Source: a virus. From it: DNA of 34,596 bases. The first letter of the stretch is position 1. Each line of letters begins with the position of its first letter. The notes beneath the pieces are model-generated. The model saw only the letters and a program-made list of their open reading frames with translations. It was not told the origin of the DNA and did not search any database. Position numbers and translations under genes: made by a program. The stretch spans positions 1 to 34,596 of the IMG/VR virus record IMGVR_UViG_3300036863_000032. The stretch is one strand, 5' to 3'. Positions 1 through 34,596 of this stretch are shown here, piece by piece.

Positions 1-2
1 TT

Positions 3-476
3 GCCCCAGTGCAGGCGTTGCCCACCACGACCGCGCAATGGGTGATCTGGAATCCGGACCCCATCCAAACGTATTGGCTAGAGGAAATCGGCATGTACCT
101 GACGTCAGGGACGCCTGGCGTCGGCGGTACGTTGCTCGGCGCCATCTTTCAAACACCCGCACAGACTGGCAACAGCGTGACAGGCGCGACCATCGCGAGC
201 GCCAGTGGGAGCGCCGCGGCGAGTAAAGCGATCGTGAAAACGGGGGTGACGATTACGACGCCGGCCGCGCCGATCTGGTATCCCTTGGCGAGTAACCCCA
301 GCCCGAACATCACCGCATTCGCGGCCTCCACATTCCTGGAACATCGGAACTTGCAAGGGCGGATCGCGATACCGCCGCTGTATGGCTTCGGCTTGAACGT
401 GCTCGCGCCAGCAGGCACATCCCCCTTGTTTGCTCCGTTCGGGACATGGGTCGAACTCGAAACGGATATGGAGTAG
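3..476 (+). CDS. Virion-associated protein, 5' end cut by window edge
   Basis: The reading frame is open from the first bases of the window; a GTG at position 9 is available but nothing shows it is the true start, so I treat the gene as partial. The visible part is about 157 residues, rich in Ala, Thr, Gly and Pro with alternating hydrophobic stretches, as in beta-rich phage structural proteins. It has no catalytic motif, signal peptide or membrane segment that I can recognise. It lies directly upstream of a zinc-ribbon protein and the head-tail adaptor, so a head or connector-proximal role is likely from position only. Function is not known to me. Confidence 0.6.
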   Translation, partial: APVQALPTTTAQWVIWNPDPIQTYWLEEIGMYLTSGTPGVGGTLLGAIFQTPAQTGNSVTGATIASASGSAAASKAIVKTGVTITTPAAPIWYPLASNPSPNITAFAASTFLEHRNLQGRIAIPPLYGFGLNVLAPAGTSPLFAPFGTWVELETDME

Positions 477-491
477 GGGGCCGTCACTGAG

Positions 492-875
492 ATGCGGATC
501 ATGACCTGCGAGCGATGCCTGAGACCGCTCGACAGCGGCGAGCACGGGCTATTTCTCTGTCCGCTCGAGCCGCGTCCTCCTGCATATGTCGTCAGGCCTG
601 ATTCCATTCCTGGCGGCCTGGAGATCGCGCACGGGATCTGCAATGAGGACGGGTCCCCAAGACGATACTACTCGCGCTCCGAAATCAAGACGGCCTGCGC
701 GGTGAAAGGGCTCGTGCCGTGGACCGACGTGTATACCGAAGACCGCACCAAAGACGCGCGCGTGCATGATGACTGGCTGCAGAGCGGCGAAGCGAAGCGC
801 GCACGGGCGCAGCGCGACGAGGCGCGACAAGAGAAGCGATTGGCTCGGGATCGTGACGAAGCGTTGAGGCGATGA
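492..875 (+). CDS. Small zinc-ribbon protein with charged C-terminal helix
   Basis: A 127-residue protein starting at ATG 492, 15 bases after the previous stop. The N-terminus has CERC at residues 6-9 and a further Cys-Pro near residue 23, resembling half or all of a small zinc ribbon. The C-terminal third (from about residue 95) is an almost uninterrupted Arg/Glu/Ala/Lys/Asp helix, probably coiled coil. Its stop overlaps the start of the adaptor gene by 4 bases (ATGA), so the two are probably translationally coupled. Proteins like this are common among phage head and tail genes without assigned function. I infer a virion-assembly role from the neighbourhood only. Confidence 0.6.
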   Translation: MRIMTCERCLRPLDSGEHGLFLCPLEPRPPAYVVRPDSIPGGLEIAHGICNEDGSPRRYYSRSEIKTACAVKGLVPWTDVYTEDRTKDARVHDDWLQSGEAKRARAQRDEARQEKRLARDRDEALRR

Positions 876-2398
876 CATTCGCAGAGATAAAGGGCGCGAT
901 CAAAGACCTGTGCAACCTCACCAGCACAGACGCGGATACCCGTGTCGGCAAGTCGGTCAATCGCCACTACAAGCGCGTGACCTCATCGCTCGGGATGGAT
1001 GCAACGCGGTTTGTCACGCGGTCGCAGTCCACGACGAACGGCGTCCGCACCGTCACGTTCACGAGCATTGAGCACATCGACCGCGTCATCGACGCGACAG
1101 ACTCCAATGCGATTCGCCAGCTGGTTGAGACGAGCGTCGATACGTTGCGGAACGAGCAGCCAGGCACGGGCCAGCCGACGCGGTACGCCATCCAATCCGT
1201 CACAGGCACGTCCGTCACGATCCTGATCGATACGCTGCCGCAGGTCACGTATTCACTGCAGGCCGATGGCACCGCGACGCTCTCCGATCTGACCGGCACC
1301 GATGTGCCTGCGATCCCGGAGTCGTACCACGACATCCTGACCTTTTCGGTCATTGCCGAAGAACTGCTGAAAAAGGAGAAGGTCGCGCTCGCGCGTGAAT
1401 ATGCGAGCGGAGACGAGAATCGACCTGGCCGCGCTGAGAAGCTCCTGGCCGCGCTGCGCTTTCAACTCGCCGATTCGCACTCCTACGCGACGAGGCAGGG
1501 CGACCGCACATCCACAGTCGGCTCTGGATCTGGGAGTGGTGGCAGCGGCAGCGTGGGCGGGACAGCCTACACCCAAACCGCACTACTCACGTTTGACCGC
1601 GGGGCCGGCATTGTGCCGTTTGCGGTGACGCGGACAGATGCGCCATATGTCGTTAACCTCGGCGCGGAGTTTCTCGGCAACATCACCACGGATCGGCTCA
1701 TCGGGCGCGATACGGCGGGCACGGGCGAGAGCGAGCAACTGACGGTTGGCAACGGTCTGGAATTCACGGGCGCAGGCGGGATTGGCATTGCAAACGATGG
1801 CGTGACCTACGCGCGGATGCAGAATGTCTCGGCGGCCTCGCGAGTGCTGGGGCGCGGGTCGGCTGGCGGCGCTGGGGACACAGAGGAGTTGACGCCGTCC
1901 GGCGGCATGTCCATCTCTGGGACGTCGCTGTATAGCAGCACGGTGCTGCTCTACGCCAATAGCGGCACCAATACCAGTGCCGTCGCCGCGAATGTCGACA
2001 CGGTCGCCATATCCGGCCTGACCGTCAAAGACTCGCTCTATGTGATTGTGCGGGTCAGCTCGGTGACACAGGCGACCGCGACGCCCATGCTCTACAACAA
2101 CACGGACGCCGTCTCTATTTCGGAATTGGGCACGACGGCTCCGCTTGGAGCTGGGAACTATCAGGCGGGACAGTACACCATCGCAGTGGATCAATCCGCA
2201 GCCACGGCCGTGATCGTGGTCGGGACCAACGGCGAGCAGGTGGGCACTGGGACCAACGTGGCTGAGTCCATCTTCAGCCGCAGCACATTTACCACTGCCT
2301 GGACCGGCTCGTGGACGCTGGCCCTACGACATGGCGGCGTGACGGCTGGTGGAACGTTCCGCTGGGCATGGCAAGTTTACAAGCTCGCGGGGCAGTAG
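872..2398 (+). CDS. Head-tail adaptor fused to a fibre-like C-terminal region
   Basis: A 508-residue protein. Residues 1-205 look like the podovirus adaptor family that joins portal to tail (SU10/P22 gp4 type): an N-terminal helix, a beta-rich middle and the hallmark helical stretch around IPESYHDILTF (149-159), followed by a second helix with many Lys/Glu residues. Residues 215-230 are a Gly/Ser linker. The remainder resembles phage fibre proteins, with two copies of a repeat of the form R-(L/V)-(I/L)-G-R-x(3)-G-x-G-x(3)-E-(Q/E)-L-T near 275-291 and 324-341, then a beta-sandwich-like end. An adaptor is normally about 150-250 residues, so this is about twice the usual length. The adaptor call is fairly secure; the fibre role is inferred from sequence style. 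Confidence 0.65.
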   Translation: MTFAEIKGAIKDLCNLTSTDADTRVGKSVNRHYKRVTSSLGMDATRFVTRSQSTTNGVRTVTFTSIEHIDRVIDATDSNAIRQLVETSVDTLRNEQPGTGQPTRYAIQSVTGTSVTILIDTLPQVTYSLQADGTATLSDLTGTDVPAIPESYHDILTFSVIAEELLKKEKVALAREYASGDENRPGRAEKLLAALRFQLADSHSYATRQGDRTSTVGSGSGSGGSGSVGGTAYTQTALLTFDRGAGIVPFAVTRTDAPYVVNLGAEFLGNITTDRLIGRDTAGTGESEQLTVGNGLEFTGAGGIGIANDGVTYARMQNVSAASRVLGRGSAGGAGDTEELTPSGGMSISGTSLYSSTVLLYANSGTNTSAVAANVDTVAISGLTVKDSLYVIVRVSSVTQATATPMLYNNTDAVSISELGTTAPLGAGNYQAGQYTIAVDQSAATAVIVVGTNGEQVGTGTNVAESIFSRSTFTTAWTGSWTLALRHGGVTAGGTFRWAWQVYKLAGQ

Positions 2399-2402
2399 GC
2401 CG

Positions 2403-2777
2403 ATGGCGCGTTGGGTGGCTCGGAACAGTGACGGGATGTGGATGGTAGGAACCGCTGGCGATCCTGCACAGATATATGTCCAGCCATCAGCCTATACCGA
2501 GGTGGATGTTCCAGGCAATCAGGCCCCCGATCCGAGGCTTGAACGCTATGACGGCATGAGTCCTACGAAACGTCGCGCAGCGACGACGCAGGAAATCGCC
2601 GCCTATGACGATACGCAATTAGATGCGGCAATCACGACGGTGCTTGATACGCAGCGCCTGATCTCGGCGGTCGTCTGGGCCATTCTCGATACGTATTCCG
2701 CCCCAGCGACACCGGCGAAGTACCAGGCCGCTCGGACGAAGATCATCAATGCATATAAATTGACGCCGTGGAAATAA
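2403..2777 (+). CDS. Small phage protein downstream of fibre-like gene, function unknown
   Basis: A 124-residue protein. I chose ATG 2403, just after the adaptor-fibre stop, over an in-frame upstream start at 2349 that would overlap the previous gene by 50 bases. The N-terminal half is polar with several Trp and Tyr residues; the C-terminal half is helical (about residues 65-124) and ends in a basic tail. Short proteins of this design often follow tail-fibre genes, where some act as fibre-assembly factors, but I see no motif that proves this. Confidence 0.55.
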   Translation: MARWVARNSDGMWMVGTAGDPAQIYVQPSAYTEVDVPGNQAPDPRLERYDGMSPTKRRAATTQEIAAYDDTQLDAAITTVLDTQRLISAVVWAILDTYSAPATPAKYQAARTKIINAYKLTPWK

Positions 2778-2799
2778 TGACGCACGCGAATCACGTCAA

Positions 2800-2817
2800 G
2801 CATGGACGTATCCATGC
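2800..2817 (+). other. Perfect hairpin upstream of nozzle-like gene
   Basis: GCATGGA at 2800-2806 pairs perfectly with TCCATGC at 2811-2817 around a CGTA loop. It lies in the 90-base gap before the next gene. There is no T-tract, so it is not a standard terminator. It may influence translation of the downstream gene, whose start is itself unusual. Confidence 0.35.
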
Positions 2818-2873
2818 GGAGATTGCCCCGTAGTGGCTGATCTGTCGATCACGTCGCTGCGGGGCGGTTGAGC

Positions 2874-4784
2874 ATGAACAACACGGACCCAGCGATTGCC
2901 CTGCCAGAGGATCAGTGCGTGCTGGCGCAGAACGTTGAGTATGTGGAGTCGATGCTCGGAGAGCGGCGATTGGGTACAGATGCGATTGATCTGCCGTCGT
3001 TTCTCTCAGCGCGCGATCGGGTGCCATTCGTGTTTCGCCATTTGCCGACTGCGGATGAAACCGCAGCGGAACTCTGGGCGCTTGGGGTGACTGGGACAAC
3101 CACGGCTAAACTGGGGCGGAAGACGACGAGTTGGACAGAGATCACGATTTCCGATACCCCGACACTCACCGGGTTCAGTCAGTACCGCTGGCAAGCCGTC
3201 ACGCTGCACGGGAAGATCCATTTCTTCCTCGACAGCAATGTCGACCGGCTGCACGTCTGGGACGGGACGACGATGCGGCGCTCCGGGTTCGCCAGTTCGT
3301 ACAGCGCGCCCACATCAGCCGATGCGGGCGGCGCGGGTACGTTAACCGGCGTCCGCTACGGGCGCGTGCGGTTCGTGGAAGTCTCCGGGTCTACAGTCCT
3401 GCGCCGCAGTGAACCCAGCGCGGTGAAGACGCACACCCCGGGCGGAGCGAACGCCTCGATTACGTGGACACGCCCGACCGCTCCAAGCGAAGGTGAGACG
3501 CACTGGGAGATGGAACTCTCCACGGACAACGCCAATTTCTACCAGATGGCCCGAATTGCTATCGGCACGACCACGCACACAGACTCAGTGGTGTACGCGA
3601 CGGGCTATGCAGCGACCGGCACGCTCTCGGAGGACATCGGCGACTATACGCCGCTGTGGAGTGCGCGTTACGGTACGGCCGACGACGACCGCCTTGTGAT
3701 TGGTGGGAGTTGGGAAGACGATGCGCTGGCCTCGCAGGTGGGCTGGACGCCGGTGTTCAACGCGGACGGTGTGGGGAATGACGAGCGGATGGAGTCGGAC
3801 ACAGACCCCACACTCAACCTCGATACCTATAAGCATGGGCCGATCACTGGCATCAGTCCGCCGATGCTGGGCGGCATCTGGGTCACGAAACAGCATGCCG
3901 TCTACAAGCTCATACGCACCGGCAAGCGGACGGCGGCCTATGACAAAGACTTGTTCTCCGACACGATGGGAGGCATTCACGGGTCGCTCGTGGCGGGTAT
4001 GGATGAAACCGGGAATCCCTGTCTCTATGCGATCGATTATGAGCAGGGACCGTACCGGATCGGGATCGGCGGAATCAAGCGCTGCGGTGAAGATCTGCGG
4101 ACGACGTGGAGCACGCTGAATATCAACGCGACGGCCGTGGTCACGTCAGCGCTCTACTACCCGAAGAAGAAACAGGTGATCTGGTGCCTGGCGACTGGTT
4201 CGAACAATACGCCCGATACGGCCATCGTGCTACACGTCGACAAGGCGCGACCGTTCGCGGATGGCGTTCGGAAGGGTTGGAGCATCTGGTCAGGCGACCG
4301 GGCGAAGGCGCTCTCTATGTGCTTGTTCGCCAACAACATCGACGACAACGTCGCACGGAATCTCAACCTCGTGCCATTGATCGGGATGGAAGGTCTCGGG
4401 CTCATCCATCGATGTGACACGGGCAACGATGATAACGGCGTGTCCTACGCGAGCACGACCAAGATCACGACGAAGCCGTATTTCCTCAAGAGCCCGATCG
4501 ATCACTTCGAGGTGCGCGCGGCGGCGATTATGGGAAAGGCCATCACGAACGCCAAGGTTGACGTGAAGTGCGTACGCGATTTCGGATTGGAAACCACGGT
4601 GACGGTGTCGAATGTGAGTTTCACGGCAGCGGGGAGCGAAACCGTGGTCACGGCGCCACTGGATAACCTCAGAGGCGCTGAGATGGAAGTCGGGCAATTT
4701 GAATTCGTGGACGTCGCGTCACCGTCCGCGCAGTGGCAATTGCATCGCTTTGACGCGGTGTCTGTGCCGGGACAGAGTGCCTAA
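2874..4784 (+). CDS. Tail nozzle/tail-tube-like structural protein
   Basis: About 636 residues from ATG 2874 (an in-frame TTG lies at 2868). The early motif NNTDPAIALPEDQCVLAQNV and the following GERR block recall large podovirus tail proteins in the nozzle/stabilisation class (T7 gp12 or P22 gp10 type). The rest is mostly beta strands with many aromatic and Gly turns, consistent with a propeller-containing virion protein. No signal peptide or catalytic motif is seen. A GTG at 2833 in the frame one base ahead encodes VADLSITSLRGG and stops at 2869-2871, exactly where the main frame begins. That peptide reads like the natural N-terminus of this family, so the gene may carry a one-base frameshift or slip. 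The next gene begins immediately after its stop. Confidence 0.65.
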   Translation: MNNTDPAIALPEDQCVLAQNVEYVESMLGERRLGTDAIDLPSFLSARDRVPFVFRHLPTADETAAELWALGVTGTTTAKLGRKTTSWTEITISDTPTLTGFSQYRWQAVTLHGKIHFFLDSNVDRLHVWDGTTMRRSGFASSYSAPTSADAGGAGTLTGVRYGRVRFVEVSGSTVLRRSEPSAVKTHTPGGANASITWTRPTAPSEGETHWEMELSTDNANFYQMARIAIGTTTHTDSVVYATGYAATGTLSEDIGDYTPLWSARYGTADDDRLVIGGSWEDDALASQVGWTPVFNADGVGNDERMESDTDPTLNLDTYKHGPITGISPPMLGGIWVTKQHAVYKLIRTGKRTAAYDKDLFSDTMGGIHGSLVAGMDETGNPCLYAIDYEQGPYRIGIGGIKRCGEDLRTTWSTLNINATAVVTSALYYPKKKQVIWCLATGSNNTPDTAIVLHVDKARPFADGVRKGWSIWSGDRAKALSMCLFANNIDDNVARNLNLVPLIGMEGLGLIHRCDTGNDDNGVSYASTTKITTKPYFLKSPIDHFEVRAAAIMGKAITNAKVDVKCVRDFGLETTVTVSNVSFTAAGSETVVTAPLDNLRGAEMEVGQFEFVDVASPSAQWQLHRFDAVSVPGQSA

Positions 4785-5303
4785 ATGTTCAGTGTGCGGA
4801 ATCGTGAATTGTTGTTGTTGACTCCAGGACTCTTTGAAGAACTGGACGGCTTCTATAAGCGGCTGAATGCGTTCCTGACGGAGGGGCACGACGATGAAGG
4901 GGCGCTGCTTCCGCCGGAATGGGTCTCGGTACCCTATGACGCGCGGAATTTCCACACGGATTCCGGCACATGGACCGTCGAAGCCGCCGATCAGTTGCTT
5001 TTCAAGTATCTCCTCGTCGGCAAGGTCATGACGGTGGCCTTCAACTTCGCCAACACGACGCTGTCCGGTGTTGGGAATGAACTGCGCGTGAGGATACCCG
5101 GCGGGAAGTTGGCACGGAATCAGGAATGGACTGGATTCGTCTATGCGTTCGGCACGACTGAGGCGATCGCGGTCTGCGTGACACGTCTTGAGACATCTGG
5201 CGGATCCGAGAATCTCTCGATTCAGCGGATTCCTGTGGCGGCATGGCCGAATTCAACAAATGCCCAAGTCGTACGCGGAGCGATTACGTTCGAAACTCAG
5301 TGA
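4785..5303 (+). CDS. Fibre-like virion protein with beta-sandwich end
   Basis: A 172-residue protein whose ATG directly follows the previous TAA. Residues 1-45 form a helix; residues 50-172 have alternating hydrophobic strands, including SGTWTVEAADQLLFKYLLVG and a strand pair around RVRIPGG. Similar beta domains occur at the ends of many phage fibre or appendage proteins, where they may contact the host or sugars. The helical start could attach it to the tail. There are no catalytic residues I can name. Position between the nozzle-like gene and an exported-looking protein supports a tail function. This is inference, not family proof. Confidence 0.5.
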   Translation: MFSVRNRELLLLTPGLFEELDGFYKRLNAFLTEGHDDEGALLPPEWVSVPYDARNFHTDSGTWTVEAADQLLFKYLLVGKVMTVAFNFANTTLSGVGNELRVRIPGGKLARNQEWTGFVYAFGTTEAIAVCVTRLETSGGSENLSIQRIPVAAWPNSTNAQVVRGAITFETQ

Positions 5304-5335
5304 GTCCTGTACACTGATTGTGGAGGATGCACTGA

Positions 5336-5950
5336 ATGAGGACTATCGTCATTGTGGGTCTCGTGGCGTTCGCGGTCGGTGGCGGAGTCGGGTATGCGCA
5401 AGGTCAATACGGATACATGCCGGATTGGTGGGCTGGCTGGTCGGTTGTCTCGGTCGGGCCAAAGATTCCAGGACATCCGTCGTCATTGGGCGGCGTCGTG
5501 GGGCAAGTACAGCATGACGCGATGCCGAACGGTGGGCCGCAAGGTCTCGAGGGCTATGTCTACGACGACCATCAGGCCGGCAGCACGCGCCTCACGTTTG
5601 GGCTCGTGAGCAACGTGGAGCTGGCCGGAGGCGGACAGACGCAGGAGGTCAGGAGCAGTGGCGGCGTTGTCACTGGGCCGGCGCGTGTCTCAAAGTGGGA
5701 CATGAACGGGGGCGCTGTGCACAATGTGAACCCGTCCGCGCAGATTGACGAGTTGTGCGCGCTGTGTCCGCAGTGGTCGGGCAACATCGTCACGAAGCGC
5801 GGGGTGTGGCTCCCAGAGGACACACAGGCCAACAGGCTCCCGGGCGTGACGGATGTCGAGACGCTGCGATTCCCGAACGGCTGGACAATGCGCGCTGTGG
5901 GCGACACATTGGAGATTCGCGACCGGAACGGAGCAGTCCGGCGCTGGTGA
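5336..5950 (+). CDS. Protein with N-terminal membrane/signal segment, unknown function
   Basis: A 204-residue protein preceded by a good ribosome site (GGAGG at about 5322). Residues 3-22 are hydrophobic and Gly-rich after a single Arg, looking like a signal peptide or a single membrane anchor. The remainder is Gly, Trp and Val rich. A DELCALCPQW segment (about 140-149) has two closely spaced Cys residues. It could be a membrane-spanning or ejected virion component, or a host-envelope protein made during infection. I do not recognise the family. The following gene starts 6 bases after its stop. Confidence 0.5.
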   Translation: MRTIVIVGLVAFAVGGGVGYAQGQYGYMPDWWAGWSVVSVGPKIPGHPSSLGGVVGQVQHDAMPNGGPQGLEGYVYDDHQAGSTRLTFGLVSNVELAGGGQTQEVRSSGGVVTGPARVSKWDMNGGAVHNVNPSAQIDELCALCPQWSGNIVTKRGVWLPEDTQANRLPGVTDVETLRFPNGWTMRAVGDTLEIRDRNGAVRRW

Positions 5951-5956
5951 CGAGAC

Positions 5957-6865
5957 ATGGCCGATACCTACGAAGACTTCCTGAACGAGCTCTCCAAGCG
6001 CACTGGGGCCTCTGTCGAGCAGAGCGATGTGGAAGCGTTGCGCGGGAAGAACCCGGAAGATGTCGAGGCCCACAAACGCGCCCTGGAGGCGCAGTACGCG
6101 AGGCGCGGGAGCAATATTCCAGGCAGCGGCGGAGGCTCATCGGGCGGAGGCGGAAGCACTGTGCCGGCTGCGGCCCCTCCGGCGCAGGCCTGGAACCAGT
6201 CAGGCCAGATGTTTCCGGATTGGTATCAAGGCCTAATGCAGCAGCAGCTCGCGCAGCAGCAAGCGGCGCAGGCTGAGAACAAGGCGCGGGCGGATGCGCT
6301 CTATTCCACGCTGAATACGCGCGCCACGCAAGGCCTGCAGGTCAACGCGAATGACCCGATCATCAGAGGCCAGGTCGAGGCGTACGGGGCACAGGGTGAG
6401 CGGGCGCGCCGAAATTACCTCAGCGATCTCGCGGAACGCGCTGGGCCGTTGGCGAACATCCAAGGCGAACGCCGCATGACGGCGGAGCGATTGGGGCAGG
6501 GCACGGGTGCATTCCAGGCGGAGCTCCTCGCGCGCGAGCTCGGGGCCCGGCGCGATGAAATTGCACAAGCACTCGCTGCGCAGGGCGGCATGCTGTCCGG
6601 CGACCAGAATAGAAACCTGCAGGCGCAACTCGCCGCACTCGACCAGGCGACCAGAGAAGCCGGTATCGGGCTGCAGGGACGCGGACAAGATATGCAGTAC
6701 GACCTCGGCAACAAAGGCCTCACTCTTCAGCGCGAGCTCGGGCAGGGCGGGCTTGGCTTGCAGCGACGTGGACAGGATTTGTCACAGGACCAGTTCCTTC
6801 GTGAACTCGCGCTTCGCGAATGGGACCGCGGGCAGTACTGGGATTACAACTATGCGGGGCTGTAG
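5957..6865 (+). CDS. Probable internal virion (ejection-type) protein, Gln/Ala-rich
   Basis: A 302-residue protein. Residues 1-50 are an acidic helical head, residues 50-75 a Gly/Ser/Pro linker, and from about residue 90 onward it is long, Gln-, Ala- and Arg-rich helix with predicted coiled coil. A C-terminal section repeats GLQ(G/R)RGQD and LxLQRELGQ motifs (about 235-280). Such helical low-complexity proteins in a podovirus tail block are usually carried inside the head and ejected with DNA. Three similar proteins follow, reinforcing the inference. There is no recognisable enzyme domain. Confidence 0.5.
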   Translation: MADTYEDFLNELSKRTGASVEQSDVEALRGKNPEDVEAHKRALEAQYARRGSNIPGSGGGSSGGGGSTVPAAAPPAQAWNQSGQMFPDWYQGLMQQQLAQQQAAQAENKARADALYSTLNTRATQGLQVNANDPIIRGQVEAYGAQGERARRNYLSDLAERAGPLANIQGERRMTAERLGQGTGAFQAELLARELGARRDEIAQALAAQGGMLSGDQNRNLQAQLAALDQATREAGIGLQGRGQDMQYDLGNKGLTLQRELGQGGLGLQRRGQDLSQDQFLRELALREWDRGQYWDYNYAGL

Positions 6866-6877
6866 GGAGCAACGACG

Positions 6878-7540
6878 ATGGCATGGGGATGGTTGGGCAA
6901 ATTGCTCGGCGGGGCGGCGAGCGTGGCAGCGGCGCCATTCACGGGTGGCGCATCACTCGCGGCGCTCGGCCCGATTTTGAGCGCAGGCGGGCAAGCGGTT
7001 GGCGCGGCCTCGCAAGGGGCGGCGCAGAACCGCGGCTCGCAGTTCGGCGGCCAGATGGATCTGGCGAACCTGCTCATGCAGCGCGAACTGGCCCAGAAAG
7101 GGCTGGAGGGGTCAGCCGATCGCGATTACTTCGATCAGGTGCTCCGGCGTGAGCAGGAAGGGCGCACCGGGCGAGACGATGCCTGGCACAAGCTCATCTC
7201 CTCACAGCGCACGCTGAGCCCCGGCGTGCGACCACAACTCAGCCCCTACTCTGTGGCTCCACGACATGCCACGGACATGGAGCGGCAAGGGGCCGACGCG
7301 CTCTCAGCGGAAGTGCTCGCGCGGTTGCAGGGCGGGAATCCAATCGGGATGCCGACTCGCCGGGATACGTCGCTCCGGGTCGACCCGATGGCGACAATCG
7401 AGCCCAGGCTACTCAGGGCTGGCACAGGCGAGAAGATCGGCGGCTGGCTCGCGCCAATCATGGGCGGAGTCGGAGCGTGGATGGGTCGGCCACGGAATCC
7501 GCAGAATCAGAGCCCAGACGATCTGTGGGGGACGTACTGA
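6878..7540 (+). CDS. Probable internal virion protein with Gly/Ala-rich N-terminus
   Basis: A 220-residue protein. Residues 1-50 are Gly/Ala-rich and hydrophobic, starting MAWGWLGKLLGGAAS, the sort of segment that can insert into membranes. The middle (50-110) is helical and charged. The C-terminus again has a Gly-rich hydrophobic part (about 182-200). Similar proteins occur in podovirus ejection clusters and are thought to help form the DNA-delivery channel. Its stop TGA overlaps the next ATG (TGATG), implying coupled synthesis. The function is inferred from composition and context. Confidence 0.5.
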   Translation: MAWGWLGKLLGGAASVAAAPFTGGASLAALGPILSAGGQAVGAASQGAAQNRGSQFGGQMDLANLLMQRELAQKGLEGSADRDYFDQVLRREQEGRTGRDDAWHKLISSQRTLSPGVRPQLSPYSVAPRHATDMERQGADALSAEVLARLQGGNPIGMPTRRDTSLRVDPMATIEPRLLRAGTGEKIGGWLAPIMGGVGAWMGRPRNPQNQSPDDLWGTY

Positions 7541-8682
7541 TGCCGCGGTACGATTTCGTCTCACCCGGCGCCTTGGCAGGGAATGCCATCCAAGAGTTTC
7601 TGATCCGGCGCGCGCTGGAAGAGCGACAAGCGCGGATGGATCAGATGGCCGCCGAGCGGCAGAAGGCCGACATCGGTCTCCGCGAGAGCGACCTGGGCCT
7701 GCGTCGGGAGCAGGAGGCGCGCATCGCAGAGGCGCAACGCCAGCAACAGGGCAACCTCGAACAAGAACGAGAATTCCGGCGCGCGTCCACACTCGCCGAG
7801 AATGCCATGCCAGGCGACCCGGTGGACGCCGACACGCAGGCGATGCTGTCTCGGCAGGGCTTTGGTGGGTCGGCGCGAACGCTCCCAGGCCAGCCAGCCA
7901 GCGAGGGATATGGCGTGCTGGAGAGCCTCGGGCAGCCCGCGCCAGGCTCAGGCGTGCTCGCGAAGATGCCGCCTCCTGGCGTCCTCCAGCCTGCGCAGCC
8001 GGAACGCACGATTGCACGTGGCGGGTCGAAGTATCTCGCCGCCAGGACGGCGGCCGACGAGCGCGCTGCATTGGCCGCCGAAGCCGAAGCTGGGCGCACT
8101 GAACGCGCGGTGGCTGATCGAGAAGAGCGCGCCCAGCGCGGGGAAGCGGATCGGCAACTGCGCGAGCTGATCGCGCGGATGCAGTCCGGCACCAGCGCGG
8201 AGTCAAAGGAGTTGCGGAATGAGCTGGTTCGTCTGCAGACCGCAATAGCACAAGACAAGCTGGAGACCACGCAGGCAGAACGCGCCAAGACCGAGAAGAC
8301 GAAGGCTGACGCCGCGACCAACACGCTGGCGCTGCTCGACCGGCTGGAGAAGCATCCGGGCCTTGACAAGGCCTACGGGGCCTATGAGATGCGCGGGTTC
8401 ACGCAAGAGGCGCGGGACTTCAAGGCGATTCGCGATCAAGCCGTGGCAGCCTTGACGCTGCCGAACCTCGGCTCATTGAAGGGACCGATGTCCGATAAAG
8501 ACGTCGCGTTCGTCAAGCAGTTGGCGACGCGACTGCAAGATCCGAAGATTTCCGAGGCGGAAGCAAGGCGAGCGATCTCTGATGCGCGGTCTGTGTTGGA
8601 GGGGCGCACGTTGGAGTCTGCGGGCACGGAAACGCCAGAGCAGCGACGCAAGCGGCTCTATGACGAACTGACGAAAAAGTAA
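7540..8682 (+). CDS. Probable internal virion protein, long coiled coil
   Basis: A 380-residue protein starting at ATG 7540, overlapping the previous stop by one base; an in-frame upstream ATG at 7477 is less likely because it lies inside the previous gene. Residues 20-85 and 165-285 are long Arg/Glu/Ala/Gln helices typical of coiled coils, separated by a Pro/Gly-rich section. The end (300-380) is a compact helical region. The make-up matches large internal virion proteins. I see no lytic transglycosylase or protease motif. It is followed without a gap by another small member of the cluster. Confidence 0.5.
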   Translation: MPRYDFVSPGALAGNAIQEFLIRRALEERQARMDQMAAERQKADIGLRESDLGLRREQEARIAEAQRQQQGNLEQEREFRRASTLAENAMPGDPVDADTQAMLSRQGFGGSARTLPGQPASEGYGVLESLGQPAPGSGVLAKMPPPGVLQPAQPERTIARGGSKYLAARTAADERAALAAEAEAGRTERAVADREERAQRGEADRQLRELIARMQSGTSAESKELRNELVRLQTAIAQDKLETTQAERAKTEKTKADAATNTLALLDRLEKHPGLDKAYGAYEMRGFTQEARDFKAIRDQAVAALTLPNLGSLKGPMSDKDVAFVKQLATRLQDPKISEAEARRAISDARSVLEGRTLESAGTETPEQRRKRLYDELTKK

Positions 8683-9075
8683 ATGGACCCAGAAATTCAG
8701 GCGCTCATCGACAAAGGCATCGCGGCCGGGCTGGGCGACGACGATATCCGTGGGCTGGTCGAGGAGCACCGCTCGCGGCAGTCGCCTCGCGATCGCGTGC
8801 TCGGCATGGTGGGCCAGATGGACCAACGTGGCGCAGAACTCCGCCGCGACACCGCCGAACATCCATTTCAGACGGCCGCGGAGATTGCGGCTGCTGCCCC
8901 TGGCGTGCTCAGTCTTGCGCGGCCCGCGGTGCCAGGCGTACTGAGCATGGCGTCCAAGGCTGGCGCCTATGTCAACTCGCCAGCAGGGCGGAGGATGCTC
9001 CGCCGTCTAGCGGGGAAGGCGCTCGAGGGAACCGCAATCGGTGCGGGGGTCAAGGCTGCTGGGCTATTTGACTAG
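8683..9075 (+). CDS. Small probable virion protein with hydrophobic middle
   Basis: A 130-residue protein starting directly after the previous TAA. The N-terminus is acidic and helical (DPEIQALIDKGIAAGLGDDD), the middle (about 62-92) is Ala/Val/Leu-rich and may be membrane-active, and the C-terminus is basic then hydrophobic. It closes the candidate ejection-protein cluster. Function unknown; position suggests packaging inside the capsid. Confidence 0.45.
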   Translation: MDPEIQALIDKGIAAGLGDDDIRGLVEEHRSRQSPRDRVLGMVGQMDQRGAELRRDTAEHPFQTAAEIAAAAPGVLSLARPAVPGVLSMASKAGAYVNSPAGRRMLRRLAGKALEGTAIGAGVKAAGLFD

Positions 9076-9215
9076 CGAGCCAGCCTGAGCGCCAAGGCTG
9101 CTACGAGGCTCATGAGAAGCACCGCTATCGCGGATCGGCCATCAAGGGCGAGATAGGCAGTGATCGCGCAGGCTGCGAATATACACCATTCAGTCGTGCG
9201 ATGAGATAGAGCCAT
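9072..9215 (-). CDS. Possible antisense 47-residue membrane peptide
   Basis: On the reverse strand a 47-codon frame starts at ATG 9215 and stops at 9074-9072, overlapping the stop of the forward gene. It would encode two hydrophobic helices (about residues 10-23 and 28-43) separated by a short polar turn with DGR, a holin-like layout. There is no clear ribosome site and no family match, so it may be chance. It is listed because the 330-base stretch has no forward gene. Confidence 0.2.
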   Translation of the reverse strand: MALSHRTTEWCIFAACAITAYLALDGRSAIAVLLMSLVAALALRLAR

Positions 9216-9252
9216 GCAGCCAAGGCTAGCACGGTAACGGGAGTGACGGAGC

Positions 9253-9288
9253 GGGACCCCGGCGCTGTGAGGCAGCCACCGGGATCCC
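9253..9288 (+). other. Long hairpin between virion and lysis genes
   Basis: GGGACCCCGG (9253-9262) pairs with CCGGGATCCC (9279-9288) with one mismatch, and inside it GCTG (9264-9267) pairs with CAGC (9273-9276) around TGAGG. It separates the ejection block from the lysis genes. There is no T-run after it, so it could be a weak or factor-dependent terminator, or an RNA-processing or stabilising structure. Apart from this and the doubtful antisense frame, nothing else is evident in 9076-9405. Confidence 0.45.
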
Positions 9289-9405
9289 TAAGCGGAATCT
9301 GGCACCGAAACACGCGGCGCCTTTTCCCGCCTGACAAGGAGTAAACGATCGCCGGAGCCGGATCGTACCGGGTCCGACCGAGTTTTGCGTGCAAAAGGGG
9401 TGGGT

Positions 9406-9777
9406 GTGGACTGGATCGACCTTGCACACAAACTCATCACGGCTGGTGTGGTGATCGCCTTCTTCTTGTTCAGAACAGGCCGCGCGTTCGGCGCGCGTGA
9501 AAAGACCGTGGATGTCAAACTCGAAGAAATTCAGCGCTTCGACGCGCGCCTTGCCGAGATCCGGACGTTCGTCATGGATGCCGGCAAGCGGATGTCCGAC
9601 AAGGTGACCGAACTGCAAGGCTTTTTGAGCAAGGCGGAGCTGTTGCTGCGCGACGTCAGCGAACTCCAGCGAGACAACGAAAAGGTCGGAGAGATGGTCG
9701 GTATGCTACGGGAACGGATCGCACGGTGTGAAGCCCGGCAATGGCAGCAGGCTGGGCGATGGGAGGGGATCTCATGA
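9406..9777 (+). CDS. Membrane-anchored coiled-coil protein of lysis region
   Basis: About 123 residues starting at GTG 9406, five bases after an AAAAGGGG ribosome site; GTG 9400 is an alternative. Residues 9-24 form one hydrophobic membrane helix, followed by a long charged helix with heptad-like spacing to about residue 110. One N-terminal membrane segment plus a coiled coil resembles inner-membrane spanin subunits or some holin-associated proteins. It sits upstream of two more small membrane proteins and the endolysin. The exact role is inferred. Its stop overlaps the next ATG (ATGA). Confidence 0.5.
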   Translation: MDWIDLAHKLITAGVVIAFFLFRTGRAFGAREKTVDVKLEEIQRFDARLAEIRTFVMDAGKRMSDKVTELQGFLSKAELLLRDVSELQRDNEKVGEMVGMLRERIARCEARQWQQAGRWEGIS

Positions 9778-9917
9778 TCACGATGCTGTTACTGCTTGCG
9801 CTCACGGCATTCATCGCCGCGGTGGCCTCATGGGGCTGGGGAAAGCCGGCACTCCACCTCGCGGTGCTGCTGCTCTGCATCCTTGAGCTGCTCAGGATGC
9901 TCCCGCTCGGGAAATGA
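9774..9917 (+). CDS. 47-residue double membrane-helix protein, holin candidate
   Basis: A short gene starting at ATG 9774, overlapping the previous stop by four bases, with GGAGGGGATC just upstream as ribosome site. It encodes 47 residues, nearly all hydrophobic: helix one about residues 2-21, a turn with GWGKP, helix two about residues 26-42, ending in a Lys. Two short membrane helices next to an endolysin gene match small holins, which permeabilise the inner membrane at lysis. There is no family-specific motif, so the holin role is inferred. Confidence 0.5.
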   Translation: MITMLLLLALTAFIAAVASWGWGKPALHLAVLLLCILELLRMLPLGK

Positions 9918-9949
9918 CGGGATGATGGTGCGCATGACCTGGTGAGACC

Positions 9950-10300
9950 ATGAGTGAAGCGGTCCAGCTCGCCCTTATCAACAATTTGCCGCTGATCTTG
10001 ACTGCGCTCGGCACGCTACTGTCGACGCTTGCAGGCCTCTGGTCCGTCCATCGAGCCGGGAAAGCGAAAACGGAGGCCCATGCGGCCTTCACCGAAGCGA
10101 AGTCGACGAAAGAGGAGGTGAATGGCGGGTTGGCCAAAATGCTCGCCGCGCTCGAGGCTGGACATCGAGCAGAGACGAAAGCCGCGCACACCGAAGGCAT
10201 CGTGGAGACGTTGGTGCAGGTAGCCGCGCCGGCACAGGTCGCACACGTCATCGTGCCGGGCACCGCGTCAGATCGCCGCAAGCCGGAGACAGAGCTATGA
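9950..10300 (+). CDS. Holin-like or spanin-like membrane protein
   Basis: A 116-residue protein. Residues 8-32 are hydrophobic (INNLPLILTALGTLLSTLAG), followed by a Lys/Glu/Ala-rich helix (34-75) and a more hydrophobic, Val/Ala-rich tail. One membrane anchor followed by a coiled coil is the second such layout in this block. It overlaps the endolysin start by four bases (ATGA), a coupling often seen between holin-type and endolysin genes. Function is inferred from position and topology. Confidence 0.5.
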   Translation: MSEAVQLALINNLPLILTALGTLLSTLAGLWSVHRAGKAKTEAHAAFTEAKSTKEEVNGGLAKMLAALEAGHRAETKAAHTEGIVETLVQVAAPAQVAHVIVPGTASDRRKPETEL

Positions 10301-10776
10301 CCGATGCCGAGATCTTGGACAGCCTGACTGGTGAGCAAGCGCTGGCATTGACCGCCATCGGGGAGGCGCAAGGGGATTCAAAAGAAGGCGGATCCTCAGT
10401 CGAGGAACGGATCGCGGTTGGATGTGCCGTGAGGAATCGCCTGCGCATCCCGAAGCGGTTCGGCGACACACTCACAGCCGTCTGTCTTCAGCGGAAGCAG
10501 TTCTCCTGCTGGAACGAGAACGACCCGAGCCGGCTGCATCTGCTTGCCATCGCCTACCGCTTGGTCACGAATCAGCCGACGATGGATCCGCTCGTCGATG
10601 AAACACTCTTTCTCGCCGAGGGCATCGAGCGCGGCATCATTCTCGACCAAGTGAAAGGGGCCACGCATTATTACAGCCCGAACGCGATGAAACCCGCCGG
10701 CAGAGTGCCGAATTGGGCGAAGGGCGTGAAGCCGGTCGCGCGCGTCGGTGGGCACCTGTTCTTTCGAGGCATCTAA
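10297..10776 (+). CDS. Endolysin, SleB-type cell-wall hydrolase
   Basis: A 159-residue protein resembling the SleB cell-wall hydrolase family (Hydrolase_2). Characteristic parts are the early Ala-x-(I)-x-GEA segment (residues 20-25; the Glu is the expected catalytic acid), a helix ending AVRNRL (43-48), the QFSCWN motif (68-73) and a late GATHYYSP segment (about 124-131). It should cleave peptidoglycan glycan strands to lyse the host. There is no signal peptide, so it probably needs the nearby holin candidates for release. Length is normal for phage-borne single-domain members. A strong AAAGGAG ribosome site follows for the next gene. Confidence 0.8.
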   Translation: MTDAEILDSLTGEQALALTAIGEAQGDSKEGGSSVEERIAVGCAVRNRLRIPKRFGDTLTAVCLQRKQFSCWNENDPSRLHLLAIAYRLVTNQPTMDPLVDETLFLAEGIERGIILDQVKGATHYYSPNAMKPAGRVPNWAKGVKPVARVGGHLFFRGI

Positions 10777-10787
10777 AAGGAGATTTC

Positions 10788-11072
10788 ATGGCAGGACTCG
10801 AATGGTTCCGGATTGGAATGCAGATTCTCCAAGCGATTCCCATCGCCATTTCCATCGTCGAACGGCTCGCCGTGCAGTGGAAAGGCTCCCAGGCCAAACA
10901 GGATGCGGCAGTGACCATCATCAAGGAAATGACCGGCACGATCGAGACGATGGCGCCGGAGATTGAGCAGGTCGTGCGGAGCGGGATCGATGTCGCCGTG
11001 GCGATCCAAAACGAGACGAGCAAGTTGCCGCGACCGCCGGCGGTGAACGTGGCTCCAGCTCTGGGATTGTAG
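10788..11072 (+). CDS. Small helical phage protein, function unknown
   Basis: A 94-residue protein starting at ATG 10788, seven bases after AAAGGAG. Residues 10-28 are moderately hydrophobic and amphipathic (MQILQAIPIAISIVERLAVQ), followed by helix and a short Pro-rich end. It could associate with membranes, and its place after the endolysin makes a lysis-accessory role possible. I do not recognise the family. I rejected an in-frame upstream start at 10713 because it would sit inside the endolysin gene and lack a ribosome site. Confidence 0.5.
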   Translation: MAGLEWFRIGMQILQAIPIAISIVERLAVQWKGSQAKQDAAVTIIKEMTGTIETMAPEIEQVVRSGIDVAVAIQNETSKLPRPPAVNVAPALGL

Positions 11073-11076
11073 CGCC

Positions 11077-12273
11077 GTGAAGACGCGTCGTGTCGCTATT
11101 CGCTCGCTGGCTAACGGCCGCATCGTCTGCGCCGAGAACGGCGGGGAGCAGCCACTCATCGCCAATCGGGACGGGATAGGCCCTTGGGAGACGTTCGAAA
11201 TCATCGATCTCGATGAGGGGAACGGCATGCCTCAGCCGGCTCCGCCTCCGTATACACCTCCGCCGGCACCGAGCCCGCCAGTCGCGCGGCCACCATCAGG
11301 CGCGCTGGATCGGTTGGTGCGGGTCACGACCGAGCGGGACGGCGCCTTCGTGCCGCGTATGTACAGCTATTGGTCGAACGCGTGGATTGCTCCTGGCGGT
11401 GCAGTGTACGTCTTCGCCGGGCATGAATCAGGCGAGCCGCGATTTTTCGAGGTCACGCCGACCGACTACGTGTATGTGACCAATCTTGGTCCTATGCTGC
11501 CCTATAGAGGCACCACCGAAGGCTGGTACTGGGACGCGCAGGGCTGGGTCTACATGCTCGAGGGGCCGCGCCTGCGGCGGGTGAATCCGTTCACCGGCGA
11601 AGATCGCGTCATCTTCGACATCAGCGACGAGCACCCGGGCTGCATTCTGTGGCAGTCACACAGCAGCGACTCAGGACAGACGCACTGCGCCACCGTCAAG
11701 CGGATCGTGAACGATGGGGCCTATCCGGCGATCGGAACCGTCGTCTTCCGGAACGGGCGACAGGAGTACTTTCCCGCACAAGGCACGCTGGACGAGTCTG
11801 CGCTCGCCGGCGATGAATGGCTGATCATCAAAGAAGACGACGACAACCGGATCATCAACTTGCAGACGCGCGAGACACGGCTGATTCGCGATCGTGAGCG
11901 CGCACTTGGCCATTCAGACTGCGGGCCGGACTTCTGTGTCGGCGAAGCGGACAAGCCGGACCCTGGCGCGTGCGTAATCTGGAACCTGCGCGACTTGAAT
12001 CGTGAACCGCGCATCTTGTTTACGACGCTGAATATGGGGCACGTGTCGGTCAAGAACGGCGTGTGCCTCCTGAGCGACCAGACGAACCTCAGCATCGTCT
12101 CGCTGGAGTATGGCGGCGTCGCCCGGTTCCTCGCGCATGGCATGGTCGGTGATGATTACGATCATCAAGTGCAGGCGAATCTTGACCCCACGGGCCGGAT
12201 CGCCTGCTTCATGAGCAACAAGGACCGTGGCGGGAACCGTTATGACGTGTATCTGGCGCCGGCGCCGCGATGA
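11077..12273 (+). CDS. Beta-propeller-like protein with beta-trefoil-like start
   Basis: A 398-residue protein starting at GTG 11077. Residues 5-45 (R-S-L-A-N-G-R-x-V-x-A-E, later WETFEI) resemble a single repeat of fascin or ricin-type beta-trefoil proteins that bind sugars. Residues 50-75 are a Pro-rich linker. Residues 80-398 consist of repeated beta-sheet blocks; the end, DPTGRIACFMSNKDRGGNRY, resembles WD40-like or oligogalacturonide-lyase-type propellers. No export signal is visible. It could be a tail-spike or depolymerase, or a carried-along host-altering gene, because it lies at the boundary of the late region and the integrase. The fold assignment is moderate; substrate and role are unknown. 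Confidence 0.5.
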   Translation: MKTRRVAIRSLANGRIVCAENGGEQPLIANRDGIGPWETFEIIDLDEGNGMPQPAPPPYTPPPAPSPPVARPPSGALDRLVRVTTERDGAFVPRMYSYWSNAWIAPGGAVYVFAGHESGEPRFFEVTPTDYVYVTNLGPMLPYRGTTEGWYWDAQGWVYMLEGPRLRRVNPFTGEDRVIFDISDEHPGCILWQSHSSDSGQTHCATVKRIVNDGAYPAIGTVVFRNGRQEYFPAQGTLDESALAGDEWLIIKEDDDNRIINLQTRETRLIRDRERALGHSDCGPDFCVGEADKPDPGACVIWNLRDLNREPRILFTTLNMGHVSVKNGVCLLSDQTNLSIVSLEYGGVARFLAHGMVGDDYDHQVQANLDPTGRIACFMSNKDRGGNRYDVYLAPAPR

Positions 12274-12381
12274 ACGCGGGCCACCGATTTGCAACAGATC
12301 GTGTCGGGTACCCACCACGCCAACCGGCCTTGATGTGTTGTGATTGATCGAGGTCGGTTGGCAGCATCAGGGAGCGACGAC

Positions 12382-12404
12382 GGTTCCACGCGTGGTTCCA
12401 CGCG
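12382..12404. repeat. Direct repeat pair GGTTCCACGCG, possible integrase arm sites
   Basis: GGTTCCACGCG occurs at 12382-12392 and again at 12394-12404, one base apart. Its reverse complement, CGCGTGGAACC, shares CGTGG-AC with the second repeat pair at 12454-12474. Paired short sites flanking a core near an integrase gene are typical of arm-type binding sites for tyrosine integrases. Confidence 0.45.
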
Positions 12405-12453
12405 GACGCCTCTTGACAGTATTAATACCCACCGTTTCATTCCAGAATTTACT

Positions 12454-12474
12454 ACGTGGCACACGACGTGGCAC
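12454..12474. repeat. Direct repeat pair ACGTGGCAC, possible integrase arm sites
   Basis: ACGTGGCAC occurs at 12454-12462 and 12466-12474, three bases apart. It is related in inverted orientation to the GGTTCCACGCG pair about 50 bases to the left. Together they give four related sites in about 95 bases next to the integrase gene. Confidence 0.45.
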
Positions 12475-12580
12475 CGACCCGAAACCGAGGATAAACGCCT
12501 GAAAACACGCGAGATAGTTGGCGGAAGCGCCTGGGAGTCGAAGTTAACCTACGCCACTGTAAACCATTCTACACCAAAGA

Positions 12581-13636
12581 CTAGTCAGTCGGGGCGCTTT
12601 TTATTTCCACGCGCTTCCAGCCATTGAACCGCCCGGACAGGCTCTCCGAGAGGGCCTGCATGCGGCTGCCGAGCACGGGCACATAGTGTTTTCGCGTCGT
12701 TTCCCTTCGCTTGTGCCCGAGCGCGGCGCCCACATCATCTAAATCGACCCCGGCCTCGGACAGTGTAATCCCGAACGTGTGCCGAGCCTGGTAGGGTCGG
12801 ACGTCTGCCGGCCAGCCGGCAGTTCTCAGGGTTCGCACGAAGGCTCCTTCGCGGAACGTCCCCCACGCGGCCGCCTCGATGAAGAGTTGCCACGCGGCCA
12901 GCTGATCGTCGTTCAAGTAGAGCCCAGGTGTATAGCCGCCCTTGCCGTCACGTGGCACCCAGACGCGCGCCTCGAGGTCGACGTCGGTCGGTTGGGCTCT
13001 GGCGATCTCAGACGGCCGGCGGCCCGTGCTCACCAGGACGCGGTACCGAGCTCGCGTCTTCGCATTCCGCAGCCAGCCGCGCTGCTCATGCTCTTGCAGT
13101 TTCGCATCGACCGCCAAGATCGTCTCGACGGATACCCGCTGAATCGGCGTGCGAGGAACCGGCAGGTCCGTGATCTCGTCGCAGGGGCTCTCCACGCGCT
13201 TCCCGTCCAACACGCGGAACAGATTCCGCAGCGTCGCGACTCGGTGATTGACCGTCGCGGGCGCGACGCCGGCCTGGAGCCACGCGGTGCGCATCTCGAG
13301 CACATCCGCCTTCGTGATCTGCGATCGTCGCCTGTCGCCCAGCGCACGCACCAAGGCGCGCACCTCTGAGCGCCGCTCGCGCCAGCTCGCGAGGTGCCGC
13401 GTGAGTCGCTCATAGATGACGGCATCGGCGGCCAGCGTACCGCGGCTGGGGGTCGGCCTAGCGGTGTGCATGCGGGCCGCCCAGCGCTCCATGTCCTTGC
13501 GGATCTCTTTCAGCGCCGTGCCGTGCTGGAAGCGCAGCTCCTTCGGCTTGTGGCCGCGCAGGCGCACGATCGCGCCGATCCCAAGGTCGTCTTTGTAGAC
13601 GTTGGTGGCGATGCGGTGCCGGGTGCCTCGGCTCAT
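12581..13636 (-). CDS. int: Tyrosine recombinase (phage integrase)
   Basis: A 351-residue site-specific recombinase of the phage integrase family, which integrates and, with an excisionase, excises the phage DNA. The N-terminal 60 residues look like a small arm-site-binding domain, residues 70-160 a SAM-like core-binding domain, and 170-330 the catalytic domain. Catalytic residues visible are Arg about 206-207 in STGRRPSE, Lys 232 in DGKGG, Arg 285 in YQARHTF (Tyr in place of the common first His), His 308 in GHKRR and nucleophile Tyr 318 in KHYVPV. Length is typical. It lies 21 bases after the repressor stop on the same strand with GGAGA as ribosome site, so both are probably one leftward transcript. 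Confidence 0.9.
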   Translation of the reverse strand: MSRGTRHRIATNVYKDDLGIGAIVRLRGHKPKELRFQHGTALKEIRKDMERWAARMHTARPTPSRGTLAADAVIYERLTRHLASWRERRSEVRALVRALGDRRRSQITKADVLEMRTAWLQAGVAPATVNHRVATLRNLFRVLDGKRVESPCDEITDLPVPRTPIQRVSVETILAVDAKLQEHEQRGWLRNAKTRARYRVLVSTGRRPSEIARAQPTDVDLEARVWVPRDGKGGYTPGLYLNDDQLAAWQLFIEAAAWGTFREGAFVRTLRTAGWPADVRPYQARHTFGITLSEAGVDLDDVGAALGHKRRETTRKHYVPVLGSRMQALSESLSGRFNGWKRVEIKSAPTD

Positions 13637-13657
13637 GCCGTCTCCGCCAAGAGTCGA

Positions 13658-14158
13658 TCAACCAACTTTTCGACGTCGCGCATCCTTCGCGGGTTGAGGA
13701 GCGCGAGCATTTGCATTTTGTTCCCGAGTCGCACGCAGCTCGCCGCCGACCATTCGCACGGCTTCGATGAGTTCATCGAGCGCGGCTGTGTTCCGCGCGA
13801 TGATGGCGTTGGTGTCGTCGAGCGATATGCGCCGAACGGGATTGCTGCTGCCATGGTTGCCGCGCGGGTTCGGTGCGGGAGTGGGCAGTGTCTCAGATAC
13901 GTCGTGCGTCTGCAAGCCCTCGATTCGTGCGAAGAATTGCGAAAGCGTAAGGTCCATCGCGCTCACTAGCGTTTGAATCGTTTCAAGGTCTGGTTTGTGC
14001 GCTGGATACTTTTCAACGCGCTCGATGCGATTCACCGTTGACGGGCTGACGCCTGTTTTCTGATGCAGGATGCGGAGCGTGATCTTGTGCTCCTTCCGCA
14101 CCGCGCGTATTTCCTGCCGGATGCGGCCCCAGTCCATTTGCATACTCGCATAATCCAT
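13658..14158 (-). CDS. Lysogeny repressor, Xre-type HTH
   Basis: A 166-residue protein read leftward and divergent from the Cro-like gene. Residues 10-70 form an Xre/lambda-repressor-type helix-turn-helix, with the recognition helix around TGVSPSTVNRIERV. The C-terminal half is polar and helical without a visible LexA-like Ser-Lys self-cleavage dyad, so induction may not follow the lambda CI route. I chose ATG 14158; ATGs at residues 6 and 8 are alternatives, and none has a strong ribosome site. The neighbouring operator repeats, divergent Cro and downstream integrase support a CI-like role. Confidence 0.75.
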   Translation of the reverse strand: MDYASMQMDWGRIRQEIRAVRKEHKITLRILHQKTGVSPSTVNRIERVEKYPAHKPDLETIQTLVSAMDLTLSQFFARIEGLQTHDVSETLPTPAPNPRGNHGSSNPVRRISLDDTNAIIARNTAALDELIEAVRMVGGELRATREQNANARAPQPAKDARRRKVG

Positions 14159-14192
14159 CTCTTGGTCGCATAGAAGCAACCCGGTCGATAGA

Positions 14193-14212
14193 ATTTGTGT
14201 ATACACGCAAAT
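14193..14212. promoter_or_regulatory. Operator palindrome in the divergent control region
   Basis: ATTTGTGTATACACGCAAAT is a near-perfect palindrome centred on GTGTATACAC, between the repressor and Cro genes. Related half-sites GTTTGCGTGTGT (14227-14238) and GTTTGCACGTAT (14250-14261) follow at roughly 23-34 base spacing. The layout resembles the three-operator region of lambdoid phages. It is the likely binding region for the repressor and Cro proteins. Confidence 0.6.
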
Positions 14213-14218
14213 GAGCAC

Positions 14219-14247
14219 TTGCATTTGTTTGCGTGTGTGGGTAAAGT
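14219..14247 (+). promoter_or_regulatory. Rightward early promoter for the Cro-like gene
   Basis: TTGCAT (14219-14224) and TAAAGT (14242-14247) are separated by exactly 17 bases and match sigma-70 promoter boxes in four of six positions each. The operator half-site GTTTGCGTGTGT lies between the boxes, so a bound repressor would block polymerase. Transcription would start only a few bases before ATG 14260, suggesting a leaderless or nearly leaderless message. Confidence 0.5.
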
Positions 14248-14259
14248 GTGTTTGCACGT

Positions 14260-14472
14260 ATGGATATGGATCTCAAGACGGCGCGGAAGCTACTGGGTTG
14301 GGACCAGCAGACGCTCGCGGCGAAATCGGGCGTCCCGCAATCGACCATAAGCCGGATCGAGTCTGGGGAGACGGCGAATCCGAGCAATGGCACGGTGGCG
14401 AAACTCGAAATCGCGCTCAAGGTCAAGCGTGGCACGTTGGTGTTCGGTCAGGTGATGGAGCGGGCCTCCTAA
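14260..14472 (+). CDS. Cro-like HTH regulator
   Basis: A 70-residue Xre-type DNA-binding protein. The HTH covers about residues 5-60, with recognition motif SGVPQSTISRIESGE (24-38). ATG 14260 was chosen; ATG 14266 is an alternative. Neither has a clear ribosome site, which fits the closely placed promoter. It is divergent from the repressor gene and first in the rightward early operon, the classical place for Cro. An operator half-site overlaps its start codon, suggesting self-repression. The next gene begins immediately after its stop. Confidence 0.75.
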   Translation: MDMDLKTARKLLGWDQQTLAAKSGVPQSTISRIESGETANPSNGTVAKLEIALKVKRGTLVFGQVMERAS

Positions 14473-15060
14473 ATGTCTCGCGCGTTTTCCAGAACCATCG
14501 GAGTCGCTGTTTACTGGCCGTATCACACGAAGCGGGCACACGACCGCGCGAGACGGCTGGCTGATCAGGCCGTCAAAAACGCGATCAGGCGCGGCGAACT
14601 TATCCGTCAAGATTGCCAGCGATGCGCGGCCGGCGATGCGCCGAAACGGGGTCGGCGCGGAATTATTGAAGCGCATCACGCCGACTACGCAAAACCGCTT
14701 GATGTCCAATGGCTCTGCCGTCGCCATCATCGCCAACTACACCGCGAGCTGGGCGCTCGGCTCCCGTCTCCAGCGGAGATCGCGGAAGTTCGAACACGAG
14801 AGAACCGTTCCATTTTGAAGAGTTGCGCGACTGCGCGGCCGCTAGTTTTCGCGGTGACGACGGACATTCTCGCGGCGATGGGCCGCAGTGGCATCACCCA
14901 ATCGGAGTTGGCGCGACGCCTTGGAGTCAGCAAACAACAGGTCAATTTGTATTTCAACGGTGGCATCCGATCTCTGAAGACGCTCGCGGCTGTCGCGAGC
15001 GCGTGCGGCTTGTCGGTGTCCATCGCTATTCATCGCCTTAACGAAGAGTTAGCGTCGTGA
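14473..15060 (+). CDS. HNH-like zinc domain fused to HTH domain
   Basis: A 195-residue protein, ATG directly after the Cro stop. Residues 15-95 have CQRC (48-51) and the segment EAHHADYAKPLDVQWLC followed by RRHH, a His/Cys-rich pattern seen in small HNH-like zinc proteins widespread in phages. Residues 125-190 form a second domain with an Xre-type HTH (TQSELARRLGVSKQQVNLYF). The zinc unit often occurs alone at about 90-110 residues, so this appears to be a two-domain fusion. It may be a DNA-binding regulator or nuclease; the former is more likely from its place in the control operon. Neither activity is proven. Confidence 0.6.
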   Translation: MSRAFSRTIGVAVYWPYHTKRAHDRARRLADQAVKNAIRRGELIRQDCQRCAAGDAPKRGRRGIIEAHHADYAKPLDVQWLCRRHHRQLHRELGARLPSPAEIAEVRTRENRSILKSCATARPLVFAVTTDILAAMGRSGITQSELARRLGVSKQQVNLYFNGGIRSLKTLAAVASACGLSVSIAIHRLNEELAS

Positions 15061-15065
15061 CCGCC

Positions 15066-15278
15066 TCATTCGCGTTCTCGGCGGTCGAATGTCTCGACGA
15101 CACGGAACCCGTATTCCGCGTAGACGCGCAAAAACGCCAACAGTACGAATCGGACCGTTCGGCCCTCAGATGCGGCGCGAGCCTTGGCGCGTTTCCAGAG
15201 TTCTGGATCGATGCGACGAAGAACGTAACTCACCACGGGAGCGGTGTACTGCGCATGAAGCGTGCCGGCAAGACGCAT
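15066..15278 (-). CDS. Antisense ribbon-helix-helix-like DNA-binding protein
   Basis: Read leftward between two rightward genes. It encodes up to 70 residues; the family-like part begins near residue 15: SYVLRRIDPELWKRAKARAA, then SEGRTVRFVLLAFLRVYA. A short strand with alternating residues followed by two amphipathic helices is the Arc/CopG-type ribbon-helix-helix plan. ATG 15278 is the longest start, but GTG at 15236 or 15233 may be used. A second protein with the same pattern lies antisense at 25679-25816. It may be a repressor or an antitoxin-like protein. The forward frame over this region lacks domain-like features and is probably a shadow. Confidence 0.6.
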   Translation of the reverse strand: MRLAGTLHAQYTAPVVSYVLRRIDPELWKRAKARAASEGRTVRFVLLAFLRVYAEYGFRVVETFDRRERE

Positions 15279-15328
15279 GTCATCAGGATGTTGTCTCGTG
15301 ATTGCGTTGATGTCCTGGAGATAGCTCG

Positions 15329-15577
15329 GTGAGCGCCAGCCAGACGAAACGTCCGCCCGTCGACCTTGCGAAGCCGGAGTCGTGGCCGGTGCTCCTGACG
15401 TTGTCCGAGGTCGCGCAAATCGTGGCGCGCGGTGTCGGGGGTATTCGCAAAGAACTCCAGGCGGGCACGTTCGTGCCTGCGCCGTTCACGACAGGTCCGT
15501 ACCGCTGGCGCAAGGACGACATCATCCGCTGGCTCAAGAACGATAGCGACGTCAAGAAAAAGAAGAAGGTCGCGTGA
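15329..15577 (+). CDS. Excisionase-like small HTH protein
   Basis: An 82-residue basic protein starting at GTG 15329 after GGAGATAG. Residues 20-70 resemble the winged HTH (helix-turn-helix 17/MerR-like) of excisionases and DNA-bending proteins: LTLSEVAQIVARGVGGIRKE, then a wing with YRWRKDDIIRWL. The Lys-rich tail (KKKKK) fits DNA binding. Excisionases bind next to integrase arm sites and direct excision. Its location in the early operon of a temperate phage supports this, but a regulator of similar fold is possible. Confidence 0.55.
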   Translation: MSASQTKRPPVDLAKPESWPVLLTLSEVAQIVARGVGGIRKELQAGTFVPAPFTTGPYRWRKDDIIRWLKNDSDVKKKKKVA

Positions 15578-15578
15578 C

Positions 15579-15767
15579 ATGGTCAAGCATCACTTTGAGC
15601 CGTTCCCTCTCGATCCGAAGCCTGACGAGTGCGAGCTGCACCCGGAGCGTCTGCGCCTTGAGGCGCTGCGCCTGGAGCCGACTTGGACTGATGAGGCGCT
15701 GCTCTGGATGCAGATGGGGAACCTCATTTTGGCTGCGGTCTACGGCGTGAAGCGAGTCGAACGGTAA
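15579..15767 (+). CDS. Small early protein, unknown function
   Basis: A 62-residue protein from ATG 15579, one base after the preceding TGA. It is acidic and helical with repeated LRLEALRLEP in the centre and a mildly hydrophobic end. There is no known motif. It is kept because it fits tightly between two better supported early genes and its codon use resembles theirs. Confidence 0.45.
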   Translation: MVKHHFEPFPLDPKPDECELHPERLRLEALRLEPTWTDEALLWMQMGNLILAAVYGVKRVER

Positions 15768-15771
15768 CGCC

Positions 15772-16125
15772 ATGTCCCAGAGTGTGAATCAACAGTCGGC
15801 ACCCGAACAACGCGAAGTACCGGATGTCCCGCGGCGGATGGCGACAGCCTCTCTCCGGAAAGCGGAGAGCATCGATTATCGCGAGCAAATCGGGGCAGCG
15901 GTGCAGCGGGCCGCGAGTCTCGTCGGCTGGTCGCTCAAAGAACTGGCGGCCGAGGTGAACCGCGATCCGCGACAAGTGGCGCGCTGGATCACGGGCCAGG
16001 AACGCCCGCAACTCGACGCGCTCTGGGAAGTCGAGGCGCTGCGCGGGCCGCTCGTGATCGCGCTGGCGGAGTTGAGTGCGCAGGTCGAAGTCGTCACGGA
16101 AATTCGGGTGCGGCGGACCGCCTGA
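15772..16125 (+). CDS. HTH DNA-binding protein of early operon
   Basis: A 117-residue protein. Residues 1-38 are polar; residues 40-105 contain a helix-turn-helix of the Xre/Cro superfamily, around SLKELAAEVNRDPRQVARWI, followed by two supporting helices. Proteins like this in phage early operons may regulate transcription or act in replication initiation. The gene starts four bases after its neighbour's stop. It is the fourth HTH-type protein within 2.5 kb, reflecting an extended control region. Specific target unknown. Confidence 0.6.
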   Translation: MSQSVNQQSAPEQREVPDVPRRMATASLRKAESIDYREQIGAAVQRAASLVGWSLKELAAEVNRDPRQVARWITGQERPQLDALWEVEALRGPLVIALAELSAQVEVVTEIRVRRTA

Positions 16126-16159
16126 AAGTATCTACGGAAAAGGGAGGTGAGACGAATAC

Positions 16160-16216
16160 ATGGACTTGATCGACGCAATTATCGCGTGGCTTGAGACGGT
16201 AGTTTGGGCGACGTAA
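16160..16216 (+). CDS. 18-residue micropeptide with a very strong ribosome site
   Basis: ATG 16160 is preceded by AGGGAGGTGAG (16141-16151), one of the strongest ribosome sites in the window. The frame encodes only MDLIDAIIAWLETVVWAT before TAA. The peptide is hydrophobic and amphipathic. It could be a real phage micropeptide, or a leader that delivers ribosomes to the gene at 16228, whose own site is GAGGGG. It is too short for family assignment. Confidence 0.4.
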   Translation: MDLIDAIIAWLETVVWAT

Positions 16217-16227
16217 ACGAGGGGTAT

Positions 16228-16413
16228 ATGAACGACATCAGCGGCACATGGATCCCGCCGTGGGACGAGGACGGTAACGGCCCCGGCGCGATCGTGCCGC
16301 TGGTAGTCAGCAACGTCGCCCAGCGAATTCGCGAATTCCGCACGCGGCTGGAAGATGAGCGGGACGAGATTCCAATCATGGAAGCGCGGCGAAGGTTGGT
16401 TGAGGCGCGGTGA
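16228..16413 (+). CDS. Small early protein, unknown function
   Basis: A 61-residue protein from ATG 16228, after GAGGGG. Its N-terminus is Gly/Pro/Asp-rich with WIPPWDEDG; the rest is an amphipathic charged helix (about 28-61). The end overlaps the next gene's start by one base (TGATG). An in-frame TTG at 16204 is possible but lacks a good ribosome site. There is no recognised domain. Confidence 0.5.
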   Translation: MNDISGTWIPPWDEDGNGPGAIVPLVVSNVAQRIREFRTRLEDERDEIPIMEARRRLVEAR

Positions 16414-16811
16414 TGGCTGCGCTGACCGTGAAGGCAGTTGTCAGGGACGGCGACGTCCACGTCACCGACGAGTTCTATCGGACTAGGCGGCGGCGCGCGG
16501 CGAAGCGATGGGGAGACGGAACCATCATCACGATCCGGATTGAGCCGGAAGAAGAAGCCGTGCGGCTCGACCAGTATCGCCACCTATTCGGGCATGTCTT
16601 TCAGCCAGTCGTGGACACCGGCTGCGGCCATACAAAGTCTGAGCTTTGCCTCATGGCAAAGGCGCAGTTCATGGTCGACGACGGCCGAACCTCATTGACT
16701 GAGTTGACGGCTGAGGAGATGGCGGACTTTATCCGGCAGTGCGAAGTGTGGCTACACACCGAATTCCCGGATGCGTTCGCGCTGTATGACCAGCGGCGCA
16801 GAAGCGCCTAG
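16413..16811 (+). CDS. Possible NinB-like recombination-region protein
   Basis: A 132-residue protein. The first 45 residues are basic and beta-like (TIITIRIEPEEE). Residues 50-120 have a conserved-looking helical pattern seen in phage proteins of the NinB-related type: QYRHLFGHVFQPVV, a gap, HTKSELCLMAKAQF, then LTELTAEEMADFIRQCEVWL. NinB-type proteins bind single-stranded DNA and help recombination. The similarity here is by eye and partial. Location upstream of an exonuclease/RecT fusion suits that role. Confidence 0.45.
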   Translation: MAALTVKAVVRDGDVHVTDEFYRTRRRRAAKRWGDGTIITIRIEPEEEAVRLDQYRHLFGHVFQPVVDTGCGHTKSELCLMAKAQFMVDDGRTSLTELTAEEMADFIRQCEVWLHTEFPDAFALYDQRRRSA

Positions 16812-16825
16812 AAAGGATCGCGACC

Positions 16826-16984
16826 GTGGCGAAGCAAAGCCAGATTGACAAGGCGATCGCTGCAATCGACCTTGAAATTTCAGTGCTGCAAGCGGCACGG
16901 GCACGTCTTGTGGCCGCACAAGCGAAGGCCATGCCGCGCCGGCCGCGTGCTGTCAAACCGAAGGCTGAAGAGAGGACAGCATGA
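16826..16984 (+). CDS. 52-residue basic helical protein
   Basis: Starts at GTG 16826 with GAAAGGA upstream at about 16810. It encodes 52 residues: an amphipathic helix (1-35) and a Lys/Arg/Pro tail, suggesting nucleic-acid association. The stop overlaps the next start (ATGA), a strong sign that it is translated. No known family. Confidence 0.5.
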   Translation: MAKQSQIDKAIAAIDLEISVLQAARARLVAAQAKAMPRRPRAVKPKAEERTA

Positions 16985-17268
16985 GTGCAAGCGTCAGCAT
17001 CAACCTGCACGACGACAGCGTAGTGCCGTCCACGCACGTGCTCACGCTCGACGATGGCCGCTCGTTCATCTCACTACAGGCTGACGAGTTGTCGATCATC
17101 ATGCCAGGCTTTGACGGCCACAGCGTGGCCTATGCGCGGCTCATCGCGGCTGCGCTCACAGAGGCGGCTGATAGGCTCGGGGCGAAATTGCCGACAGCCG
17201 TTGAAGGTGTTGTGGAGATGCAGGCACAACGAGTTGAGGCTGCCTACGAGATGGACAGTCCGTTCTAA
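16981..17268 (+). CDS. Small early protein, unknown function
   Basis: A 95-residue acidic protein beginning at ATG 16981 in an ATGA overlap. The N-terminal half is beta-like (VSINLHDDSVVPS, LTLDDGRSFISL) and the second half has two helices. No known domain. It is placed just upstream of the hairpins that precede the recombination fusion gene. The codon use and overlap are consistent with a real gene. Confidence 0.5.
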   Translation: MSASVSINLHDDSVVPSTHVLTLDDGRSFISLQADELSIIMPGFDGHSVAYARLIAAALTEAADRLGAKLPTAVEGVVEMQAQRVEAAYEMDSPF

Positions 17269-17274
17269 AACAAA

Positions 17275-17303
17275 GGCCTGCCACGTGGAAGGCGTGACAG
17301 GCC
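17275..17303 (+). other. Strong hairpin after the 95-residue gene
   Basis: GGCCTG (17275-17280) pairs with CAGGCC (17298-17303), then after one C-A mismatch CACG (17282-17285) pairs with CGTG (17293-17296), leaving a 7-base loop. No T-run follows. It may be a factor-dependent or weak terminator, or it may protect the mRNA before the recombination gene. Confidence 0.45.
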
Positions 17304-17310
17304 ATGAAGA

Positions 17311-17329
17311 CGGCGCGAAGGAGGCGCCG
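17311..17329 (+). promoter_or_regulatory. Shine-Dalgarno in a hairpin loop
   Basis: CGGCGC (17311-17316) pairs with GCGCCG (17324-17329), displaying GAAGGAG in the 7-base loop. AAGGAGG (17318-17324) is the ribosome site for the 10-residue leader at 17335. Opening or binding of this loop could regulate translation. The same design recurs at 20323-20339. Confidence 0.45.
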
Positions 17330-17334
17330 CGTCC

Positions 17335-17367
17335 ATGAACCCTATTCTTCCACGAGACGAGTCATGA
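17335..17367 (+). CDS. 10-residue leader peptide before recombination gene
   Basis: ATG 17335 lies 10 bases after AAGGAGG and encodes MNPILPRDES before TGA at 17365. This stop overlaps the ATG of the exonuclease-RecT fusion (ATGA at 17364-17367). That geometry suggests the leader is translated and feeds ribosomes to the large gene. Direct proof is lacking. Confidence 0.4.
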   Translation: MNPILPRDES

Positions 17368-18881
17368 GCGAGAAGGAAATCGTTCTCATCGACCTTTCCT
17401 CGCTCGCGTATCCCATCTGGCATGTCTCGCAGTCGGAGCCAGACCCGAACCACACGAGCACGCAAACAGTGGCCCGCGTGCGCGCGATCGCGTCTGGAAA
17501 GCCGGCTGTCGCCATCTGCTGCGACTCCGGCCGCTCGTTCCGGCGTGACATCGACTCCAGCTATAAGGCGAATCGTCCCGCTCAGGACGGGACATTGGCG
17601 CATCAAATCACGCTCGCCTGCGAACAGCTAGCGGCCGATGGGTTTCCAGTCTGGGCTGAGAAGGGCTTCGAGGCAGACGACCTTGTGGCGTCGGCGGTCG
17701 CGCGGGCGCTGTTGCTGCCGGACGCGACGGTGCTCGTCGTCACATCTGACAAAGACCTGCTTCAGCTTGTCGGGCCACGTGTGCAGGCGATGTCCGCTCG
17801 GGACGGCTCAGTGCTAGACGCTGACGGCGTGCTCGCGAAGTTCAGCGTGCGACCGGACCAGATTCGAGACTTCCTCACGTTAGTCGGTGATGCATCCGAC
17901 AACATCAAGGGCGCGTACAAGATTGGCGCGAAGACGGCGGCGACCCTGCTGGCGAAGTACCAGACCATCGAAGGGATCTATGAGGCGCTGCAACAGCGTG
18001 GCACGGAGTTTACTCCGGCCCTCGACACGTCCTTGCGCGAGTTCCTGCCGCGGCTCGTGACGACGCGCGAGCTTGTGACGCTCCGCACCGACGTCCCGTT
18101 GCCCTTCGACGAGATCTTCGCCGTGCGCGTGCCGAAGGATGCCCAAGAGTTCGAACCGTTCGAGCCTGAGGACGAAGGAAGCGACGAGATACCACAGCCG
18201 ACAGCGGAGCGGTCCGGCCCTGAAGCGCCTGATCGTGCTGATGCTGCTAAGGGTGAGGTCACCGACCTGCCGGGGAACGGCGCGGCTGCGCCTGCCGCGT
18301 CATCGGCCTCCCGGCTCAATCTTCCCACCTCAATTGCCGTGCGTGAGCCGGAATTGCTCGCGCCGATCGATTACGAGCGCCAGCTTGATCCGCGGTCTAT
18401 GAAGGATGCGCGGATTCTCGCGAAGGACATGCACGATTCTCGGCTGTTCTCCGCCTATGGGACACCGCAGGGCGTGCTCTCCACGGTGATGCTCGGGCGT
18501 GAACTGGGCTTGCCGGCGATGGCGAGCCTTCGAGGCATTCACGTCATCGAAGGCAAGCATGCGCTGTCGGCTCAGACTATGGTGGCCCTGGTTCTGAAGT
18601 CTGGGCTGGCGGAGTACTTCGAGCCTGTAGAGTTCGATCACCTACATGCCGTCTTCGAGACGAAACGCAAGGGCGCGCGGAAGGAAGTTCGGCTGCAGCA
18701 CACGATCGAGATGGCGCAGACAGCTGGCCTCGTGAAACCAAACAGCAATTGGGTGAAGGTTCCGACTGACATGCTTGTGGCGCGGGCTCAAGCGCGGCTC
18801 TGTCGGCTGGTCTATCCGGATATCGTCGGCGGCCTCTACACGCCTGACGAACTCTCCGAAATCCGCACGGCGGTTGCGTGA
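17364..18881 (+). CDS. 5'-3' exonuclease fused to RecT-like annealing protein
   Basis: A 505-residue protein from ATG 17364. Residues 1-255 look like a complete FEN/PolI-type 5'-3' exonuclease: acidic metal ligands at Asp10, the FEADD cluster (102-106), SDKD (128-131) and GDASDN (175-180), with Arg/Lys-rich SFRRDIDSSYKANR (58-71) and the H2TH DNA-binding segment IGAKTAATLLAKYQ (187-200). Residues 260-330 are an acidic then Ala/Pro-rich linker. Residues 335-500 match RecT-type single-strand annealing proteins, around LGLPAMASLRGIHVIEGKHA and a later NNW-like SNWVKVPTDMLVARA. The first half should resect DNA 5' ends and the second anneal the exposed strand. In most phages these are separate genes. 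The ATG is coupled to a 10-residue leader. No internal stop or frameshift is seen. Confidence 0.85.
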   Translation: MSEKEIVLIDLSSLAYPIWHVSQSEPDPNHTSTQTVARVRAIASGKPAVAICCDSGRSFRRDIDSSYKANRPAQDGTLAHQITLACEQLAADGFPVWAEKGFEADDLVASAVARALLLPDATVLVVTSDKDLLQLVGPRVQAMSARDGSVLDADGVLAKFSVRPDQIRDFLTLVGDASDNIKGAYKIGAKTAATLLAKYQTIEGIYEALQQRGTEFTPALDTSLREFLPRLVTTRELVTLRTDVPLPFDEIFAVRVPKDAQEFEPFEPEDEGSDEIPQPTAERSGPEAPDRADAAKGEVTDLPGNGAAAPAASSASRLNLPTSIAVREPELLAPIDYERQLDPRSMKDARILAKDMHDSRLFSAYGTPQGVLSTVMLGRELGLPAMASLRGIHVIEGKHALSAQTMVALVLKSGLAEYFEPVEFDHLHAVFETKRKGARKEVRLQHTIEMAQTAGLVKPNSNWVKVPTDMLVARAQARLCRLVYPDIVGGLYTPDELSEIRTAVA

Positions 18882-19372
18882 TGTCAGCCACCGAAGAAAC
18901 ACTCCGCCTGCTTCGTTCTATTGATGGGACGCTCAAAACGTTGCTGGCGCTGTCGCAGCGGCGCACGCCGCCGGCGCCGAAGGAGATCGCCTCAGATCGT
19001 GAGTTAGACAGCCAGTACGGCGATCCAATCGTCAAACTGGTTCCGCGCGACTGGGCTGGCGACTCCTTTAAGGGCGCGCGCATGTCGCAATGCCCGCCGG
19101 AATACCTCGACCTGTTGGCCGAGATGTTCGATTACTTCGCGGACAAGGCTGAGCGGAACAACGAGCAGACAACCAAAGGGAAGCCTAAGGCGCCCTATAA
19201 CCGGAAAGATGCTGCTCGAGCCCGAGGATGGGCGGCGCGCGCACGGAATGGCCACCGGGCGGCGATGACGCAGGCCAAACCGCCCAGCGAGACGGACGAA
19301 TGGGACAGTGATTCGATTGAAGGCCCCGATCCGTGGAAGGTCACGGCAGATCAAATCTTCGGGAGGCGATGA
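18881..19372 (+). CDS. Conserved-type phage protein beside RecT, unknown function
   Basis: A 163-residue protein from ATG 18881, overlapping the previous stop (TGATG). The N-terminus is a short helix, then Pro-rich spacer; residues 60-125 have a pattern I associate with small phage proteins next to recombination genes: CPPEYLDLLAEMFDYFADKA, then a basic NRKDAARARGWAARA segment. The end is acidic, as in some single-strand-binding partners, but no OB-fold is evident. Involvement in recombination or replication is inferred from coupling to the exonuclease-RecT gene. Confidence 0.5.
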   Translation: MSATEETLRLLRSIDGTLKTLLALSQRRTPPAPKEIASDRELDSQYGDPIVKLVPRDWAGDSFKGARMSQCPPEYLDLLAEMFDYFADKAERNNEQTTKGKPKAPYNRKDAARARGWAARARNGHRAAMTQAKPPSETDEWDSDSIEGPDPWKVTADQIFGRR

Positions 19373-19551
19373 TGGACAACAACGACGAACGCCCATGGGG
19401 CTGGATGGTCTGTCATCTGTGCGGTCTCGACTGTGAAGACGAATCCGATTACGACGAGACCACGCGCGTGAGCACCTGCCCGGCATGTCGAACGCAGCAG
19501 CAGCTCAGCGCAGACGAAGAACAGGCCGACGAGGTCTTCACAAGGCGCTGA
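19369..19551 (+). CDS. 60-residue zinc-ribbon protein
   Basis: Starts at ATG 19369 or the next codon ATG 19372, after GGGAGG. It has CHLCGLDC (about residues 15-22) and CPAC (37-40), giving four cysteines suited to one zinc ribbon. The remainder is acidic. It overlaps the end of the preceding gene by four bases. It may be a small DNA- or protein-binding factor. Confidence 0.6.
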   Translation: MMDNNDERPWGWMVCHLCGLDCEDESDYDETTRVSTCPACRTQQQLSADEEQADEVFTRR

Positions 19552-19559
19552 CCGTGGGA

Positions 19560-19991
19560 ATGGACACTTCGCAGCTTCGGTATCCCAAGGGCGACCCGCT
19601 CATCCTCGTCCGCCGCGCAAAGGACAAGGCCGAGGCCGCTGAATGGGCGCGCGTCTGTAAGAAGGTCGATCGTCGGGACAAACGCGTCTGTCAAGTCACG
19701 GGCAAGCATCTCTCGCCTGGTGCGGTCGACGAGTGGGAGGCGCTCGAACGGCATCATCTGGAATTCCGAAGCCAGAACAGGGGGCGCCGGCACGATTGGC
19801 AAAACGTATTAACGGTGTCCAGGGGCGTGCATAGGCTCATTCACGGCGGGTATCTGCGCGTGCTGGCGAAAGACGGCGAAAAAGCAGAGGACGTGCGGGA
19901 CATCTATACGGTCGTATTCGACTATTCCCGGATCGACAAAGGGCGTGAACCATGCTCGATATTACGCAGCCTGCGGACACGAGCGGCGTAA
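19560..19991 (+). CDS. HNH-type endonuclease
   Basis: About 143 residues from ATG 19560 (GTG 19554 also possible). The core contains a Cys-x-x-(T)-G start at CQVTGKHL, the paired His in ERHHLEFRSQ, an Asn in WQNVLTVSR and a later HRLIHGG, matching the usual HNH layout in which His and Asn coordinate metal for DNA cleavage. The N-terminus is basic and helical. It lies between the recombination genes and a possible structured RNA. Roles could include resolution of replication intermediates, nicking or homing. Confidence 0.7.
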   Translation: MDTSQLRYPKGDPLILVRRAKDKAEAAEWARVCKKVDRRDKRVCQVTGKHLSPGAVDEWEALERHHLEFRSQNRGRRHDWQNVLTVSRGVHRLIHGGYLRVLAKDGEKAEDVRDIYTVVFDYSRIDKGREPCSILRSLRTRAA

Positions 19992-20185
19992 TTGGCCCGT
20001 TGTCCTTGCCCGGCTTGATCGTGTGTCTCGAGGAGCGCCTCGAGGTCATGCGGCAAGCCGGAACGCACGTCGAGATAGGCAGTCTAGCGGAGTTGCTCGA
20101 TGAAGCCGTGTGCTGGCTGCGAGAGATGGACGCGCTCCTCGTGCGCATAGTCGCAGAGGCGCGTCGCGATGGCGGAGGTCAATAA
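19952..20185 (+). CDS. Small acidic helical protein, unknown function
   Basis: A 77-residue protein from ATG 19952, overlapping the HNH gene's 3' end by 40 bases. AAAGGG lies upstream. Residues 20-70 are predominantly helix with heptad-like Leu spacing. No known motif. The overlap is larger than usual for this genome, so its start may be wrong, though both frames look plausible. Confidence 0.4.
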   Translation: MLDITQPADTSGVIGPLSLPGLIVCLEERLEVMRQAGTHVEIGSLAELLDEAVCWLREMDALLVRIVAEARRDGGGQ

Positions 20186-20344
20186 GCTCGGGTCTAGAGG
20201 TCTAGCACGTTGGAGTATACGGGACACCGCCCATGGTCATCCTGGCGGAGCTGAGGCGGTGACAGGGAGCAACGTGGGGGCCTCTCATGTGAGTGGCCCC
20301 GCCCGATTCGACGATTCGCACGGTGCCCAGGAGAGGCACGAGTC
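20186..20344 (+). other. Structured leader before the 30-residue ORF, no gene
   Basis: I see no convincing protein. The segment has several possible pairings: ACCGCC (20225-20230) can pair with GGCGG (20244-20248) or GGCGGT (20255-20260), and GGGGCC (20277-20282) with GGCCCC (20295-20300) enclosing CTC/GAG around ATGT. These alternatives might allow a conformational switch. It may be the 5' part of the following RNA candidate. A long forward frame starting at 20169 crosses these stems but shows no protein-like pattern. Confidence 0.4.
20323..20339 (+). promoter_or_regulatory. Second Shine-Dalgarno in a hairpin loop
   Basis: GTGCC (20323-20327) pairs with GGCAC (20335-20339), holding CAGGAGA in the loop. 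AGGAGAGG provides a strong ribosome site for ATG 20345. The construction matches that at 17311-17329, also in front of a tiny ORF. Confidence 0.45.
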
Positions 20345-20437
20345 ATGGGGTATTTCTTCGATATGTTCGACTGGCTATGGAGTTTACTGTCGGACGACGA
20401 CAACGCGACGATTGCGGTGCTCGACAGACCGCTCTAA
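20345..20437 (+). CDS. 30-residue small protein
   Basis: ATG 20345 follows AGGAGAGG with suitable spacing and encodes a 30-residue peptide: hydrophobic and aromatic at first (MGYFFDMFDWLWSLL), then acidic (SDDDN), then a short end. An amphipathic membrane-associated peptide is possible. Like the 18-residue peptide at 16160 it contains Trp and a strong ribosome site. It ends immediately before the most structured part of the region. Confidence 0.45.
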   Translation: MGYFFDMFDWLWSLLSDDDNATIAVLDRPL

Positions 20438-20934
20438 GGAGGACCACGAAAGAGTGGGGCGCGCGGTGGACGAGTCCGCGCGCCCCGGTCGGTAGGGCAA
20501 ACAGGTGGTGTATACCGAGTATACACAAGCCCGCCGGCCAATGGCAAGCATGGCCGCTGACAGTTCCCGGCGGGCTCACGCGAAGAGGGACGCACGCAGA
20601 GGCCAACGGAGTGTGTTGGCGCTCTTCTGGAGGACCACGACCCAAGCCGTTGAAGCCGGCAAACGTGGCGCGCACGCTCGTGAGCGATATACGAGCAGAA
20701 CCGGTGACTGACGGGCAGCATCCGGGCAACGTCCTCCGCTGACGACCCGGCCCACATTCAGAAGCGCGCGAGCGCAAAAATGCTGCCCACTGTCGTAAGT
20801 CGAGCCGTTGGTGGACTCGCTGACGGGCCGTAGAAAGACGAGGGGCGGCTAGGGAGTCACAGGCGTGCATGAGGGAGCCTCTCTCTTGTTCTGAGAGGGG
20901 ATAAAGCGGTGGTGTCGGAATAGAGGGCGTGTCG
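20438..20934 (+). ncRNA. Candidate large structured noncoding RNA
   Basis: About 0.5 kb has no convincing protein on either strand but many exact inverted repeats: GGGGCGCGCGG/CCGCGCGCCCC (20456-20466/20476-20486, 11 bp); GTGTATAC/GTATACAC (20508-20515/20519-20526); AGCCCGCCGG/CCGGCGGGCT (20528-20537/20567-20576); GAAGAG/CTCTTC (20582-20587/20622-20627) enclosing GCCAAC/GTTGGC (20602-20607/20615-20620); GCTCGT/ACGAGC (20676-20681/20691-20696); GGGCAGCAT/ATGCTGCCC (20713-20721/20780-20788) enclosing CCGGG/CCCGG with inner CGTC/GACG, and GCGC-GCGA-GCGC (20764-20775), a GNRA-type loop; CCTCTC/GAGAGG (20878-20883/20893-20898). GGAGGACCACGA occurs at 20438-20449 and 20629-20640. Nested stems within a multibranch closure favour a folded RNA over separate terminators. 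I cannot assign it to GOLLD, ROOL, intron or other known classes by eye. The strand is taken from its neighbours, and the ends are approximate. Confidence 0.55.
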
Positions 20935-21120
20935 ATGAAGGGACGAATAGGTACTTCGGCGCAGATGGTCAATGCGGAAGGCGCCGGCTGCACATTCAAA
21001 CGAGACAAACTCGCGCGCCGACAAGACAAAATACGTCGCGCGGTCAAGGGCCTGGACAGAGCGGCTCGTAAGGCTGCCAGCGCATTCAACCCTGCCCCGC
21101 GACTGCGAGGCCGGCCGTGA
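20935..21120 (+). CDS. Small basic protein, unknown function
   Basis: A 61-residue strongly basic protein from ATG 20935, nine bases after GAGGG (GTG 20929 is an alternative but too close). It is Arg/Lys-rich from residue 20 on, ending in GRP, suggesting nucleic-acid binding. Its stop overlaps the next GTG (GTGA). The low-complexity composition makes family assignment impossible. Confidence 0.4.
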   Translation: MKGRIGTSAQMVNAEGAGCTFKRDKLARRQDKIRRAVKGLDRAARKAASAFNPAPRLRGRP

Positions 21121-21443
21121 GTGGCGGAAACAGTAACGGCAACGGCAATGGATACGCTGATTTCAGCCTGTTTTGGGCGCGGTATCCGAGGCGGGTTGCG
21201 AAGCAGGATGCGCTGAAGGCGTGGCTTAAACTGAAGCCATCGCCTGAGTTGCTGAGCAAAATATTGGACGCTCTCGATTGGCAATGCGAATTATGGACTG
21301 ACCCGGAGTACATCCCCTATCCGGCGTCGTGGCTCCGGGGTCACCGCTGGGACGACGAGCCAGTGCAGGCCAAGCCCATGCTCAGCAAGAAGACGCTCGT
21401 CACGCTCTCGGCCGCAGCGGGCATCATGCGTGAGAAGCCATGA
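21117..21443 (+). CDS. Replication organiser-like small protein
   Basis: A 108-residue protein from GTG 21117. After a Gly/Asn-rich start, residues 13-75 match the helical C-terminal segment common in phage replication initiators and replisome organisers: FSLFWARYPRRVAKQDALKA, then WLKLKPSPELLSKILDAL and YIPYPASWLRGHRWDDE. In larger phage replication proteins this motif follows a winged-helix domain, which is absent here, so it may be a reduced form or the partner of another protein. Coupled by ATGA overlap to the next gene, a possible helicase-loader-like partner. Confidence 0.6.
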   Translation: MSGGNSNGNGNGYADFSLFWARYPRRVAKQDALKAWLKLKPSPELLSKILDALDWQCELWTDPEYIPYPASWLRGHRWDDEPVQAKPMLSKKTLVTLSAAAGIMREKP

Positions 21444-21928
21444 CCCTACAGGAGTGTACCGCGATCCTGGCGCCGCTCGCCTTGGCATTACGGGCTGACG
21501 TCGACGATCCGACGTTCCGGGTCTACCACCAGGACTTGCGTGATCTGCCCGGGCCGTTACTTCAAGCGGCGGCACACGTCGCCCGGCGCGATCCGGGGCG
21601 GAAGTTTTTCCCGACGGTTCCAGAGCTCCGGGCGCTCTGTCAGCAGTGCCGCGTGGCGATTCTCGAAGCGCATCCCTACCGACCAGGCGACTGTTGCAAC
21701 GGCACCGGCTGGCTCGAGTCCGAGTTGAACGGCGTGACGTTCGCGAAGCGATGCGACTGCTGGCGGAGATGGGTAAACGAGGTGAACGAACTCCAATCCG
21801 GGCGGCGCGTGAAGCGAGCGCAATTGCCGGCGGGCGAGGCGCTGGTGGGGCCGGCAGCTGTGCAGTCCATTACGGATCGCGTGGTGGCGATCGTGCTGGC
21901 CAAGACGATGCCGGGGGCGGACCGATGA
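21440..21928 (+). CDS. Possible helicase loader/replication accessory with zinc motif
   Basis: A 162-residue protein. The first 75 residues are helical, with LRADVDDPTFRVYHQDLRDL and a helix ending FFPTVPELRALC, reminiscent of phage loader/inhibitor proteins. Residues 85-112 have CCNGTGW, then CDCW, a DnaJ-like or zinc-binding cysteine cluster. The end is basic then helical. Directly overlapping the replication-organiser-like gene suggests it acts with it at the phage origin. No ATPase motif is present, so it is not a full loader of the DnaC type. Confidence 0.5.
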   Translation: MTLQECTAILAPLALALRADVDDPTFRVYHQDLRDLPGPLLQAAAHVARRDPGRKFFPTVPELRALCQQCRVAILEAHPYRPGDCCNGTGWLESELNGVTFAKRCDCWRRWVNEVNELQSGRRVKRAQLPAGEALVGPAAVQSITDRVVAIVLAKTMPGADR

Positions 21929-22059
21929 CCCTCTGCGGCGCGCTGAAATCGGTGAGCGGTCGGCTCCCGCTGGCTTGCAACCAACCTGCAGGCCATGCCG
22001 GACCGCACGGCATCTCACGGCCTGGCATGCCGGCGCATGTGCGGTGGGAGAAGGTATGA
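21925..22059 (+). CDS. 44-residue Cys/His-rich small protein
   Basis: Starts at ATG 21925 in an ATGA overlap. It has CGA near residue 4, then ACNQPAGHAGPHG, the Cys-x(n)-Cys-x(4)-His-x(3)-His spacing seen in many very short phage and actinobacterial proteins thought to bind zinc. The next gene overlaps its stop. Function unknown. Confidence 0.55.
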   Translation: MTLCGALKSVSGRLPLACNQPAGHAGPHGISRPGMPAHVRWEKV

Positions 22060-22307
22060 AATCAACGTGCGGTTGGCGGCGACGCTGTGTGTGCGGAAAA
22101 TTGTTTACCGATAAGCACGGCGACCAGTGGCAGTGTGTCACCTGTCGTCCGAAATTATCGCGCGAGGTTGCGCCCCCGCTGCCGGACGAGGAACGCTGGC
22201 GCCGGTGGTTGCTGGCGCAGCTCGAGCCGTACCTTGGGCTGACCGTGAACGTCAACGATTTGATTCTCCACTTGCGGGAACAAGCGAGCAAAGGAAAAGC
22301 GGCGTGA
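22056..22307 (+). CDS. 83-residue zinc-ribbon protein
   Basis: Begins at ATG 22056 after GAGAAGG. The N-terminal region has CGWRRRCVCGK (residues 5-15) and CVTC (27-30), providing four or five Cys for a zinc ribbon. The remainder is helical with an amphipathic C-terminal segment. Located among replication and recombination genes; it could be a DNA-binding accessory. It overlaps the start of RusA. Confidence 0.55.
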   Translation: MKSTCGWRRRCVCGKLFTDKHGDQWQCVTCRPKLSREVAPPLPDEERWRRWLLAQLEPYLGLTVNVNDLILHLREQASKGKAA

Positions 22308-22753
22308 AGCTGGAGTTCGTCGTCCTCGGTATCGCCAGGCCGAAGGGCAGCACGCGCGCCATCATGCGCAAAGGCATGAAGTACCCGGTCGTGACGTCTG
22401 ATAACAGGAGCGTGAAGGGCTGGGAAGAATCCGTCCGTGCGGCCATTCAACAGCGCGCAGCTGGCGTGTATTTCACTGGGCCGGTCTCTGTTCGCATCGC
22501 GTTCTACTTGCCGCGTCCGAAGTCGCTGCCGAAGCGCGTTCAGGATCACACGAAGAAGCCGGACATCGACAAGCTCGCGCGCGGGTCTCTCGATGCGATG
22601 AAGGGCGTGCTCTGGAATGACGACGCACAGGTGATCGAGCTCCATGTGACGAAGCAGTACTGCCACGAGCAGCCACAGGCGGCTATTGAAGTGTTCGGCA
22701 TTGAGGCGACTAGGAACAATGGCCCTGCATCTATTCTCCATCACGCTCTTTGA
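22304..22753 (+). CDS. rusA: RusA-type Holliday-junction resolvase
   Basis: A 149-residue protein beginning at GTG 22304, after AAAGGA. RusA-family features are the early VLGIARPKGSTRA strand-turn, a central RIAFYLPRPKSLPKR strand, and the signature KPDIDKLARGSLDAMKGVLWN, written here in part: KPDIDKL (about 83-89) followed by DAMKGVLW and NDDAQV. The Asp residues in the KPDxD and DD motifs are expected metal ligands. RusA resolves four-way junctions made by phage recombination and helps tidy DNA before packaging. Length is close to the usual 120-150 residues. Confidence 0.85.
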   Translation: MKLEFVVLGIARPKGSTRAIMRKGMKYPVVTSDNRSVKGWEESVRAAIQQRAAGVYFTGPVSVRIAFYLPRPKSLPKRVQDHTKKPDIDKLARGSLDAMKGVLWNDDAQVIELHVTKQYCHEQPQAAIEVFGIEATRNNGPASILHHAL

Positions 22754-22928
22754 CGAGAAATCGCCCGGGCGCCAATACAAGGTGGCGCTCTGGGCCGGCG
22801 ACCGCGAGAACGCGTATCGGCGCGGGATGGACTGCGGGCGTGTATTGAGTATCGAACGACTGACGGGGACGTGGCCGCTCGACGTGGCGCGGACGCCACG
22901 CACGCGACAACGCGATAAGGAAAGCTGA
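22719..22928 (+). CDS. Small protein overlapping RusA, unknown function
   Basis: A 69-residue protein from ATG 22719, preceded by AGGAAC, sharing 35 bases with the end of rusA. It looks beta-strand then helix: LHLFSITLFDEK, YKVALWAGDREN, ending in an Arg/Lys-rich tail. No known domain. The overlap is longer than usual here, leaving moderate doubt about the start. Confidence 0.4.
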   Translation: MALHLFSITLFDEKSPGRQYKVALWAGDRENAYRRGMDCGRVLSIERLTGTWPLDVARTPRTRQRDKES

Positions 22929-22934
22929 GGAGGC

Positions 22935-23669
22935 GTGACGCCGTATTACGAGCAAGGCGGGATTGTCATTTACCACGGAGACTGCCGAGACATCCTCCCA
23001 CAGCTCGGGCCGGTGGACCATGTGATTACAGACCCGCCGTATGAGGCGGAAGCGCATTCGCTGGGCCGCCGGGCATTCAGCGGCAAGTCTAGCGCCGCGC
23101 ACCCTAAAGGGATTGCTGAGGAGCGCCCGCTGGACTTTGCCGCCATCAGCGATGACGACCGAAAGCTGGCCGGCAAGCTCATGGCCAATGTGTCGCGCGG
23201 ATGGGTTCTGGTGTTCTGCCAAGTTGAGGCAGCGATGCTCTGGCGGGATGCGCTCAAGCCCGCGAAGTACATCCGGACACAGATTTGGCGCAAGCCAGAC
23301 GGGGCGCCGCAGTTCACCGGGGACCGCCCAGGCATGGGCTACGAAAGTATCGTGTCGTGCTGGGCTGGGAATGGTCGCACGTGGTGGCACGGAGGTGGGC
23401 GGCACGGCGTGTATGAGCACATGACCGTGAAAGCTGCCAGCCATCAGACGCAGAAGCCAGAGCAGTTGATGTGCGATCTGGTGTCTCTGTTCAGTAATGC
23501 CGGCGAAACCATCCTCGATCCCTTCATGGGCAGCGGCACCACGTTAGTAGCAGCGAAGCGGTTAGGCCGGAAAGCCATCGGCATCGAGTCGGAAGAGAAG
23601 TATTGCGAGATCGCCGCTCGCAGGCTGAGCCAGGGCGCGCTGAATCTGTTTGCGGAGGTGTCGGCATGA
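22935..23669 (+). CDS. DNA N-methyltransferase (amino-group type)
   Basis: A 244-residue enzyme beginning at GTG 22935 with TGAGGAGG upstream. Catalytic motif DPPY is at residues 33-36 and the SAM-binding DPFMGSGTT at 195-203; the DPPY-before-FxGxG order fits beta-class adenine-N6 or cytosine-N4 methyltransferases. HQTQKPEQLM (170-179) is the usual substrate-loop region. It may protect phage DNA from host restriction or mark it for regulation. The recognition site cannot be inferred. No cognate restriction enzyme gene is visible, so it appears solitary. Confidence 0.85.
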   Translation: MTPYYEQGGIVIYHGDCRDILPQLGPVDHVITDPPYEAEAHSLGRRAFSGKSSAAHPKGIAEERPLDFAAISDDDRKLAGKLMANVSRGWVLVFCQVEAAMLWRDALKPAKYIRTQIWRKPDGAPQFTGDRPGMGYESIVSCWAGNGRTWWHGGGRHGVYEHMTVKAASHQTQKPEQLMCDLVSLFSNAGETILDPFMGSGTTLVAAKRLGRKAIGIESEEKYCEIAARRLSQGALNLFAEVSA

Positions 23670-24055
23670 CGGATGTCTTCGATGACGTGATCGCCGAACG
23701 CGACGCGCTGCGCCAGCAGGTCGCCATGCTTACCCGAGAACGAGACGAGGCGCGCTACCTTCTTGATGCCGTCACTGAGGCGTCATACGGGCGAGAGGTA
23801 TCTGAGTTTGCGAGGTCATTTGGGCCAGTGCTGCGAATCGCCGATGTGGTCGTGAAGGATCGAGGGAAGACGAACGAGATTAACGTGCTGACGCGTGAGA
23901 ACCGTGCATTGTTGACCAGGGTCGCCATGCTCACCGATGCCCTGGAGAAACATGGACGGCACAATGCGCCCTGCCCGGCTCGGTACGAAGTCGGCGCGGT
24001 GTGTAAGTGTGGACTTGAGGCCGTCGTCGCCGCCGCCCGTGGGGAGCGAACCTAG
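23666..24055 (+). CDS. Coiled-coil protein with Cys/His C-terminal motif
   Basis: A 129-residue protein from ATG 23666 in an ATGA overlap. Residues 10-35 and 72-95 form charged helices with heptad pattern. The end has RHNAPCPA, then CKCGLEA, a small Cys/His motif common at the C-termini of phage coiled-coil proteins. It may bind zinc. Its final codons and stop are part of a repeated DNA segment described separately. Confidence 0.5.
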   Translation: MTDVFDDVIAERDALRQQVAMLTRERDEARYLLDAVTEASYGREVSEFARSFGPVLRIADVVVKDRGKTNEINVLTRENRALLTRVAMLTDALEKHGRHNAPCPARYEVGAVCKCGLEAVVAAARGERT

Positions 24056-24069
24056 ATGACGACAGACCA
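24042..24069 (+). repeat. Stop-start junction repeat, copy 1
   Basis: Contains GGGAGCGAA followed by CCTAGATGACGACAG and ACCA. The core carries the TAG stop of one gene and the ATG start of the next. Related copies lie at 24412-24440 and 24593-24620. Confidence 0.75.
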
Positions 24070-24094
24070 AGCAAGACGAGGAGTGATTCGATGA
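24056..24094 (+). CDS. 12-residue peptide MTTDQARRGVIR
   Basis: ATG 24056 begins within the junction repeat and the frame ends in TGA at 24092, overlapping ATG 24091. It could be a leader for the next small gene, or a remnant left by exchange of small ORFs at the repeat. Confidence 0.3.
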   Translation: MTTDQARRGVIR

Positions 24095-24255
24095 ACAGGC
24101 TGATGCAATGGTGGCCATGGATCCGGTTTCAGAGGCCGATGTACGGGAAGCCAGATCGGCGGTGGTTCTGGACGCCGGTCACGTATCGGTTCGGCCATGG
24201 CGGCTGGGTCTATCTGTCGATCGCATGGCTCTGGCGCTTCAGGAACGGTGCATGA
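24091..24255 (+). CDS. 54-residue Trp-rich small protein
   Basis: ATG 24091 follows GAGGAG by seven bases. The peptide is unusually rich in Trp and Arg: MNRLMQWWPWIRFQ, then DRRWFWTPVTYRF and YLSIAWLWRF. This may bind membranes or be a structural micro-protein; I know no family. The stop overlaps the next ATG. Both the ribosome site and coupling support expression. Confidence 0.5.
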   Translation: MNRLMQWWPWIRFQRPMYGKPDRRWFWTPVTYRFGHGGWVYLSIAWLWRFRNGA

Positions 24256-24365
24256 ACGCGAAGAGTTGGAAGCAGCTAGAGAAGCTGGCGGCGCGATGCA
24301 CAGATGCGTTGCGCAACCCGCGTCGGCAGTCGGAGCACATCTTTCGCGGATGCCGACGGCTCTGA
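24252..24365 (+). CDS. 37-residue basic peptide
   Basis: Begins at ATG 24252 in an ATGA overlap. It is helical and basic, with two Cys residues. The coupling to the Trp-rich protein supports translation. No family known. Confidence 0.35.
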   Translation: MNAKSWKQLEKLAARCTDALRNPRRQSEHIFRGCRRL

Positions 24366-24411
24366 CGATCCGTGGATCAACAACGGTGACGCTCCATGCC
24401 AACGCTGCGAG

Positions 24412-24440
24412 GGGGATCGAACCTAGATGACGACAGGCGA
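24412..24440 (+). repeat. Stop-start junction repeat, copy 2
   Basis: GGGGATCGAA followed by CCTAGATGACGACAG and GCGA. It differs from copies 1 and 3 at a few positions outside the core. ATG within it starts the zinc-ribbon gene at 24427. Confidence 0.7.
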
Positions 24441-24606
24441 TCCTCCGGAGTTCTGTCCGTTTTGCGCCAGTCCGCTTCATGTGGTTCGGCACATTATCGC
24501 CACGATGTACGAAACGATGTGCGAGTCATGCGAGCGCACAGCGGTGATTTCAATCGACGATGCGCAGGAATTGCCATCAGCGGCCATCCGTAGGGAGCGA
24601 GCCTAG
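24427..24606 (+). CDS. 59-residue zinc-ribbon protein
   Basis: The ATG lies inside copy 2 of the junction repeat. FCPFCASPL (residues 9-17) and CESCER (32-37) give two Cys pairs for a small zinc ribbon. The end is acidic, followed by an Arg-rich tail encoded by copy 3 of the repeat. The zinc motif makes this more convincing than most of its tiny neighbours. Confidence 0.55.
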   Translation: MTTGDPPEFCPFCASPLHVVRHIIATMYETMCESCERTAVISIDDAQELPSAAIRRERA

Positions 24607-24620
24607 ATGACGACAGACCA
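24593..24620 (+). repeat. Stop-start junction repeat, copy 3
   Basis: GGGAGCGAG followed by CCTAGATGACGACAG and ACCA. One base different from copy 1 over 28 positions. It ends the zinc-ribbon gene and starts the next small frame. Confidence 0.75.
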
Positions 24621-24696
24621 GAAAGACGATCAGTCGCGCGGGGTTGATGGTCAGCCCACGGGCGTTCGGCTGGTCAGGATCTACCGCGCCCAGTAA
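24607..24696 (+). CDS. 29-residue peptide starting MTTDQ
   Basis: ATG 24607 starts in repeat copy 3, giving the same MTTDQ start as the frame at 24056. The rest is polar. It has no clear ribosome site beyond the repeat's AGGGAG. It may be a remnant of repeat-mediated exchange. Confidence 0.3.
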   Translation: MTTDQKDDQSRGVDGQPTGVRLVRIYRAQ

Positions 24697-24711
24697 CGAG
24701 GCGATTCGCAC

Positions 24712-24828
24712 ATGAGACGAGGCGGTTATTGGAGCAGCGGCGGCTATTCACACGAGCGAGCCGTCCGTAATTGGAATGCGCATCGCTGGTTCCGCTACAT
24801 GCTCGCGATGGGGGCACGGACGCTATGA
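24712..24828 (+). CDS. 38-residue basic aromatic peptide
   Basis: ATG 24712 encodes an Arg-, Trp- and Tyr-rich peptide (MRRGGYWSSGGYSHERAV, then WNAHRWFRY). Its stop overlaps the next ATG at 24825. There is no strong ribosome site. It resembles the Trp-rich 54-residue protein in composition. Confidence 0.35.
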   Translation: MRRGGYWSSGGYSHERAVRNWNAHRWFRYMLAMGARTL

Positions 24829-25010
24829 CCAAGAAGCGCGGGGAACGGCATACGGTGCTAATTGACTCGTTGGAACGTGTGATGTTCCCATTCCAAGAGT
24901 CCGAAGAGGAGCAGGAATCATTCACGGACATTGGCCGCCAGCGAGTCGATGCATGGCTGGACGATTTACTACAGCGCCCCCAGGAACAGCCAGACCAGGA
25001 GACGCGATGA
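24825..25010 (+). CDS. 61-residue acidic small protein
   Basis: From ATG 24825, overlapping both neighbours by four bases. The N-terminus is basic, the rest strongly acidic and helical (PFQESEEEQESF). No known domain. The overlap chain supports it as a real member of the operon. Confidence 0.45.
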   Translation: MTKKRGERHTVLIDSLERVMFPFQESEEEQESFTDIGRQRVDAWLDDLLQRPQEQPDQETR

Positions 25011-25198
25011 AGCGGCAGCAGAAAGACGAGCCTTCGGACGCGGACGTCATCGCGGCCATAGACGAACTCGCCGACCGGGCGAAGCGAAGTGGAATCGGCA
25101 CGTCAGGGCACGCATGGGGCCGATTGGCGGAGGTCGATAGGCTCGCACACTTACTGAAGACGGCGCTGACTCGCCCAGCTCCCCGTGGGGAGGAGTAG
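25007..25198 (+). CDS. 63-residue helical small protein
   Basis: From ATG 25007 in an ATGA overlap. Mostly charged helix, with ADVIAAIDELADRAKRSG in the first half and a second helix around LAEVDRLAHLLKTAL. No recognised family. It belongs to the string of short early genes. Confidence 0.45.
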   Translation: MKRQQKDEPSDADVIAAIDELADRAKRSGIGTSGHAWGRLAEVDRLAHLLKTALTRPAPRGEE

Positions 25199-25201
25199 CG
25201 C

Positions 25202-25489
25202 ATGAGCGACTGGCAACCGACAGATAAGCCGAATCTGGATTTGTATCCGCCGCCCGGCAAGCCTTCGAACCCTCCGACGTGGGAAGACATCGAGCGGCTG
25301 GCGTTGCACTACCCGGTCGCGCACGACGCCGTCACGATGGTGCGGCGTGGCGACTGGACGCGTGAGCAGGCCCTGATCGCGCTCGCCTATGCGCTGGCCG
25401 ATGCGTTCTCGCGGCTGTTCAAGGCTGAAGCGGACCGACGCATGCTGGAGCCGCCGCGGCCGTTTATCGTTCCGGAGCCTCCGCGATGA
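25202..25489 (+). CDS. 95-residue early protein, unknown function
   Basis: Starts at ATG 25202, three bases after the previous stop, behind GGGGAGGAG. The N-terminus is Pro-rich (LYPPPGKPSNPPTW); residues 30-80 form helices with an Arg/Glu surface, and the end is Pro-rich again. It does not match a function I know. The strong ribosome site and overlap with the next gene support expression. Confidence 0.55.
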   Translation: MSDWQPTDKPNLDLYPPPGKPSNPPTWEDIERLALHYPVAHDAVTMVRRGDWTREQALIALAYALADAFSRLFKAEADRRMLEPPRPFIVPEPPR

Positions 25490-25674
25490 CCCTTGCTGAC
25501 CGAAAGCAAGAATTGTTGCGAGCGATTCTGGCCGACATGCGGGCGGCCTCCGATGCGGTAGACGAGGCCAACGGCACGTCTGACTACAACGCGCGGCTTG
25601 TCGCGCTGGCGTTGATCGCGCGGTATTACCTGCGGACGATAGATGAAGTGGAGAACGGCGATGACCCCTGCTGA
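25486..25674 (+). CDS. 62-residue helical early protein
   Basis: From ATG 25486 in an ATGA overlap. It is helical and charged throughout, with a Tyr-Tyr-Leu-containing second helix, ending NGDDPC within the left copy of a 17-base repeat. The last codons may thus have been altered when the adjacent leftward cassette arrived. No known domain. Confidence 0.45.
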   Translation: MTLADRKQELLRAILADMRAASDAVDEANGTSDYNARLVALALIARYYLRTIDEVENGDDPC

Positions 25675-25678
25675 CGTG
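25662..25678. repeat. 17-base direct repeat, left copy
   Basis: TGACCCCTGCTGACGTG, identical to 26254-26270. The copies flank the leftward two-gene cassette exactly at its left end. In the right copy this DNA encodes the beginning of the gene at 26253. Confidence 0.85.
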
Positions 25679-25816
25679 CTACTTGATTTTGCCGTCGGCG
25701 TATCGCTGGAGCAGCCAGAGGATGAGGCCTCGGAGCGAGCGGCCTTCACGGGTCGCCCGCTCCTTGACGCGTGCCCAGAGATCGGTATCGATATCGCGCA
25801 GGATGTACGCGGACAT
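25679..25816 (-). CDS. 45-residue ribbon-helix-helix-like protein
   Basis: Read leftward from ATG 25816 to TAG at 25679-25681. It begins MSAYILRDIDTDLWARVKER and continues with REGRSLRGLILWLLQRYADG. The pattern of aromatic/Leu, R-x-I-D, LW-x-R-x-K, x-EGR-(S/T), helix, x-YA matches the antisense protein at 15066-15278 almost position by position, so the two are probably homologous. The plan is that of an Arc/CopG-type DNA-binding dimer. Its ATG directly follows the stop of the 103-residue gene. It may control that operon or act as an antitoxin-like partner. Confidence 0.65.
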   Translation of the reverse strand: MSAYILRDIDTDLWARVKERATREGRSLRGLILWLLQRYADGKIK

Positions 25817-26128
25817 TTAGAGCCACTCTTCCGCCGCGAGCAATTCAGGGCAATCTGGCGCCCCGCAGGAGCACCCTGCAGGATGGCCGACCTCGGTCAG
25901 TGTGGCGAGTGCGGAACTACCGTCGCTATCGGCCTCAAGCGCCTCAGTCGTCTGGTAGACGTAGATGCGCATGTCGTCGCCCCGGGTTGCATCCATCTCG
26001 GCGCGGTCTACGTTTGCGACAGCGGCAATGGCATCAAGTGCGGCCTCTACGGTCTGGTGCTCGAGGTCGCCGCGTGCGGCGAGGATTGAATTAAGTGAGC
26101 CGGCGGAAATGTGGTAAGTGGTGGCCAT
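25817..26128 (-). CDS. 103-residue leftward protein with Cys-rich end
   Basis: Starts at ATG 26128 with CAGGAG a suitable distance upstream on the reverse strand. The N-terminal 75 residues are mixed helix and strand and acidic; the end contains CSCGAPDC (about 86-93), a probable metal-binding motif, then an acidic helix. It is the first gene of a two-gene leftward unit with its own promoter. No known family. The rightward frame over the same bases lacks family features and is probably a shadow. A role with the downstream ribbon-helix-helix protein is inferred. Confidence 0.6.
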   Translation of the reverse strand: MATTYHISAGSLNSILAARGDLEHQTVEAALDAIAAVANVDRAEMDATRGDDMRIYVYQTTEALEADSDGSSALATLTEVGHPAGCSCGAPDCPELLAAEEWL

Positions 26129-26176
26129 CTGCTCTCAACTCCTGAAGGAAGCCGGCGTGAGTGCCTGACAGGAGAG

Positions 26177-26205
26177 ATGATAGCTAAATGATAACCATTA
26201 CGCAA
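26177..26205 (-). promoter_or_regulatory. Leftward promoter for the antisense cassette
   Basis: On the reverse strand TTGCGT (26205-26200) and TATCAT (26182-26177) are separated by 17 bases. The segment is AT-rich against a GC-rich background. It would start transcription about 40 bases before ATG 26128, giving the leftward pair independent expression. Confidence 0.55.
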
Positions 26206-26252
26206 TCAAAATCATCACGCCTGTGTAAGATTTCTGAAGAAAGGGCGAAACC

Positions 26253-26441
26253 TTGACCCCTGCTGACGTGAAGGCGCTTGAAACGTTGCGGGACGAGATG
26301 CGGCAATGGCTGGACCCTAACGGCTGGGTAGTGGACGGTGATCAGCCAGACGTGATGGTTAGCCGCTGGGCTGACGACCTCGACGCCCTCCTCCAAAGAT
26401 GGGAGATGCCGAACCCACGGCAGCCGCTGACAGATGAGTAA
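26253..26441 (+). CDS. 62-residue early protein with TTG start
   Basis: Starts at TTG 26253 behind AAAGGG. It is an acidic, Trp-containing helical protein ending WEMPNPRQPLTDE. Its first codons lie in the right copy of the 17-base repeat; the left copy at 25661 has ATG in the same place, suggesting the original gene start was displaced or duplicated when the cassette was acquired. The same WEMPNPRQPL segment occurs in the gene at 26675. Confidence 0.5.
   Translation: MTPADVKALETLRDEMRQWLDPNGWVVDGDQPDVMVSRWADDLDALLQRWEMPNPRQPLTDE
26254..26270. repeat. 17-base direct repeat, right copy
   Basis: Identical to 25662-25678. It occupies the first codons of the gene at 26253. The interval between copies contains only the leftward cassette and its promoter. 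Confidence 0.85.
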
Positions 26442-26487
26442 CCCCACATGAGCACCGCGATTTCTGGCGTTCATCGTTTGGAACATA

Positions 26488-26496
26488 TGCTAAAAT
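26488..26496 (+). promoter_or_regulatory. Possible extended -10 promoter before packaging genes
   Basis: TGCTAAAAT has the TG extension and a TAAAAT -10 box in a locally AT-rich stretch. There is no convincing -35. It could start the transcript for the small frameshifted gene, TerS and TerL. Confidence 0.35.
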
Positions 26497-26544
26497 CGAT
26501 GGGCGCTAAAGCCTGTACATACTGCCAGTTCGGAGGGATTCGCA

Positions 26545-26678
26545 ATGCCATTGAAGTCAGGAAGTAGCCAAAAACCATCAGTCAGAATATCCGGACTGAA
26601 ATCTCAGCCGGCAAGCCACGCACGCAGGCAATTGCGATCGCGCTGAGCAAGGCCGGCAAGGGACGGCGCGGCAAGTGA
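26545..26678 (+). pseudogene. Frameshifted small basic phage protein
   Basis: ATG 26545 follows GGAGGG. The first residues MPLKSGSSQK match a common family of short phage proteins that continue with an N-I-x-T-E-(I/M)-x-A-G-K-P-x-x-Q-A-I-A-I-A pattern. Here that continuation is present but one frame behind: after the five-A run at 26570-26574 the other frame reads TISQNIRTEISAGKP and then QAIAIALSKAGKGRRGK, ending at TGA 26676-26678. In the literal frame the protein stops at 26646. The shifted stop overlaps the next GTG, as expected for an intact operon. A missing A, a sequencing error, or slippage on the A-run could explain this. Confidence 0.55.
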
Positions 26679-26953
26679 CTCCGAAAGTTTTCTTCGACTT
26701 CGAATTTCAGTTTAAGTCCGGCGAGGCGCTCCATGTCACCGCAGAAGAAGGGCGCGATCTGATTGCGGCCGATGCCGAGCGCGTCAGACTCGAGTTACGG
26801 CTGAGCGAGGACTGCGTCGAGGAAATTATCGTCCATCGCGCAGAGCTGGCCTACATGCGCACCACCAAGCGTACTGTTCAACCAGAGACGCCAGTTGATA
26901 CGCGACCATGGGAAATGCCGAACCCGCGCCAGCCGCTCGGTGCCCCGGTGTAA
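26675..26953 (+). CDS. 92-residue protein, unknown function
   Basis: Starts at GTG 26675, overlapping the shifted-frame stop of the preceding gene. It begins FFDFEFQFKSGEALHV, suggesting beta strands, has a central acidic helix with DLIAADAERVRLEL and ends WEMPNPRQPLGAPV. That C-terminal motif is shared with the gene at 26253 even though the rest differs. No known family. It ends just before TerS. Confidence 0.45.
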   Translation: MTPKVFFDFEFQFKSGEALHVTAEEGRDLIAADAERVRLELRLSEDCVEEIIVHRAELAYMRTTKRTVQPETPVDTRPWEMPNPRQPLGAPV

Positions 26954-26960
26954 CAGACCC

Positions 26961-27395
26961 ATGGCGAATCTCAAGCGGAAAGCCTTTATCCGCGCCTATT
27001 TAGGCGACGCACACGGCAACGCCACCGAAGCCGCGAAGATCGCTGGCTATAGCGAGAAAACAGCTGGGCAGATCGGTTTCAAATTATTAAAACACCCAGA
27101 GGTCCAACGAGCCCTCAGCCGAGTCGTACAGCGAGTCGACTCCAGCACCGAGCGTTGCATTGCGAATGTCAGCGCGATTGCCAACCGCGACGCCCCAAAA
27201 GCTTCAGCCCTCGATATTCTCAAAGCCAACGAACTCCTCCTGAAGGTCAACGGCGCCCTCCGCGACCGCCAAGGCGACAGCCGCGTCATCGTCAACATTG
27301 GTTTCCTCACCAGTGCCGCGATAGATGACCGAGCCGTGGTTGTCATGCCGCCATCTGGGCATATTGGGTCGCACGAGGATTCAGAGAACAGGTAA
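26961..27395 (+). CDS. terS: Terminase small subunit
   Basis: A 144-residue protein from ATG 26961. Residues 7-55 match the DNA-binding domain of TerS (Terminase_2 type): FIRAYLGDAHGNATEAAKIA, then GYSEKTAGQIGFKLL and HPEVQRAL. The middle is a helix expected to mediate ring assembly. It recognises phage DNA at the packaging start and regulates the large subunit. TerL lies about 500 bases downstream with one small gene between, which is slightly farther than common. An in-frame earlier start would overlap the neighbour and lacks a ribosome site. Confidence 0.75.
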   Translation: MANLKRKAFIRAYLGDAHGNATEAAKIAGYSEKTAGQIGFKLLKHPEVQRALSRVVQRVDSSTERCIANVSAIANRDAPKASALDILKANELLLKVNGALRDRQGDSRVIVNIGFLTSAAIDDRAVVVMPPSGHIGSHEDSENR

Positions 27396-27673
27396 CCATA
27401 ACCGGCATTATGCGACGCACGATCTCAAGTTAGGTAGGTTTTGCACAGGCTAAGTCGTTGATCATGAAAGGCGAAAGTTGGCGTGCGAGCGCTGCATCCA
27501 GCCGTCAGTCAGGGCCAGGAATGTGGTTTGGGGCGCCGGGCGTGGAGTGAACGGCGGGGGCCTGAAACAAACGCCGAGGCTGGTTTGAGGGGCCTGAATG
27601 TCGCTGCACCAGAAAAGTGCAATTTGCGAAATTGCTGAATAAAAATGCAAAGTGCTCACGGTATGGATACAAC
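27396..27673 (+). other. Intergenic region with a perfect inverted repeat
   Basis: About 280 bases with no credible ORF. GCAATTTGCGAAATTGC (27619-27635) is GCAATTT/AAATTGC around GCG and could be an operator for late gene control. The AT-rich run after it (27638-27650) might be part of a promoter, but no paired boxes are clear. Because TerS targets often lie near its gene, a packaging (pac/cos) site here is possible, though unproven. Confidence 0.4.
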
Positions 27674-27901
27674 ATGGCAATACACATCGCTGATATCGTA
27701 GCCAAGGCGTGGGCGACCGCGATCCGCGACACGCCTGCGGCTGATTGGTCTGAGTTTTTGGGGCCGCGCAGGACGTATCGCGAGAGATTAGACATGGCGC
27801 GGCGCAACATCTACGGCGATGTGATCCCGCGCATCGTGCTGGTCCGACGGAACCTGAGCCTGCTTGGCAAGCCACGGCGGGCGCCGAGGCTTCCGGAGTG
27901 A
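27674..27901 (+). CDS. 75-residue protein before TerL, unknown function
   Basis: Chosen start is ATG 27674; an in-frame ATG at 27617 is possible but would use the inverted repeat as coding sequence. It is basic and helical, with residues such as AIRDTPAADWSEFLG and an Arg-rich end. The stop overlaps the TerL GTG. No recognised family. Confidence 0.45.
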   Translation: MAIHIADIVAKAWATAIRDTPAADWSEFLGPRRTYRERLDMARRNIYGDVIPRIVLVRRNLSLLGKPRRAPRLPE

Positions 27902-29397
27902 GTACGCCGAGCCCCTATGCCTTTACGGTTGGGGACGAGGTCTTTTTCGACCCGCATCCTGGGAAGCAGGTGGAGGTGCTGCACGTCCTGAAGGAGCGCG
28001 TGTTGGGGACGGGGCCGGCGCCGGCGAACGTGTTTTTGTGGGGCAACCGTGGGAGCGGCAAGAGTCGGCTAGTGCGAGCGTTTCTGCATGCGTGTGCGGT
28101 GGCGATACCTGGGTTTCGGTATGTGCTGGTGCGGCGGAACATGCCGGATTTGCGGAAGAACCATGTGATTTACGTCGGGCCGGAGATGCGATTATTGGGG
28201 GGCGAGTTCAATCAGACGTATGGGCAGGCGAGTTACGCGAACGGGTCGATTGGCTTTTATGCGCAGTGCGAGGATGAGCAGGACGCGGAAAAGATTGTCG
28301 GGGCGGAGGCGGCGGTAATTTTCGTGGATGAGGCGCCGCAGATCAAGTGGGACCTGTTGCGGTTGTTGGCGCCGTCGGTGCGGGTGGCGAAGACAGCGGA
28401 CGGGCGGCAGCCGTATCGGACGTTGATGGTGTATGGGGGGAATCCGGTCGGGGAGTCGATTGAGGAGTTGTGGGCGTACTTTATTGATCAGACGGTGGAT
28501 CGGGAGACGGATCCGGAATACGACCCGGCGGATTTTCTGGCGATGGAGATTCGGCGAGAGGACAACCCGTCTCTGGATGAGGCGGAATATCGGAAGCAGT
28601 TTGCTGGGTTGCCGGCGCACTACCGGAAGGCGTGGCTGGACGGGGTGCGGATGGATTCGCGCAGTCTCTTCGAGGTCCAGAAGACGAAAGACGGGAAGCC
28701 GTATCACTACATTCAGGAGTTGCCGTCGGTCGGAGGCGTGCCGCTGCTCCGCGTGCCATGGATTCAGATTTACCGGGCTTTTGATATGGGCTATTTCCCT
28801 GATCCGGCGGTCGGGGTGTGGTTTGCCGTGCTCGGGCGGCGCATTATGGCCTTTCATGAGGGCACGTGGTTCCGTACGGTTGCGAAAGATTTGGCGACCA
28901 CGATGATCGAGACGACGAAGGAACTCACGTCACGCCAAGACGCCTCCGGGGAGTGGGTATCGCTGCCGGTCTCGATGACCTACGTGGACCCGCAGATTAA
29001 TGTCCGGACAGGGTCGGATACGGTCACGGTGATGGATGTGCTCGAGATGAACGGGGTGCCGTGTGAAGCGTCGATTAACGATAGGGTTCTGTACGCTGAC
29101 GCGATCCACGGGCTTTTGGGGGAAGAGGTGGAGCCTGGCGTACCACGATTCCAGGTGTATGAGCCGGGCTGCCCAATGCTGGCGAAATACCTCCCCAAGA
29201 TGCGCTGGGATGAAAAGAACCCCCGCAAGATGGCGGACCATAAATTTGACCACTGGATTGTCTGTTTAGCCTACTTTGCGATTTCCAGCGGGGTCTTGAG
29301 TTCGACTCGGGCAGAATCCGAGGTGAAACGGCCGGCGTGGATGGACTGGATCGAGGAGGGGCGCGGACAACGCCGCGTCGGGAGGAGAGTCAGGTAA
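27898..29397 (+). CDS. terL: Terminase large subunit
   Basis: A 499-residue packaging motor protein from GTG 27898. The ATPase domain has Walker A GNRGSGKS (49-56), Walker B VIFVDEA (140-146) and a likely coupling motif around YGGNP (179-183). The C-terminal RNase-H-like nuclease has acidic residues at Asp296 (AFDMGYF), Asp364 (TYVDPQI) and Asp447/Asp451 (DHKFDHW). It should pump and cut DNA at the portal. Length is standard. The first two thirds favour codons ending in G (CGG, GGG, GTG, TTG) more than neighbouring genes. Confidence 0.9.
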   Translation: MSTPSPYAFTVGDEVFFDPHPGKQVEVLHVLKERVLGTGPAPANVFLWGNRGSGKSRLVRAFLHACAVAIPGFRYVLVRRNMPDLRKNHVIYVGPEMRLLGGEFNQTYGQASYANGSIGFYAQCEDEQDAEKIVGAEAAVIFVDEAPQIKWDLLRLLAPSVRVAKTADGRQPYRTLMVYGGNPVGESIEELWAYFIDQTVDRETDPEYDPADFLAMEIRREDNPSLDEAEYRKQFAGLPAHYRKAWLDGVRMDSRSLFEVQKTKDGKPYHYIQELPSVGGVPLLRVPWIQIYRAFDMGYFPDPAVGVWFAVLGRRIMAFHEGTWFRTVAKDLATTMIETTKELTSRQDASGEWVSLPVSMTYVDPQINVRTGSDTVTVMDVLEMNGVPCEASINDRVLYADAIHGLLGEEVEPGVPRFQVYEPGCPMLAKYLPKMRWDEKNPRKMADHKFDHWIVCLAYFAISSGVLSSTRAESEVKRPAWMDWIEEGRGQRRVGRRVR

Positions 29398-29808
29398 ATG
29401 AGCCACACGGAATATGACATCAGATACCCGATGCCGAGGCCCGTCAGGGCGTCGTTTGTGAGCGCAGACGACATCAACGTGCGAATGGAGCCGATGAAGA
29501 TCGGCAGGATGGCGGCGAAGATGGTCGTCAGTGAAGAGGTGTTACACAAAATAGGGGCGCGTGCCCTGGAGAGCGCCGTCGATGAGATGGGCCGTGCCGT
29601 CGCGTATGCTCGCCAGTCGGAGGTTCTGTTAGCCGTGGACAGGTTACTCATGGATCACGCGTGGGTCCAGCCGATTATTGAGCAGGAATTGCGGCGCGCC
29701 GTGCGCGAATTCGTGCTCGCGCTGTGGAGCGACGACGAGAAGCAGGCCATGCGCGAGTGGTTTGACCTGTTCGTGATGACGTGTCGCGGCGACGGAGATC
29801 AGCCGTGA
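29398..29808 (+). CDS. 136-residue head-region protein, unknown function
   Basis: Starts at ATG 29398 right after TerL. The N-terminus is polar; from residue 35 it is helical with Ala, Val and Glu, and includes ALESAVDEMGRAVAYARQSE and a second helix around RRAVREFVLALWSDDEKQAM. It is too short to be a portal, which would normally be found here. It could be a minor head protein or an accessory of packaging. No motif known to me. Confidence 0.45.
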   Translation: MSHTEYDIRYPMPRPVRASFVSADDINVRMEPMKIGRMAAKMVVSEEVLHKIGARALESAVDEMGRAVAYARQSEVLLAVDRLLMDHAWVQPIIEQELRRAVREFVLALWSDDEKQAMREWFDLFVMTCRGDGDQP

Positions 29809-29993
29809 GCGATGGCGATCTGCCGCAGCGATTGCCGCGAGAGAGCCCGGTTTGTCTGCATAGCTGGGCGCGTTCGTCGACACGCCATGCGTGGATCTGC
29901 ATGAGATGTGACTACGTCGTGGCAGAGATGGAACTGGCCCACCGCGTAGAAGGCGAGAGGGGGGCGGCGCGTGGGGAGGAGAGCCTGAGATGA
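29805..29993 (+). CDS. 62-residue Cys-containing small protein
   Basis: Begins at GTG 29805 in an ATGA-like overlap. It has VCLHSW (15-20) and CMRCDY (about 35-40), which could bind zinc as a small ribbon, then a helical charged end. The stop overlaps the next gene. Function unknown. Confidence 0.45.
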   Translation: MSDGDLPQRLPRESPVCLHSWARSSTRHAWICMRCDYVVAEMELAHRVEGERGAARGEESLR

Positions 29994-31063
29994 GCGAGAT
30001 CGCACAGACCACGACGACCACCGACTCCGCGCCGCCCACCAGCACAGCCGAGATCGCCTCGCAGGTGATTGAGGCGGCCGAGCGGACGCCCAGTGAAGAT
30101 AGCGGCGAGACGGCGGCAGACAGCGGCGTCACAGCGACGTCGGAGGCGCCCGGCGTTGTTGAGCCAGTACGCACAACCCAAGAGCCGCCGAAAGAACTAT
30201 CCGAGGAGGAAAAACTCCTGAACGAGTTCGGGTTTAAGCAGGCTTTCAAGCCTGACGGCCGGGAGCACTACATCCCCCGATCAAAAGTCCTCCAGATGAT
30301 CGGCTCTGGCCTGAAACGCGGGCTGGAGAAATGGACGGGCGAGAAAACGACGCTTGAGCAGCGCGCGACCGAGCTCCAAGGCAACCTGAACGAGATGTAT
30401 CAGGACATCATGGGCGAGCCGAAAGCGCTGATCGCCAAGCTCGCCGAAGTCAATCCGCGCTACCGTGCGTTTCTCGAGCCGCCGCAGGCCGCGCCGCAGA
30501 CCCCGTCTCCAGATGCGGAGATGCCACAACCGGACTTGCCGTTATCGGATGGGTCGAGGACGTACAGCCTCGAAGGTTTGCAAAAACTGCTGGAGTGGAA
30601 TACCAAGCGCGTCGAATCCAAGATGGACGCCAAGCTCAAGCCGTGGGAGGAACGCGAGAAGGCCGCCAAGGAGAGCGATGAGCGGCGCGCCCTCGTCCAG
30701 CAGATGCGCGACAAGATGCAAGAGGCGCAGGGCTGGACTGGTTTCGGCCAACTCGCCGCCGATGGGACGCTGTCTGAGTTCCAGCAGGCCGTGCTCGATC
30801 GGCTGAAGCAGGATACCGCTGCGGCCAAGGCCGCCGGCCGGCGTCCGTCGATGACCCTGCGGGAAGCGTATCTGGAAGTGCGGGCGGAGCGACTCTCGAC
30901 CGACCACAACACGGTGCGCGAAGCCGTGCTCAAGGAACTCAACGACGCACCGAAAAGTCCCACGCTCGCGCGGCAGAGCGTGGACAGTCCGAAGTCTAGC
31001 CGTCCCATGTCGACGGCGGAGATTGCGCGATCGGTCATCACGCAGTTGGAGGCCAAGCGGTAG
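29990..31063 (+). CDS. Probable capsid scaffolding protein
   Basis: A 357-residue protein in an ATGA overlap. The first 70 residues are Thr/Ser/Glu-rich and disordered; 75-110 are compact with EKLLNEFGFKQAF. Residues 110-150 and 215-275 are Lys/Glu/Gln-rich coiled coils, with a basic end. An acidic start, central coiled coil and basic C-terminus immediately before the major capsid gene match phage scaffolding proteins, which guide shell assembly and then leave. No protease motif is seen. The function is inferred from composition and place. Confidence 0.6.
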   Translation: MSEIAQTTTTTDSAPPTSTAEIASQVIEAAERTPSEDSGETAADSGVTATSEAPGVVEPVRTTQEPPKELSEEEKLLNEFGFKQAFKPDGREHYIPRSKVLQMIGSGLKRGLEKWTGEKTTLEQRATELQGNLNEMYQDIMGEPKALIAKLAEVNPRYRAFLEPPQAAPQTPSPDAEMPQPDLPLSDGSRTYSLEGLQKLLEWNTKRVESKMDAKLKPWEEREKAAKESDERRALVQQMRDKMQEAQGWTGFGQLAADGTLSEFQQAVLDRLKQDTAAAKAAGRRPSMTLREAYLEVRAERLSTDHNTVREAVLKELNDAPKSPTLARQSVDSPKSSRPMSTAEIARSVITQLEAKR

Positions 31064-31090
31064 ACCGCGGACGAGAAGGAGACCGGGATC

Positions 31091-31312
31091 ATGCCGAAAG
31101 CGCCGCACAAAAGACAGCCGACCGACCTCACGCTCCGCAATCTCAGAGCGATGAAGGCGCGCCTGGAGCGGCTCGAGTCGCATGTGGACACGATCAGGCG
31201 CAGCCTCGTAGCCACGACGTCGCTCCCAGATGCCGTGATCGAGGCGCTAACCACGCTCGGGCCAACGGCGACCGGCCCGGTCCCGAGCACGCCGCCACCG
31301 AACGAAGAGTAG
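31091..31312 (+). CDS. 73-residue small head-region protein
   Basis: Starts at ATG 31091 after AAGGAGA. Residues 12-45 form a basic helical coiled coil, followed by a Pro/Thr-rich end. It may assist scaffold or capsid assembly, or be a minor decoration. No known family. Confidence 0.45.
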   Translation: MPKAPHKRQPTDLTLRNLRAMKARLERLESHVDTIRRSLVATTSLPDAVIEALTTLGPTATGPVPSTPPPNEE

Positions 31313-31319
31313 TACGCGC

Positions 31320-31348
31320 TTGACAGTCCTATAAGCAGCGCTTATTAT
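31320..31348 (+). promoter_or_regulatory. Strong promoter for the major capsid gene
   Basis: TTGACA (31320-31325), a 17-base spacer and TATTAT (31343-31348) match the sigma-70 consensus at six of six and five of six positions. It is the best promoter visible in the window and directs about 130 bases of leader before the capsid start. It would permit high capsid expression independently of the upstream late transcript. Confidence 0.75.
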
Positions 31349-31402
31349 TCGACAAGCCTGCGACTGGCTCAACGTCGCGACTCTTTAGGCTGATGTTCGG
31401 GG

Positions 31403-31427
31403 CCTGCCCCCTCAGAGCAGGGTTTTT
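31403..31427 (+). terminator. Small terminator-like hairpin in the capsid leader
   Basis: CCTGC (31403-31407) pairs with GCAGG (31417-31421) around CCCTCAGA-like bases, followed after one G by TTTTT. It lies after the strong promoter and before the capsid gene. A further stem, CTCGG/CCGAG (31435-31439/31446-31450), follows. It may terminate the upstream transcript or act as an attenuator or insulator. The stem is short, so termination could be partial. Confidence 0.45.
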
Positions 31428-31487
31428 CGGCTGACTCGGGCCTTACCGAGGACGCGGACAACCTTTTTCTCTGAGAGGGCACCTCGA

Positions 31488-32435
31488 ATGGCAGTTCCCT
31501 TCACACAGCTCGTGGCCTCCACCTACGATGCGGTGGTCAACGAGCGCAACAAGGCGGCGGACCAGTGGTCCGATACCTCCGCCCTCAACTTCCTCGAAGA
31601 AATCGGCGGCATCAAGCGTGTCACGCCTGGCGCCACACTTCAGATGACCTTGGATTACCGCCAGAACTCGGGCGGTGATTTCCTCGCAACCGACACCACC
31701 GCGACCGCCACATCAAAAACGGACGTTCTCACGGCGACAGGTCCGAGTTGGGCGACGCTGGTGGTACCCACCAATTGGAGCTTCACCGACGAAGCCCTAA
31801 ACGACGGGGACAAGAAAATCGATCTGATCGCGGCGCTCGTGGATAACACGATCACGACGCACGATTTCATGATCGAAGCGGGCATGTTCGCGGCCACCGG
31901 CGGCACAGACGGTTTCGCAACGTTTGTCGATCTGTTCTCGGAAGATGGCCTCGGCACGGTCCAGGGCATCGTGGCGTCAACCGAGACGTGGTGGAAGAAC
32001 CAGTTCAAGGACTGGGGCGCCGATACGGGCGCGACACTCTTGGCGGACTACAACACCCTGTACTTCTCGTGCGCGAAGGGGTCAAGCGGCCGGCAGCCGA
32101 ACGTGGTCATCGCGAACTCGACGCTGTATGGGGCATTCATCGCGGCACTCACTCCGCAGCAACGGTTTATGAACGCCGCCTCAGCGACGTCTGGATTCGG
32201 CCAAGTGAAGCTGATCAACGCGAGCTATATCTATAGCTCAGTCATCACGACCGCGCAGGACTCGGCGTGGATGTTCAACACCAACGATACGGCGCTCTTC
32301 GTCGCGAAAACCGCGTGGCGGAAGCGTCGGGCGCCGATGGATTTCTCCTCGGCGGCGATGGTTAACCAAAAAGTTTTTTCAGTCTTGCAGTTAGCCACTC
32401 GTAACCGTAGCCGTGGCGGGGTGCTGTTCACGTGA
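31488..32435 (+). CDS. Major capsid protein, HK97-fold type
   Basis: A 315-residue protein behind GAGAGGG. Typical features are an acidic N-terminal arm, FLEEIGGIKRVTPGATLQ, beta-rich middle, a long helix around KIDLIAALVDNTITT and a region with TWWKNQFKDWG, followed by a peripheral domain and a basic end. This resembles a family of phage major capsid proteins annotated near TerL and scaffold genes. It forms the icosahedral shell. The position after scaffold, the best promoter, and the likely decoration protein two genes later strongly support the call. Confidence 0.8.
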   Translation: MAVPFTQLVASTYDAVVNERNKAADQWSDTSALNFLEEIGGIKRVTPGATLQMTLDYRQNSGGDFLATDTTATATSKTDVLTATGPSWATLVVPTNWSFTDEALNDGDKKIDLIAALVDNTITTHDFMIEAGMFAATGGTDGFATFVDLFSEDGLGTVQGIVASTETWWKNQFKDWGADTGATLLADYNTLYFSCAKGSSGRQPNVVIANSTLYGAFIAALTPQQRFMNAASATSGFGQVKLINASYIYSSVITTAQDSAWMFNTNDTALFVAKTAWRKRRAPMDFSSAAMVNQKVFSVLQLATRNRSRGGVLFT

Positions 32436-32911
32436 TGTCGAAGATCTGTCGCATCTGCCAGCAGGAGAAGCCTCTGGGCGCTTTTTACCAGCAGCGCAGC
32501 TGTAAGGACGAGCGGCGCCCAGAGTGCCGAGCCTGTTTCAATACGGCGCGACGTGAATATCGGAATGCGGACTTGGCGCATCACCAAGCCGCCGCGCGTC
32601 GCCGGTATCACGTCAATCCTGGCAAATCACGCGCTGACCGAAAGGCGCAGTATCACAAGGACCGCGAGTGGGGAGCCCTGCGCGCACAGCTTGGCAAGTA
32701 CGGCCTCACGCTGGACCAGTTTCATGCGCTGCAGGAGCGGCAGGACTTCTCTTGTGCGATTTGCGGCGATGTTGCCGAATTGCAGATCGATCATTCCCAT
32801 ACCACGAAGCGCGTGCGCGGCTTGCTGTGCGCGGGATGCAATCTCGGTATCGGCCATTTTGGTGAGCGCGCCTCGGCGCTCGCAGCTGCGGCGCGCTACG
32901 TTGCCGCGTGA
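32435..32911 (+). CDS. Endonuclease VII-like resolvase or homing nuclease
   Basis: A 158-residue protein from ATG 32435, overlapping the capsid stop (TGATG). The N-terminus has CRICQQEK and CRACF, a zinc-binding pair. The C-terminus carries the endonuclease VII signature: YGLTLDQFHALQERQ, CAICG, LQIDHSHTTKRVRGLLC and CNLGIGHF. His, Asp and Cys residues here form the metal and catalytic site of His-Me finger nucleases that cut branched DNA. In T4 such an enzyme clears DNA junctions before packaging. Insertion between the capsid and decoration-like genes also suits a mobile nuclease. Confidence 0.8.
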   Translation: MSKICRICQQEKPLGAFYQQRSCKDERRPECRACFNTARREYRNADLAHHQAAARRRYHVNPGKSRADRKAQYHKDREWGALRAQLGKYGLTLDQFHALQERQDFSCAICGDVAELQIDHSHTTKRVRGLLCAGCNLGIGHFGERASALAAAARYVAA

Positions 32912-32920
32912 GGATGTCAC

Positions 32921-33436
32921 ATGGCACTGTATTTGGTTGACCCGCAGCCAGTCGGCGGTGCACCAGGGCAAGTGGATACGACCGCGCTCAATCCGCTCGG
33001 TATGGAAGCCAGCGGGAGCGATGGTATCCGCTACATCTATCTCCAGGGGATCGCATCCACGCTCTTGGGATCGTGGGTCACGATTGGGGCGGCGCATGTG
33101 ACGGCCCTGTTGGCGTCCGGTGCGAACGGACGCGTCGCGGTGGCCTCCGCGGCGATTGGCGCGGGTCAATTCGGATGGTATGCCATTGTGGGCAACGTCA
33201 CCTTCTCGCTCGGGTCCAGCAATGGGACCATCACGTCGGGCGGGGGACAGTTACAAGTCGGCTCGACGGCTGGGTATGTGCAGGCGCAGGGATCATCCGC
33301 GGGCGCGGCGGCTGGCGACTATATCTTCGGAGCGTTCGCGTACTCGGGACAGCCGTCGTCCGCGGATGACATCATCGCCAGCGTGTTCCTGAACCGGCCG
33401 TTTATTGCGAACGCGGTCGCGGTGGTCTCCAGCTAA
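32921..33436 (+). CDS. Decoration or capsid-stabilising-like protein
   Basis: A 171-residue Gly/Ala/Ser-rich protein beginning MALYLVDPQPVG. It contains beta strands with short loops, including GIRYIYLQG, GRVAVASAAIGAGQFGWY and GNVTFSLG. The pattern resembles conserved phage proteins next to the capsid gene, often annotated as head decoration or fibre. There is no enzyme motif. Its proximity to the capsid gene strengthens the inference, though the exact family is not certain. Confidence 0.55.
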   Translation: MALYLVDPQPVGGAPGQVDTTALNPLGMEASGSDGIRYIYLQGIASTLLGSWVTIGAAHVTALLASGANGRVAVASAAIGAGQFGWYAIVGNVTFSLGSSNGTITSGGGQLQVGSTAGYVQAQGSSAGAAAGDYIFGAFAYSGQPSSADDIIASVFLNRPFIANAVAVVSS

Positions 33437-33440
33437 CGAG

Positions 33441-34193
33441 ATGGGGTCGCCTCTCCAAATCGCGCTCGTGGGTAGCGGGCTCTCATGGCCGCGGGCGCCG
33501 TGGGGCGATCCCGCCTGGCAAGTGTGGGCGCATGCGAGCATGCACCGCGGTGCCGAGGCTGATCAGCGGCAGCCGGATCTCTGGATCGAATTGCATCGCC
33601 CAGAGGTCCGCGCTGAACCGAAGACATGGGACAACGACTACGCGACATGGCTTCTCCATGGCGTCGGCCGCGCGGCCCCCGTGCTTGTGCAGGACGCTGA
33701 GCCGATCCCTGTACGTGCGCAGATCCTCCCGAGGCGCGAGATCGCCGCGTGGGTGCAGGCGAGAGGCGCGACAGGCACGGAATACGTGACCTCGACCGGC
33801 GCATGGATGGTGCTGTACGCCTTGTCTCAAGGCGCGACGACACTTGGGCTCTGGGGCATGAATTACGAGGACCACTCGGAATACGTGGTACAGCGCCCGT
33901 GCCTGGAATATTGGATTGGGTTTGCGCGCGCGCTCGGAGTGGCGGTGTACATCACGCCGACGTCGCGCTTGTGTCGCGACCGGCACGTCTACGGGTTCGA
34001 CGGTCATCGCGCAGATCTGCAACGGGCGCACACCCTCTCCACCGCGACGCGCTTGACGACGGCTGACGTGCTGCGGGGACGGATACCGGCGCGGATGATC
34101 CCCCCTGACGTGCAGGCGCTCATCGACGAGGAACGCGAACTCTTTGGCATCGATACCGAGGCGGAATGGCGCAAAGCCGCCGAGCGAGGATGA
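33441..34193 (+). CDS. Conserved-type phage head-region protein, Rossmann-like start
   Basis: A 250-residue protein from ATG 33441. It begins with a beta-turn motif IALVGSGLSWPRAP, similar to a nucleotide- or sugar-binding Rossmann-like fold. Later features are GDPAWQVWAHAS, TGAWMVLYALSQGATTLGLW, GMNYEDHSEY and an aromatic, Cys-containing QRPCLEYWIG. I recall similar proteins in many phages near head genes, but no reaction is assigned to them. It may modify a virion surface or have a regulatory role; both are speculation. The start follows the previous stop by four bases. Confidence 0.5.
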   Translation: MGSPLQIALVGSGLSWPRAPWGDPAWQVWAHASMHRGAEADQRQPDLWIELHRPEVRAEPKTWDNDYATWLLHGVGRAAPVLVQDAEPIPVRAQILPRREIAAWVQARGATGTEYVTSTGAWMVLYALSQGATTLGLWGMNYEDHSEYVVQRPCLEYWIGFARALGVAVYITPTSRLCRDRHVYGFDGHRADLQRAHTLSTATRLTTADVLRGRIPARMIPPDVQALIDEERELFGIDTEAEWRKAAERG

Positions 34194-34196
34194 CGC

Positions 34197-34596
34197 ATGG
34201 CGAAGGCAGAGATTGATCTCACGAGCCTCGGGGAAGTGATCGGCGCAGCAGTCGCGCAGGGGATTGCCGCGATTGCGCCGCGCCATGAAATCAAGGAAGG
34301 CGACCCGGAATATGTCGCGCGGCAGCAGGCGGAGGGGTGGTTCGACACCTTCGACGTGCCGGTGTACCAGAATGCCTACGAGGCGCAGGCCCGGGGCCTC
34401 TCGGCGGAGGTCCGATATCGGGCGAGCCATCTGAAGCCCGGCACCTACATCCGAGGCCGGGTTCGCGTGGAAGTGAACAATCAAGGCGTCCACCTGAAGT
34501 ATCCGGTGAGCGGCGACAACATGCTGATCAATCGGGACTATTGGCGCGATTTTCCAGACCTCATTAACCAGATCTGGGACGAGATGCACGTCCCGG
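34197..34596 (+). CDS. Truncated ORF at right edge, unknown function
   Basis: Starts at ATG 34197, three bases after the preceding TGA, and stays open to the last base of the window (133 complete codons visible). The visible sequence is acidic and mixed helix/strand: EIDLTSLGEVIGAAVAQGIA, then GWFDTFDVPVYQNAYEAQAR, a beta region around RGRVRVEVNNQG and a late WRDFPDLINQIW. It does not look like the start of a portal. A virion role is inferred from the block in which it lies. Confidence 0.5.
   Translation, partial: MAKAEIDLTSLGEVIGAAVAQGIAAIAPRHEIKEGDPEYVARQQAEGWFDTFDVPVYQNAYEAQARGLSAEVRYRASHLKPGTYIRGRVRVEVNNQGVHLKYPVSGDNMLINRDYWRDFPDLINQIWDEMHVP

Follow-up and report, generated by a model that had tools for sequence, protein, structure and literature searches.

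A FEN-type 5' nuclease and a RecT-like annealing core joined in one predicted protein in a family of phage contigs

The window analyzed here, by which we mean the whole of a 34,596-base IMG/VR virus record, contains a gene whose single product is predicted to combine a FEN/Pol I-type 5' nuclease with the annealing core of a RecT/Red-beta protein. The phage looks temperate, based on its integrase and repressor-like gene. The features are listed below by their coordinates in the window, except where another contig is named.

12581-13636, minus strand: integrase
13658-14257, minus strand: repressor-like gene
17364-18881, plus strand: FEN-RecT fusion gene, 505 aa, assigned from the open frame, the Pfam and PHROG domains and 48 other contigs sharing the architecture
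17379-17843, plus strand: N-terminal PIN-like domain of the FEN part, residues 6-160 (PF02739, 5_3_exonuc_N, E=5.8e-26)
17847-18110, plus strand: C-terminal helix-3-turn-helix/SAM domain of the FEN part, residues 162-249 (PF01367, 5_3_exonuc, E=1.4e-22)
18135-18368, plus strand: predicted disordered linker, acidic and then Pro/Ala-rich, approximately residues 258-335, assigned from low pLDDT and the spread of lengths in the family
18168-18191, plus strand: Shine-Dalgarno (SD)-like stretch GAGGACGAAGGAAG with ATA after it, in the position where many relatives have an SD-like sequence and an in-frame ATG
18369-18863, plus strand: RecT/Red-beta annealing core, residues 336-500, assigned from PF03837, phrog_561/4171, the alignment with free RecTs and Foldseek match 7ujl_A
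18881-19372, plus strand: partner gene for a 163-aa helical protein, its ATG overlapping the fusion stop (TGATG)
L100:11435-11917 and L130:11533-12006, among others: relatives of the partner gene
21117-21443: primosomal/replication-initiation-like gene in the early region
22127-22753: RusA-like resolvase in the early region
22935-23669: probable DNA methyltransferase (best member E 1e-46)
27898-29397: large terminase

The frame of the fusion gene runs on the plus strand through 505 codons without interruption to a TGA stop, and its coordinates are exact. The next in-frame ATG upstream is at 17304; the sequences of the relatives (MKDNELLLIDLSS..., MAREIVLIDLSS...) support the start at 17364. 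An earlier note on this DNA had described such an uninterrupted gene and had proposed a search for the same domain order in other phages. We verified the frame, and alignment-based scans of IMG/VR found the same order in 48 further contigs, giving 49 distinct fusion sequences with that of the window. Forty-eight of these are complete; in the remaining one (L146) the N-terminus is cut off by the contig end. A scan with the single protein returned no relatives, and alignments were required to find the fusions: one built on the RecT half led to a single locus (L006), alignments built on that locus led to more, and duplicates were removed.

The unbroken order in the 48 other contigs, which derive from many metagenomes, rules out a chance joined frame, a missed stop or a misassembly, and we give practically no credence to the idea that an assembly or sequencing error fused two genes. 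That errors or decay do happen is evident from an additional contig, L156 (9764-11609), in which the FEN and RecT halves are in overlapping frames, as if an indel had hit a former fusion. We considered whether this pair represents the unfused ancestral state and rejected that idea because the frames overlap as they would after a frame shift.

Residues 1-257 constitute a complete Pol I/FEN-type 5' nuclease in which all nine carboxylates are present, seven in the N-terminal domain (D10, D54, E103, D105, D106, D129, and D131) and two in the SAM domain (D176 and D179). The N-terminal domain also has the arch residues R60, Y67, K68, and R71. Conservation of these positions is absolute: D10, D54, E103, D105, D106 and the four arch residues do not vary among the 48 members that include these positions, and D129, D131, D176, and D179 are the same in 49 of 49. 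In addition to the two Pfam domains, this half matches the PHROGs exonuclease family phrog_107 (1.3e-30). An AlphaFold2 model of the fusion, based on an 11-row family alignment, has a mean pLDDT of 77, with most of the FEN part above 88. The FEN model superimposes on E. coli ExoIX with a Z of 27.8 (2.0 Å across 242 residues), and its Z values are 24-28 for ExoIX and T5 FEN and about 20-22 for Pol I; the VIA-align list of structural matches is taken up by the FEN domain and speaks to that part alone. With both domains and the carboxylates of the two-metal site present, we assign this half to the FEN/Pol I-type class and predict a 5' flap or 5'-3' exonuclease activity. In a minor correction to the earlier note, the segment that it called H2TH corresponds to PF01367, which in FEN enzymes is a helix-3-turn-helix region with a SAM fold and not an H2TH of the MutM type.

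The C-terminal half matches SSAP profiles. Pfam RecT (PF03837) matches residues 429-502 with E=2e-5, its 24.7 bits being just above the cut-off of 24, and the RecT-like PHROGs phrog_561 and phrog_4171 match with values of 4.8e-20 (residues 375-500) and 2e-19 (residues 345-500), respectively. This half is also colinear with the free RecTs of Salinibacter, Gordonia and Glutamicibacter phages across the whole core, at 30-32% identity, and R481 is invariant in 49 of 49 fusions. The RecT part is modeled with pLDDT values of about 68-93, and Foldseek matches it to lambda Red-beta (7ujl_A) with a probability of 1.00, but an E of 2.9e-3 and a TMt of 0.59. The presence of an annealing-core profile and a Red-beta/Rad52-like fold places this half in the RecT/Red-beta class; oligomerization as a ring or helix and strand annealing are predicted for it. 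Profiles, free-RecT alignment and predicted structure uphold both domain calls of the earlier note, a FEN-type nuclease followed by a RecT-like domain.

The fusion chain stops directly after the RecT core. Its tail is 1-17 aa in the 49 fusions versus 46-286 aa in 65 free RecTs, a comparison whose rows share kinship so that a p-value overstates their independence. The fusions lack the C-terminal extension of RecT, the counterpart of the C-terminal domain (CTD) of Red-beta. The Red-beta CTD is the binding site for lambda Exo and SSB (PMC8303780). Red-beta lacking its C-terminal part still anneals, but its recombination in E. coli is abolished, and recombination of dsDNA requires a partner-specific contact in which the Redα and RecE partners are not interchangeable (PMC5052646). 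A core without a CTD may therefore need another contact.

Between the two halves is a linker with pLDDT below 50 across residues 260-340, which varies from 35 to 148 aa in the family. In 31 of 43 non-redundant fusions, an in-frame ATG occurs no more than about 30 codons past the FEN domain. The median SD energy of these linker ATGs (-5.9) is nearer to that of true starts (-7.2) than to the value for ATGs elsewhere inside the gene (-2.5; p = 1e-8), and Met after an SD-like sequence is enriched in the linker region (OR 2.7, p = 0.001) and not within the FEN body (OR 0.7); these statistics come from rows that share ancestry and from a region picked after inspection. These values fit relatives in which the gene yields both the complete fusion and, through internal initiation, a free RecT, which would allow mixed filaments, or alternatively sites that are relics of an old operon junction. 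However, synonymous-codon shuffles yield equally many SD+ATG sites, since Glu and Asp codons generate SD-like sequence, and the copy in the window has ATA at the site. We therefore do not regard an internal start as a strong signal; it is retained as a weak idea because the Met placement is still enriched. The linker sites may be operon-junction relics, active internal starts or chance, and we consider the two-product or relic reading unlikely. The site in the window, which has no start codon, is suggestive of a possible relic.

The overlap of the ATG at 18881 with the fusion stop suggests that translation of the fusion and the downstream gene is coupled. At least 27 fusion loci carry a relative of this partner gene, in most cases directly downstream but in some loci as far as about 2 kb away; the most divergent fusions are without it. 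The free-RecT and FEN/Pol I loci yielded no copy. The partner protein has no match in Pfam, PHROGs or the phage records. Its AlphaFold2 model (mean pLDDT 87.5) is helical with a floppy tail and has no significant match among solved structures in the PDB, a result that does not establish a new fold. By a simple pattern search, 13 of the 27 partner relatives have an SSB-like acidic tip (DDDIPF, DSEIPF, DDEIPF, or DDIPF) at their C-terminal end; the window's protein ends DPWKVTADQIFGRR, without such a tip. At L006 (contig IMGVR_UViG_3300046737_000067), a frame at 5817-6407 between the fusion and the partner gene was called by eye as a DEDD/DnaQ-like 3'-5' exonuclease (MLVTIDTETAGL...).

The first eleven sequences aligned share 46-61% of their residues with the window protein, and more distant members 28-37% (tblastn rows). 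In four pairs, with each domain considered on its own, dN is 0.04-0.40 and dS 0.44-1.29, and purifying selection acts on both the FEN and the RecT domains. The RecT-core tree places the fusions apart from the free RecTs with one change of state and weak branch support. In the FEN tree, which has three changes of fusion state, one of them involving the frame-shifted L156, the fusions, L156 and one long-branched row are grouped with an SH-aLRT of 92. The two trees are compatible with a single fusion event, without proving it.

No place in the phage records covered 80% of the fusion protein, and megablast of the first 12 kb of the window against the same records gave no match. A first scan of cellular genome contigs found no fusion relative; in a second, the matches listed were to the nuclease half only, apparently Pol I, with no fusion among them, so that cellular genomes may still contain fusions. 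The RecT-core profile detected free RecTs in five genomes, with neither FEN nor partner gene, among 297 genomes from the phylum of an Acidobacteria MAG and 369 from the class of a Steroidobacteraceae MAG. The best match in a viral protein library was UniProt A0A6J5MUB0 from an uncultured Caudovirales phage (462 aa, 40% identity, 498 columns, E = 5e-46). It evidently has the same architecture, although its name, "PIN_53EXO domain containing protein," covers the nuclease half only. We found no account of a FEN-RecT architecture in the open-licence PubMed Central papers searched, and to that extent the novelty inferred in the earlier note still stands.

The contigs that carry the fusion differ from those with free RecTs in the YqaJ exonuclease (PF09588). 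A search of 36 distinct fusion contigs, the window included and some of them incomplete, detected no YqaJ, while the control genomes matched as expected. In contrast, it was detected in 11 of 16 free-RecT contigs (Fisher p = 7e-5 for two sets of 16). As only 11 of those 16 have a recognized YqaJ, its absence alone is not unusual. The DUF3799 exonuclease (PF12684) was likewise not detected in 17 fusion contigs, some incomplete, with the controls again matching; the search for further exonuclease families was less thorough. Among 17 fusion contigs, including the window, there was no SSB gene, and each had one RecT match and no second RecT. Given the absence of YqaJ, DUF3799, SSB and a second RecT, the fusion seems to take the place of the customary exonuclease and SSAP.

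Several other observations concern the surrounding genes. Relatives of the methyltransferase occur near the fusion in 17 loci, and N6_N4_Mtase is among the most frequent Pfam matches, with hits among the neighbors of seven fusions. One window protein, by its sequence probably that encoded at 32432-32911, matches endonuclease VII (8.8e-31); together with the RusA-like protein, the phage would then have two junction-resolving enzymes.

The reading that we favor, which we hold to be somewhat better than evenly probable, is that of a single-chain phage recombinase in which resection and strand annealing or loading are performed by one protein. At an end, gap or nick in the DNA, the FEN nuclease would digest the 5' strand, and the RecT core, as expected from its family, would coat the exposed 3' single strand and anneal it to its complement. 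The flexible linker of about 80 residues would tether core to nuclease and so couple the two steps. As RecT/Red-beta proteins act as multi-subunit rings or helices, every subunit would bear its own nuclease in a fixed 1:1 ratio. The covalent linkage would do the job of the contact between the Red-beta CTD and lambda Exo, which fits both the lost RecT extension and the absence of YqaJ in the fusion phages. Finally, the product of the coupled downstream gene may serve as the SSB-side partner of the fusion, the weakest step of this explanation. Supporting a single-chain recombinase are the intact FEN site, the confident FEN fold, the full-length RecT-core homology and an architecture conserved under purifying selection, along with the lack of YqaJ, DUF3799, SSB and a second RecT, the short tails and the RusA-like resolvase in the early region. 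Against it are the RecT Pfam score, which is barely above the cut-off, the recombination defect of C-terminally truncated Red-beta and the flap preference of the nuclease class: Pol I-type FEN enzymes prefer 5' flaps and are not known to resect processively in the manner of the trimeric lambda Exo.

In the main rival explanation, possible but in our judgment less than probable, the RecT core anneals a strand at a replication-fork gap or broken end and the FEN part then cuts the 5' flap in place of host Pol I, with resection performed by a host nuclease or not needed. In its favor, the nuclease belongs with the structure-specific Pol I/FEN/ExoIX enzymes and its arch residues are invariant. Red recombination of dsDNA in E. 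coli draws in part on Pol I and falls to 0.16 of wild type without the Pol I 5'-3' exonuclease domain and to 0.04 with the two domains split; however, the same polA mutations hardly changed oligonucleotide recombination (PMC3686724). An early model of Red also resolves joints via a 5'-3' exonuclease or the flap endonuclease of Pol I (PMC7496540). Trimming after annealing leaves the fusion contigs, which lack YqaJ as well, still in need of a resection enzyme for dsDNA ends.

A replication enzyme, in which the FEN part removes primers or matures Okazaki fragments, the RecT core is mainly a tether to ssDNA and recombination is secondary, is in our estimation very improbable. Primer removal is performed by FEN and Pol I-type 5' nucleases in many systems, and the primosomal/replication-initiation-like gene in the early region would suit such a role. 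However, the RecT core is still a recognizable SSAP core under purifying selection, a RusA-like resolvase is in the early region and an SSB gene was not found in the window.

As a single-chain recombinase, the fusion would have counterparts among known systems. Like lambda Exo/Red-beta and RecE/RecT (SynExo), it has a 5'-3' nuclease and a RecT/Red-beta annealing protein as a unit, with one SSAP per phage. Unlike them, it is one polypeptide, in a single frame in 49 sequences, its nuclease has a FEN/PIN fold instead of PD-(D/E)XK, and it is without the CTD that makes the partner and SSB contacts in Red-beta. We infer that it works like a SynExo recombinase and yet is no member of that group as defined, the separate genes, a PD-(D/E)XK nuclease in the phage and the CTD of the SSAP all being absent. 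T7 gp6 exonuclease and gp2.5 also pair a FEN-class 5' nuclease with an annealing/SSB protein; however, the T7 genes are separate, and gp2.5, an SSB, has an OB fold instead of that of RecT/Red-beta. The nuclease fold and active-site carboxylates are those of the Pol I N-terminal domain, E. coli ExoIX (Xni) and the T5 D15 FEN, but in Pol I the nuclease is joined to a polymerase and in ExoIX and T5 it stands alone, whereas here it is joined to an annealing core. Known phage recombination systems split nuclease and annealing between proteins; the fusion unites both.

How the trimeric λExo and ring-forming Redβ cooperate at their observed 1:1 ratio has been named as an open question (PMC7496540). 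A naturally occurring fusion whose nuclease has an unrelated fold would fix the ratio and provide a single-gene system for testing coupled resection and annealing. Such a protein might also serve as a compact enzyme for recombineering, independent of a matched exonuclease partner, the need for which is a known limit on moving Red/RecET between hosts. More broadly, and as a doubtful proposal, the 49 sequences may represent a widespread and undescribed phage lineage in which a one-chain enzyme with another nuclease fold replaces the two-protein recombinase, the partner-binding domain of the SSAP has been dropped and, in one large subclade, a coupled small protein with an SSB-like tail has been acquired; some members may add free RecT from an internal start, through which the phage could adjust how many subunits bear a nuclease relative to plain ones. 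The fusion itself shows that phage recombinases can exchange their nuclease fold and lose the C-terminal domain of the SSAP together.
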